Assembly (NCBI RefSeq): GCF_003597395.2
Contig: NC_133774.1
Location: 45,924,346-45,988,345, forward strand
DNA length: 64,000 bases
Direction: 5' to 3'
From: Chelonoidis abingdonii
Taxonomy: Eukaryota > Chordata > Testudines > Testudinidae
How positions within the stretch are numbered: the stretch's first letter is position 1; every line of letters begins with the position of its first letter. The notes under the pieces were generated by a model. The model was not told the origin of the DNA and did not search any database. It was given only the letters and a program-made list of their open reading frames with translations. Below are positions 1-64,000 of this stretch, one piece after another. The translations under genes were made by a program, and so were the position numbers.

Positions 1-54
1 TTTAAAAATTAATAATAATAATTAATAATGTTAAAGGTGAGTGTGCCATTAGAG

Positions 55-222
55 TCCCTATTTGTCTGTAAAAGCAGGAAAGAATCCTGTAGCATCTTAT
101 AGGCTAACAGATGTTTTGGAGCATGAGCTTTCGTGGGTGAATACCCACTTCATCAGATGCAACTTTCTTTGCTGCTTTTACAGATCCAGACTAACATGGC
201 TACCCCTCTCATCCTCTTTGCC
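55..222 (-). mobile_element. Penelope-like element terminal fragment (copy A)
   Basis: This is a minimal Penelope-like element (PLE) relic holding both ends of the element and no coding sequence. The left arm (tctgtaaaagcagg, from 65) is repeated in inverted form at the right (tgcttttacaga, about 175-186), followed by the terminal 'gatccagactaacatggct' seen in related form at 12189-12215. Between the arms lies a hairpin, gtgggtgaatacccac (133-148), bordered by tttc and ttcatcag. On the minus strand this reads CUGAUGA, stem, GAAA, the core of a hammerhead ribozyme, a motif known from PLEs. Orientation is inferred from the copy at 5985-6735, which carries an endonuclease remnant on the minus strand. 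The family call rests on that copy and on recognition of this high-copy turtle repeat. Confidence 0.75.
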
Positions 223-765
223 TGATTCACGAAGCCAAGGTGATGGCTACTAGGAATGTTGTTTTCACAGACAGATACAGAAGCAAGCATGTGGCCATGT
301 GCTCAGAAGGAGGCTTTGTAAGGCACTTCAGGACCAGATTAAGGTCCCATGTCTGACTTGTGAGAAGTTATCCATACCATATCCATTCATGCCTAGGATG
401 TCTGATTTGTGAGAAGTTATCCATACCCTTGAAGAATTTCTGTTGTAGGATGAGTGCATACAAAGTAGCGGTCTGTCTTATGATGAAAGGCAGTTATGGC
501 TGCAAAATGTACCTTTACTGAATTTAGAGATAATCCTGATCTAGGATGTAATCTAGTGCTAGTGGGAGGGGAGAGCATGTGGGGGTAATGTGTTGAGTTA
601 CACCAGATTTGGAATCTTCCATTACTGCATGGTCAAGGGTGGCTGAGAAGCAACTGAGGACAGTTCACCTACACAGCATTAGGTAGCCTAGACATAAGGC
701 ATGAGACAGGGAGAATGCATGTGCAGGCCAAATAGCCACTGCTACCTAAAATCTCCAATCTGAAG
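223..765. other. Unassigned sequence with a 49-bp tandem duplication
   Basis: No gene or known repeat is recognised. A unit starting tgtctgacttgtgagaag (350) is repeated almost exactly at 399, with period 49 bp and one mismatch over 29 bases. Confidence 0.4.
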
Positions 766-1200
766 CACCGGGATGCAGATATATCTACAAAAGCAGCAAA
801 GAGTCCTGTGACACCTTATAGACTAATAGACGTATTGGAGCCTGAGCTTTTTGTGGGTGAATACCCACATTGTCAGATGCATGTAGTGGAAACTTCCAGA
901 GGCAGGTATAAATATGCAAGCAAGAATCAGGCTAGAGATAACAAGGTTAGTTCAATCAGGGAGGATGAGGCCCTCTTCTAGCAGTTGAGGTGTGAACACC
1001 ATGAGAGGAGAAACTGCTTTTGTAGCTGACTAGCCATTTGCAGTCTTTGTTTAATCCTGAGTTGATGGAGTCAAATTTGCAGATGAACTGAAGCTCAGCA
1101 GTTTCTCTTTGAAGTCTGGTCCTGAAGTGGTAGGGGTTTGTTTGTTTTGTTTTTGCTGCAGGATGACTACCTTTGGCAAAATAAACATAAGGTTTATTTA
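766..1200 (-). mobile_element. Penelope-like element 3' part (copy B)
   Basis: The terminal segment (about 780-885) has the same order of blocks as copy A: aaagagtcctgtgacacctt, a 'taatagacgtattggagc' block, then the hairpin gtgggtgaatacccac at 855-870. It is followed by a 3'UTR-like stretch and, on the minus strand (about 1040-1130), by eroded coding sequence corresponding to the PLE C-terminus; the matching block in the 5985-6735 copy is 'cagtctctctttggagtctg'. The ribozyme-like core is decayed here: CUGAUGA reads CUGACAA and GAAA reads AAAA. This is a dead, 5'-truncated copy. Confidence 0.65.
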
Positions 1201-2719
1201 GACAAAAGGAACACTGTCCAAGACAGGCCTTGCAGGTACAGACAACAAGACTCTCTCAGTTAGGTCCATCTGGGGGAGGACAGGGAGGCAGCCAGAGCCC
1301 TGTTGGCAGGCCAGAGCCCCATCTGGGCTCCCTTCATTTTCCCAGCCAGCTCCAAACACATCTAGAGTGGAGCATCCATAGAGATGCTACTTAAAGAAGA
1401 AAAATCTACTTTTCTACAGGAGCCTTTGGCTGAACTCCTTTGCACCTGAAAAAGTGCAGCTCCTTTCCTTGCTGCTTACAGTGCCTGCAGGATCTGAGCC
1501 AGGAGCTTCTGCAGAGCCCACACTCTTCATTGTAGCTAAATTAGCCATAGGCAAAAAGTATAGAATACTACAATTTTTGAGAAATGCTATGCTTTGCAAT
1601 CACTACTTTTTATATATGCTCAGTTAGTTGCCTGGGTAACATTAACTGTGGCATATCCTGACTGATGAGTGTCTAGCTGTGAAACCTTAGCTTTCTTAGC
1701 ATGGTTTTGTGTTTGGTATGTAGCTGTGGTACATTATTTAGTCACAGGTCTGCAAGACATCCTTGCAGTATAGATAAACTTATACCAGCACACTATTTTA
1801 TATTTAAATATAGCTATGCTCATATTGCATATCAGGGCCAAATTTTGACCTAGTAAATCTAAGTGTGTTCAAATCTGAAATGTACCTCCATTGAAATAAA
1901 TGAAGCAATAACAGGGATTAATTTAGGCCAAAATCTACAGCGAAGACTAGCTTTTTAAAAATGATACCCATGTACTATACCTTGAAGTTCATTTAAAAAT
2001 CTGCATGTTCTGGGATGCAAGCCAAAACAGAGACTTAGCTCTAAAAGAAAATTTCTGTGTCCATGAAAAAGCCGCTTTCCTTGTGGAAAGCATATAAGGC
2101 TTTAATAATACAAAGAATTTAAATCCGATGTACATTAAGAAACAACAATAAATTAATATTCCAAAAAACAAATAATTTAAAAAAATTAGTTAAATGACAG
2201 TTTAAGTACCGACCCATTATTTACAAAACCCAGAAGCATAAGAGTCAGGAGATGAATAGAGAGCTTGATGAATGTTTTTTTTATAACAATAAACACATTC
2301 TTACCAAGTATATAGAACTACATTGTTTGTCTTAACATAACCTTAGTTGTAATCTAACAATCAGTTTTGCTTCTAGCAGCTATAAAGTGGTTCTTCTAAC
2401 GTGACTGTGGATCCCAGCATGGGTAGAAACATGCCTAGTGTCTGAACTCGGAATCTTTTGAATACCAGATCCAGGGGGGCCATCCATGTGCTTCCTTGTG
2501 CTCTTGTATGAGGGCATAAATGGCAGACCAGCCCCAATCCTCCCTCAGTTCTGTTATCACCCATAGCAGCAAGACTGATCCTGGATTCTATCTGAACTGC
2601 TTGGACTGTGAAACACAAAAAGCTAACATTTTTTGTGAAGAAATATGTTCTTTTTAAAAATGAAGTTCTTGTTCATTTTTCAAATTTTCAATTGGATGTT
2701 CAAAACTAAATGGCAGACC
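1201..2719. other. Unassigned intergenic sequence
   Basis: No gene is recognised. Short open frames at 1414-1599, 1989-2171 and 2373-2618 (minus) show no recognisable domain and are regarded as chance. Around 1830-1935 there is a weakly palindromic block (gggccaaattttgac ... ttaggccaaaatct) resembling a common amniote short inverted-repeat element. Confidence 0.4.
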
Positions 2720-4170
2720 TAAACACTCTGGGTTTGTCATACCCTTCCCACAATGGCCTGATGCCACAGCAAATGCCTCTGATCCCTGCCTTGGTGAAGG
2801 GCACATCCCAGACTAATACTCCATTTATCATTCCTTCTCATCCTGCACCTGGAAATTGAGAGACATAAGGTTCAAACTGTACCTGTTGGGCATCCCCTTC
2901 CTGGATTGCTCTAAGTCTGGGGAGGAGACTATCATCTGGCAACTGACCCCATCTCTGGCTCCAGCAGCAAGAAGAGTCAAGTGAACACCTAATATTAGCA
3001 CAGGGAGCTCTGTGGAGTCTTCAGCATTGGGAACTTTGGCACCATCAATGTCATCACTGACCTTTGGATAGAGAGACCCCACACTGTCCACTTTGACTAT
3101 AGAGTGTCACAATTGCTCTGAGTGTAAACGCAGCTCGGTAGGGCTTTCCTGCTCCTCTCAAAAAGAGTACTTGAAGTCTAGGAACAAGTCCTTAATACCT
3201 TACCTGACTTCAAGCGACAGAGGCAGGCCACTAACAGGGAAAAAGGAACAGATCATACCAGTGCCAGCGCTGATGCTGAGAGCTGTCTCAGTACCAACTG
3301 TGACACCAACTAAGCAAACCATTCCAGGTACTGAGGTACGTGTATTCAAAGATCTACCCTCACCCTTCCTTCCAGCACCAGTACTGATGCCTACTCCTGC
3401 GGCACCAACAGAACTACACTCAGTGCTGTTTGCCATTCCCTGAGGAATATGCATCTCCCCTATTTAGAATAAGGAGCACTCCCCAGAGGGAGGGGAGTGG
3501 TACCTTTAAAGTGTACTGTAGACGTTCCCAGTACTGGGTCTGGGCCCAGCTGGGTCAGTTTTCTTGGGCCACCCACAATCTGGCCAATAACAAAACAATG
3601 TGCTGCCATGGCTGTACTGAGGTGGTACTTCTCACAGGTCCTGGAGTGGAGCCCTGTCACAAAGCCCCTTTCTTGTCACCAGAGGAACCTCCACATGAGA
3701 GGATAAAACAAGCCCAAGAGAAGCTCCAGCTTCCCTCTCTGCCTAAAGAATCAACCTCTTTCCCTGACGGGATAGTTGCCTCTTCCCTGACGCTGGCCAT
3801 GGATGACTTTTGACCCTTCAGAAGTTGCTTTCCAGCACAGCAGACACCTTGCAAATTGAGATGACAGTACTCAAAGAGAACATGCATAAACTGATCAATA
3901 TCCTCAGTGCCCACAAGGATCTCTCTATCAATTAACAAACACATTTGGGGGCCCTGTAAAAGAACTTTGGCACACCCCAGCCTTGCTTCCTCCAATCTTA
4001 ATAGTGGCCTTCATTTGCTTCAAGTCCAGTCCAAGGGAATTGAACAGTCCTTTGTTTCCCACACTAGGATCGCTTGTTTAGTGATCCAAGAAAAGACAAG
4101 ACCCAGTACAGGGATGCCAAAAAATAAGGATCCTATAATAAGGTGGCTTGGTGGTCTGAGCCTCTGACTC
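2720..4170 (+). pseudogene. Degenerate DIRS-type retroelement gag-like relic
   Basis: This is a block of broken frames that looks like the first ORF of a turtle DIRS-type tyrosine-recombinase retroelement. Around 3093-3250 the reading is Cys/Ser/Lys-rich (HNCSECKRS...). At 3250-3440 follows a Pro/Thr/Val-rich low-complexity stretch built on repeated 'ccagtac/ggtac' codons (...VPTVTPTKQTIPGTE...). A third part (about 3885-4000) reads LINILSAHKDLSIN then a stop and GAL-KNFGTPQPCFLQS, which resembles the helical domain of these gag-like proteins. In-frame stops and frame changes occur throughout, so it is not functional. No RT, RNase H or recombinase domain is visible. The family assignment comes from memory of turtle repeats and is moderate; a diverged LTR-element gag is the alternative. 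Confidence 0.45.
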
Positions 4171-4195
4171 TGTTTTTACTGGGCTGATAGAGAGA

Positions 4196-4318
4196 CCAAT
4201 GAGGAGTCCGGTGGCATCTTAAAGACTAACAGATTTATTTGGGCATAAGCTTTCGTGGGTGTGTTTTGTTTTTTTTAAAAAAACAAAACAAAACACCCAC
4301 TTCTTCAAATGCCCAGTG
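4196..4318 (-). mobile_element. Penelope-like element terminal fragment (copy C) with expanded palindrome
   Basis: PLE terminal blocks are present in order: gaggagtccggtggcatctt, aaagactaacagatttattt, gggcataagctttcgtgggt. The central hairpin, 16 bp in copies A, B and F, is replaced here by an AT-rich inverted repeat of about 46 bp (4255-4301) running from gtgggtgtgttttg through T and A runs to aaaacacccac. The minus strand keeps GAAA but the CUGAUGA box has decayed to TTGAAGA. Confidence 0.65.
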
Positions 4319-4857
4319 TGGCCTGGATAGGGTCCCAGCTGAGTCAGTTTTTTTGCTGGTAACCCCTCATTCTTTCTGACCAAGGGAATCTGGGTGGGTA
4401 GAAAGTCCCAGGTTGTCTTGCTTCACCAAGTCCTGGTCCAGGGCCCTTAAAGTATAACAGTGTGGGATGGCCAGGACCCTGTTTACCCTCCGTTGGACAA
4501 CTTCTTCCCTCTGTTTGGGGCATGGCTGCTGTTGGGTTAAAGGCCTTTGCTTCAAACCCCTCCAATCTATGGGCTGATGCAGGTGGCCCTCTGGTGCCCC
4601 TGTATAGGGGTCTCCCTCTCTCTTGGGTAATGTCAAACAGGAAATGAAGCCAACAAATAGGTGCTAGACTGTGACCCAAGAACTCCTCCATGCCAGTTGG
4701 CATGGACGTTACAAGAATATCCTGATTCTGGTTCACCAAAGGATGTCATGTGAGGTCTTAAAGGAAAGCTAGGGTCATGCTGGAAATTAATTTTATGACA
4801 TGTATATACAGATACACACACCCCTCATTTATTGTGTGGGTATGTATACGCATACTA
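4319..4857. other. Unassigned sequence, possibly LTR-like
   Basis: No gene is recognised. Overlapping frames on both strands at 4344-4740 are open because of GC-richer composition and have no recognisable domain. The composition and the 'agtataacag', 'ctgtatagggg' blocks are reminiscent of a turtle LTR, but no terminal TG/CA pair or duplication was found. Confidence 0.25.
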
Positions 4858-5473
4858 GGACTGTCAATTAATCACAGTTAATGCCTGCAATTAACTGAAA
4901 ACAAAAATTAACATGTTAATTGTATTCCTCTGGGAGAAGAGGGAAGCATTGGTGGGGCTGAAACTCAGTGCTTAGTGGGTGGCAGTATGGGGCAGAAGGT
5001 AGGGGGTCACAATTTTTTCTAGTGGAAGGGGGGGATTTTTTTAAAGCCCAAATGGGGTCACCAGTGCAAAAAGTTTGAGAGAAACTGCCATAGAGAACAG
5101 GGGTCTGGTGAGCTCAACCTCCCTGCACCAGCCTCTCCTCCCCTGCTTCATGCCAAGTCCCTGAGGTAAATCCACACTCCCTTGCAAACGGTTCACTCAG
5201 CTGAAGGGAGTTATGTAAAAATAGTAGTAATCTTACATTTCTAAGTTCCACTTTCATGATAGATTGCAGTACACTACTTGTGAGGTGAATTGAAATACTA
5301 TTTTACAGTGCAAATATTAAAATATACTAAATATTTTGGCTGTTTTCTGTATTTTCAAATATACTGATTACACTTGGTACTGTGAATTGAACAGTGCTTA
5401 ATTTATATTTTTGATCTGTTATTTAACAGTGTGATTAAAATTGATTAATCACAATTTAATTGCTTGACAGCCC
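4858..5473. mobile_element. Non-autonomous DNA transposon with TA target duplication
   Basis: Terminal inverted repeats are GGACTGTCAA at 4858 and TTGACAGCCC at 5464-5473 (reverse complement GGGCTGTCAA, one mismatch), each followed outward by TA, the Tc1/mariner-type target duplication. Subterminal sequence is rich in mirrored ATTAATCAC/GTGATTAAT blocks. No transposase remnant was found. The 4935-5200 part (ggcagtatggggcagaag ... agtttgagagaaactgcc) looks foreign to the AT-rich ends and ends like a hAT terminus, so an old nested insertion is possible. Confidence 0.6.
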
Positions 5474-5649
5474 TAATATATACTGAAAATGTTCTAAAGT
5501 TTGCATCAAGGCAGAGTTGACAGACAAGTTTTCCACAAGGGATGTTAATTTCAATTTCAACGGAGATGGGTGAATAAAGTATTGTCTCATTCACAGTGGG
5601 GTCTCCATTACCTATCTAAACTGAATGCAGATGAAGGATTGTAAGAAGT

Positions 5650-5984
5650 TTAGGAAAAACAACAAGGAGTTCTTGTGGTACCTTGGAGATTAACAAATTT
5701 ATCTGGGCATAAGCTTTTGTGGGCTAAAATCCACTTCATCAGATGCATGGCGTGAAAAATACAGTAAGGGATGTGAAGATGGGAGTTGCCTTACCAAGTG
5801 GGGGGTTAGTCCTAATGAGGCCAATTCAATAAAGGTGGAAGTGGCCTATTCTCAACAGTTGACAAGAAAGGGTGAATATCAAGAGAGAGAAAATTACTTT
5901 TGTAGTGCTAACAATGGCCATTTCCAACAGTTGACAAGATGGTGTGAGTATCAGCAGAGGAAAAAGTTCTTTTGTAAAAAGAAC
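5650..5984 (-). mobile_element. Penelope-like element 3' end (copy D)
   Basis: The terminal segment (5656-5752) has aaaacaacaaggagttcttg, aacaaatttatctgggcata and a hairpin gtgggctaaaatccac. It is followed by a 3'UTR-like region to 5984 with two imperfect repeats of a unit beginning caacagttgacaaga (about 5856 and 5930). On the minus strand CUGAUGA is intact but GAAA reads AAAA. No coding part remains. The fragment abuts copy E directly, consistent with E having inserted into D. Confidence 0.65.
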
Positions 5985-6735
5985 AGGAGTACTTGTGGCA
6001 CCTTAGAAACTAACAAATTTATTTGAGCATAAGCTTTTGTGGGCTACAGCCCACTTCATTGGATGCATAGACTGGAACATAGAGCAAGAAGATATTTATA
6101 CATACAGAGAACATGGAAAGGTGTAAGTAGCCATACCAACTGTAAAAGGCCAATCAGCTGAGATGAGCTATCATCAGCAAGAAGGGAAAAACTTTTGAAG
6201 TGATGATCAAGAGGACCCATAGAAGGTGTGAGGATACTTAACATGGGGAAATAGATTCAATTAGTGTAATGGCCTAACTATTCCCAGTCTCTGTTCAAAC
6301 CTAAGTTGTTTATGTCTAATTTGCATATTCAAGTTCAGCAGTCTCTCTTTGGAGTCTGTTTTTGAAGTTTTTTGTTGTAAAATTACCACCTTCAAGTCGG
6401 TCACTGAGTGGTTAGAAAGATTGAAGTGTTCTCCGACTGGTTTTTGAATGTTATGATACTTGATGTCACATTTGTGTCCATTTATTCTTTTGCGTAGAGA
6501 CTGTCCGATTTGGCCAATGTATACGGCAGAGGGGCATTGCTGGCACATGATGCCATATATCATTGGTAGATGTGCAGGTGAACGAGCCCCTGATGATGAT
6601 GTCATCAGTGTAGCACAAGTAGAGTAGGGCAGTAGGGGATGCCCCTGCTCTAGAGCTGAGGAAGCATTTTTAGTCAGCCATAAAAATGTTGGTACACAAG
6701 GACTCCTTGTTGTTTTTGCTGATACTGACTAACAT
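5985..6735 (-). mobile_element. Penelope-like element, internally deleted (copy E)
   Basis: This is the most informative PLE copy. Its right end (about 6695-6735) and left end (about 5986-6055) carry the same terminal block in inverted orientation (caaggactccttgttgtttt against aacaggagtacttgtggcac). Between them, on the minus strand, is a GIY-YIG endonuclease remnant (6261-6605) and then a 3'UTR. The reverse transcriptase has been deleted: only about 90 bp separate the endonuclease from the 5' end. The hammerhead-like core is decayed (CCAAUGA, AAAA). Confidence 0.75.
6261..6605 (-). pseudogene. GIY-YIG endonuclease domain remnant of Penelope-like element
   Basis: The frame encodes about 114 residues and matches the C-terminal endonuclease module that PLEs carry after their telomerase-like reverse transcriptase. 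Visible features in order: MCQQCPSAVYIGQIGQSLRK (Cys pair and a YIG motif), SLRKRINGHK with the conserved Arg and His, and PVGEHFN downstream with the candidate acidic catalytic residue. The last part (LLNLNMQIRHKQLRFEQRLG) is a basic tail. In PLEs this domain nicks target DNA for target-primed reverse transcription. The reverse transcriptase upstream is missing, so the fragment cannot transpose. The open frame probably reflects relative youth, not selection. The ATG is not a real start; the natural start lies in the deleted RT region. Confidence 0.75.
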
Positions 6736-9700
6736 CCAAAATTATTTTCAGAGTGGTAGCTGTATGCTGCAGCTATGTCACAGACCACCAGTCTTAAACC
6801 CTAATTCTCAGGGCTCTTAGGAGTTGGTAGTTTCCAACCTGCCAACAGTTGCCACAATAGAAGCTGAACCCTGATGGAGGACTCCAGTCCTGGAATCTGA
6901 TTAGCAGAATGTTGGAGGTCCACTGAGCTGCCCTTGCAGAGCTTGTTCCTCTCTGCCTGCTGGGGATAGAGGGCTGAGGGGGATCTGTCCTTCTCATGCT
7001 GTACCCTGTCACCCCAGGCACATTTCCAGGTCTCTCAGCCCCTCTCTCCAATAGTCAGGCCTGAGCATGAAGCAGAGGGGGTGGGACAGAGCCGCTTCTC
7101 CTGCCAGGTGTGAGGGTGGCCACTCTGGATTGCTGCCTCTATGCAGCGCAGCAGCTGCCTGTGAGATCCCAGCTGGGGAAGTGATGGCAGCCTTCCCTCA
7201 CCGCTGTGGGCACACCCAGGTCCAGCTGCTGGGAAGAGTGGGGGCCTCTGGTTGTGCTTCCCCTCTCCTCCCCCACCCCCGGCATGTTTCTGGCTTGCTC
7301 TGCCCCACTTCCTGGCAGCTGGGCCTGGGCAGGGAGTGGAGGGGGTAGGCCACTGCTGCCTCCCCAGCCAGGCTCTTGCATGCAAAATAAAGCACCCTGC
7401 AGTGACTGTAACCTTGGCCAGGCCTCTATCTCCTGAGTTAAAGGAAAATCTGCTAGAAGTCAGCTAAATAAATAACTTTATGTTCTTTCTAAGCTGCAGC
7501 CAGCTATTAAGGATAACCTTCTCACAATGTGCCTACCTGCTCCTACTTTGGGTGCTGCAACAATACCCATTCCAAATTAAGAGAACAAAACTGGGACCCA
7601 AATGATCCCCACTAAAAATCATGGATGATGTTACTTTTTTCCCCACAGATCTTTTTTCAAATACAGGTGGCACATTGGTTTTTAACATGTAGCTCAGATC
7701 ATTTGATTTTTCTTCAGACTTTACAGAGATGTTCCTCTTTGCCTTCAGTTTTATTCTGGCATTTTTTTCAGGACAAACAGTTTTCTAAGTCATCATTATA
7801 GAGGGGATAAAATAGGGCTCTGAAATGGAAGCTGACTTCAACTTTATTTAGGGAGAGGCTACCACTTCTCCATAATACATTGCATCAGATTCAGGCAACC
7901 TCAGGCTTTCTTGTGAGTGATATATTAATAAATTTTCTTTGAATTATTTATAATGTTGCTGTGCAAACTAGTTATAGTATTAGGAGTCCTAGAAATGTCA
8001 GATTTCTAAAAAAGTATATTGGTAAACATACATAATGCAAAATACTACATTAATGCAATATTGAGGCTGTCTTTAAACCTACTAAGGTAGGAAACCCAGA
8101 GTTAAGGTTCCCATGACAACCTTTATGTATGCAGTGCTATGGTTTTAATTACCTGCTTTATGTATAACTCTATAAGCACCCTATTTTCATTTTATGGATT
8201 TTAGGTACACTGATCACTATCTATCTATAGTACATCTTAATTACACTTGCAGTGCTCAGCAAATCTCATACATATGAGTTAACTATAGTAAATTGATGTA
8301 TAGAAATATCTTTCATAGTAATATTTAGTTGTCTGTGTTATATGCATCCAGACAAGATAATTATAGCTTACTTGTCTGCCCCACTGTAATGTATTGGTTA
8401 GTCCTGTTTCTCAGAGTTATAGTACCAGAACACCGATAACTCATTATAATATAGAGAGCTCCTAGAAGTCAAGGCAATATAAAGGATGAGGTAAACTGAA
8501 ACCAGTACTTAATGGTAAGTTGAATCAGAATGATGGTCACTTTATTCACCTCAGCATGAAATTATAGTTTCCATATCCTACACATTTACGTTGTTCCCAA
8601 CACTGGCATGTCCTTTACAAGGGCAGTGCTATTGCTTACTTTCCTTCTACTTCCTTCACAGACAGCTTGACTGACAGTGTGAAATCCTTGCAAAGCTCTT
8701 ATTAGGGTCCCAGGATCACTATATACCCATACAAAATTCAGAGTTACTTTTTGTGCGTTTCTGAGCCCTAGAAACGGGCAAGTTTTAGCTGCAGTTTTGC
8801 TGTACTTAACTTGATTATTGACTCTGCTAATCCTTTTAAGGGATGCACTGAACTTGAAACTTAGGGTTACTAGACTCTAGTACCTCAACCTCTTGACCTC
8901 TTTTGGATGAGATCTTGAAGGGTATAGGAGACTGCAGGGCAGATTATTTAGCTAAAGAGGACCTATCTCAGTGCAAGCAGGAAGTGAAGCACTGTTTGGT
9001 GAATTTTGTAGGGGATATTTATTTACAGGCACCTCTAGCAAGGTCATGTTTTCTGGCAGTGAGAATCTATTTTAGGGCAGGGAACCTGTGTGCCTTAAAT
9101 TCCATAAGTACTCAGTAAAAGATTATAATAAAAAGTGTTTGTAAAAAAGCAGATTTGAACACCATCTAGTGGTTTTCAGTTCTCAAACTACTAGTAGTAC
9201 CTCTGGCAAATCTGTAGGGATAATATTAAATGTACAAAACTTAAAAGGTGGGAATGAAAGAGTGTTTTTATGTGTGCAGTTGTCATTGGCAGTAACCTGT
9301 TTAGAAATCCATAAATAAGATTTTTTTAATTTGACAAACTAGCAAATATATTAAAGTAATCATCAGTTATTTAACACTGAATAAATATTTTGAACCTCCA
9401 CTAAAGTCACCAGTTACAAAGGGATAAAAATCCAGTGAACATCCTCAATGAACAACAGTCTGGAGGAGAAGAGCAAAGGGAAATGTTATATAACTTGGTC
9501 AGTAATAAAGCCTTGTACATAATTCTATTAAATACACTTGCAATATATCACTACACATAAATATCCTACATAGTCATAAGTGAGAAATTGTCATTACTGT
9601 GTTAGCATACAATTAATGCAAGATTGGAACATGACTACTCAAAGTGAAAGGGAAGAGGAGATCAAATTCAAATGGTTGCTTGACTTTAGCTACATTATCT

Positions 9701-10474
9701 AGCTAGGAAGAGACTCTATCCCATCCACTGGCTTTTAGCAAAGATTCAATAGGTCAAAATCTCTGCTGACATAAGTAGATAAGTTCCATTGATTTCAGTA
9801 GTGTTTCAACCATTTATGCAATCAGGGAATTTGGCCCAATATCGTATAAGGTACTGTCATTTGAAATTTGACTCTAGGAATTTCAACCTTCCAAACAATT
9901 TAAGCATCAGAACTGCAGTTGCCTTTTTTTATAAACAGCTTAAACCTTTAAGTCTTACTTTCCACCCTAAAAGTGTTTATCAAATTCCTATGAGGGATTA
10001 GTTTATTTCTTGCAGCTCCAGAATGGACAAAGAAACAGGCTGAGACAATAATTTATTTTCAATCCTATCAGCAAGTTGAAGACTCCACAGAGGCCACTCC
10101 TCTTCAAGCGGTAGAGACAACTATGTGGCATCTCCTGGAATCTTTTTTTAACAAGACAAAATACAGTGAGTTTCAATAGTGAATCCAGGTACCAGGCAAT
10201 CGGGTATAATTCCTAACTTTGGCCCTGATCTTCCAAGTGACTCTGTGTGGATGAAATCCTGAGCCCATGCAGAGGCCTTCTGACATTAATGAGACTTCAT
10301 ACAAATGTGATTCACCCCCACCCTGCAAATTGGGGCCCTTGATAGTATGCTGGCATCCTTAGGTATGAGAATAAAGAACATGGAGTCTTAGTAACATGCA
10401 AATTGCAACTAAAATCTCTCAAGGTTTAAAAAAAAAATCTGTATTTTAAAAAAAGGCTAATATAATATAAGTGG
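6736..10474. other. Unassigned intergenic sequence
   Basis: No gene is recognised. A GC-richer stretch at about 6940-7440 opens several overlapping frames on both strands (7035-7385 minus, 7067-7348 plus and others); they share no domain and contradict one another, so they are treated as compositional. Around 9745-9840 there is a weak palindrome (ctctgctgacataag ... gatttcagtag) like a short amniote inverted-repeat element. The rest is AT-rich with nothing supported. Confidence 0.4.
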
Positions 10475-10659
10475 AGATATACCAATCTCCTAGAACTGGA
10501 AGGGACCTTGAGAGGTCATTGAGTCCAGCCTCCTGCCTTCACTAGCTGGACCAAGTACTGATTTTTGCCCCAGATCCCTAAGTGGCCCCCGCAAGGATTG
10601 AACTCATAATCCTTGGGTTAGCAGGCCAATGCTCAAACCACCGAGCTATCCCTCCCCCA
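10475..10659 (-). repeat. tRNA-derived SINE with CR1-like tail (turtle polIII/SINE type)
   Basis: On the minus strand the element starts with a tRNA-like head, ggatagctcggtggtttgag (A box near 10638-10648), with B box gagttcaatcc at 10595-10605. A tRNA-unrelated body (gggggccacttagggatctg) follows, and the 3' tail ...gacctctcaaggtcccttcc resembles the 3' end of CR1 LINEs, matching the CR1 copy at 21741. That sharing is the known mechanism by which these SINEs borrow CR1 reverse transcriptase. Near full length, about 185 bp. Confidence 0.85.
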
Positions 10660-11699
10660 GTCAGCTACTGGGCTGACTCAGGACAAAGAATGTTGGAGAA
10701 TTAACTTAGAGTCAAAAATTGTAGAATTCTAGTATTCCTGAGCAAATCAACATTTACTAGTATTGGTAGAAGAAGAAAAAAGATACATCTTCTGTCTGAG
10801 TTAGAACTCTTAAGATTACTGAATATGTAGTTTAATTAGAAAACAAACTGTGTTTAGTGACAGTTAAGGTGGTAGCAGGACAAACCCTCACCTGTGGAAA
10901 ACCTTAAAAGCACAGAAACAAGACATTAAGGGCAAAGCTTCCTGCATTGATTTCCACATTCATATTATCTCCAACAATAATGCACTCCATAATTACTCCC
11001 ACTCACCTTTTACTTACATCAGTTGTAGACACCCAAAAGGAATAGGTACCCCAGCTTCATCAAACTTGTACCCTGATGCAAACCCTTGTGACCTCATGCT
11101 TTTCTATCATTGATCAGCATAGCTGATTGTTGCACATTCAGTGCATGTGGGATATTGTTTTGTCTTAACATTTTTGATATCCTGATCTTTTATACAGTTT
11201 TGATGTACCATGGTAGATAATTATGCAGAGACAAGGAAAATGAGAGCAGCACCTGCCTGGGAATCACAGAAAAACTGTACTGTTGAAGCTGCTCCTGACC
11301 GTGCCAAATCTCCTGCAGGATCTCTGAGGATGTGATGTTAGACAAAAAATTGAGGTACATTTTCTCTCCATTTAAAAGTGAACGGAATTACACACACAAA
11401 ACACAGTCCTCCATGATGAACTAGTAATGGCATGGCCTTTCAGCAGGAGCAAACTTCCATGAACAGAGGAGTCTGTCATCATTCTCCAAAACATAGCCTC
11501 TCATTGGCTTTTGAAAATGGATACAGCCAGGACTGGCTGCAGCAGCAAAAAATGCAAGTATGCTACCAGTTCTGCCTTTTGCACTCTTCTTTTGGGACCC
11601 AGTCTCTTCCTGTGTGAAGCATACGTTCTCAGCATTCAAAAATGCCTATGCTGGATAACTCCAAGTATGACAGCCAATTGTGACATTAGCTAGGGTACA
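10660..11699. other. Unassigned intergenic sequence
   Basis: No gene or well-recognised repeat is seen. The overlapping frames near 11421-11693 on both strands lack domains. Confidence 0.35.
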
Positions 11700-12913
11700 A
11701 TCTGGATTGATGGACAGCTGTGTCCTCTCAATTCTTCCAACCTGGGGTGCTATTTACTCTGTTTGCTGTGAAAGCAACCACTTCTAGCCTGCTCTCACAC
11801 AGTTCCAGCTATGTGGGATGAGTGCCTGCCACTCAGGAATTGCATTGCAGGCCAACACCAGCAAACTCCCAGTCCCAGTCTTTCTCCCCAGCAATGTGCA
11901 TTTTGTACTACCCAGCACCCTCCTGGACAATACAAGCTCAGATAAAGTCCATCATATATTAGGGTTTGTGGATATCATTATCCCAAATGGAGTTTTCCCA
12001 AACTCTTCAATCCAAACACACTGATTTAGATAAAACAGCAAAACCAATGTATTAACTACAAAAAGATAGAGTTTAAGTGACTACAAGTAATGATGCATGT
12101 GTTAAAATTGGTTACAAAGAAGTAAAAGATGAAGTGACATCCTTGCTTTGTATTCACTTAGCTTAAGTTACAAGTATCAGAAGGGTAGCCGTGTTAGTCT
12201 GGATCTGTAAAAGCACCAAAGAGTCCTGTGGCACCTTATAGACTAACAGATGTACTGGAGCATGAGCTTTCATGGGTGAATACCCACTTCATCAGATGCA
12301 TGTGAGAGACAAAGCAAAGGTCTCTCTCACCAGTGTTCCAGCAATCTTACTGGCTGAACCTCTTTTAATCAGGATCTCTTCCCCCTTCCCTCTGTCCAGT
12401 GCTGCTTCCTTTGTTCTTCAGGGGTTGATGCTGCCATGGGTAGAGAGCAAGGGAGAGATGACTTGGGGCACCTGCCCTTGTCTCTTATAGCCCTTTCTAT
12501 TGCACAAGAATCATCTATAGTTGATGTTCCGGAGACAGAAAGTCAGTATGGTCAGGGACCGTAAGCTGCTGCTTTGTCAAAATGTAAATCTTTTGCCCAC
12601 ACCCTCTCTCTTGCTAAAGAGTGACCCCTTGATCAGGTGATGGTCCCTTTGATCCTGTTGACACCTAGCTGAGGTATGGTCTAGCCTTTCATCTCTGGAG
12701 AACTTGTTTGTGATTGCCCTCCAGAACATGTTGGAACATGTCTCAGTAATAATCACAGTGGAATCTTATATCTTTACATACAATGTTACCACTCAGATTT
12801 ACCAGGACAATAATGATCAGCAAATCATGAGTTTTCAAATGCTACATTACACTTTGTACAAAATTTAATATAGTCTTGTAAAAGGGATGAACATAGAGAT
12901 ACAGACTGTTACA
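11700..12913 (-). mobile_element. Antisense LTR-like retroelement fragment, interrupted by a PLE
   Basis: Read on the minus strand from 12913, the sequence begins TGTAACAGTCTG, an LTR-style TG start, and continues through blocks I recognise as a common turtle LTR (for example ttgctgatcattattgtcct and aagatataagattccactg). A possible TATA-like ctataagagacaagg lies near 12480. The PLE at 12175-12303 interrupts it. The far boundary is uncertain. Only LTR-like sequence is recognised; no gag, pol or env remnant was seen. Family (endogenous retrovirus or other LTR class) is not resolved. Confidence 0.4.
12175..12303 (-). mobile_element. Penelope-like element terminal fragment (copy F)
   Basis: This complete terminal segment starts at agaagggtagccgtgttagt and passes through aaagagtcctgtggcacctt and agcatgagctttcatgggtg to the hairpin ending in ttcatcagatgcatg. 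On the minus strand the hammerhead-like core is fully present: CUGAUGA, GUGGGU-AUUC-ACCCAU (one G-U pair) and GAAA. It is the best-preserved terminal copy with copy A. Confidence 0.75.
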
Positions 12914-13045
12914 CCCATTCTTGGCCAATGGTGGGAATTGAACTGGTGACTTCCAGAGGTTTTTAAAAAAAAAAAAAAAAAAGTATGCTCCTTAACTGCT
13001 TGAGCATGGCTCTCACCTTGAGAGCCATCACACATAGGCATCAAC
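12914..13045 (-). repeat. tRNA-like sequence split by an A-tract
   Basis: On the minus strand there is a B-box-like ccagttcaattcc (12933-12946) and, upstream, tgctcaagcagttaaggagc (about 12987-13006), which resembles a tRNA D-arm and anticodon stem. Eighteen consecutive A residues on the + strand (12965-12982) sit between the halves. It could be a degenerate tRNA-derived SINE head with an expanded homopolymer. Not a functional tRNA. Confidence 0.4.
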
Positions 13046-13402
13046 TCCATGGGTGGTCTGAAGCTGGAGCACCCACAGGGGAAAAAATAATGGGTGCTGT
13101 ACTCCTCACCATCCCACTCCCAGTTCCTCTTGCATGGTTCAGTGCCTCTCCCTCCTTCCCTGTGCCTCCCACCTGCTATGATCAGCTGTTTCCTGGTGTA
13201 CAGGAGTTTGGGGGGGAGCAAGGATGGGGTGCACTTGGGGGAGGGAGCAGAACTGGGCAAGAAGAGGCAAGGCAGCGCCTTGGGGGAAGAGGTGGCCTTG
13301 GGTATGGGATATAGCCAGGGATCGAGCACCCACCAGCACTTTGGAAAGTTGGCACATGTGGTGTCTCAGATGTATAGCCTGTTTGGCTTGGACACAGAGC
13401 AT

Positions 13403-13975
13403 AGGTATGCACTGCATCTGGGAGTAAGCCTCCCAGCCCAGGTCACAGCTTCACGCTAGCATACTAAAAATAGCTGTGGAGACATTACAGCAAGGCTCTG
13501 AGGCTTTGTGTCAGAGACTGAGCACCAGCTTGTGTTGCAATGTCAAAGCACTGACTATACAGCTATTTTTAGCATGCTAGCGCAAGCCCCACTAGCAGGG
13601 CTGGCTTTAGGAAGTGCGGGGCCCCGGCAGGGATGACTTAAAAAAAACACGTGGGGCTTGTACTCACCGGGCGGTGCTCCAAGTCTTCGGCGGCACTTCA
13701 GTGGTGGGTCGTCCACTCGCTCCAGGTCTTCGGCTGCACTGAAGGACCCACCACTGAAGTGCCGCCGAAGACCCAGAGTGCCACCAGGTGTGTAAAAATT
13801 AAAAAGGTGCCTCTAGCCAGGGAAGGGATTCTCACCGGGCATGGGGCCCTCTTAGGTGTGGGGCCCGATTCAGGGGAATTGGTGGAATAGGCCTAAAGCC
13901 GGCCCTGCCCAGTAGCTCAAATCTGTGGATCTAGGCTAGGAGGCATGCTCCCACATGCAGCGTAGATATACTCAG
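13403..13975. mobile_element. Inverted-repeat MITE, split by a nested hAT element
   Basis: An outer element with long inverted arms: 13403-13480 (gcactgcatctgggag, gctagcatactaaaaatagctgt) is mirrored by acagctatttttagcatgct (13559-13578) and, beyond the nested element, by gggaggcatgctcccacatg and cagcgtagat (about 13940-13971). The right arm is separated into two pieces by the 13596-13907 insertion, giving the relative age of the two. Confidence 0.55.
13596..13907. mobile_element. hAT-type MITE with 8-bp target duplication
   Basis: The ends are cagggctggctttagg and cctaaagccggccctg, inverted repeats with one mismatch over 16 bases. Flanking octamers are cccactag (13588-13595) and cccagtag (13908-13915), 7 of 8 identical, the hAT target-site length. 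The interior holds a strong GC-rich hairpin: gtcttcggcggcacttcagt (13683 on) is mirrored by actgaagtgccgccgaagac (about 13754-13773). No transposase. Confidence 0.8.
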
Positions 13976-14193
13976 AAAGGACATAGTGTGTGTGTTTATG
14001 TTGTTTCTCTGAACTGTCTAGGAGAGGGCTGGATGTTGCAGGGCAAGTGGTTTGGAGAAAATTTGGGCACACGTTGGAGTCACTTTACAAGTAGTAACTA
14101 AGGCTGGTGGAAGCCAGAGTGGGACATGAGGCTGTAGAGAGGCCACTGGGATCAGAGTTTGTGAACCAAGGCTGTCTAGCACACAGACAGGGT

Positions 14194-14404
14194 CAGGGCC
14201 GGTTCTAGGCACCAGCCCAGCAAGCAGCTGCTTGGGGCGGCACATTCAGGTCTTTGGCGGTGGGTCCCTCACTCCCTCTTGGAGCGAAGGACCAGCTGCT
14301 GAATTGCTGCTGAAGAGTGAAGCAGCAGCAGTAGAGCTGCAGATCGCGATCACGGCTTTTTCTTTTTGCTGCTTGGGGCGGCAAAAACCCTGGAGCTGGC
14401 CCTG
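14194..14404. mobile_element. hAT-type MITE with 8-bp target duplication
   Basis: Left end cagggccggttctaggc, right end ccctggagctggccctg; target duplications gacagggt (14186-14193) and gacagagt (14405-14412) differ at one base. The repeated internal motif gcttggggcggca (14231, 14371) marks near-symmetric subterminal regions. The terminal CAGGGCC is shared with the elements at 13596 and 53810. Confidence 0.8.
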
Positions 14405-14412
14405 GACAGAGT

Positions 14413-17010
14413 GCAACTTGTATGCTGGTTGTGGGTGGCACAGGGTGGGAGTTACAACAGCAAAGCATTGTGAGGCACCCAGGGTTAGATGGTAGGCAGT
14501 GACACAACCCCTCACTGCTTTGGATTGTACCCAGAACATGTCATTCATAAAAACTATGAAGCTTAATATTTTTCATTACCTTCCAAAACTTGCACACTGT
14601 TGTCCAAAAGTTCTTTGCGAGTCAGTTTGTCCACTCTGGATGTACCCAAAAGAATCAAGCATGATAACCAAAGGCTTAATGTCTTTTTTACTAAGATTTG
14701 CTTTAGTAGATCTCTCTTCTTTGCAACATTTCTTCAGGCCATAAAGAATATCCCCACGACTCCTAGCAAAAAGAAGAATGACTGCAGAACCAGCAAAGAT
14801 TGATCTATCAATGGAACTATCACCAACATCTTCTGAAATGATAGATGGGGAAAAAGCCTGCTTTCATGAGCACTGCAATTAACAAAGTTTAAACATGAAT
14901 GGCCACCAGCTTGCTCTGCCCCCCTTACCACGTTTCCCACAAGTTCAGGGACTGTAATATTTCCTAGCCCTTCTGTTGGGATATGGGTAAGTGAATCTGG
15001 CCCTATATATTTACAAGTTTGTTTGTTTTAATGGGAAGAGTTTGCCTGTGACCTCTTACTTAGTCTTTGACACTTAGCCATTTTTCCATTGCTTGGAAAA
15101 TCTGTAGCTATATACTCTTTATTTGGACTCTTTTCTGCCATTTTCTTTCCTATGCAGAAACAGCAGGGAGCCCTACTGTTTCCTGTCACAGCTCTCTGAT
15201 ATTTTTCTCAACTCAAAACCTTTCTCTTCCTCATGGCAAAATTGCCTCAGGGGGATAGTCTGATATTTTCCCAATTAATCCCTTGCCTCAAGGGCAGGGT
15301 CTCAGGAACCCTATATACTAACAGTACTAAGAACTGACAGTATAAATCCATCTGCCATAGAACCTTCTGATTTCAATATTCCATTCCTTCAACCTTTAAG
15401 GGACCATTACACAATGTTATACAGATGTGCACATTAATATGGAATATTCCTGTTTTTGCTACTACATTAAGACCATACCATCAAAAAGAGATCTCTATTC
15501 ACTTTGATTTTATTCTGCTAATAATGAATCACCTTTCCTTTGGTGATTTTTTCAGGCTGTACTGCAGGGACCATTACAGGACTTCATTCAGTTGCCTGGG
15601 AATGGCTGGCATGACCAGCCTGAGTCTGCATCCCACAGGCAGAAATTGAAAGAAGGTTAATTAATAACTTGAAACATCATGGCAATCATGGAACTAACAG
15701 AAGAACTGGGAAGCCTGTGATATCCCTTCCCTCTCCAGCCTAGCCATCCCTGTTCGTCCGCTGGCCCTGCCACACCCATTCTCACAGGCACATCTTTCCC
15801 ACCTACCAGCAACTGGTCCAGCTGTCTTCTTCTGCCTGCTTATTAGTCTGTCCTATCATCTAAAAGTTCCATTGTCTCCATACCCCCTAGTCTCACTAAT
15901 CAACCAGTCTCCCTAGTAAAGCTTATATCTTCCACCTCAGATCTCTGCCTTCTCACAATTTTTTAAAGCAAAGATGTCATCCCCCATGCTTGTGTAACTC
16001 ACATACTTATACTTCAGAATTATTATTTGATTACATTTTATAAGTCCGAAGAAATGGAGAGAAGCAGTGGGGAGGAGACATGGGTTTTAGTTGAATCATC
16101 TGTGTCTGTGCATTTGTGCAGAGATCAGGTCATGGCAACTTAGGCTCAGAGACATCTAGAGGATAAAGATTTGTGATAGTTACTAGATATGCTCAATAGC
16201 TCTTTGTAAAGCTGTACAAAAAATTTTCATTAAAGGCAAGCAGTCTGTCAGGTCCACACATTAACCTCTGACTCAGTTCTCAGAGGGTGAAGTGGGAAAT
16301 GTTGTTATAAATATGAAGTAGGAGAGAGCCTTAGAGAATCAATGGCTGATCAATGCATAGCTAAGAGATCTGTCTGTTATGAAGGCTGCATCTCAATACC
16401 TGTACGATTTTGGGTACAGAGTCTCTGCTTTGCTAGAAAATGGAGACGGTCAACTATTAGTTCTGGCATTGGAATTAGCTGCTGGCTGCTAGGCTCTTAG
16501 GACTGTTGTTTTGCTGAAGATATTCTGAAGTATTTGGATGGGACCTTAGAGGCTTCTATTCTCCTTAGGCTCTGAAGAATCCAGGTGACACACACATACA
16601 TTTTGAGGCCATGTTATAGGGACTGAGAAATGCTTTCTGTGAAAATGTCTCTGTGTGTACCAAAATATAAAATTATATATGGTCTTTTTGAACCTTGCAC
16701 AAGTATATGTAACTGCAACAACTGGGGAAGTCTGTACAGTACAAAGAACCCCAATAACTTTACTGCCAAATAGTCTTGTTTAAGGGGTTATTCAGAAGTA
16801 TTCCAAATACTGTTTGCAAAGATTTGTGTATGTGTTAAATGTTTGTTCACTAAGAAATTGCATAGTATGCTCTATTTGAAGCTGATTGACAGCTGTTGTA
16901 AACACCTATATTCAGAGTTTTGAATACTATAGCTCTGAGTTTTAACTCCATGTTATATGTTCTGAAGTCTTGAAAATGCCAAACCCTGGCTTGTGCTTCA
17001 GTACAGAGGC
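14413..17010. other. Unassigned intergenic sequence
   Basis: AT-rich with no recognised gene or repeat. Open frames at 14499-14803, 14734-14940, 15067-15258 and 15425-15649 have no domain signature. Confidence 0.35.
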
Positions 17011-17460
17011 TGTGACAGAGTGTGAGTAACCTCAGGCTGACTATTTACACTTTGCAAGCTTCCCTATGTGGGCCAAATTGAGGAGATAATTGGTTAAGGA
17101 CTGGATGAGTAAACAACTAACAAGGTGATTCAGCTTGTCAGCTGGGGACAGTTCAAAGAGAGAGAGGAAGAAATAGGAGAGGAGGAAGAAATCTGGAAGG
17201 AGGGGCTAGAGAAGTCCGGGATCTCATTGTAATCTCTAATTCTCTTTTTCCTTGTGTGTGGGGAGAAGGTAAAAGCCTTATGTTATAGGGAACAAGCATA
17301 TGTATAGCATATTGTCAATAAAGCATGTGGTGTTGAACCCTGCAGGAGTTTGTGAGGACTGTTTGCAGTAAGGAATCCATGGTGAGGGAATACTGCCTTT
17401 GTGATAGAGGCAAACTGAGATGCAGGAAAAAGGGGAGTATAATATTATCTCAACAGTTAG
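17011..17460 (+). repeat. Possible LTR-like repeat
   Basis: The block starts tgtgacagagtgtgagtaac and contains an AATAAAG polyadenylation-like signal (17319) followed by gaaccctgcaggagtttgtg. The arrangement suggests an LTR or the 3' end of a retroelement, but no paired end or duplication was found. Confidence 0.3.
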
Positions 17461-17661
17461 TAATTGAGCCAGATATCTACGTTTAGGAAGTAGAGAAAGT
17501 GGAGAGGCCTTGCACCTATGTAAGGGGGCTGTTGGCTCCTTACTTAAACTTGGTGATATATATTTTTGGTTGTCCCTCTTCCACTACTAGGAGAAAGGGG
17601 AAGGGCCACAGAGAAGTTGGGATCCTGAAACTGACACTTTCCAGGGCCAAGTGGGAGAGGG

Positions 17662-17958
17662 CAATGTTACCAACTCATGATTTTGTCATGAGTCTCGTGA
17701 TGATTATTTTCCTTAACGCCCCAGCTCCTGGAGTCAAGTGGATATGTGATGATTTCAGCCTTCATTCTTAAAGAAAAAGTAAGTTTCTAGCCCTTGTGGC
17801 TGTGAAGAAAGCTTCAAAATGTGGCCCCAGTACACACCCTAAAGGCTGAAAAAGGAGAAAGCAAATAAAAAGAACGCCAAATCTGTTATTGTTACAGAAT
17901 CTCATGATTTGTGGTGAGCCTGACTCATGATTTTTGAATATTTGAGGTGGGCAATACT
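17662..17958. mobile_element. Short inverted-repeat DNA transposon
   Basis: Left end caatgttaccaactcatgat and right end tttgaggtgggcaatact are imperfect inverted repeats (shared core agtnttgccnacctc). The flanks share gagagg on both sides (17655-17660 and 17959-17964), compatible with a decayed target duplication. The interior repeats ctcatgatttt in mirrored positions. Recognised as a common turtle MITE. Confidence 0.6.
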
Positions 17959-17964
17959 GAGAGG

Positions 17965-18965
17965 ACAATGCTCCAAGTCAGCCTGATTGACATACAAGGT
18001 AGGCCAAGAAGGGAGTCAAAAGCCCAGTGGCCCATTTTTCCTGAGCCGCAATCGGAGCTGGGTGGGGGAGAGAACTGTAGCCCAGGGACAGAGAAGGCAG
18101 GGCTGAGCTGAAGGCAGAGCAGCCGCCAGAACCAGAGGGGCCAAAGGAACAGCCCAGAAGGTAGAGTCAGGCTGTAGGCAAAGCAGCAGTAACACTGAGC
18201 CAGAGGAGGCAGAGCTGGGCTGGAGCCAGGAGCAGTGAAGACCTGCCACACTGACAGTATGCTAGAGATGAACTGCAGGGCCAGAGTCGGGATAGTGGAT
18301 GCCTGCCATGCTATGAGTACACTGAAGCTGAGAATGATGAACCATTGAGGAGAGCGAGGTGGGGACACTGGGCAGTGAGGGCTCAGTGGAGGGAGATATT
18401 GCCATGCAAGAGGACCTTGAAAGCTGGACTGGGGGAGGGGAGGGTGAACCCGATGAGAGGGCTGATGCTTGGAAAGAGGGTCCTGTCACCTATGGCCTGA
18501 GGGCATGTAGCTGCCATCAGCGCAGGTGTCTGACCCACAGTATCATTGCAGTGCATCCAGGTCCTGGGAGGGAGGCCTGGGACATGTGAGGAATAGACTG
18601 TGAACTTTTCAAGTTGCAGAGACTACTGTTAATGGTGTTCCCCCTGCCCATAGGGAAGGGTCCTTTGTTCTTTTGATCTTTTCAATTTTCCCCTTACATT
18701 TCTTACAGTTGCTGTTTAATAAATTGTATTTGGTTTAAACTTAATGTAGTGATCAGTGGGTCAGGAAAGTGGCTAGTGTGGGGAGAGTACCCCAGAATGA
18801 TGACACCCTAGCCTTTGGCCTAAGTGACCACGACAAGACTGGGGGTTAAGCCTCTGAGGAATCCTAGACCTAGCCTTATTGGGGTTACAAGGACTACTGC
18901 ATTGGAGAATGCAGGAGGAGTTCTCAAGGTCAGGCAGGCATCTGAGTTTGGAGTGAGGACTCAGA
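17965..18965 (+). repeat. LTR-like or retroelement repeat
   Basis: The recognisable part is at 18470-18960: tgtctgacccacagtatcat, ctgtttaataaattgtattt (AATAAA at 18718) and agtgaccacgacaagactgg. These are blocks of a high-copy turtle retroelement repeat. The preceding 500 bp is purine-rich and may belong to the same copy. No protein domain is recognised; the open frames on both strands at 17925-18589 are compositional. Confidence 0.4.
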
Positions 18966-21740
18966 TTCTTTCACTATCCTATTCTACCAGGGTGATACAG
19001 AAGCTGGGAAAGTTCCCCACTGTAGTGGGACCATTCCCCTACTTACACCTACACTGTAAACTGGCCAGCTTAATGGAAAGTTCAAAGACAAAAGCAGATG
19101 TATGCTGGCAAACAGAAGGGAGAAGTGTCTGTATTCCTAACCAGTTCAACACACACCCTACTGTTCTCTTATATGGACCAGCTGGGATAGTTGCATCTCC
19201 TCTTCTTTCCTTAACTGACCCCATTCTCTGCAGTTGATGCCTTTCACTAAATCAACTCTCTCTAGCTACAATTTGTAACAATATTCTCCCATAAGCTGCC
19301 TATTATTTGCAAGGTGCTGTTACCTTGTCTTCCCTCTGTTTTCAAGTTTAAACTTTTTTTTTTTGGTTTTTGTCTGTTAGAAATATTTGAACCCACTTCC
19401 CTTTCTTTCTATTGTATTCCAGGGGAAAAGAATACCCATCCCAGACTTCTTACACCAGTAGCTAAGGAGCCAGCCCTCCCTAGGCAGACATCCTCTCTAG
19501 CACTGCCGTTTCTCAACTGTGCCAGAACATCCTGGTCTGTCTCCCTGCGTGATTCAACTCTTGTTGTTATTTTACAAGCAAATGAGCAGCACATATGAGA
19601 GCACCATATAAACGTCTTTCATGGCATACCCCAATTGCATTCCCATTATAGTTTAAGTACAGTTATTCATCTGCACAAGACAGGGATCAGGTCCTCATAG
19701 TTTTGTTTTCGCTTGTACACTAAGACATAAGAATGTAAGGAATATGTTGTCCTTATCAGCAGTGCCATCAATTATTGGAGGAGAGACCTGAGAGGCTTGC
19801 ATTTATCTGGCCAGATAAAGAGCCTTTCAGGTTACCTTCACAATGCATTTATTTGTAATTTGTAAATTCACAGATGTATTCTGTGAACTTTCTTAGGTGG
19901 TTTTTAATTTTTTTTAAACATTTCAGTGCAAGTATTTTCAAGTACTTCTTTATTTTCTCATTATTGAGCAGAACCAAGTAAGATCTCTGTACTCTCTCCT
20001 TTACTTCCAACCTATTAAGGTCTCAATCTTGCAGGAATGTAGATACAGATTGTGGAAGTGCACTTCTGAGCTGTGGATGGGACTGCTCAGCATGGTGCTT
20101 TATTCATGACACAATAAGGTTAAGTAAACTGAGGGGAGTGGGCACTGCTGGCTGTTGAGCTGGCAAGAACACTGTGCCTAGTATTTATTAAATAATAAAT
20201 CTGTTCCCTCAGTGTCCATTTCCCCATACTGGGTCACTTCTGTGGCAAGACTAACCTGTTTACTCTGTTGTTCCTGCCCTTTCACATATGTAGATGTTAT
20301 TTTTTGAGCTATGACCTTATTGTCCTTGCAGGGAACTGATTGCTGGAGAAGACACTGGGTGTATGTTCCTTTATTTTTATGGAAAATGTTGTAGTAGATC
20401 AGTCCTTTATGTAAAGGGAGCTCAAAAGGTTTAGCGACAGGTGCCTTACAAATGTATACAATAAAATAATGAAAATGTGCATTTTATCTCTTCCCTGTAT
20501 AGAATGTAATCAGTTATCAAATATTTGAATTACTTTTGGATTAAAAATGCAAATGTGGAAAATAATAGTATCCTAGCGTACAATTAAATAACCTTCTTGT
20601 GAGATGCAGGTGGGGAAGAATATAGGTTTGTTTGGTTTTTTTTTCCTATGCATGTTTGAAAAACCTTGACAACTGTTATCATAGGTCATTTTCTTGAACC
20701 ACCTGGAATTGGCTAGCTAGACCATATCCCAGATGTTCAATTATTATCCTTCTGTTTAGGACAGCAAAGAGTCAATGATTTAGAAAAATTAGAAGAAGGA
20801 ATGAGAATTTTATTTGCCTGCTTTTGAAGATGAGGTAATAAAATATACTATTCTCTCACAAAATAACTAAGACCCCTCAACTCTACGATGAGTAGTGGAC
20901 TACTCATGGCAGTAAAGTTAAGTGTGTGTAACTATGTGCAGGACCAGGGCCTAACCAGCAGTTGGAGAGGATAAGTGACCATGCAGTCCGTCTACCTCTC
21001 ATCGCTATTGGTTGAGGACAAAAAAGAATTAGTTGAGGTAAAACTTGGATTATACTATCTGGTTTGGAGGAAACATCATCACTTTTCCCTCTTGTGATTT
21101 GATATGGATTTTAAATGGGATTAATTTAATGTTTACCAAAAAAAAACCCTACCACAATTTAAAGTATGTATAATTGCACCATAAATATTGCAAACTAAAA
21201 GGAGCAGGCAGAAAGTTCTAAGCAAGATGTTTCAAGCGGAGTTCCTTCATAAACATGCTTTTTCCCTACACAACAGGATTAGTCTTTAAGACCTCACACA
21301 GACCGCTAACTGCTTTCTTGAGAGCATGTTTTGTATAGACTATAAAAAAATATGGAGGTTCAGGGATTGTATCAGCAGATGTTGAGGGATGAATTGGAGC
21401 TGGATGAAAAGCAAATCAGGAAATATTCTGAAAAGTTCCTTATCCAAGGAACAGACTGAATCCCCAATTCTTTGTCTGACAAGAAAATAGGGTTGTCCCC
21501 TATTGGAACCATTATGGAAATACCAGCTGTGGCTCAATAGTTACAGTTAAGTTTATTTTTGCACTTAAAGCAGAGATTCAATGTCTGTAGTATGTATAAA
21601 AATACAGTTAACCTCCCCAAAATCACAGCACTTTGAGTACAGAATATGTGTTTTGAGCAGTGACAAATAAATCTGCTAATTTGTTTAGGATTGATGTTAA
21701 TTTTAAAAGGGGGTCTTTAAGAAATTTAACATAAAAATGT
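18966..21740. other. Unassigned intergenic sequence
   Basis: No gene or confident repeat. A 9-T run occurs near 19350. Frames at 18824-19237 and 19314-19598 carry no recognised domain. Confidence 0.35.
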
Positions 21741-21839
21741 AGGGCTGGAAGGGACCTCAAGAAGTAATCGTGTTCAGTCCTTGGTACTGAGGCAATACCA
21801 AGTAAATCTAAATTATTTCTGATAGGTGTTTGTCTAACC

Positions 21840-22113
21840 CAGGGGTTGGCAACCTTTCAGAAGTGGTGTGCCGAGTCTTCATTTATTCAGTCTCATTTAA
21901 GGTTTTGCGTGCCAATAATACATTTTTAAAAGGTCTCTTTCTATAAGTCTTTAATATATAACTAAACTATTGTTGTATGTAAAGTAAATAAGGTTTTTAA
22001 AATGTTTAAGAAGCTTCATTTAAAATTAAATTAAAATGCAGAGCCCCCCAGACCAGTGGCCAGAACCTGGGCAGTGTGAGTGCCACTGAAAATCAGCTTG
22101 TTGCCTACCCCTG
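21840..22113. mobile_element. hAT-type MITE with perfect 8-bp target duplication
   Basis: Left end caggggttggcaaccttt, right end gttgcctacccctg. Flanking octamers gtctaacc (21832-21839) and gtctaacc (22114-22121) are identical. It sits inside the CR1 copy and splits the CR1 tail. A sister copy with more than 85% apparent identity lies at 61438-61748; this copy lacks about 37 bp near the right end (the cgtgccaccttcggcacatg region). Confidence 0.88.
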
Positions 22114-22153
22114 GTCTAACCTGTCTGTAAAAACCTCCAATAATGGTGTAGGA

Positions 22154-22354
22154 CAGTGATTCTCAGACTTTTGTCTGGCAAACCCTTTCACATAGTAAGT
22201 CTCTGAGTGCGACTCCCCTTATAAATTAAAAACACTTTTAAAATAAATGCTGGATGCAAAGTGGGGTCTGGGGTGGGGGTTGACAGCTCATGACCCCCCA
22301 TGTAGTACTTTGTGACCCCCTGAGGGGTCCTGACCCCCAGTTTGAGAACCCCAG
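22154..22354. mobile_element. hAT-type MITE with near-perfect target duplication
   Basis: Left end cagtgattctcagact, right end agtttgagaaccccag. Flanking octamers gtgtagga (22146-22153) and gtgtaggg (22355-22362) differ at one base. It is the second hAT insertion within the CR1 tail, only 40 bp from the first. Confidence 0.7.
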
Positions 22355-23091
22355 GTGTAGGGTAAGTATAAAATGAAAGTTGATTTAAGTTTAATTAAGG
22401 AAATATGTGCTGTAAAGAAAGGCCCTGACAAGTAAGTAGAAGGAAATCCTTGAAAATAATATGGCATAAGGCCAGAAGGAATAAAATAAGGAGGATGTCT
22501 GGTGCAAAGAGTAACTAATAATAAGGGGAAGTTTGTTTAAAAAAAGGGAGGGGGGGCTCTGATCAATAGGGATGACTGCAGATGATTTTAAGTAAAACAA
22601 AGAGAATCCATCCTAAAATGAGCCAACATGGCCCTTCCCTAAACCAATACCAGCACTAAAGCCTATGTGAACCCAGGTGCAATGGGAGAACTGTTGGACA
22701 GCAAGAAGGAGGGGAGGAAAGGCCTTGGGAAGAAAGGAGATTGTAAATCTTATATGAATTAAGACTGGAAATAAAGGTGAGTTCTTTCCAACTCGTTTTT
22801 AGCTGAAATCAGTAAATGGCAATGACATTACTTGTTTGTTAAAGGGAATAAAAAGTAAACTCTTAAAGGGTGTGTTCCTAATACCTGCCTGTCCATGTTG
22901 CAGCCAACCAATATGGATCTAAGCACCTATGGGTTTAGCCCATTTGTAAGTATCTTATAACTGTTTGGCTGTAGTAAATTGCTTATTTTTTAGGCTCTTT
23001 AGGCATGTTTAGAACAATTGTATAAATACCATTTGGTCTTTTAATCACAAATTCCTTCATTAAATCCAATTAGTGTTTGGTGGTTTCCCAT
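22355..23091. repeat. Foreign insert within CR1, possibly a solo LTR
   Basis: About 735 bp interrupts CR1 between its tail and the sequence resuming at ttccacaacttctcttggaa (23093). It contains gtataaatacc (23021-23031) and several AATAAA-type signals, which would fit an LTR. Start and end are unclear and no target duplication was found. Confidence 0.35.
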
Positions 23092-24059
23092 ATTATATTA
23101 TTAATTTCAATTCCACAACTTCTCTTGGAAGCCTGTTCCAGTGCTAACTATACTTATAGTTAGAAAGTGTTTCCTAATAGTTAACCTAAATCTCCCTTGC
23201 TGCAGATTAAGCCCCTTACTTCTTGTCCTATGTTCAGTGGACATGGAAAACAGTTGTTCACCATCCTCTTTATAACAGCCTTTAACATATTAGACTATTA
23301 TCAAGAACCCCCTCAGGCTTCTTTTCTGAAAACTAAATATGCCCAATTTTTTTAACCTGTCCTCACAGCTCAGGTTTTCTAAACCTTTTATCATTTTTGT
23401 TGCTCTCCTCTGGACTCTCTCCATTTTGTCCACATCTTTCCTCAAGTGTGTTGCCCAGAATTGGGCACAGTACTTCAGCTGAGGCCTAACCAGTGCCAAG
23501 TAGAGTTGCACAATTACCTACTGTCTTATATACAATACTTGTATTAATACACTTCAGAATAGTAGTCTATTTTGTAACTGTATCACATTGTTGACTCATT
23601 CAATTTGTGATCCACTATAGCCCCCACAACCTTCTCAGTAGTACTACCACCTTGCCATTTTGTTGATTTGATTTTTTTCACTTCCTAAATGAAGTTATTT
23701 GCACTTGTGTCTATTGAATTTAATCTTGCTGACTTCAGTCCAATTATCTAATTTGGCAAGGTTGTTTTGAATTCTAATCCTGTCCTCCAAAGTACTTGCA
23801 ATCTCTCCCACCTAGTTGTCATCTGCAAATTTTATAAGCATACTTTTCACTCTATTATCTAAGTCAATAATGAAAATATTGAATAGTACTGGATCCAAGA
23901 CTGACCCGTGTGACACCACTACATACACCCGTTTAGTTTGACAGTGAACTGTTGGTAAATTAGTCTTTGAGGACAGTCTTTCAATAATTGTGCACCCACC
24001 TTATAGTAATTTCATCTAGACCACGTTTCCCTAGTTTGCTTATGAGAGTGTCATGTGGG

Positions 24060-24361
24060 AATAGGCAAACCATTTATCCAAATTTAAGCTAGATAATCTG
24101 TTTTTGGTAATGTTTGTCCCTGTCCTGTTCTGGACTTGGTTTTGTTTGATATCAGAGCATGGTACTTTGCTCCCACTGGTGTGACCTCACATATATGGTG
24201 CATGCAAGGTCATGCCGCATGGAGGACACCATTTTGAAAAGCATGCCACCTTGTTCCCACTGGTGTCATGCATGTGCGGTCACACAGGTAGGGGCAGGCC
24301 CATGCTTTTCCAGAAGTACCGAGACCTCTGGTATTCTGTAGATGCATCAGTGGCCCTGTAT
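24060..24361. repeat. Unidentified insert within CR1
   Basis: CR1 breaks off after cttatgagagtgtcatgtgg (24039) and resumes at gactgtgtcaaaagtctttc (24367). The intervening 300 bp contains two diverged direct repeats (ttgctcccactggtgtgacc at 24168 and ttgttcccactggtgtcatg at 24251). It opens small frames on both strands but has no domain. Family unknown. Confidence 0.45.
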
Positions 24362-24789
24362 GAAGGACTGTGTCAAAAGTCTTTCTAAAATGAAGATATA
24401 TCATGTGTACTGCTTCTCCCTTATCCACTAGGCTAGTAACCCTGTCAAAGAAGGAAATTAGGCTGGTTTGGCATGATTTGTTCTTGACATCCTTGTTAGA
24501 TGTTCCTTATAATGCTATTATTCTCTAGGTGCTCACAAATTGATTAATAATTAGTTCCAGTATCTTTCCAGGTGTTGAAGTTAGGTTGACTGGTCTATAA
24601 TTCCTCAGGTCCTCTTTGTTCCTGTATTTAAAGATAAGTACTATGTCTGCCCTCCTCTCCTCTGGGACCTTGCCATTCCTCCATGTGTTCTCAAAAATAA
24701 TCAGTAATGGTTATGGATTGCTTAAGTTACTTCCTTAAGTACCGTAGGATGAATTTCATCAGGCCCTGCCAACTTGAATACATCTAGCT

Positions 24790-25303
24790 CAGTGGTTCTC
24801 AACTTTGCAGATTACCTTTCAGTAATCTGATTTGTCTTGTACCCCAAGTTTCACCTCACTTAAAAAGTACTTGCTTACAAAATCAGACGTAAAAATACAA
24901 AAGTGTCATAGCACCCTATTACTGAAGAATTGCTTAAGTTCTCATTTTTACCATGTAATTATAAAATAAACAGATTGCAGTATAAATATTGTACTTACAT
25001 TTCAGTGTAATACTTGAGCCTGTTTTTTCACGTGAGCCTTTATCAGAGGCCTTATTACCACCACCCGGCACTGAAGCATATAATTAACCTCCGTGACAGG
25101 CAGCCCTGGGCAACTGCCCTGCTTGTCACGCTGTAAGGCTGGCCCAGCACTTGCGATCCCCCTAAACCTGTCCTGTGACACACATACACACACCCGCGGG
25201 GTCACAACCCCCACATTGAGAAACACTGATCTAGGTGAATTGAGTACCCATGGAAAACCTATGTACCCCCAGGGGTACACATACCCCTGGCTGAGAACCA
25301 CTG
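24790..25303. mobile_element. hAT-type element with a duplicated 3' end
   Basis: Left end cagtggttctcaac, right end ctgagaaccactg, flanked by atctagct (24782-24789) and atctaact (25304-25311), one mismatch. A second terminus-like ttgagaaacactg followed by atctaggt lies internally at about 25217-25237, so three copies of the target-like octamer exist. Inserted into CR1, which resumes at ctcatctaattattcc. Confidence 0.75.
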
Positions 25304-25445
25304 ATCTAACTCATCTAATTATTCCTTAACCTGTTTTTTCCCCCATTTTGGCTTGTGTTCCTTTCCACCTGTAAATATTGTGTTTCAGTATCTGGTCACG
25401 TGAGGTGTTCCTTTTTTGGTCCTGAACTTTCTTAATAGAATAATG

Positions 25446-26254
25446 CAGCCACAATGACATACTTCACAACATCTGAAGTGGCTAAAGCAGGACGGGTGCT
25501 GCCCGCAAGGAGCAGGAGGCCGGAGGGCTTGTCAGGTGCTGCCTACCTGGGCCACTCACTCACATATAGCCTGTCCACCTCTCCATCTCTATTTGTGGAG
25601 GGGCTAGACTTGAGTGGTGGTGCACCCTATGTGCCAGGAGCCAGGACTCAATGCCCAGAACTGAGAGCCAAGCCAGCCAGCTCTATGGGACAGGACCTGC
25701 TTCACCCAGGACAGTTCCGCAAAACCTGGAACTGTTGGGAGGTCTGCTTCAAACTTCCTACATTAAATTAACCGAAACCTTGTGCACAGACTACTTCTGA
25801 AGATTTATTTTTCAAACTAATGGCCACCTCCCCCCGGTTTTCATAATTGACCATTTCTTCAATTGGACATGAAGGGGAGAGCTCATTCAGATCCTGGCTT
25901 GCATATAAATATTGCACAAAAACAAGTTAAAAGAACATTACAATGGTTGCAAAAATCAAACACTCAAAAACTAGGAAAAAACAGAATTAAGGTTGCCTGT
26001 GCAATCCTAATTCAGCTGCTTTGTGATTATGTATTATGATACAGTTCTTAATTATATATTATTTGTCACACAGGATCCCTGCCTCATTCAATGCACAGAA
26101 CAGACAATGTTCATTTAATGAGCAGTTATTCAATATTTTGTTTTCTCCTCATTGTTCAATGTTGTGCCCTATGCTTTATTTACTGTACAGTATTCAAACT
26201 TTGTTCAGAATACACTAACTGATTTCCTCATGGGCTTTTCTCTGGCTCTTACCA
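25446..26254. other. Unassigned intergenic sequence
   Basis: The frame at 25454-25771 (105 codons) lies in GC-richer DNA and shows no recognised domain, signal or coding periodicity I can support. The rest is AT-rich. Confidence 0.35.
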
Positions 26255-26400
26255 CTATAGTATCTCAGTGTTTCACAAACATTAATTTATATCCTAACAC
26301 TCCTGTGATACAACAGATTATTATCCCCATTTTACAGGTGGGGAACTGAGACAGAGGAAGATTAAGGTCAAAAGTACCCACAAATATTGGGTGCTTAATC
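26255..26400 (-). repeat. MIR/CORE-SINE fragment
   Basis: The block cagattattatccccatttt followed by acaggtggggaactgagaca and aagattaaggtcaaaagtac is the reverse complement of the conserved core and tail region of MIR-type CORE-SINEs, an old amniote family. The tRNA head is not visible. Confidence 0.6.
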
Positions 26401-26682
26401 TAGGACCCCCATACCCTGATTTCTCAGAGTACTTAGTATTATATAGCACTTCATCTGGTCAAAGCATATCTCTCAGTGATTTCAGTTGCAGCTGTGAGTG
26501 CTGAGCACATCTGTAAATCAGACCCATGCTCTCAATGGAAGCATCCAGAAAATGATACAGAATGAGACAGCTTCCCAATGTCCCAAGTGGTGGTGGTCTG
26601 GAGATGGCTCAGTCTTTCTCTGCTCTAAACTTGCTCACAGCTCTGGTTCTCAAGACACTATGTAGTTGTTCCCCTCAGGATT

Positions 26683-26738
26683 TCATAGAATATCAGGTTT
26701 GGAAGGGACCTGAGAGGTCATTTTTCTCAATGAGGCAG
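26683..26738 (-). repeat. CR1 3' terminal fragment
   Basis: catagaatatcaggtttgga followed by agggacctgagaggtcattt is a CR1 3' tail in antisense. Only about 55 bp remain, the extreme 5' truncation common for CR1. Confidence 0.7.
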
Positions 26739-28015
26739 TGCCCTATGTACCCCAATGGTATAACTCAAGGGTAATCAGACTTTTACATATAGGCAGACAA
26801 TTTGAGTGTTTCATGGATATCTCCCCTCCCATTTATGATTGCATACTGTCCCTATGGTAACTAGATTGCTTATATGGGGAAAATATTTAAAGAATTCTTG
26901 TGTGTCTAATTATGAGCTGGAAAGCGGACCACAGATTGAGACTCTTTTTGATGTAACTGCCTCAGTGTTCTAGCTTTGTAAAGAATCAGCTGCCCTTGAT
27001 CTCTATTTCTGCATTAGAATTTAGAGATTTTAGGTACAAAAATTTGCTGGACCTCCAAAGAATCGGATGCCAGATAAATGATTTTACATTAAACTAGCAC
27101 CAGTCTCTGACAGAGCCTGGCAATTTCCGGTCTAGTAGCAGCAGCAACGTGTTATCTATTTTGGCAATACAGTTGGAGGAGTGGGCCAAAAATAGTAGGA
27201 TCTGGAAAACTCTAGGTGCTGGCTGTGTCTTTGCAATGCTACTAAGCAGGAGTGCATGAGGATCTAGATTTTTGCAGTAAAACTGGAGAAGGTGCTGAAC
27301 TTCTGAATTTACCTGGTAGAATGTGGAGGTTTGGGATTTGTAAAAGAAGCTGGATCTAAGGGCTGGATACATATGTTTATGGTGCTAGTGTGCCAGTTTG
27401 CAACAGGATCAGGATTTTTTTTGGTGCAGTGGGAGCTGTTAAATTTTGATAGGATGAACACCAAAAAACCCAAATTGGAATTTAAAATTGGCAGAAAGCA
27501 GGCACTGGATAGGGCTGCAATGCATCAGGTTCTGGGTTGTTTTTTTTTACGGTGATGATGTAGATATATACTTATTTTATATTTAGATTATACATTTTGG
27601 GGCTTTGGGCCAAAAATTGCAAAGATCCAGCTATAACTGTTCTCTATCCAGGCTATGGAATTTAAGGTGGTAGAGAGGGAAACCAAAATTTGGCTAGGTC
27701 TCAGACACTCCAAGTTTTTGTAGTGGTTATTCTCTGAGATACATCTGGGTCTGGATTTTTATTTTCTGCTAGGGAAAGAGGCAGCTGGACTTGTTCACTA
27801 TTTTGATGGTACAGTTTGCGATTCTGGAGCCAAGAATCAGTAGACTCCAGATTTCTTCCCATTTTCTGAATACCCGATGTTCTGTGGAGAATCAGTGAGG
27901 TGGGCAAAAGAGGTGGGAGATGGATGCGCTAGGACAAGGCACAGCCAGTACTCTAGGGAAGATCACTCACTGAAGTGGGCGGCAGCCGAGATTTCCCTCT
28001 GCTTCTCCTGTTCCA
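26739..28015. other. Upstream flank of the CpG island, no gene seen
   Basis: AT-rich to about 27900, then rising GC. No repeat or exon is recognised. Any distal promoter elements cannot be told from background. Confidence 0.3.
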
Positions 28016-28078
28016 TTCCCTAATATAGAAGCGCTTCCGGCGGCGTGGAACACTTTGACATCATCCCCCGCCCCCTGA

Positions 28079-28147
28079 TGACGTCAGCGCGGGAGCTGTG
28101 TGTGACGTTGGTGCGTAGGGGAACGCGCTGACGTCTCCTATTTAAAG
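28079..28147 (+). promoter_or_regulatory. CRE cluster and TATA box core promoter
   Basis: A full palindromic CRE, TGACGTCA, is at 28079-28086. Two near-consensus sites follow: TGACGTTG (28103-28110) and TGACGTCT (28129-28136). TATTTAAAG (28139-28147), a TATA-like box, begins three bases later. Spacing predicts transcription starting near 28170. Multiple CREs next to a TATA box within an island are typical of promoters induced through CREB/ATF by cAMP or stress; that this promoter is inducible is inferred. Confidence 0.75.
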
Positions 28148-28357
28148 ATCCCCAAGCGGAGGATGGAGACAGAACGAGCAGTTGCCGCTGTGGGGAGCGA
28201 CGGGGTTGGAGAACACAGGGAGGGAGTGCGCGGCGCAGCCTTCTGGGGACTGTAGGGTGCCCGGCCGCGGGGAGGAGGCGGGGCAAGTGCACAGCCGGGA
28301 CCGCTAAGTCGCTGCGGTCTCGCGGACAGAACAAGCGCCTCGTCCAGTGCCCGAGGG

Positions 28358-28726
28358 GTGGGAGAGAGAGACGAGGGGGCCGGGGCAAGCAGCGCCTGTT
28401 CTCAGGAGCTAGGCAGGCAGAGAGGGAGCGGAGCGGGGGCGGGTGTGAGGGAGGGGGGAGGTGCGCGGGGAGCCGGCGGCGCTGGAGCAGCCGGGTACAG
28501 CCCGACATTGAGCTCCCAGCCGCGACACTGGGATCCCGCCGCCGTGTGCGGGGCCAGGGAGCGGGAGTCCCGCGCGGCTCCGTCCCTTGGTCCGTACCGT
28601 GCCCCTGCGGCACAGGGGAGTGGGGGGCGCTGCCGCTCCCCTCCCCCGCTGCCGCTCTCGGTGATTGATCCGCTTCTCCGAGCCCGCAGAAAGATGCTAG
28701 CCCGCTCGCTGCAGGATGAGGCGTGA
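28358..28726 (+). other. Upstream ORF 1 in the leader
   Basis: The frame encodes 122 codons, Gly/Ala/Arg-rich, reflecting GC composition, and ends ...RRKMLARSLQDEA at a TGA. It has no recognised domain. It begins about 190 nt into the predicted transcript and would obstruct scanning to later ATGs. More likely a regulatory uORF or chance frame than a functional protein. Confidence 0.3.
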
Positions 28727-28807
28727 CTGAAAGGACCCATCCCCGCTGGAAGAGGGAGCGGCGCCCCGCGTCTCCACGGCCGGTAGGGGGGCCTCTCTCT
28801 GCGGGGG

Positions 28808-28918
28808 ATGTGCCACCGGTGCTCCCCCATAGCTGCTGCTGTCGCCGCTCTCTGGGAGCCTCATGCCAGCGCCGGTGAAGCGGCTCGCTCCGCCTCCGCC
28901 TGCTGCTCGGGAAAATGA
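28808..28918 (+). other. Upstream ORF 2 in the leader
   Basis: A 36-codon frame beginning MCHRCSP and ending at TGA. Its stop overlaps another ATG (28915-28923, ATG AAT TGA, a two-codon uORF), an arrangement that could permit reinitiation. Confidence 0.35.
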
Positions 28919-29030
28919 ATTGATACCCCCCATCCTGCTGCTGCTGCCGCTGCCGCCGGCGGGGGTGTTAGAGGGAGAGGCGGCGGCCACCGCTGCGCAT
29001 AACGCCGGCCGCATCCCGCGCTGCACCTGA
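28863..29030 (+). other. Upstream ORF 3 in the leader
   Basis: A 55-codon frame, beginning MPAPVKRLAPPPPAAR, with a Leu/Pro-rich middle from the CTG repeat (28936-28955). It overlaps uORF 2 in another frame. No known domain. Two further ten-codon uORFs follow at 29248-29280 and 29342-29374, and a four-codon one sits at 28716-28730. Confidence 0.35.
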
Positions 29031-29609
29031 CATACCCCGAGCTCGCGCTGCCCTGGGGCTTTGCTTACCCGAGGGATAAACGCTGCTGCAGGGTCCCTCG
29101 CCCCCGTGAGAGGCGAGCGTCTCCCCGCGCAAGGAGAGGCTGGCTGGCTGGCTGTGGGGAGGGGATTTGCAGTCTGCTGCTACCTCCGAGGCCATCTCCC
29201 CTGGCAGCGGGCTGGAGATACAGGCGAAGACCGTGCTGCGAGAAGATATGGGAGAAACCCCTCTCGGGCTTCTTCCTTAGGACGCCTCGGCTCCTTCTCC
29301 TTCCAAAGAGGATTGTAATTTCTTTGGCTGCAACCCCACATATGCCTATGGACTCCCGTTGTGGGAGGCGCTGACCCGCTAGGGCAGCGCTTAAGCCCTG
29401 CTAATAGGGGCGCGGGGCCGCTTGGATTTCTCTGAAACGCCTGGGATATTCAGCCGGGAAACGTGGTGACCCAGACTCGTGTCAGCATCGCCAAGGGAAC
29501 GTTGGACCAGAGGGGTAGAGAACCAAGAGCGTGGTGGAGAGGCGAGGAAAATCCTCTGGGAATCGTCTATAGAGCAACTTTGGTGCAAGTCTCGATTGGG
29601 CATCATGGG

Positions 29610-32600
29610 GTAAGGATTTCATACTAAGAAATGGACTTGTCAAGAGGAGCATAAAAAGGAACTGGGTTTCCAGGTGGTTCACAAGTTATAAGCAAAATAC
29701 ATAGGTCTGACATGAAATGCAGAACAAATGAGCTTTTAAATTCTATTGTCAATAAGAATTCTGGTACAGGAAGTCTGGTATGTAGAAATTTCATGTTAAC
29801 TTTAGTAGAATGAATGCTTTCGTGGCCACATGATATAGTCTTTGGTGTCTCAGCACTATGGACTTGGATAGGGCACCAGAAGTTGTATTAAAGGACACTG
29901 TTATTTCTATAACAGGTTTCTGCTAACAAGTTGAGTAGGGAACATTTCAGCAACAAGACCTGAAATGATAGCTAGAAAAACATCAAATTGGCGTTTCTGC
30001 CCTTCCCAGTCTGGGATACCATCTATTTCATGTTTACATTTTTAATTTTTACTCTGAAAAGTGAATGAAAATGGCATCTCTCTACTGAACTGATCATTTC
30101 CTTGTGTGACTCTAGTCATACCTACTTGCATTGTGACAAACCATTTTACTCCTCTTGGCTCCGCAGGGCTAGATGAACTAAGAAAGCAATTTGCATTCTA
30201 TTATTTGGGCATCCTCTGAATTATTTAATAAATTACATTTAGTAACCTATGCAAATCCACCAAAGATGACAGAGTTGTGTGGGTTTCATTGATCACAGCT
30301 TGGTTTGCAGAACTCTCTCTTTCTGGTGCTGACACAGAAGAAGAAAATAACCCAGCTTGACTTTCAGATCCCAGACTGAGAGAAACTTGAAAACTTTGAG
30401 TGACATTTTTAGTCACTTTCGGAGTTGAATCATAGTTTGAAGTATAGCTTGTTACATTGACTTAACAGTAGGTACCAGGGAAGGAAACATTTGTTCTAGC
30501 TCCTCTTCCAGGTTCCCTACAGAAGAGTAATTAGTTCTAATGTATAGTTTTCCCAGCTTTTATAGAATGTTCTCTGTATTGGAAAACCACTGTACACGAA
30601 TTATTCTGTGTAAATCAGAACTTTTAAAATTTACCCCACCTCTCTACGTCATTTAGGCTATGAAGTGACTTAGCCATTCCAGAAATCTTTTCTCATGGCC
30701 AACTGGAATTTTAATAAGTCTTGAAGTCATCCCAAGCAGCACACTTGGTTGGGCAGCCCCTACCAAGTATAATGGAAAAATATATGATCTCTCTCGATAT
30801 CTTTATCCTTTTTCTTTGCACGGAACATCAGTTGGGGATATTTGACTAATTCACTATACATAGGAAACAGTGGTGTGGATTATAAAGAAAATGTTATCAT
30901 ATGCACAGAGTAAACCTCAAAAATCATTTTTTTCTCTAACGTTTTGTAATTATACTAACTCTATACAATAGTAAGGCCAGCATTTCAAACAGAAATGTGA
31001 CTCAAGACAAGTTATGGTTCTTCAGTGTCTCATTCATATAGGGGTTTGTGCTGGGAAGTGAGAAGTGCATTTTTCCTCAAGGACAGTTAAATGGGCATTT
31101 TAAATCTCCAGTTTTTTCAGCAGCTAGTTGCGGGGCTTTAGGTAGTTCTGAATATGTTCTGGTGTGTAGTTCTGGAGTAGACTAATCTTATCTATCTATG
31201 GCATAGGATGAATAGACTGATAATCTTTTAGATCCCAGTGGTGCACCTATCTTGTTCATAGGCTAGCTATTATATTCTTGCTTTCTCTTCTTTTCCACTC
31301 ACCCACCAGACAACAACCCAACTCACTTTTCATTTGCAGAAACCTACATACATAGAAGATGTATTCAAGCAAGCAGTAATGTAGGTAACTCCTTGTGATA
31401 CAAGTGGCTAAATGATTGTGGGGTCTTCATAGAATATAAATGTTGTACAGACCTTAGTGCAGTTTAAATTCAGATGTAAGAATTGTTGCTTTTGGAAGGC
31501 TTTCAAAATACTACTAAAGTCTGCTCTTAATAGTTTTTCTAATAACTTGGTTAGTTGATCTTACTCCACATATGAATGGAAAATGTATTTTGTCGTTCAC
31601 AGAGCGGTGAAAAATATGAACATACTTAATGCTTCCTGGATATATATATACGAGTTCTGCCCAATACCCATGTTTTTCACTGTTCTGTAGTGAAAAGTAA
31701 TGAGTTCCTCACCCCTTCACAACTTTATCATTTCTGAAAATAAAAGCTAGCCAGCATAAACGGAATATTTCACCATTGCAGAGAAATTAAAGTGTGTTGG
31801 TTATTTTTTGTTAATTAACCAGTACAACTTACCTCTTCTAGTAGAGGAGGTGGAAGTTTTTATATATTTGTAAGAAATATTTATAGAATGTGAGGGGCTT
31901 TTGGACTATAAAGAGAGGAGGAGATACTGCAAAAATGGCTTCCCAGAGAGTAGGTCTCTTAACTGAGTAATTTCAGCAGCAAATCACTAGCAGATCTTCA
32001 TCTGAAGAATGACTCTCTTCAGAGAGAGTGCATGCTAGATAATGTAGAGAAATGTATTAACTCAGAAGCTGTACTATTCTCTCTGCAGATTTCCTTGTAA
32101 AGGAATTGGTACAATCAGATCAGAAATGCTGATATTAACCATTGCTAAGACTATTGCTGTATAGTTGTGTCTACACTTATCTGTTCCTGACAGGTTTCAC
32201 AGTGAATGCATGGGGACCACGTTTAGTGAAGATTCAGCTGAATCCACTGTTGAGAATGGGCAATTTTGCTAGTGTTGAAAGGCACATAGCATGAAGTATC
32301 AGTCCCCTTCATGGGACTGAAGTCCTTTCTTGTGTTAGAGGGTGCCCTGTGATATTTGTGTAGATGCTTTTTCTAATGTAAGATATAGCAACTGTAACAC
32401 AACAATTTTTAAAGTTATCTCGATCATGGCTTTTCGGGCTTCTATTCAAAATGAATTCAAGTGGCATGCAAAGTGAATGATGTAAACTCTTGAAGTTTAA
32501 TCCTTTAGAGTCAAGTTACAAGAGTCCATGGCTACTCTGATAGAAGCAGTGAGGCAGTTGGTAATTCAAACATTTAGGCAGGGGTGCATCTATTTTATCA

Positions 32601-33511
32601 ACATATCTAATACTTAATAGGTGCTGTTTTTCTACACACCTCTCACTCAACCTATGAACATACAAATTGGTACCAGGCCACACCAGTGGTATACGTATTT
32701 CAGCACTTCATACCAGATGCTTCAGAGGTAGTCACAAGAAACCCCATATAGACAATTCTGAAGTAAACTGTTCAAAAGAGAAGCTTTCTGTTTTAGTCAT
32801 ATCTAATGTAACTGGATGTTCTTACTGACACTATAAATCTTATCATTCTAAGCTCTTGAATTCATAGCCTCAGCATCTTGTGGCAAATAGCTTAACTATG
32901 CACTGTGTAAAGTATTCCTTTTTTCAGTCTTCAGTTTGTTGCATTTCAGTGTCATTGAATGTCCCTTTTTGCTTTTGTAATGTAAGAAAAGGTAAATAGA
33001 AATGCCTGATCTAGTTTTGTTTGTAACATTCATTAGTTCGTACCTTTTCATTGTCCCCACTCTGATTGATCTCACTAAACAGTTCCAATATTCTTGGTCT
33101 CTCCTTGTATACAAATTTCTATATCTCCAGTCATTCACTCACTGTCTGTTTCCTGAGCGTCTGCAGGTAATTTCAATCCAAGTCCCATTAGAAGGAATAG
33201 TTTACACTACTCATAAGTATTACCTTTTATTGTTTAACACAGAATTTCACCTGCAATTTTGCTACCTGTTGACCTTCTTTGTTTTAACTTAGTGAAGACA
33301 GCTTTGTCATCTAGAAGGTCTGCCAATTTGTTGTTCACCCCCTTGTTAAAGATAATTGAAAAATATATTTAAATACCAGTTCTGCTATGAAAAACTTGGG
33401 CAACAGCTGTTAACTTTGCAAAGTGAAAACTGATCTCGGCTACACTTGTATTTTCCTGGTTAAGATCCTGGTTCATTACACTACCTTTACCCTGTAATCT
33501 TCTTCTTTCAT
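29610..33511 (+). other. Putative start of intron 1
   Basis: It begins with the donor GTAAGG and turns AT-rich within 100 bp. No repeats or exons are recognised. Short frames at 29391-29682, 30225-30416 and 32896-33292 have no domain. Nothing else is supported. Confidence 0.35.
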
Positions 33512-33636
33512 TAGGGTTACCAGTTTTGGCTGGATGTATTTCTGGACTGAAGGTTTCATCATGACATAATCTTTAATTAAAAATGAATCTTTAATTCCTG
33601 GAGACTCCAGAACAATTCTGGATGTTTGTCAACTCT
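33512..33636. mobile_element. Short MITE with direct-repeat flanks
   Basis: Left end tagggttaccagttttggct, right end ggatgtttgtcaactct, imperfect inverted repeats. Both sides are flanked by ttctttcat (33503-33511 and 33637-33645), a perfect 8-9 bp target duplication. The interior has mirrored taatctttaatt/aatctttaattcctgg blocks. The target length suggests hAT. Confidence 0.75.
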
Positions 33637-34236
33637 TTCTTTCATATGGCTTGGGTTTTTAGCGATGACTACAAATTTATACAGCAGCAGTAAGCTGGTG
33701 AACATCCTTCAGGCCCCCAGCAAATTATTAATTCCCGTAATAGCCTTTTTGCAGGACTCTGTCAAATATTTATTGAAAATACAAAGAAATTGTTAACCAC
33801 TTAGCCTTTTATTTACCCTTGCTGAATGATCAAAAAATTACAGTAATTGCTATCTTTGTTTTCTTTTTGTTCTAATGATAGTTATGACACTTGTCAGCCT
33901 CCAGTCCTTGGGTGTAGCTGCAGACGTTAACACATATGTTTTTGCATGCACTAGCACTTGAAAAAATTGCTAGGAGGTTGCACAGTCAGGATAGCAAGAC
34001 TTTCTCATCAACTGGGGAATGTTGTAGAAAGTAGTATGTGTGTACTTATTCCACAGATACTATTCGCTTAACTGAAACAGAAGTTCCACATGAGTACTTG
34101 AAGTAGTGCATGCCAGGGCTCTTTCTAGACACCTGGCAGAATGCATATTTCTAGTTGATTGATTACCCTAATTTTGACTCATCTACATGTGGTCTCTGAG
34201 TCTCAGGCATCTAGCTAACACTCCAATTTTTAGCAA

Positions 34237-34278
<42 letters not shown>
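34237..34278. repeat. (AT)n(AC)n compound microsatellite
   Basis: Alternating AT for about 16 bases passes directly into an AC tract of about 26 bases. Confidence 0.95.
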
Positions 34279-34520
34279 GGTCTCTTTAAATCTTCTTTAA
34301 AAAGTGGATTTTTCTTTAATTGTGTGGGACTCCTGTCTCTGAGATAATATACCAAGGGTTTAGCCTCGTGGGGGAGGGAGACCCTGCAGTTAGCGTGGAG
34401 TAGCTAGTGTGCAATAATTCCCCATGTGAACACTCTTACTGCTCACTCAGAGTGCCTTAGTGCATAGTAGCTTAATGCACTTGGGGGGAAAACCCTTAAA
34501 CAGGCAAGTTGTTACACTTA

Positions 34521-34791
34521 GGCTATGTCTACACTGCACAGCTTTTAGCAACATGGTTGTGTCGCTACAGCTGTGCCACTAAAACTCGTGCAGTGTAGCA
34601 GCTGTTTGTCGGCTTTCGTGCCGACAAAAAACTTCCACTACCAACAAGCTGCGCTTGCGTTGTCGGCAGGACAATGTGCTGTTCACACTGGTGCGTGTTG
34701 CGGCAAAACTTTTTTTTGGAGGGGTGGGGTGGGGTTTAACATCTCTAAAAGACAAAAGTTTTGTCATTCAGTTGCCAGTGTAAATGTAGCC
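34521..34791. mobile_element. Inverted-repeat MITE (ggctatgtctacac family)
   Basis: Left end ttaggctatgtctacactgc (34518 on) is mirrored by gccagtgtaaatgtagccta (about 34773-34792). TA lies next to both ends, compatible with a TA or TTA/TAA target. The interior has mirrored tgtcggctttcgtgccgaca (34608-34627), a hairpin. A GT-rich T-tract near 34710 looks secondary. A related end begins at 63972. Confidence 0.7.
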
Positions 34792-34799
34792 TAAGTCTC

Positions 34800-36519
34800 A
34801 ATCAATCCCTCTGCCTCTCCCTCCACCCCAACCCTCCAAACAGACCCTAGTCTTATAGGGAAACTTACAATTGATGTTGTAAAATCTACATTGAATTGTG
34901 CTGAACCATTTTGTTTGGGCTTACAGCATAGAGATACATGCTATACAACTTAAATATACATATGAGGGATTTATAAAACAGAGAAAAGAAATGTCATTTT
35001 CACCTTTTTTCTTTTTTTAAAGCAATTCAGAGATTGTCTGCCCTTTAGATTTCTTCTTGCAGACTACATTAAGTGAGTATTAAACAATATTTGACAATAC
35101 TAGAAACCTTCACACATCACAAACTGGACCTTATACTAAACAGCCAGCTAGAATATGATGTCCCCTGTTGGACACCACATCAAATTTAAGATTCTTATCC
35201 TGATTTCCCCCTCCCCCCCCCCAAGCGACCTAATGTGCTGGATTCAGGCTAATTCAAGAACCAGCTTTTCTCATCAGTAGTGGTCTCCTACAGAAGTTGG
35301 AAATATTGCTTATAAGTATGAGGGCAGAGCTTTTTGGTAATGTAGTCGTAATCTTGAAACTCCCTTACACAAAAGCCACAGACCGTGGCACTTTCAGGAC
35401 AAAATGAGATTTTCGTTGCCACTGCTTTTCCACTTAAATCCTTTTTAACACTTAAAATATCACACCCTTTCTTCTAGCAGGGGTGGAGTGTAGTAACAAG
35501 AACTCTTGTTACAGATGTACCCAGATGTACACCCCAAAGTGTATGTACTAGATGAGTGAGGTATAAGTGCCTAGAAAGAGTCCAGTTTATGTTTGTTCTT
35601 AATACTAAATAGTTCATAGACTACTACCCGAGGAAGTAATATGGTCGGGAACTCCACACACTTAAAGCATGTGTTTTTTATGGCCTTGAAACAGGCATGA
35701 GAAGATTAAAACTGTTTTTGCAGCTTTTCAGGACATAGGCATGGAGTAGATCGGGCTGAAGACATCTTTCTCTCCCAATCCTGCTCCCTAATAAAACTGG
35801 AGCATGTTATAGGTTTGTTAGACACATTAGGCCATCCCCCATCTCCCCCTCCCCCCCAAAAACTTTTGTATTAATCAACTGTTAGTTTAGAGAGAAACTC
35901 AATGAAATTGGTATGACCTGCCCCCCAGCATGGATCTGTTTTCATATTGGTATAACTGTAGCACTAGGGGGTGCACCAATTTATTATTATTATTTATTTT
36001 TTTTTGGTAAAGTAGTATAGCTAGATCAGGACGAAAACTGTGCCTAAGGGTGAAATACTAGCTCTGCTAAAGTCAATAGCAAAACTCTGTCACTTCAGTG
36101 TGCCCAGGATTTCACCCTTAATGTCTCAAGACAAACATGGTGGATACCAGAGGATTATTTGCAAGTGGTTTTATTCTTGGGATGTCTTTCAAATACATAA
36201 TAAATGGAAACTGTGGCTAAGACTACAGACACTGCTGCATTGCATATCTCGCTGTTAACATGTCATTTCAAAATAGATTAGCGGGCTGCTGAGTGTGTCT
36301 TTTTATGGCTTGCAAATGATAATGGAATTACCACCGATTCTTATGAATAGCTTTAATATACAATCCACTTAAAAAAGGATGAAAACAAACCAGCATGACT
36401 GCTTAGTGCAATATTTGTCACTTGTATTAGAAGCAGAATGCATCACTACTGGCTAAATTTAATTTATTTATTAAAAAGAACAACTCAAGAGTTATAGGGA
36501 AAGTCGACCCTGCAATTAA
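34800..36519. other. Unassigned intron-like sequence
   Basis: No exon or confident repeat. A C-tract of about 11 lies at 35211-35222, and a T/A-rich simple stretch (ttattattattatttatttt) at 35981-36006. Confidence 0.35.
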
Positions 36520-36700
36520 AAATCTATGGCTGGCCAGCGCCAGCTGACTCAGGCTCTGGGGCTGTTAAATTACTGTGGAGACATTTTGGCTCTGGCTGTA
36601 GCCTGAGCTCTGGGACCCTCCCACCTTGCAGGGTCCTAGAGCCTGGTCTCCAGCCTGAGCCGGAACATCTACATAGCAGCTAAATGGCCCAGCAGCCCAA
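36520..36700. mobile_element. Hairpin MITE fragment
   Basis: Two imperfect inverted arms of about 65 bp face each other: 36552-36615 (ggctctggggctgttaaatt ... ctctgggacc) and 36632-36697 (ggtcctagagcctggtctcc ... ggcccagcagcc). Recognised as a common turtle short DNA element; its outer ends (ggccagcgccagctgactca) are only partly preserved. Confidence 0.6.
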
Positions 36701-36703
36701 GTT

Positions 36704-36872
36704 GGGTGTCCCTAGCCTCTATTTGCCAGAAGCTGGGAATGGGTGACAGAGGATGCATCACTTGATGATTACCTGTTCTGTTCATTCACTCTGAAGCACC
36801 TGGCATTAGCCACTGTCTGAAGACTGTGTTAGATGGACCTGTAGTCTCACCCAGTATTGCCATGTTTATGCC
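36704..36872 (-). repeat. CR1-type LINE 3' region fragment
   Basis: Antisense to a high-copy turtle repeat: on the minus strand it reads catggcaatactgggtgaga, then ggtccatctaacacagtctt, then aatgaacagaacaggtaatc and ccattcccagcttctggcaa. It abuts the hairpin MITE, which may have inserted at its edge. The LINE subfamily is not certain. Confidence 0.55.
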
Positions 36873-39800
36873 ATCTGTGGGTGTTTGCAGTTTATGCACA
36901 CCCTCAGGGGCCAAGACAACAGGTAATATAAAGGTGAGCACAGAAAGTTACACATTTTAAAAAAAAATCCTTCTTATAATAGTTGGTCCATCAAAAATTA
37001 TCTGCTTTACCCTTATTTGTCACCTCTGTTCAGCACTGCAACTTAATGTTGAACCCTATGGCTAATCTATTTTATTTTTTTAAATCAGAATTGTTGCTTA
37101 TCTATCTGTGGTATAGTAATGCATAGGGAGAAAAATGTACTGATTTAGTGTTTGTAAAAGTGGATTACAGATATCTGTATAAAATAACTGTCCAGATCAC
37201 CTTGGTCAAATATTAATCTTGTAACTACAGCTTCCAATGTATCTCAAATTGTGTATATGTAAAGAAGTTTTGAAATATGTAAGTAGACAGGACAGTTTCT
37301 GTTGATCAGATGTTGTTGTTGTTTAAATCTAAAGGACATGTTCATTTATAGACTTTGTGTTTCATATAATGAAAGCTGTGAATGAATTAGCAGCAACTAG
37401 GGGAGAATTAGGATGAGACTGAAGTGAACTGCAAAAGTAAGTGTGCGTGCTTCATTATGCATTTCTTTCAAAAATATTTTTTTTCCTTTCTCTTTCCCTC
37501 AAAGATCAAAAATGTCTGGTTCAGATGTTGTTGAAGGAATGAATAAACTTGCAAAACCAACAAAATGAAACTGACGCTGTTATTCTTCAGGATGCAGCTT
37601 GGGTTTCAGACTCCTAGCTCTAGTTTCCAATCCATTATGTATGGGGGTTCATTGTCTTGGTGGTAGAGTAAAGGTATAAGTATTTTGTTTTTTTTCCTCT
37701 TTAACTCTGTGATATGGTACTGACACAATCTTTACCTCCATGAAGGGCACAAACAGAAGAGTGTGTTGACAGAACTGCCAAGCACCAAAAAAACCCAAAA
37801 AAACTATACAAATTGGGAAGCTTGGAGTTAAGGCTATAGTAGTAGGTAGGAATTTATCTCTTTGTGGACAGATTTTTAATTTGAAAGCATGGTCCTGTAA
37901 AAGTCTTTAATTTTGACGGTTTTCAAATAATGTGCCACCATTAATAGGATCTTTACTTCTAAGCAAATATGCCTTTAAGAGGGTAGAATTAAGGCTGCTC
38001 TTGGGACCTTTAATCTGAATTTCCTGACTTTAACAAGATTTAAAATCTCTCAAATGTTGATTTCTTACAAATGTCTGTAATATAGTCTCTTTAGGATTAA
38101 ATGAAAAAGGATGACTAAGTGCAATGATCATAAGAGAACCATGTAAGACACCATTAGAATAGGGTCCAAGGACTAAAATTACAGATAGCATCCTAACGCT
38201 TCTAACTTTGCACAGTTTTGGGGCCAGACAAAATTACCAGCGGTAGTGGTAATATTACAAGCTTCTGGGAAGGAGGAGCATGGAATACATTTCAGTTCCA
38301 AGGAATTAAATAACAGGGTTAGAAATCAAACACACACTGCTGGCATGACACCGAAGTGTACTGTGATTGATATCTTTGTTCTGTTGGCAAATATAATGCT
38401 GATGACACCAGTCATTACTACTACAAAAACAATAACACCAGTCCAGAAAGACTGTGTTCAGGCATCCAGCTGCTCTCATTCCAGGTGCAACTGACTGATG
38501 CTTTCACTTGAAAAATCAGGGTAAACCTAGATTTCCAGTATCTTTATGCTGGTTGTCACTGACAAATATGAAGTCAACTAGTTTGCACCTTTTGGGCTTG
38601 GCTGGCTTGAAAGGATGTCTGGTAGCTAAGCAGCTCTGAGAGAAATTGTGATATAAATTCACAGTTCCTCTCTTGCTTCTTTTCTACCCTCCAACCTCCT
38701 CCACCTGCCAAATATGCACAGTTTAATTTACTGCCTCATAGAGTAAGTACTGCACCCCACCATGGTGCCTGGCTAGCTCTGGGAGCAGGAGCCAAAGCTG
38801 TATCCTCACAAACATTGGCCCTGTTGTCCCCATCTTCTCTGGGCATGAGGCATAGGGTTTAATCTAGGAGAGTTTTCTGTGGCCATCTGGAGGGCTGGGT
38901 TGGTCTCTTATTAGGACAAGTACTCTTTCATGATTCTCTACAAATACCTTGTTGATAACATAAACCTAAGTAAAAGTAGGTCCTCTTATGTTCCTTGGCT
39001 ATGGAAATGACCCATTCCCATAAGTTAAATTATTGAATTTAAGGGTTTTTAAAATGCTTCTCATCTGTATGGTTGCAAAGACACTGTGGATGTGACCAGC
39101 GTAAGTTAGGGTGAAAAGTCTCAAATCTACCTTAGCCTAGAAGTATAGCTCTGAGAAGTGTGAATTCTCATGCAACTCAGTGAGTTCTTAAGTCTGAAAG
39201 GTGAAGATTTGATTTATTTTTAGCAATGAAGTATTCAGCTGAAAAGTCTGTTCCACCATTCCTAGCTGCCAACCATGCAGCCTGTGCCTCCCAGGTGCCA
39301 AAAGGCTTAGCTCTCCCTCACCCAGCTATGAAAACCTCCAGTGTTACCCAAGTCTTGTGATGCAGCTAGGAATTGTCAATACAAAAATTATTAGCCTATT
39401 GAAAACTGAAAATGGTAAGACAATGTAAAATCAATGGCAGTATATCAAAATAAACTGCCTACTGGCTGCTGTCCTGCTTGTAGTATTTTCCTATTTAATT
39501 CTTTATAAACTTCCATTTAGCAATATGAAGCTGCTGCAGAATTTCTTGTCATAACTGTATGTATCCTTTTTGTTTCTTACTAGAAACTTGCTGAGTAAAA
39601 GAATAGCCATTGGTTTGTGTATACACAAATCAGTGACGGAAACTAAGAAATAATGGCTGGTAGTTGGTGGCTTTTTCACCAGCATTCTAGTTACATAAGT
39701 AATTTGGGGCCCTAGCAGTTATTTAGCCTACTGACTTTCAAAAAAGGCATTGTACCATCTGTACTTTCTTATGAGTTATGGACTTCTAATTTCCAATACC

Positions 39801-40085
39801 CACTGATGCATACTCTGAATTGTATACAAAACTAACCTATGTTGGTTCAACTTGCTTCAACTTTATTTTCCATTCTTCTCTTTTGAATATTTCTTCTCTC
39901 AAATATTTAACTGGACTACTAACAGTGTCCTTATCACTGTACAAAACATGCTGGATGATCCTGTCACTGCCACAAAGAATTTTCAACCTTCAAAATCCAG
40001 ATACAAAATGTATTGGATGACTAGGAGAATGGGTCTTAGTGTAGTAAATGTTGCATATGGGTGTATAACAGTGCTTTCTGTTTTT
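36873..40085. other. Unassigned intron-like sequence
   Basis: No confident repeat. A possible acceptor ttattcttcag (37578-37588) and donor gtataagt (about 37672) bracket an 83-nt stretch, but nothing suggests it codes and I do not call an exon. Other frames (38246-38494, 39503-39685) lack domains. Confidence 0.3.
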
Positions 40086-40570
40086 AAGTGGTTTAACGCT
40101 TGATGCTTTATGGAAATATTGAGTTTAAGAAAGGGATTTGAATGAAGAAGGTGATTGCCTTGTTCAGCAGGGCCAGAAAGGACTTTACATGTGATAGCAA
40201 TATGTATAAAGAAGTGTCCAGAGATGAATGGGAAATGTAAAGGAAGAGGTGAGGAAGGAGATCTGGGTGGAGAAAAAATGGGATTAGGAAGAAATAAGCA
40301 TGGATAGCACATATAGAATCTTGAAGGACAGTAGGAGAAATCTGAACTTGATAAAGGTAAGACAGTTCATGGATGTTTTCAGTGGAGAGAGTAACTGGGC
40401 AGAGGTCAGGAGAATTTGTTTTAGGCGTGGTATCTCGGATGGCCTCGAGGAGATTGAGCAAGGAGACCCAAGAAGAGGAAGTTACAGTAGCACAAGTACG
40501 AGATTGCCTGTGGCATAGTTGTGTGTTTGGTGTGGAGAGAGGAGTGAAGAGTAGCTGAGTAGCCAACTGG
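40086..40570 (+). repeat. Ancient LINE 3'UTR-like relic
   Basis: Purine-rich + strand (ggatttgaatgaagaaggtg, agtggagagagtaactgggc, gaagttacagtagcacaagt) similar to an old amniote LINE 3' untranslated region seen again at 44755-45000. The opposite strand therefore looks open over 182 codons (40108-40656, minus), which I reject as a gene. Confidence 0.35.
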
Positions 40571-43015
40571 ATGTAGGAAGCCAAACCTTCCACCCAGTGT
40601 GTTGGTTTTGTTCCAGGAATTTGAAAAAATATGAACATAGCTCTGAGAGGGATCATTTAAAAACATTGTCCACAATGTTAAGACCCCCATTTGCAGCCAT
40701 TTAGCTTTGTAAGAACTCATCCAGTTCAAAACACTCAAGTTATTTAACTTGCTAAATTAAAAAGTGAGGGTTAAACTGTTACAAACATTTTAACCAATAT
40801 ATCAGTGGATTTCTTAAGGGTTTAGTGTAGAGCTTGAGCATTCAATACTGCTGCATGGAGACACCTTTGTCTAAGCTCATGGAAGGATAACCATCAAGTG
40901 TCTGTCAGACAAGGTAGATGCAGATGCTAATGAGAACATATTGAGCTCTCATCTTCTAAGCCACAAAAGAAAGAATAAATGTCTTATAGGTCAGTTTGTA
41001 CTCCACTTCTGCTACTCGTGGCCGTAATAGGTTAATTTTCACTGGCTGGTAGGGAAAGTTGTTAAATCTAAGTAAGCAGGCTGGTGTGATAGCAATTAGA
41101 AATTAAATATGTACTAACTAGCTCATTTGTCTTTAAAGAAGAGTGAAGCTGGTGAATGGAAGTGATGAGTATGTTGCATAGCATGGGTTGGTCTGGTCAA
41201 AGGCCTGAAAAAAGAGTATAGCTAGTGTGGTGAGAAAAGCACCAAATGCTGTCAAGAAAATGTATTTAGAAGAGCAGTCAGGGGTCTGGGTAACACCTAT
41301 GCTCCAGATCACTAGTAGTGATCATTAGTTATTCTGAAATGAAGTTATTCTGACAGCATGTCTCCACCTGCTGTCCCCTACAACTCCTAATAGTAAATGT
41401 TTACCTCTAGAGAGATAAGGTAGGTGAGGTAATGGTTTTCTTTCTTTTTTTTTTTTATTGGACGTCTCTTTCACCAACAGAAAATTTCAGGATACACAGA
41501 GCTCTTCTCCCGTTTACCTTTGTAATTTAGGGCATTCAGTATATTCTAAACTTAACAGCATTTGCAAACTTCTGCTTGTACATCACCTTTAAACCTATTT
41601 GCAAAAATAAATTATTTTCTTTATGCCATTTATTTTGTTTCTAGAAAATGTTATTCTGTTTAAAAAAGCTTCTGTTTTTGAAAATGAAATGTCAGCATGC
41701 TTTTGGACTTTGTGAATGTTAAGGAATTGACATGTGCTAGTTGGTTTTCTAGACTGTCAAAGTACTAACTCTGAAGAGTTTTTTTTTGTTTTTTTTTTTA
41801 AAATGAAGTAATTATTTTCTTTAAAGTCAAGGTTAGGCAGTTATGTGTTAATTGTACACATGTGCAAAAGATACGTAAATATCTAGGGGGATTGATACTA
41901 GAGAGAACTTCAGAAGGACCTAACAGAAATAGGTATATGGGCAGTATGATGGCAGATGAAATTCGGTGTTGATAAATGTAAAGTTATGCTATCTGAAAGG
42001 ATTAACTCTACTGGTGTCAAAATTAGCTGAAAAAAGATATGGGTATAATTGTGGACTTATCAATGAAAATTTATCATCAGCATGCAGTGGTGTTCAAAAT
42101 GTAAATCAAACATGGAGATGCATAATGATTGATAGAAAATAAGTGTTATAATGCCAAGTCAATGGCATGCCTTTGCTTGGGACATATTGTTCATTTCTGT
42201 GCATGGTGTCTGAAAAAGGAGACAGAAATAATATGGGTTTTGGAATAGAGAAAGTATATGCTCAAATATAACTCCATTGCTTGTAAGTTTTAAAACTAGG
42301 CTGGAATAAATATTTAAAAAGTGTACCCTACAGAACTCTCCTGGCTTGACATTGAGATGGACTGGATGATCTAAGCAGGCTCTTCTCTCTTGATGGCTCT
42401 CCCATTATGACCTCAAAGCACCTTCCATTTGTTTGTATTGGCAGTAGTCTCAGTGTCATCTTAGACCTCAGACTCTATCTCTGGCATCTCCAATACCTGA
42501 AAATATGCCTGTTGCTACTTCCTCAACAATTCTCATGTATATCACTACCTTGACTCAGCTTGTGATGAAACTTTTTCATATAATCTTCTCCTTTTATTAT
42601 TACCATTCTTTTCTGTGGCCTCCCTAAATCCTAGCTCTCCACAATGCTACTGCTGTCATGCACTGGAAGGCACACGAACACATCACTATTTTCAGCAGCT
42701 CTCCTGGCTTTTTTCTTTTCTTTTTTTTAGGATTCAGTTCTAAATGTTATGAACCTCATCTAACTATTCTCCTTCTCAGTTGTCTGTCTCCTGGTTCCCC
42801 TTCCCCTCCCCCTCCCCCAGTCTTCCCACTGGTACTGTTTGTGCTACAACCTATACTGCTGCAACTGCTGCCATGTGGTAGAATCCCTCCTTTTTCTACC
42901 AGCCATTGATGCATTTACTTTAAATATTACCTGAAAGCGTCTCTTCTTACTTACTATACATCTTAATTTCTCTTTCATCTGATAATATCTTTTAAAATGG
43001 TTTGAGTCTGTGTAG
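40571..43015. other. Unassigned intron-like sequence
   Basis: Only T-tracts (41440-41458, 41780-41800, 42719-42728) and a C-rich tract near 42800 stand out. No exon or confident repeat. Confidence 0.35.
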
Positions 43016-43081
43016 GAGCTAGGAATAGAACTTGAGAATTCCTGTTTCATAGCCCTCTGCACTCATCACTGAGCCACATGT
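43016..43081 (-). repeat. tRNA-derived SINE head fragment
   Basis: On the minus strand, tggctcagtgatgagtg (A-box-like, 43061-43077) is followed about 30 nt later by aagttctattcc (B-box-like, 43021-43032). The spacing fits a tRNA-derived promoter. The rest of the element is not recognisable. Not a functional tRNA. Confidence 0.5.
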
Positions 43082-43544
43082 CTCTGTCTTCTGTGGAATT
43101 AAGAGCAGATGCCTGACCAGCATTTTCCCAGATTTTTTTACAGAAGGAGGGAGGTGACAGACCCAGAGGAGGCACTCCTGGTGCTACAGACACATGAATT
43201 TAATGTTAGTTTCATCACCTGCTAAGGATCCACATCGGAAGATCTAGGATGATGAACCCAGGGAGCCTGGAAACTGGTTAGCTGCTTTTGGGAGACCAGG
43301 TGGTGATTATATGCTACTATAAAACTTTATTCTAGTGCGAAGAGGCTGGCTGCATTCCACTAAATTATTTTCACACTCCCAACCAGCTTCTTAACGTTAG
43401 TGTTACTGCTTGGCTGTTGCTATAAATCAATTTAAACTGTTTTTTATTTTTCAGTTCTGAGGATATAGTGACAGGTAACTCTTATAGCAGATCTTCACCG
43501 TTCTCAGAGTATTGTGGGCATCACAGGGTTGATACACCATTGTT

Positions 43545-44220
43545 AGGGTCCTACCAAATTCACAGCCATGAAAAACATGTCACGGACCATTAAATCTGAT
43601 CTTTTGTGTGCTTTTACCATGTACTATAGGGATTTCGTGGGGGAGACCAGTGTTTATCAAATTGGGGATCCTGACCTAAGGGGATTGTCGGGGAACGGGT
43701 GTCACAAGGTTATTTTAGGGGGATCGCAATATTGCCACCCTTCTCTGCTGCCTTCAGGGCTGGGTGGTCAGAGAGCAGCGGCTGTTGGCCAGGTGCCCAG
43801 CTCTGAGGGCAGCACCCAGCCAGCAGCAGCACAGAAGTAAGTGTGGCAATACCATACTATGCCACCCTTACTTCTGCGCTGCTGCCTTCAGAGCTGGGTG
43901 GCGGAGAGTGGCAACTGCTGACTGAGGGCCCAGCTCTGAAGGCAGCAGCGCAGAAATAAGCATGGCAGTGCAATACCATACCATACCATACCATCCTTCC
44001 TTCTGCACTGGTACTGGCGGTGGCTCTGCCTTCTGAGCTGGGCTTCTGCCCTGCAGCCACCTCTCTTCAGCTGCCCAGTTCTGAAGGCAGCACCACTGCC
44101 AGCAGCAGTGTAGAAGTAAGGGTAGCAGTACTGCAAGCCTCCCTACAATAACCTTGCGACCTCCTCACCCCCCTCCCCCACAACTCCTTTTTGGGTCAGG
44201 GACCATGGGTTCCCATAATG
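43545..44220. mobile_element. hAT-like element with multiple facing hairpin arms
   Basis: It starts tagggtcctaccaaattcac, a terminus I recognise from turtle hAT elements. Downstream are three copies of a block containing cttctg(c)gctgctgccttcag and its reverse complement (43742-43840, 43861-43960, 43998-44120), so the region can fold as consecutive hairpins. Each is joined by a ggcaataccata-type linker; one linker has expanded to four CCATA units (43977-43996). The 3' end (gtcagggaccatgggttccc) lacks a clear terminus. Confidence 0.5.
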
Positions 44221-44754
44221 TAACAGTTTTTATTATGCAGTATGTTGCCATACGTAAGGAAAAGGAGTAACTTGCCAGATCAGTGATGGCAGATAGCCCT
44301 GGAGTACTACATACAGTGCTTATTAAAAATGAGTGTAATTGATTTGATACTTATTACTGTAAGATGAATTCATTTACTTTGTTTAAAGATGCTCATCCTG
44401 TTCCCCATGTAGCATGAAATAGTTATTGGCTGATCTTATGATCTGGATCAGCACTTCCTTTGAAAACTTAGAATGCTTCTAAAGCCTGGAAGAAAATGTG
44501 AACTGTTTGGAAATTGATGATGGAGACAGTGATATATATCAATTTTACCCCCTCTTATTATTTGTCACTCTTTAACCACCAACACTGTACACAGTGCTGA
44601 TGAAGATACTGCCCCTGTCCAAATGAGCTTACAGTCTAAATCGATAGACCTAGAATACATTGTGAGAATCAAAGGAATGTTATCTTTAAACTTTTAATTT
44701 TGCAACTGATAATTTTATTAATGTAGGTTAGTGCTTCTGGGCTAAATGAGTCTT

Positions 44755-45005
44755 TGGGATGGAACTGAAAGAAGACGGGTGCTTAGGACACTGGGATAAG
44801 GAGGGAGTTTGATACACATAGCACTGGAAGAATGCACACAGATAAGAGTGAGCAGAGGTGAAGAGGAAAGATGAGGCAGAATTCTTTCATTGAGTGAAGA
44901 GAAAAGTGGTAATAAATTAAGGCAGAGATGAGGCAGGGGCTGAGCCTTGATGGCAAGGACAAGGAGTTTAAAGTTGACATGGAAAATGCGTTGAAGGAGA
45001 ATGAC
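44755..45005 (+). repeat. Ancient LINE 3'UTR-like relic
   Basis: Same purine-rich type as 40086-40570: gatgaggcaggggctgagcc, ttgatggcaaggacaaggag and tttaaagttgacatgg. The opposite strand looks open but has no domain. Confidence 0.35.
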
Positions 45006-45109
45006 CATAGTCTTAGTGCCAATTTATGAAAACTTATTTTTGCTGCTGAAATATAGCAGATAAATTCCAGGTGACTCATTCTGACCACACTAGAGCGACA
45101 ATAAGAAGC

Positions 45110-45717
45110 TTACTTTGTGTTTATAGATTTTTTTTTTCAGCTGCTTTTGACTCGTTGTATTGATCAGCACTGTGGATACTGCTGCACCAATATGGGGTGC
45201 CTGAGGGCTTAGTTGTGTGAGGGTCAACAGTTGTATTACAGACTGGTTTTCAATAGAATCAGGAATACAGCAAGGATGCATTCTCTCACCTGTACTTTTT
45301 AATGTTCTAATAGACTATCTGATGACAAAGCTGATTGAGGCCAAAGCAGTAAGCGGTGTGAAATCTAAAGATTGATCTTTAGAGGATCTTGGGTATGCGG
45401 CTGATACTGCCTTACTGGGAGAGACCATGGACCAGCTACAGTTAGTGGTGGAAGAGCTGTGAAAAACTGTAGAATGTATGAGACTTAAGATCAGTAATGG
45501 TAAAGCTATTTGTGCCTCCTATAAAATGGAAATGAATGACCTGCAGATGCTGTGTGTAGATGGTAGTGACACTGAATGGGTGAACAATCTTTGCCTGGGT
45601 AGTCGGCTGACAGCTGGATGCTCTATATCTAGAGTCACATGTCGGATTGGTCTTGTCAGTAGGATCAAGTCCAATGTGCAGAAAAAGGTATATGGTACTT
45701 TTACAGAAGGGTTATAG
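45110..45717 (+). pseudogene. Degenerate non-LTR retrotransposon reverse transcriptase
   Basis: In one frame from 45241 the sequence reads DWFSIESGIQQGCILSPVLF (finger/palm motif with QGCILSP), continues NVLIDYLMTKLIEAKAVSGV, then the catalytic box at 45394-45405 reads YAAD where YADD is expected, followed by TALLGETMDQLQ. Downstream, LKISNGKA and WVNNLCLGSRL match the thumb region of such polymerases. Two in-frame stops (45373-45375, 45460-45462) and the missing catalytic Asp make it inactive. It is not CR1; the clade (RTE-like or I-like) is not resolved. Upstream (45110-45240) more distantly related sequence (LWILLHQYGVPEGLVV) probably belongs to it. Confidence 0.7.
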
Positions 45718-45819
45718 AGGTGTGGCTGAAAGAAGTAGAGCACAAAGCCAACCACAGAATGAGGTTGGAGGATGCAATTTTGGGGGGTTTTCAAAAAACA
45801 AAATCCTCCCACACTTATG

Positions 45820-46100
45820 TAACCCACACACCTTCTGGATGTGGTGTTCGGTCCCATCTACTGGCACCTAGAGAGTGTTCTACAGCCTTAACTAAGAGTC
45901 AGTTGGCTTTTAGCTCATGCTGTAGAAGCACATGCACTACGCTCCAGAGGTCCCTGATTCGATCCTGCCCACCAACGACCAAGATCTGTCGGCATTACAC
46001 TTATTCTTCCCAAAAAAAGATGACTTTCAAGGGACTGTTCAAGACAGAAGTCTGTTGTACATACCACCACAGCTACATTATAGCCAGGTGAATCTTCTGT
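45820..46100 (+). repeat. tRNA-derived SINE
   Basis: An A box, tagctcatgctg (45911-45922), and a B box, gattcgatcc (45956-45965), 33 bases apart, with ctccagaggtccc between them as a tRNA variable/T-arm remnant and ending in gcccacca. The leading part (ttctggatgtggtgttcggt) and trailing part (atctgtcggcattacactta) are blocks I recognise from a turtle SINE. Not a functional tRNA: the acceptor stem does not close. Confidence 0.6.
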
Positions 46101-46244
46101 TGCTGCTGCATTATGACCACTATGCTTCATTCCTTTGTGAAAGAATTTATTGTAGAATCCATCCCATGCTCCAGAATCTCAATTTTCCTCAAAACAAAAT
46201 AGCCTTTGTGCTTGCAAAGAAAACCCTGAGCAGGGTGTAAATTG

Positions 46245-47255
46245 ATTGTTACTTCCAGAGTCTTAGCCTGAAAAATTACTCTTGGATGTGATCTCCTCCA
46301 AAGTTGATGATTTTTTAAATATCAACCTTTACTACTTCACTGCTGATTAAGTGAATATTTCTGCTAAAATGTGCCCGTTCCATGAGCTTAATTGCCTTCT
46401 ACTTGTCCCCATATACCAAACACTTGAATGATCCTCTACCCCATTGCCAAAACCTCAAGCTTGGACCTTGTTAATGTCTATGATGCAGTTAGGAGTTGTC
46501 ACTACAAACATCCACAGCATATCAAAAACAGAGACAACATAGAATTTAGTAATATCAAACAAGAGAAGGACTACTGTACTACATTCATTTTTGTATTTAG
46601 TTTATTAAAATCCTTCCTTTTACTGTAGAATTTCCAGTCTAATATTACAGGGGCTGCAGGATTTAGGTGAAGCTTTCAACAGAATATGCAGGGCTTTAAC
46701 CAGCTCTTTTCTCTGTGCTCTTACTGTATGCAAGGATTTTTTTTTTCTTTTTTTTTATGTCTGAAGGAAATCCATTATGGTGAGGAGGTGTCTTTATCAG
46801 ATCAAACTTCTGGTCACAAAATACGTTGTTTCTGGACAATATTTCCTGTAACTTTTGCATCAGTATAAAGCATCTCTGTTACAGTGGTTAAATCCTCTGA
46901 TTTTTACAATTAAAGATACTGAGGGGGAAATGTCCACTTAGGGTTATGGAAAAATAAATGTCTACACTGCTGAGTGTAGCTTTGCCTAGTAAATCACAGG
47001 TACTCTACCTTACCACCATGACCCATCCATTAAACTGGGGAATAGGAGAGATTTAGGCATCAGAGCATGCATAAAGTGCTGATTTCTGCCTGTTTTTGGC
47101 AATTGCAGGTTGTATAATCTGATTACTGTCTTGGGGTGAGTAAGAACTAGGCAGCTGAGCATCAGTAAGAACTTGAGCTCATGTTCTCCCCTTACATGAA
47201 AACAGTAGAGACTCCATGAGATGATTTGGATATGCTGTCCCACTGGATCCGAGGA
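46245..47255. other. Unassigned intron-like sequence
   Basis: Two T-tracts lie at 46738-46758. No exon or confident repeat is seen. Confidence 0.35.
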
Positions 47256-47530
47256 GGGGTGGATAGAATTAAGCCAAGGTGATTTAAATCACCAAGTAGA
47301 AAGCCTAGATTTTTATCAACTCTTCCATTTGTATTTTCTAAAGAGAGATGTATTCTCATTAGCTGATATAACCATTAAAACATGTTGGTTTACAACTAAA
47401 TAGAGCCTTTACACTAGATTTGGTATATCTTTCACTGCTTAGGAGGGTATACTATAACTATAAACATTTCTTCAAGCAATTGCATAGCTTAATATTTTCA
47501 GAACTTGTTAATACTTTTTAATATGTTAGA
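47256..47530. mobile_element. Terminal region of a hAT transposon
   Basis: It begins ggggtggatagaattaagcc and contains a perfect 16-bp palindrome ggtgatttaaatcacc (47278-47293), then aaaacatgttggtttacaac and agcaattgcatagcttaata. I recognise these as the end region of an autonomous vertebrate hAT family. The transposase remnant at 48100-49510 lies inward. The other end may be the AT-rich block at 51475-51585 (aaaaaaaatctgtattttta), but this is weak. Confidence 0.5.
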
Positions 47531-48099
47531 TGGTGAATGATATATTATTTACTAGATAATTAACTTTTTGCTCATTATTTGTGTCAAGCTGCAAGAAGAT
47601 AGAAACTGGAATTAAACACACAACAGCATATAGAATTTGGTTTTATTAAAACACCTTACATGTTTTGAATGCATAAACTTTTCTCAAAACATGTTTCCCA
47701 TTTACAATTAAATGATTTATTAAAGGAACAGGGATTAACTGTAGTCAGTTAATTAAACTGATTATTTCAGTTCAGCTTGGGAAAATTTTCAAATATGCCT
47801 AAGTGAAAGTGACTGGAACATAAGTTTCTACTTATCTAAGTCTCTTGAAAATGAGACAACAATTTGCTAAGTTACTTTAGGCTATCCTTCAGACTTTTAA
47901 AACTAGTAAATATCATCCCCCTCCCTCCTAGATTTTATTCATAGATTGGAAGAGAAACAAGTTTTCCTTTTGTTTAAACAAAAAACCTCCCAATTGATTT
48001 CTCAACTTTGAATTAGTCCAAATGAAGAAAATCTCTTCAGTAGGCACAGAAAGAGTACTACTGCTTTCAAAAGCTGGTTTAGCACTTAAGCACCTCAAA

Positions 48100-49510
48100 T
48101 CAGAGTTGTTGAGGTAGTGACTTCCTGCAGTTCAGTGGTAAGACTTTCTTTAAAACATCAGCAAACCTGTACTGCATGAATGGTTCACTTCGAGTCCTGA
48201 AACTTATAGTTGAAGTGCTTGAGTGGCTTTTGGATGCCTGTGTAATAGCACTAGCATCTTCAGCATTTAGGTACCTATACTGGTATTTTAGGTTGAGAGT
48301 AATGGCAAGAAAATGAGGTTGAGTGAGTGCTTGATCTATACGCTTCTTTACTGCCTGCAATTTAATTTTGTTGTTGGGTATTTATTTCTTCAATGTCTCT
48401 CGAAGTTCCTTCCAAATTTCACCAGCATCAGCAATACAGCAGCAATCTTGCTACAGTTTGTCTAAGGCTATGGAAATAGATTTCAGTATATTCAGTATAT
48501 CTTCTACATTTCTCTTTAATCCAATATTGACTTCTTTGGTTGTGATAGTTCCATCTACTTTGTCACAATTTTCCTCACAAATTATCATCAGAATAGGCCA
48601 GTTCTTAATAAATAACTCAAAACAGTCAACCACTGAATTCCATTATGCATCTTGGTGGAGAATTAGTTTGAAATCTTCCTGCTCTCTTCAGTGAAGCTGA
48701 AACAAAGTGGTTGTTACAGAAGTATTGTGCAATTTAACACTTTCCTTTATTCCTGGAATTGTACCTAAACCTTTGGCTAAAATGTGCGTCAAATGAGCAC
48801 TGTGCCCATATGTTAAGTTTCAGGTTCCCTTCATTATCATCTTCTAGTTTTCTTCTCAATTTTGAGACATTTATAGCATTGTTTTGGACAAAGCGACACA
48901 CTTGACATGTTAATTTTTGTTCACAGTTGTTAGAGTTTTTTCGGCTGCCACTTTTAAGTATTCCGCATTATGAACATTTCCTGATGTATCAATTGTTTCT
49001 GTGTAAGTCCCACCTTCTGTTGTCACACAAGCACATATTACTGGATCAGTATGTACATTGCACCACACATCAAGACTCAGATTAACAAATTTTCCGTCAG
49101 TGTTTTCTGCACCTTGTTCAACTTCCTTCTCATATGCTGTATCTGGCAACCTTCCAGCAATGTCTGCTCTATCAGGCGGAATATAGCCTGTTTGTAATGA
49201 CTGAACCATGTCAATGAAATATTTGTTCTGAACAAGATGAAAGGGAGAATTTGTTGCTTAAATAAACTAAGCAATCTTTTCAGCTATTCAGTCTTGCTGG
49301 AATTTGCTGGTCGTGGTTACAAACTCATTCATGGTTTTACTGGATGATGAAGAAAGGCTTTTTTGGGGGTGGAGGGGTGTGCAGGTAATTTACTTCTGAT
49401 GTCTATTTATTTAGTGGCAGAAATGCTGATCACACCAGCAGATGACTCTAAAGTTCTAGACCTTGCAGACAATGGATGTTCATCTGAACATCCCTGAAAC
49501 AAAGATGCTA
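48100..49510 (-). pseudogene. Dead hAT-superfamily transposase
   Basis: Broken frames on the minus strand together cover most of a hAT transposase. In order: an N-terminal stretch (EFVTTTSKFQQD, near 49320, followed by stops), FIDMVQSLQTGYIPPDRADI (49212-49153), VNLSLDVWCNVH with the first catalytic Asp (about 49070), AINVSKLRRKLED (about 48870) and LITYGHSAHLTHILAKGL (about 48800), then WNSVVDCFELFIKNWPILM (48640 down) and LKRNVEDILNILKSISIALD. The second catalytic position, normally T-D-N-A, reads Q-N-N-A. At least four stops and a frameshift are present. The BED zinc finger is not seen and the sequence ends at about 48100, before the C-terminal hATC dimerisation region. The enzyme normally cuts and pastes hAT elements; this copy cannot. 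Confidence 0.75.
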
Positions 49511-50109
49511 AAAAGGTAACTCATTCACTGAGCATTGCAATCTTTTTAAATCAGTGCACTGAGTAAATGACAGATTCTTCATAGTGCAGCTGTTTATACC
49601 ACTGTTTAAATGATATAATTATTCTAAATCCAGTTTTATAGGGACAGTAAATTATAAGGACTATCTAAATCTATTTAAACCCTTATCTCTAGCAACATAC
49701 CAAACAGCTTGGGGAAAAAACCTCAAGTGTTAAAATTCATAAATCCGTAATAAAACTTCACTTTTGAACAGGAAAGCTTCATGTAGGATGTTTGACTGTA
49801 TTGAGCAATTAAAAAAATTTAATCAGTAGTAATAATAAAAATGAAATTGATAAATACTCCCTCAACAAAGTATCATACTAATTATATTTTGGGTGTGAAC
49901 ATTTTGAAATTTATAAGTATCCGCCCAAAACACAAATTTGATGATGATCTAAATTATCATTTACTAGCATTGTTAGAAAGGATAGGTAGCCTGGAAGAAT
50001 GGTGCAAAAACAAATTTACTATCCAGTTGATCCAGATTGAAGATTATGATGCAGACAAGTCTGAACAAAGTTGTTGCCTTCTGAGAAGCATTTTTCTTAA
50101 TGCTGTTTC

Positions 50110-50560
50110 ATTCTGACGTCCAGGCCTTGTATCTCTTTGTTGCACTGTATACATTTGGCACGTGTTCCTCTTGTATTGTAGATATGCCCTTCATTACTCT
50201 ATGGCACAAATTTGCGGGAGACCACTCTTTCAAACACCAGTGTCCTTTTATTTTACCCCCACCACATGTATACAGCTTTATACAGTTCGCTATCAGGCAG
50301 GTAGCCCCATGGGGAACAGCTTGCTCTTACAGCTAGCTGGGAGCAACAGGCCCTCACTTTCCTGTTCCTCCCCTCCTATTTCCTTCCTGCTAGCTTTATA
50401 GGCCTTCCCACACCAAGCTCACAGGTATCTGTCCTTTAGGGCTTTAATCAGCCACCGCCTGTCAGCTCCAATCTCTTCCCCTCACTGGGAGCTGAGCTAG
50501 CAGGCTCTGAGCTAGCGGGCTAAGTCAGTGCCTTTTGGCCAGCACCCTGTTGCATGTACT
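50110..50560 (-). repeat. Possible antisense LTR
   Basis: Blocks such as gtccttttattttaccccca, gggaacagcttgctcttaca and agctagcgggctaagtcagt resemble a turtle LTR in reverse. It lies between the hAT transposase remnant and a possible far end of that element, so it may be a later insertion. No TG/CA ends or duplication were verified, and no retroviral gene sequence is present. Confidence 0.35.
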
Positions 50561-53500
50561 CAGGGATACAGGAATTTCATGACCGTATTCCCAAATATGG
50601 TCTTTCTATGACCTGCAGTCATGGCAATATTTTTTCCTCTAAATCTCAGGTGTTGAAATCAGCTCTAGAGGCTATACTCTGTCCCTTCTTTCCACAGTGA
50701 CCTGCTTTGGCACTAGTGTTGCTCCTTTCTGGTTACACAATGTGCTCCTTCTCCCTTGTTACATAACTCCACTGCTCCCAGAAAAACAAAGAACTAACAA
50801 TCCAAGACTTCTGTCTTGTAACCCACATGCCTTTTACACTGCAGTATTTTATTTGTTTATGGACAGGGAGACAGTTGAGAAATTATTGGATTTGTGTGCA
50901 CAAGCAAGGAGACAGAGCAAGACCATTTACCTGAAGTGTCCAGAACCAGGAAGAAGCAAAGTCTGGTAGTTAGTTACTGAGCAGATCAGTGTTTTTCCCT
51001 GAGCTGGAGAATAAGTTTCCATCGTGAATGGAGTCATAAATATTCAGAGTCCTTTTTAGAACTGAGCCAATTAGAGCTCAGAAAGGGAGAAGTTATAAAA
51101 TAGGAGTGTGAAATCACCCAGGTGAGCTCAGTGGATGACCCTGAGGGGATCACATGAGTTAGAGGCTGAGTTCCAATGCTTGTCATAACTTTGCCAATCT
51201 CTTGCACCCAGTAGCACAGCCCTGAGATCCCACACAGGATCAAGCCCTTAATACAGCACTTAACATCTTGTGCCATATTTATAAAGCTTGACCTCAAAAG
51301 TTAGATGTTTTCCCCCAGATTCTTTCTTTATATAGAAAAGCAGCCTTTAATTCAGTTTTTGATAGAGACTCAGATGGATACCATATATTTTTTTTGTTTG
51401 TTTAAATGTCTTGAGAGAGTATAATAAGTTTAGGCCTTAGCATATTTTGTATTAAATTCAGATTTCATTTTAAACAGGTTTATTTTTAAAAAGAAAAACT
51501 TGTTATGATTTAAATAAAATAAAATAAACTGTTTTTTTTAATTTAAAAATGTTCTTTTTGTTTAAAAAAAATCTGTATTTTTATCTCTCTTGATAGGAGG
51601 GAGCTTTGAATGTTGACTGTAAATGAGGTCTTCCAACCATATGAGTGCTCTGAAAACTGTGAGGAAATATTTATCTCTGTAGTTCTTGGGGCATCTCTGC
51701 TTGGCTCATTCTGGAACTCTAGCTGTGCACTCAACTTCTCTTCCTCCTAAGAAAGGGGAAACTAATGTTACTCCTTGTAGTTCTGTGCAGCTATCATTTG
51801 GAATATTTGCTGGCTTGCCATGGGAGTGCTGTGTAGGAAGAGGGAAGTACTGTATAGGCCCCACTTCATCTCATCTGCAAACGTCTCCATTGTATCTTAA
51901 CCGAAGTGTTGCAACAATTAATATAATAAATTACTTTAGGAAATATTTATTGGATTTTTTAAATCTTTCCAGTGTTGTAAATGCATAGAATATATTAACT
52001 GATTTGTTGGATTATTTTTGTTTGTTTTTAGGGATTAATTTTTTTGGTTAGTATATAAGAAAAGTAGCTTTTTTTTGTTGTTGTTGTTTAAACTTGATTG
52101 GCTGGTCTTGCAGCATAAAAAAATTCTTCTTTCCCTTTTTAAAATTTGTTAGGGCTTTTGGTGAGAATAAAGGGTATCGAGGCTATGATTGGGATGGGGT
52201 TTTGCTGCTGTTTGGTGACCAGAATATTTGCTTTTTACTTGATTAGACTGCTGGATGATATTTATACTGATTGTAAATTTAATTGCTTAATATCACTTTA
52301 AGATCATAGCCATTTTTATATTTTAATCAAAAGAATAAATTAAGAGGCAATTCAGAAGTAATAGTATGCAAATAAATGGAAGATCTCCAGATCCATAAGC
52401 ACTTACAAATCTTTAGAAAAGTAGTAGTTAAGATGTTCTTTATACATTTATTTAATGGTAATTCATGAAGGTATTCCAAAAAGGAGCTGCATGAAGCCTA
52501 ATGCTTGTCTTTGTTCATACCCTTCTCCTTGTTGTTGACATCTTACTCCCAGAGGTCTCATTTGATACATGACACAAGGAAGATGAATGTTTATGATGGT
52601 TGGCTGGAAAGACAGAGTAAGGGAAACTGTTCAGTGAGATGGGCCGTCAAAGCAGCAGTCAATGAAACTGCCATATTCAGCATAATGTTGATCTTGCCTT
52701 TCTTTAATAGCACTCTGGGAGAAATGATTACACAGAGCTGAAATGGCACAGGATATTTTGGGGCAATAGAGGGGATGAAATTTTTTTTAGTTTGTTGGAC
52801 CATTCAAAAAACTAGAATTTCTGTTTTTATTATGGGGGAGCAGCAGCCACTCTGATATTTAGATTGTCGGACACCTTCTATTGTGTATGTGATTAAACCG
52901 CTCTCCCCTCCATTATTGTATCTAAGTAAAAGATAGGGTTTTACAGAATGCAAAAGACAAACAGCATTATGTACATGTCCCACAAGAATGTCATCACATA
53001 TGGAAATATTGGTAAAGGGTTTTGTCTCCATGACGTTGTTGCAAAATTCTCTGTTTTCAGGAGCTTGTGCTCATATTGTATTTAGAATGCATCTTACTTA
53101 AAAAAAAAAACAAAAAAAAACAGCAGTTTGCATTTTAACAGGTAAATATCTCTCTAAACGCTGAGCCTCTCTGTGGGGCCAGGAATTTGGGGGCAGATGG
53201 CCCCAGCAGCCTTACTACACTACTTAGACCTCAACAGCGGCATCTGCAAGTTGCACCTACACAGTCTCATGAGTCTGAGTTGTTGTATGGAGTAAGGAGA
53301 CTGACTGGTTGAGGCTCACTACAGTGGGAGGACAAGTCTTTTGGGAGGAAATGGTTATGTTACCAGAACTTTGATAGAGAATGAAATTCTTGATTAGATA
53401 CAATTCATAAATTCAACTTGCTTCTTATAGATGCTCTTAACTTTTACTACTGAAGATTGTAGAAGATTATGATTATTAATCAGGGCCAGATTTAAGAAGG

Positions 53501-53809
53501 ACTCCATCCCACTCTTTCACTGCAGAAGCCTGTGCATATTTTGGAAATCAGATAATTTTCTATCCTTGCACAGGGTTTCAGAAGACAGTCTGGAGTTATA
53601 TGAAATCTGACACCACAGAGTGATGTTCATCCTTGATCTAACTTCACTAAAGTTACACTGGGGTGAATTTGGTCCATTGCTTATTTGTGTGGGGATGTGA
53701 AAGAAAAGTTGTCCTTCCATTCATAGCAATAAAAGTATCTGAATAAAAGTAGCACAGTGTTTATAGATAGTTTGAGGGGGGGGAAAGTAGAAACGTAGTC
53801 ATTTAAACA
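50561..53809. other. Unassigned intron-like sequence
   Basis: AT-rich with T-tracts (51531-51540, 52070-52091) and an A-tract (53099-53122). Frames at 50697-50969, 51034-51297, 52505-52741 and 52804-53031 have no recognised domain. The 51475-51585 block is discussed with the hAT end at 47256. Confidence 0.35.
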
Positions 53810-54399
53810 CAGGGCCGGTGCAAGGAAGTTTCACGCCCTAGGCAAAACTTCCATTTTGCACCCCCCACCCAGCCAACCCCATCCCCTCACGGCAGCTAAC
53901 TCAGCCTCTCACCTGGGGAGCCCCCTCTGCAGCAGCTGCCTCCCCCACCGTGACAGCTAACCCCTCTTCCCCCCACAGCAACTCACCCCGCCCAGGGAGA
54001 CTCCCCCTGCCCCCCCATGGCAGCTAACCATGCCTGGGGAGACTTCCCCCCGCGGAAGCTAACCCTGCCTAGGTAGCCTGCCCCAGCTCACCTCAGCTCT
54101 GCCGCCTCCACTGAGCACACCAGCGCTGCTCTAATTCTCCTCCCCGCCCAGGCTTGTGGCGCTGATTGGAGGAGACTTAGAGCTGGGCTGTGTGCTCAGC
54201 AGAGGAGGCAGAGTGGAGGTAAGCTGGGGCGGGGAGCTCTTCCCCTGTGCGCGCCCCCCTCCCCCGTTACTGCGGGCAGCCCTCCCTGCGGCCCCCCCAC
54301 CCAGCTCACCTCTACTCCACCTCCTCGCTTGAGGGACTTTTAAGCGCCTCCAACCACTAGGCACCCGCCTAGTTTGCCTAAATGGTTGCACCGGCCCTG
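53810..54399. mobile_element. GC-rich hAT-type element with 8-bp target duplication
   Basis: Left end cagggccggtgcaagg and right end ggttgcaccggccctg share an inverted repeat of at least 13 bases. Flanking octamers tttaaaca (53802-53809) and tttaagca (54400-54407) differ at one base. The interior is far richer in C than its surroundings, with repeated ggcagctaac units (53892, 54019) and a subterminal pair cctaggcaaa/tttgcctaaa. An apparent minus-strand frame at 54131-54391 is compositional. Confidence 0.85.
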
Positions 54400-54407
54400 T
54401 TTAAGCA

Positions 54408-55332
54408 GGCTAATACACTGTAGCGAAATAGGTCTAACAATGTTGTCACAAACAGTAGAATGTACACTGATCCACTGAAATACCTCTTCAAGATTCACTT
54501 ACTCCACAGATGTTAACCTACATCAATCAGTGCCCTCTCTGCTCACGTTTTGTATGTGAAGAGGGGATGAGAATGAATATAAACTAATGACCTGTGGCTT
54601 CCAGGAGCAGCTTGTGTTCTGTTTCTGTTTTTATACTGTTAGCTATTCAGGGCAGGGTCTATTTTTATTTATCTTGCACAGTTCCAAATAGAATAACAGC
54701 ATTTAAATAATTATCTAATGAATGCTAAGACCGCCACTAGGGAAAGGAAGGTGGGTGTTGCCTTGCCTGCTGCATGGAAAAAGAGGCTTCCAGTGCCCAG
54801 GCTTGCATCTTTATAGCCTTCAGACCTCAGTTCCTTGGGGGTGAGTCAGCGCTGGAAAGCTGACCACCATTCATCTTTTGCAGCTGTTTCTGACTTCGTT
54901 CCCACCCCTAGCCATAAAGCACAGCTGCCTTCTCTCAGCAAGTCTGGACAATGTTCCACCTGCTTTAGGGGCGTTGTGGTCAACTCTAGTATACAAAATG
55001 GTTGCCAAGTAAATGGGAGCTGTAACAGGAGAGGTTTGGAGAGAGTGTGTGCTTCCTTCTGTTTTGGGATGGCTCCACACTAAGTAGTAGATATGGAGGA
55101 CAAGGGAACAATTGCTGTGACCTGCCTTGGATATATTGTTGTGTCCGTTCTGCTAGAAGACGGACAAGACTTTTGGTACATGAAGTACAAGTGGGTGGCC
55201 ATACTCCTATACAAGATGCATTGTCTGGAAGTGCAAGTTTCACCACTGCAGCATCTGAGAAAACAAAAGACTTCTTGGACAACTAGATTCAGAAATTGTT
55301 TCCACAACAGTCTATATAAGGGGAAGGACTGG
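54408..55332. other. Unassigned sequence
   Basis: No gene is recognised. Overlapping frames on both strands at 54835-55376 have no domain. Confidence 0.35.
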
Positions 55333-55340
55333 CTATAAAG

Positions 55341-55676
55341 CAGTGGTCCCCTACCTTTTTGTGGCCAGTAGCACATTCATGTTTTCAGAAGAGTGTGGCG
55401 GGCACCAACAATTTTTCAAGGCTTATTTTGTATTTGTACATTAAATAATACGAAAAGCATTGTATTTAATATTACATAATATATGAATCCAGAGAGAAGC
55501 TGCGAGGACAGAGAACACCGGCACCCACAGCCCTGGAGTTTTCTGTCCACGGCAGGCGCAGGCCCGTGGCTTCTCTTCCTTGCTGGGCACTAGGCAGGCG
55601 CACATAAATGACCCGGCAGGCGCCATGGTGCCCGGAGGCGCCATGGTGCCCACGGGCACCGCGTTGGGGACCACTG
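55341..55676. mobile_element. hAT-type MITE with perfect 8-bp target duplication
   Basis: Left end cagtggtccccta, right end ttggggaccactg, inverted over at least 11 bases. The flanks ctataaag (55333-55340) and ctataaag (55677-55684) are identical. The right half is CpG-rich (ggcgccatggtgcc repeated at 55620 and 55637), and opens short chance frames. Confidence 0.9.
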
Positions 55677-55684
55677 CTATAAAG

Positions 55685-57639
55685 GAACTGAAGAGAATAG
55701 AAACCAAAGACTCAGATTGGCAACTTTTGACCAAGAGGGGAAGTAGAACTATGAGGCTTTCAATCTGATTAGAAGTATTGAATCACTATCAAATACTCAG
55801 TGATTAATTGCTAAAGAGCCTGTCTCTGGAGGAACAGAAAGTTACAGGGGTTGTACCTGGTAAATAACCTTGTGGTATAAAGCAAGCAGCTAGCAGGAGG
55901 TTCCTCATCCATCCGAAGAAGGGAAGCAGTATTATTGGTGACTCTGTTTTAAGCAAAGTGAACAGAGAATTCAAGGAAGGGACGCAAGGACAATAAAACA
56001 GCAAAAATACAAGATCTAACTGCAAGATTAGATGGGATTATGCAGTTGTCTGGTAAATTGACACTGATCATACACATTGAAACCAATGGTATGGCATCAC
56101 ATGGAACTATATGGATTATGAGTTCAGAGAAGTAGAAAATACCGTATGTGGGTTACGTGAATGGTGTGAAGCCAAAGGTTTTAGTTACATGGAACATTAG
56201 GCCACAATCCACCAAGAGAGGGGGAGCTGTATGAATGGGATGGTCTGCAGCTCATAGGTGGGTCTTCTCTGGAGCTTGGCAGAAGCAGCATGGAGGTCCT
56301 TCAAATTAACAATGCAAAGGAAGGGTGTTAAGGAGACTAGTTCAGTAAAAAATTACTCAGCATGCCACAAAGAACATGAAGAGAAGAGTTTTCAGTTGCT
56401 TATAAACAAATGCTATGAGTCTAGGTAACAGGCAAGTGGAATTGGAAATTCTCATTAAGAAACTTGATATAGTTGGCACTATTGAAACTACAGCCACTGG
56501 TTACAACTCCAACAATATTCCTCCTCTCTGGAAAGACATTCTGCAAGAGAGGAGCAAGCCAGTACTTCTCCACTCTGGGCTATTTAGTGTCGTGCACCCT
56601 CTGCAAAGATTGGTAGGAAAGGAACAGCTCAATCTCTCACTGAAATAGCACCTGCTCTTTTCCCCTGCATCTCTATCAATCCAAATAGTTCAGCATCCAC
56701 AAGGAGACTTCTGAGACTTTGTCATTACAGTTTCCCTCCCTCCAGTCCTGTATTTCTAATGTGCTTCTGACGTTGATTCAGCTGATAATTTTAAGCTCAA
56801 CATGATCAAAGCCAAGCTTTTAATTGTCTTCACTGTAAATAAAACGATGGATTCCCCTCACCCCCATGCCATAATCTGTGTGTCCTTTTTACTCTGCCTT
56901 CCTAGTGCACGCATCCAGGCACTGTCTGAGGCTTGCCACTTCTGCTGCCATAATGCCAAGATTTAATCCTTTCTGCTCAGACTGCCAAGACTTTATAGTA
57001 GACTCAACATGAGATGAGAATCGACAAATCTCTCGCTGGCTGGCTTTAATGCTAGCCATATTGCCCCTTCCAGTCCGTTCAAAATGTTGTTCATGGGGTC
57101 ATCTTCCTGGCTCGTATCTGACTAAGCTGATAAAGGGTCATTAAAAATATTTTAAAATGATGACAAATAGAAGGACAATGTCTTTGTTGTTGTGGCTTCT
57201 GGGATTTTTGGATCCCCTTAGATTCCTAGTGCTACCTACTGTTTTATCCATAGGGTTTGATCGTGCAAGTGGTTTAGCATTGACTTCAGTATGAATTGAT
57301 GGCTCCCTCATAGGTTTTGTCCCTGTAGCAAATAAAAATAACCATTCTAACATTTTAAAGTTTTATATTGCATACTGAATTTTCATTCATTTTGTTAACT
57401 AGGCCAGACAAGTATTGTAGTGGTTGTATTGCTGTGTTAAATGGACTTTAATTCTGTTCTACACTGGTTTTTATATAGCGCTCATTGTCATATCTAAACA
57501 CCTTCCTGTAGTGCATGAAGCAGCACAACTGCATATTGTCGTGTGTGTGTTCTCTCATCCACTCCCCAGAGGGAGAAAAATGTGTAGTGGAGTGTCTTAT
57601 TTTAGTAGTGGCTCTTTTTAATATAAATACAGTTGTTGC
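55685..57639. other. Unassigned intron-like sequence
   Basis: No exon or confident repeat. The frame at 56415-56648 resembles retroelement-derived sequence only vaguely and is not called. Confidence 0.3.
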
Positions 57640-58170
57640 TATATGTTCATTAGAGAAGATAAGGTCAAAGAAGTGCGTCTTCTACTTGGAGCAGAAAGTG
57701 TTGAGGTTTCTGATGTTCCTTAGTTCCTGTGGAAGTTCATTCTGCAGTTGTGGACTTCCTCGGATAAAGGTCCGTCTCGTGCACAGATGAGCTTTACTTT
57801 TTTTTAAGAGTTTCATTGTGCTGGAGGAGCGTAGCTGTCGACCATGGTCTGCATTCCAGAGCTTTAGACGATCTTCTATATATCCTGAGCCCAAGCAATG
57901 GAATGCTTTTCAGGTAAGACCTTGAACTTCTCTTGGAAGCCAGTAACGGAGGACAGGTTTGATATGTTTGTGGTAGCCTCCTTTGCTGAGAAGATGTGCT
58001 GCAGAGTTCTGAACTAATTAGTTTCCTAAACGCTGAAGCTTTATGCTGAGGCATATTACATTTCTGTAATCCAGATGAAAGGTGATTGAAGTGTGAATAA
58101 CTGAGACTAGGTCTTTGCCCACTGGAATGGGACAGTGTTCTAGCCAAGCAAGGATGGTAGAATACTTGTG
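57640..58170. repeat. Ancient LINE 3'UTR-like relic (CR1/L3 type?)
   Basis: Blocks such as cattccagagctttagacga, aatggaatgcttttcaggta, gcagagttctgaactaatta and atattacatttctgtaatcc follow the layout of an old amniote repeat best known as an L3-like LINE 3' region. Frames on the minus strand (57682-58147) are a by-product. Confidence 0.4.
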
Positions 58171-59744
58171 GGTGCTGGTATGCGAGAGTTCATTGTTAGC
58201 AAAGAATCAAAGATTACTCTGACCTAGATTACAGGAAGAAATTAACCATTTGTGGGTGTGTATCTTCAGTCAACCGAGACTTGGTCATAGCCTCAAGCTC
58301 TTCAAAATACTTTCCTCTTTTGCCTATCTGCATCACCTTTGTGTTGCTTGGTTCAACTTCAGCCAGCTGCTCTTTATCCAAGAGCTGATCTAATTCAACA
58401 TGGTGGTAGTGGTGTGGTTGTGGTAAAGGATAAGTAGAGCTGGTAACACGGATGCATGTCAGCAATATGTAGATGATATCAGACCAGTTCACCTAGTGGT
58501 TCCATGTAGTCATACAATTAGGTTTTTAGTCCGACAACTTAGATAACTCAGTTAGCCTACATAAATAGGAAGGAGGCTGTTGGAAATGTATTGATATAAT
58601 TGTTTATATGGAATAAGTCATTAATGTAACAATACATTCCTTTGTATTTAATAAAGGCCAAATGGTATTTCTAAAGTTGCTCTAAACATATCCAAATGCC
58701 TAAATACTAAGCAATTACTATACCTATATAGTAACAAACATTTATAAGAAGTGATTAAATACTTACATAAGGACTAGACCCAGGGGGCTTAAACCCAGGT
58801 TGGCCGGCTCTAGCTTGGTTAGCAGGTACTAGTAATTAACCCCTTAAGACCATATCTCTCTTTTTTTGCCTTTTAACAATCAAGTGATGTCACTGCCAAT
58901 TGCTAACTTTAGTTAAGAACCAACTTTGAGTAGTTGTATATTAGAGATTACTACTGGCTCAACACACACAATCCTCCTTTATTGTTCAAACAAGTGACGA
59001 TGATCCCTTTTAACTGGGGCCTTCTTTCTAAGGACTTTTCCTCCTATCTTACGAGTTACCTTTCAGGTCCAGTTTTTCCAATTAAACCATATTCTTTCAA
59101 GGCCTTCCCACAACTGCTAACAGGAATTGCACTGTACACAAAAGTATTTTCTTTAGCCCAGGTAATTTAACCATTAAATATATATACATAATCAATCCTA
59201 CAAACATTCAGCAAAAATTAGGCCCTTTCAAAGTCAGAAGTTTTTTCCCAATAGATTCAGATATTTTAAAGTTACTTTTCGTCTAACGGAATTGTCAAAA
59301 TGGGGATTTTTTTTTCAATAATTCAAATATAGACCAAGTCTGACCTATGTTTTCATTGGAGGATAGGCCTCTCAGCTGTTTTTGTATCATGCTACATATT
59401 TGTTTTCTTTTAAATTGCTCCCCTGTTCTACTCAGATCCCTGTATACTTTTTAATTCAGGCATGAGCCAATAGCACAAAACAGATGGGGAGGAAGAAAGT
59501 GGTTGAAACTGAAAGCAAATTCACAGTGCAGGAGTAGGTGAGGTGCCAATAACAAATTTACAGAATGAGGAAGAAGATGGAATGGGGGTGGGGGGATAGA
59601 TGGACTCTTCTTAATAATTTTGAATTTGCCCTTTATAAAAGAGAGGTAATGGTAGGTATCCGAGTTTCTGCTAAAGTAAAAGCTTTCGAGATAGCATGTT
59701 TAGATTTATTATTTTAAAATAAGTTGTTAAGCTAAGCCATGACT
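58171..59744. other. Unassigned intron-like sequence
   Basis: AT-rich; no exon or confident repeat. The frame at 58229-58492 (minus) has no domain. Confidence 0.3.
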
Positions 59745-59930
59745 TATAGCTGGTGCAGGAAAGCACTGAAGCCAGCTAAAGCTGATTAAACCAGCAGGCC
59801 TGACAGCTGTTTAGTGCTTAAAGTACAGCACATCAGCTAAACCTCCTTTCTGTGATTTACCCATCATTAAAAAGCAACTATTGAGGCTTCTCTTATTAAT
59901 GATTAACACACACACAGAAATTTATATGCC
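59745..59930. promoter_or_regulatory. Candidate conserved non-coding element 1
   Basis: Non-repetitive stretch with dense potential homeodomain sites (gattaa, ttaatgattaa at 59897-59908), an E-box-like cagctg pair and no repeat signature, in contrast to the decayed repeats around it. The call is based on texture only. Confidence 0.25.
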
Positions 59931-60339
59931 TGGTAAATGGATAGTTTTATGAAAGTTAAGAAACCAAAACATTTCCAAGACTGTCAACTTCTCCCTCATA
60001 TCACTGCCCATCTCTTGTGAATATTTTCAGTTTTTCATTTTAGTTATATTCCAACTTTCTTAGTGATAAAACTTCAACTACTAGAAGACCTATAAAACTA
60101 GATGATGTATGGGAAACTATAGCCTACATAATCTAGGAAATTAATCAAGACAACATATTGTGGCACTCCTCTCTTATAATCAAACTTTTAAATTAAAACA
60201 AACAAAACTTGAGTCATTGAAACCCTTATAGAATTAGAGTGCACTTTTAAAAACTGCTTGTGAATGGGAAACTTCTGTCAGAAAATGATTTTTTTTCTCA
60301 ATTATCTTTTCAGCTCTGATAGACACCATCTTTCTTTTA

Positions 60340-60600
60340 AATTACTGACGGTCAGCAAGTTTGAAGATTTGCATGCCAAACACCATTTCAGATTGAATAG
60401 CTGTGAGAATTAAAATGTAAAACTACTTAGGACAAAACTGTCAGTCAATCGATGGTATAGAAAATCTTTGCAGTAAATGTTTGATTGTGATTATAGCTTC
60501 CAGATTTTTATTAAGTGACGGATTGCAGAAATAGGATTAATATGGCTACCTAGCTAAAAAAGCAGTTCTATATTGGAATTTAAGTTCTGACACTTTACTT
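60340..60600. promoter_or_regulatory. Candidate conserved non-coding element 2
   Basis: Contains an exact POU octamer ATTTGCAT (60367-60374), an ATCGAT site (60448-60453) and tgattgtgattata (60482-60496), in sequence without repeat features. Enhancer status is a guess from motif density. Confidence 0.25.
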
Positions 60601-61437
60601 GGTGTATGTAGTGTGAAAAGCAAAATCTGTTAGCTTTTTCTGTAATTGAATAGACTGGATCTATTAGCCTCCAAAATGCTTTCAGATAGTGTAATGAATC
60701 TTAATCCTTATGATTAATGTCCGTTATCTTCAAATACCTTCTTCTTCCTGTACAGAGAATGTCTTTGTATATTGTAGTTGCTTCCATGAAGGTTGTAAAA
60801 CAACAAGACCCTAACCCTATGTTATATAGTTTTTAATAGCAATTATACTCAGCAATATCAGATGATAGGTACTAGTGTAGCATTATCTAGAAATAGAGTA
60901 AGAAGTGCTTTCCAAAAATTCAGTGAATTGTTTTTAGAGCTGGTTGTCTGTGCTTGGATTCTCACTGACCTAGTGGCTCGAAAGAAAGTGATAGTGTTCG
61001 TGCTAGCTTTTTCAAAATGTTGTCTTTTTATATATCCATAGATAGCTGCTTTAAGTTTTGTGTATATGTATGTGTGCTGTCAGTGGCATAAGTTCTGCCA
61101 AAATGCAAGTAATATTTGAAGTTGAAATACTGCCTTCCCTAACAGTAAACAATTGTTGCTATAGGATGGCTGTTCACTTGTTTATCTGAGATGAACTGAG
61201 ACCATGAAAATTTAATTTCTAGTGGACAGTTGTACATGTCCCACAATGTAATACCACAACTCCATCCATTTATTTGCATCCTCGTTGGCAATTGCAGAAG
61301 AGGCCAAGGATTGAAGGGGCATAGAGAGTGAATAGTCTCTTACTGCTAGAAGAGGCCCCTCCAAGTCATGATTAAGTTTCATTGATGGAGCATTGCCCCT
61401 GAGTGTGCCCTTTCTACATCTGTTTGTGAGTATAGGA

Positions 61438-61748
61438 CAGGGGTCGGCAACCTTTCAGAAGTGGTGTGCCGAGTCTTCATTTATTCACTCTGATTTAAGG
61501 TTTTGCATGCCAGTAATACATTTTAATGTTTAGAAGGTCTCTTTCTATCAGTCTCTAATGTATAACTAAACTATTGTTGTATGTAAAGTAAATAAGGTTT
61601 TTAAAATGCTTAAAGAAGCTTCATTTAAAATTAAATTAAAATGCAGAGCCCCCTGGGAGCAGTGGCCAGGAACTGGGTAGTGTGAGTGCCACTGAAAATC
61701 AGCTTGCGTGCCACCTTCGGCACATGTGCCATAGGTTCCCTACCCCTG
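61438..61748. mobile_element. hAT-type MITE with perfect 8-bp target duplication
   Basis: Left end caggggtcggcaaccttt, right end taggttccctacccctg. The flanks gtatagga (61430-61437) and gtatagga (61749-61756) are identical. This is the fuller sister of the 21840-22113 copy and keeps the subterminal cgtgccaccttcggcacatg hairpin lost there. Confidence 0.92.
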
Positions 61749-61756
61749 GTATAGGA

Positions 61757-62363
61757 GGACCTCAGCCCCCAGAGTTGTGCATTTGACACCTTTTGAGCAT
61801 TGAATTCTCACAAAATTTGTCACTTGAAAAAGAACATATTCTCTATTCTTTGTAGTATCAAAAAGTTCAGGGGATTTTGAGCTTTTCTAAACTCAAAGAA
61901 AACAAACCTAGGATTAGAAACATCCTAATTTTGAGATGAAATTCATCTACTTAATTTAACCAAAGTTGTTTCTGATGTCCACAGTTCTGCAGGATACTGG
62001 TTTATACATATGGCTAGCATTCCAAGAATTCATGCATTTTACAATGAATTGCATCCCCTATATTTACGTATGTTCCACATTTTTGGGCTAGCAACAACCT
62101 CCAGCTAGTTCATAAAGTTCCTGGTGTAATTACTTCACTGGACAGAAAATAATTTAACTTTTTTTTTATCTAGTTACATGCTTCAAAATTCAGGTAGCAA
62201 CTGAGCTGGCATCACATAAACCTGATGGTTTCTAAAACTATGCCAGATTTAATAGGTATAGATCACTTTGCATGACAACCACAGCAACTTCTTCAACTAA
62301 TTAAGAAACACATGATGTAAATTTTTTTAAGTGCCTAGGTGATTTAGGAGCATGGAAGTCATT
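61757..62363. other. Unassigned intron-like sequence
   Basis: Nothing recognised. Confidence 0.35.
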
Positions 62364-62670
62364 GGGTTTGTCTTCACTACAGTGTTAGCTTGAGGTATAA
62401 CTTGAGTTTTGCCCCTAGCCCACCTCATCCAGACACAAATCTCTATTTTAAATGGTGTTTCAAGCACCAGCTAGGGGATATGGGTTGACACTCCTGAGCT
62501 ACTGAAGCTCAAGCTAGTAACATAGTGGGGATGCAGCAGCTTAGGTTAAAACTCATCAGCTGCTAACCCAGTCTCTCTGCTAATCAGATCACTGCGTGGG
62601 TGCTTTCAGTTGAAAGCACCCTAACTCAGGTGTACTAACTCAAGCTAACTGTTCTGTTCAAGACAAACCC
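62364..62670. mobile_element. Inverted-repeat MITE
   Basis: Left arm gggtttgtcttcactacagt with gttagcttgag is mirrored at the right by ctcaagctaactgttctgtt and caagacaaaccc, about 30 bp of imperfect inverted repeat. Flanks are TT on each side; target duplication length is unclear. It has the same 'gtntncactac' terminal style as the elements at 34521 and 63972. Confidence 0.65.
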
Positions 62671-63802
62671 TTCGGCTCCAAATGGTATTACTATGCAGCA
62701 AATATAGACTAATACCTGATCTATTTCTGATGTTGCACATTTTTCAGGCATAATAAGATTTGAGAAGTCTAAGAAATTAGAGGATATATATGGCTTTCAA
62801 CAATACCATTGTGTACTATGTCATTATCCAATCATGTATAGTAGGCAGGATTGGACCCACTCATTGGATGGAAAATGCCAAAGAAAAGCCTGTGTGTTAC
62901 AAAGAGTGTTGCTGTTTCAGTAGATGGCACTCTTCCCTCATATTCAGCTCAGATGAGGTCTTGACTAAAATCTCCATAGTGGTCTTTGTAAGAATAGGGT
63001 TTTCTCTCTGATGTCTTAGCCAAATTCCAGCTTAATTAATAACATTGTTCTTTCTAGTTATGCCACAGACATTTAATTACATTGATAGTTACAATTACAG
63101 CACTCATGGATCAGTGGCAAATGACAGAGGTAAAACCTGGATTGTAGTAAATTATTTCTTGGTGTCCCAAATTTGGCTTATCAAAATTAACTTAACATTG
63201 TGTGAATATGAGAATTGTCACACTCATAGAAATTTGGCTGAAAGCCTATAAACAATAAAAGTGGTAATTTATCAATTTGGGAGGAGGTCAGTCTAGTGAG
63301 GTATTAAGTCTGGCCTTTAACACCTTTAATATTCTGGAGATGGAGACAAATTGCATATTAATAAAATTTGTAGATGGTCTTAATTCTCTTTGAGGTAGGA
63401 AAGCTAAGAGTCTGTGAGTGAGTTGGGGAGACTATTTCCTCATTATTTTCCTATAGCAATGGACCTATTTCTAACATTTTTGGGGGGACTATATGTGTGA
63501 CAGACTCATGCACACTTTTAGAGATGATAAACAGAAAAGGGATTGTAGTTTTCCAACCTGTAAATTTGGGCTTCCTGTCTAGAAGTATTTACCAGTTTCA
63601 GTATAGACCAGGTTTTATGTGCTTATATTAACTAGTCTATATTTTCTGGGGCAGAATTTTTGACAGGGCTCAAAATGGAACTATAGCTGAGAGGGAGCCT
63701 TCATGCAAACGTTCTCAGCTACTTTGAAATTAAGAATAGATGGGACCAACCCATCTATAATTGAAGCCTGGAAACAACCAGCAGATATTCTTCCAGTATA
63801 TT
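62671..63802. other. Unassigned intron-like sequence
   Basis: No exon or repeat recognised; frames at 62790-63011 and 63045-63251 carry no domain. Confidence 0.35.
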
Positions 63803-63804
63803 TA

Positions 63805-63903
63805 GGGTGATCAGATGTCCTGTTTTGGGGACTCTTTCTTATATAGGTGCCTATTACCTCCCACCCCGTCCCATTTTTTTCCACAGTTGCTTTCTGGTCA
63901 CCC
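63805..63903. mobile_element. Tiny TA-flanked MITE
   Basis: Terminal inverted repeats GGGTGATCAGA and TCTGGTCACCC (one mismatch) directly inside TA on both sides (63803-63804, 63904-63905). At 99 bp it is near the minimum for such elements. Confidence 0.75.
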
Positions 63904-63971
63904 TATATATATATGTTAACATCTTGTTAAAAATCCTGGTCTATTAATGTGTAGGCACTGCAATAAGTAAA

Positions 63972-64000
63972 GGGCTTGTTTACACTACAGATGCTACAGT
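63972..64000. mobile_element. Left end of another MITE, running off the window
   Basis: gggcttgtttacactacaga matches the terminal style of the elements at 34521 and 62364. Only the first 29 bases are inside the window. Confidence 0.45.

Follow-up and report, generated by a model that had tools for sequence, protein, structure and literature searches.

The hammerhead locus

The window, i.e., the whole stretch of 64,000 nucleotides analyzed here, carries close to its left end a relic insertion composed of two arms of a repeated element that are joined head to head. Copy A, which harbors a predicted hammerhead ribozyme core, is one of these two arms. The features of the insertion are as follows:

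57..64, unstranded: possible target-site duplication, left copy, CCTATTTG (7/8 match with 213-220)
65..161, minus strand: short-tailed (S2) arm of the head-to-head insertion, carrying the hammerhead (reference positions 296-392)
165..212, plus strand: long-tailed (S1) arm in the opposite orientation, an inverted repeat (aligned to reference 373-415, outer end set by eye)
213..220, unstranded: possible target-site duplication, right copy, CCTCTTTG
125..156, minus strand: hammerhead core of copy A, C3 (156) to C17 (125), with predicted cleavage between 125 and 124
157..160, minus strand: stem I 5' strand GCAU, positions 2.4-2.1 (from pairing and covariation)
121..124, minus strand: stem I 3' strand AUGC, positions 1.1-1.4 (from covariation; present in the monomer MFE fold)
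149..149, minus strand: extra A between A9 and stem II (A in 52/52 arms)
133..148, minus strand: stem II GUGGGU/ACCCAC with loop AUUC (from the sequence)
126..129, minus strand: AGCU palindrome (A15.1, 15.2, 16.2, U16.1), candidate intermolecular stem III (U16.1 is T in 52/52 and 92/92)

The CCTATTTG/CCTCTTTG pair may alternatively be read on the other strand as 11 bases, 9/11 of which match; a 7/8 match near two fixed points is obtained for about 1% of random pairs in the window.

Direct reading of minus-strand positions 129-156 gives CUGAUGA-A-GUGGGU-AUUC-ACCCAC-GAAA. The elements listed in the preliminary description of this locus, namely CUGAUGA, a 6-bp stem II (GUGGGU/ACCCAC), the loop AUUC and GAAA, are all present in these letters, and the extra A which it placed between CUGAUGA and stem II is genuine, being an A in all 52 arms of a sample that was not selected for the motif. 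The stem I that it considered weak is instead a perfect one. From 160 to 121, copy A reads GCAU CUGAUGA A GUGGGU AUUC ACCCAC GAA AGCU C ^ AUGC, where ^ denotes the predicted cleavage site C17^A1.1 (125^124), and the GCAU that precedes CUGAUGA pairs perfectly with the AUGC that follows the re-read cleavage position. Copy A satisfies CUGANGA ... GAA, A15.1-U16.1 and H17, as in minimal type I hammerheads, and the monomer, folded at minimum free energy, shows stem I, stem II and a single isolated pair. Copy A has an unbroken stem II, two of the stem I pairs covary in the sampled copies, and stem III is predicted to be possible only between two RNAs.

Once GCAU/AUGC is assigned to stem I, the AGCU palindrome (A15.1 to U16.1) is all that remains for stem III. 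It is too short to close on itself, yet it is self-complementary, and a dimer is therefore indicated, in which a pair of RNAs could build two hammerheads around a common 4-bp stem III. In such a double hammerhead, stem III would exist only when two RNAs pair their AGCU palindromes, and stem I would likewise be formed between the two molecules. Activity in cis had been regarded as doubtful from the outset, in agreement with a palindrome that would pair only between two RNAs. The double hammerhead of copy A has a predicted energy of -24.9 kcal/mol, and another predicted RNA-RNA dimer is more stable, at -32.1 kcal/mol; energy alone therefore does not favor the double hammerhead.

Family copies and identity of the element

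The core pattern GAAGTGGGN{2,12}CCCACGAAAGC has 17,573 exact matches in the 2.26 Gb genome, compared to 0 for the same pattern read backwards, and the hairpin is therefore not a chance one. For a 23-mer taken from the downstream tail, the genome count is 26,231 (control, 0). According to these counts, copy A is one member of a huge repeat family, and 17,573 exact core-pattern matches in one genome constitute a very large sample. A pattern scan of viral contigs yielded 2 matches, neither of them with a hammerhead core, and a scan of a phage collection yielded no match. Within its first 12.3 kb, the window has six related copies, which all lie on the minus strand, near 161, 881, 4313, 5747, 6067 and 12300. 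Those other than copy A are listed below, together with a TATA-like sequence and a coding remnant:

784..881, minus strand: copy B, with a decayed core (G8 to A; GAAA to AAAA)
905..916, minus strand: TATA-like CATATTTATACC upstream of copy B
4187..4313, minus strand: copy C, of another subfamily, with a long stem II
5651..5747, minus strand: copy D, with a decayed core
5971..6067, minus strand: copy E, with a decayed core
6264..6635, minus strand: remnant (124 residues) of the GIY-YIG endonuclease end of the element, upstream of copy E
12173..12300, minus strand: copy F, with a nearly intact core (stem II closing pair G.U) and a long tail

The remnant has 8 related proteins, 7 from turtles or lizards and 1 labelled Listeria monocytogenes. 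Three of the 8 are named GIY-YIG, and two of the turtle relatives (Chrysemys picta bellii) are named GIY-YIG domain-containing. The Pfam GIY-YIG model gives 16.9 bits on the remnant (E 0.0078), under the cut-off of 22.6. Hallmarks of Penelope elements also appear in the sampled copies, i.e., two 3' ends (an optional tail), inverted copies and, where found, target duplications of 8-15 bases. Together with the GIY-YIG remnant, these hallmarks make a Penelope-like identity of the element well supported at the level of sequence. The initial proposal of a hammerhead core in a Penelope-like element is thus upheld by the core letters, the pairing and the remnant. The best match of the remnant, a GIY-YIG protein labelled Listeria monocytogenes (P0001), derives from a 345-base contig, with 71% identity over 56% of the query, and is likely a contamination of a bacterial assembly.

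Stem I covariation and conservation of the core

Conservation was assessed in two samples: (i) a motif-selected sample, comprising 92 instances at 90 loci from the first 100 listed of the 17,573 core-pattern places and selected for stem II and GAAA; and (ii) a tail-anchored sample, not motif-selected, in which 52 arms span the hammerhead motif. All of the sampled places are located at the beginning of a single contig and do not represent a random sample of the genome.

The most frequent stem I states in the 52 unselected arms are GCAT/ATGC (30), GCGT/ACGC (7) and TCAT/ATGA (4), and the same three occur in the 92 motif-selected instances (40, 12 and 6, respectively). With G-U allowed, all four stem I pairs form in 44/52 unselected arms, and the motif-selected instances include 64 with four pairs and 18 with three. 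The joint changes are A-U to G-C at pair 2.2:1.2 and G-C to U-A at pair 2.4:1.4. In the main subfamily (73 motif-selected sequences), none of 5000 shuffles reached the pairing frequency of either of these; the shuffles ignore the relatedness of the copies, such that each covarying state may represent one event. The other two stem I pairs vary in the same 73 sequences mainly on one side, with no covariation. In an all-against-all mutual-information scan, 2.2:1.2 ranks fifth, behind pairs that merely separate subfamilies. The compensatory changes that accompany this stem assignment could be tested by bench work. An outer stem between G5-G8 and positions 344-347 was also considered and rejected, as it shows no covariation at three testable pairs, G8 being fixed by the pattern.

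The bases of the core are largely retained in the 52 unselected arms (C3 in 48, U4 in 31, G5 in 49, A6 in 51, G8 in 45, A9 in 51, G12 in 46 and A15.1 in 52). Position 16.1 is T in all 52 of these arms and in all 92 motif-selected instances. Position 17 is C in 43 unselected arms, T in 8 and A in 1; in both samples only C, U and, rarely, A occur there, to the exclusion of G, as a hammerhead requires. Position U4 is replaced by C in 20/52 unselected arms and in 27/88 of the motif-selected sample, and a large subfamily therefore possesses an off-consensus core.

The preliminary description had assigned GC-UCAU-GC to a stem III internal to the monomer, a scheme in which stem I is weak and cleavage would follow UC (119^118). 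A-U, G-C and C-G pairs could indeed close the UCAU loop in copy A. Such a stem III would consume the AUGC of stem I, leaving the first four stem I positions of copy A all unpaired (by eye), and an A in place of the C of AUGC disrupts the pair of that position with 15.2 in 4/52 unselected arms and 7/73 main-subfamily sequences; covariation in this model is to be read with one side of the stem fixed by the search pattern in the 73-sequence set. We regard the self-contained monomer as very improbable, and retain the assignment of GCAU/AUGC to stem I.

The covariance-model comparison suggested in the preliminary description was carried out with Rfam and gave no hammerhead match, the outcome that it had named as counting against a hammerhead, in a search with no positive control of the minimal form. 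Rfam 15 at gathering thresholds gave no match in the window. At E up to 10, no hammerhead family was matched in window positions 1-13000, where the best match was to a mir-1756 model, away from copy A. In 8 further loci, permissive thresholds likewise produced no hammerhead, the best matches being mostly to microRNA models. The 8 loci include at least three (L061, L079 and L092) in which the core and stem I are both intact.

Insert 5' ends and the position of the ribozyme

The ends of the element copies were examined in 69 inserts from 70 loci (L101-L170, duplicates merged), drawn from the first 100 listed of the 26,231 tail places; the set leaves out places already among the loci, the last places of the list and HSPs under 80% identity. 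The 5' ends of 97 arms were placed on the reference copy. Of these, 41 fall at reference 285-300 (12/39 singles and 29/58 arms of pairs), another 20, including 17 from singles, begin before 285, and the remainder lie inside or after the ribozyme. A TATA box, TATATATA, begins at 263 in the reference copy, 29-35 nt before the 5'-end cluster at 292-298, the usual spacing of a TATA box to the start of transcription. The simplest reading is that the RNA would start at the 5'-end cluster, with the hammerhead as its first ~45 nt.

The interval 331-335, which surrounds the cleavage position at 333, holds only 2/97 insert 5' ends, and the cleaved RNA is therefore not the usual template. The notion that the short inserts start at the ribozyme cleavage site was rejected on the same count. 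The sole start at 333 (L146) fits instead with microhomology in ATGCAT at its junction. The sampled copies would thus place the ribozyme at the putative transcript start, and suggest that the cleaved RNA is rarely the inserted form.

We consider it probable that the motif is a minimal type I hammerhead of a Penelope-like element, which acts with a dimeric stem III, cuts at C17^A1.1 and is located 5' in the transcript after a TATA promoter, and that the short copies derive from S1 and S2. The ribozyme would comprise about the first 45 nt of the transcript of the element, just after the promoter. Reverse transcription would begin ~85-130 nt downstream of the transcript start, at one of two sites, and could thereby generate the many short copies. 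What the sequences of the copies show is the anatomy, covariation in stem I, the clustering of 5' ends and the existence of two 3' ends; dimeric action, the transcription start and any cleavage in vivo are inferred.

It is unlikely, in our estimation, that the hairpin is no longer a ribozyme and serves as an RNA structure or as palindromic DNA, for binding of the Penelope protein or joining of cDNA ends, with its resemblance to a hammerhead being due to descent. The abundance of the subfamily with C at U4 and the rarity of 5' ends at the cleavage site would be in line with such a role, as would the several head-to-head junctions that fall in ATGCAT (L044, L087, L115 and L146). In the Poseidon element of Anolis carolinensis (PAc), moreover, hammerhead mutants insert normally in vitro (PMC11167929), with which the rare inserts at the cleavage site in the turtle agree. 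The same study observed cleavage of the related anole motif only with protein, and thus in its presence (PMC11167929), which argues for a ribozyme, as do the covariation of stem I, the variation of H17 only as a hammerhead permits, and the retention of U16.1 and most of the GAAA box.

One locus, L170 (209-717, minus strand), contains a 228-bp x 2.2 tandem array in which the TATA region, the hammerhead, the tail and a further ~75 bases are followed by a junction back into the TATA region. By eye, the insert is flanked on each side by AATACTTTAGTCA; its start lies at A1.1 or one base further on, i.e., at the cleavage position, and its end at S2. The junction sequence has an exact match twice in the genome, both within L170. 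The array could be due to a reverse transcriptase that travelled around a small circular RNA, or to duplication of the DNA at a later time. It is the one locus that might be compared with the tandem hammerhead monomers of retrozymes; copy A is not of this kind.

Head-to-head insertions and their two 3' ends

The 69 tail-anchored inserts consist of 39 single copies, 29 head-to-head pairs and one three-arm insert (L115). Among the singles, 22 end at the long tail (S1) and 17 at the short tail (S2). Independent choice at these proportions would produce S1/S2 in about half of the pairs, compared to the 26 S1/S2, 2 S1/S1 and 1 unclassified pair that were found. The exceptions are L155 (flanks inverted), L158 (S1/S2 by eye and with a target duplication, the script having overrun the end) and the unclassified L117, in which the short end lies at 358. 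In L155 the flanks are also inverted, forming a 428-base stretch that is palindromic by eye and perhaps an assembly artefact; this locus is counted in the arm-concordance figures. In an overlapping set of 43 pairs, which includes the motif-selected loci as well as L001-L008 (chosen for likeness to copy A) and in which L082 and L083 look like one duplicated locus, 39 are S1/S2, 3 S2/S2 and 1 S1/S1.

The two arms of a pair agree at reference 342, a base that divides the subfamilies, in 24/24 cases and at 373 in 21/23 cases, where half would be expected for each; positions 374 and 375 are nearly invariant and uninformative in this respect. Over 40 positions, the mean number of differences is 1.7 between the arms of one pair and 2.5 between arms of different loci. 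Both arms therefore come from one source. Target duplications (score of 8 or more) were detected in 14/28 pairs with enough flank and in 11/36 singles, compared to 1.1% of shuffled flanks. They flank the whole pair, and a head-to-head pair is therefore one insertion event. No target motif that separates the S1 side from the S2 side was seen in 25 target duplications among 49 pairs.

In the anole element, two reverse-transcription start sites define an optional tail of 30-40 bp, and the enzyme cuts and extends both target strands (PMC11167929). The two 3' ends and the optional tail are thus common to PAc and the turtle-type family. In vitro, the two target strands showed no difference in start site with PAc (PMC11167929), whereas the head-to-head inserts of the turtle type nearly always contain one S1 and one S2 end. 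Taken together, the S1/S2 pairing, the single source, the target duplications and the action of the anole enzyme favor a reaction in which both target strands prime reverse transcription, S1 being used by one strand and S2 by the other, with a single RNA, or RNAs from a single source, as template.

Head-to-head inserts might otherwise arise from self-priming (snap-back) of one cDNA. This was proposed for rotifer Penelope elements on the basis of head-to-head pairs with junction palindromes (PMC3846280), in a text that also describes inverted copies with 8-10-bp target duplications and a tail optionally on one inverted repeat. Inverted copies, target duplications and a one-sided tail are therefore shared with the turtle type, while the invocation of self-priming and the few copies differ from it, and that text makes no mention of a hammerhead (PMC3846280). 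For the turtle inserts we consider snap-back improbable: two different 3' sites in 26/29 pairs would be unexpected from one cDNA, target duplications flank the whole pair in half of the informative cases, and the anole enzyme cuts and extends both strands (PMC11167929). A search of the literature joining Penelope, inverted, head-to-head and target-primed reverse transcription found none.

Starting from the favored dual priming, a fuller account can be offered, tentatively and at somewhat less than even likelihood. Priming would take place at S1 on one nicked target strand and at S2 on its counterpart, with a single RNA or a single source as template, and both cDNAs would meet at the hammerhead, the 5'-terminal module of the transcript, where the self-complementary stem I might double as the joining point. 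In transcripts with two sense hammerheads, cleaved or circular RNA may occasionally serve as a template, as possibly in L170. If this two-ended reading is true, single dual-priming events would be recorded in a large proportion of the genomic copies, of which there are many thousands. The mode of insertion, with one S1 and one S2 end per pair, could be tested in the published anole in vitro system.

In several inserts (L004, L005, L007, L037, L130, L136 and L148), the long-tailed arm stops near the start of the other arm, as if blocked; this tendency of S1 arms to end close to S2 is subject to bias from detection and from how L002-L008 were selected, and no claim is made from it.

Comparison with known hammerheads

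Minimal (type I) hammerheads of Penelope-like elements were reportedly described by Cervera and de la Pena in 2014 and by Lunse, Weinberg and Breaker in 2017. According to later accounts, such hammerheads are located in the terminal repeats, have no stem III of their own, are reported or thought to be dimeric, and number thousands of dispersed copies in metazoans (PMC7761336, PMC6155905, PMC7229834). Newt satellite RNA, certain viroids and Penelope-like elements are likewise reported to form double hammerheads (PMC6466107). What the minimal hammerheads do in Penelope elements was termed a mystery in a 2020 review (PMC7761336). The turtle-type family shares with the published minimal hammerheads the terminal-repeat location, the lack of its own stem III and the very many copies. 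Unlike these as described, it has a fixed extra A after A9, an AGCU stem III and a CUC triplet. Minimal dimeric Penelope hammerheads are thus already published; the turtle-type family adds another member, and the insertion record is its more interesting part. By titles and abstract starts, the literature on the hammerhead ribozyme and turtles, also in combination with Penelope, contained nothing relevant, a search that did not cover the 2014 and 2017 alignments.

An extra nucleotide in the core is said to have been described by De la Pena and Flores in 2001 for a viroid hammerhead, that of the CChMVd plus strand, as an A before stem II. It is tolerated there too. Unlike the turtle-type motif, the viroid hammerhead with the extra core residue has its own stem III. 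In known hammerhead alignments, at most one or two nucleotides are inserted between CUGAnGA and the adjacent stems (PMC10085705), a range which places the extra A of the turtle family within known hammerheads. The unusual closing pair before the cleavage site (GAAAG...CUC) is shared with the toad HDV-like hammerhead, for which a cUC cleavage triplet with a GAAAg box is given; unlike the turtle-type motif, this hammerhead belongs to a circular RNA and has a perfect stem III of its own (PMC7936874).

Other repeats and hairpins in the window

At 9750-9838, the window matches the Rfam family mir-1756 with 51.5 bits on the plus strand and 43.1 on the minus strand, both under the gathering score of 100, and may contain a hairpin derived from a repeat. 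An inverted repeat with 58-base arms, 81% complementary and 24 bases apart, is present at 13658-13797. Positions 21827-22100 and 61425-61706 contain two direct copies of another dispersed repeat, which are 83-89% alike.
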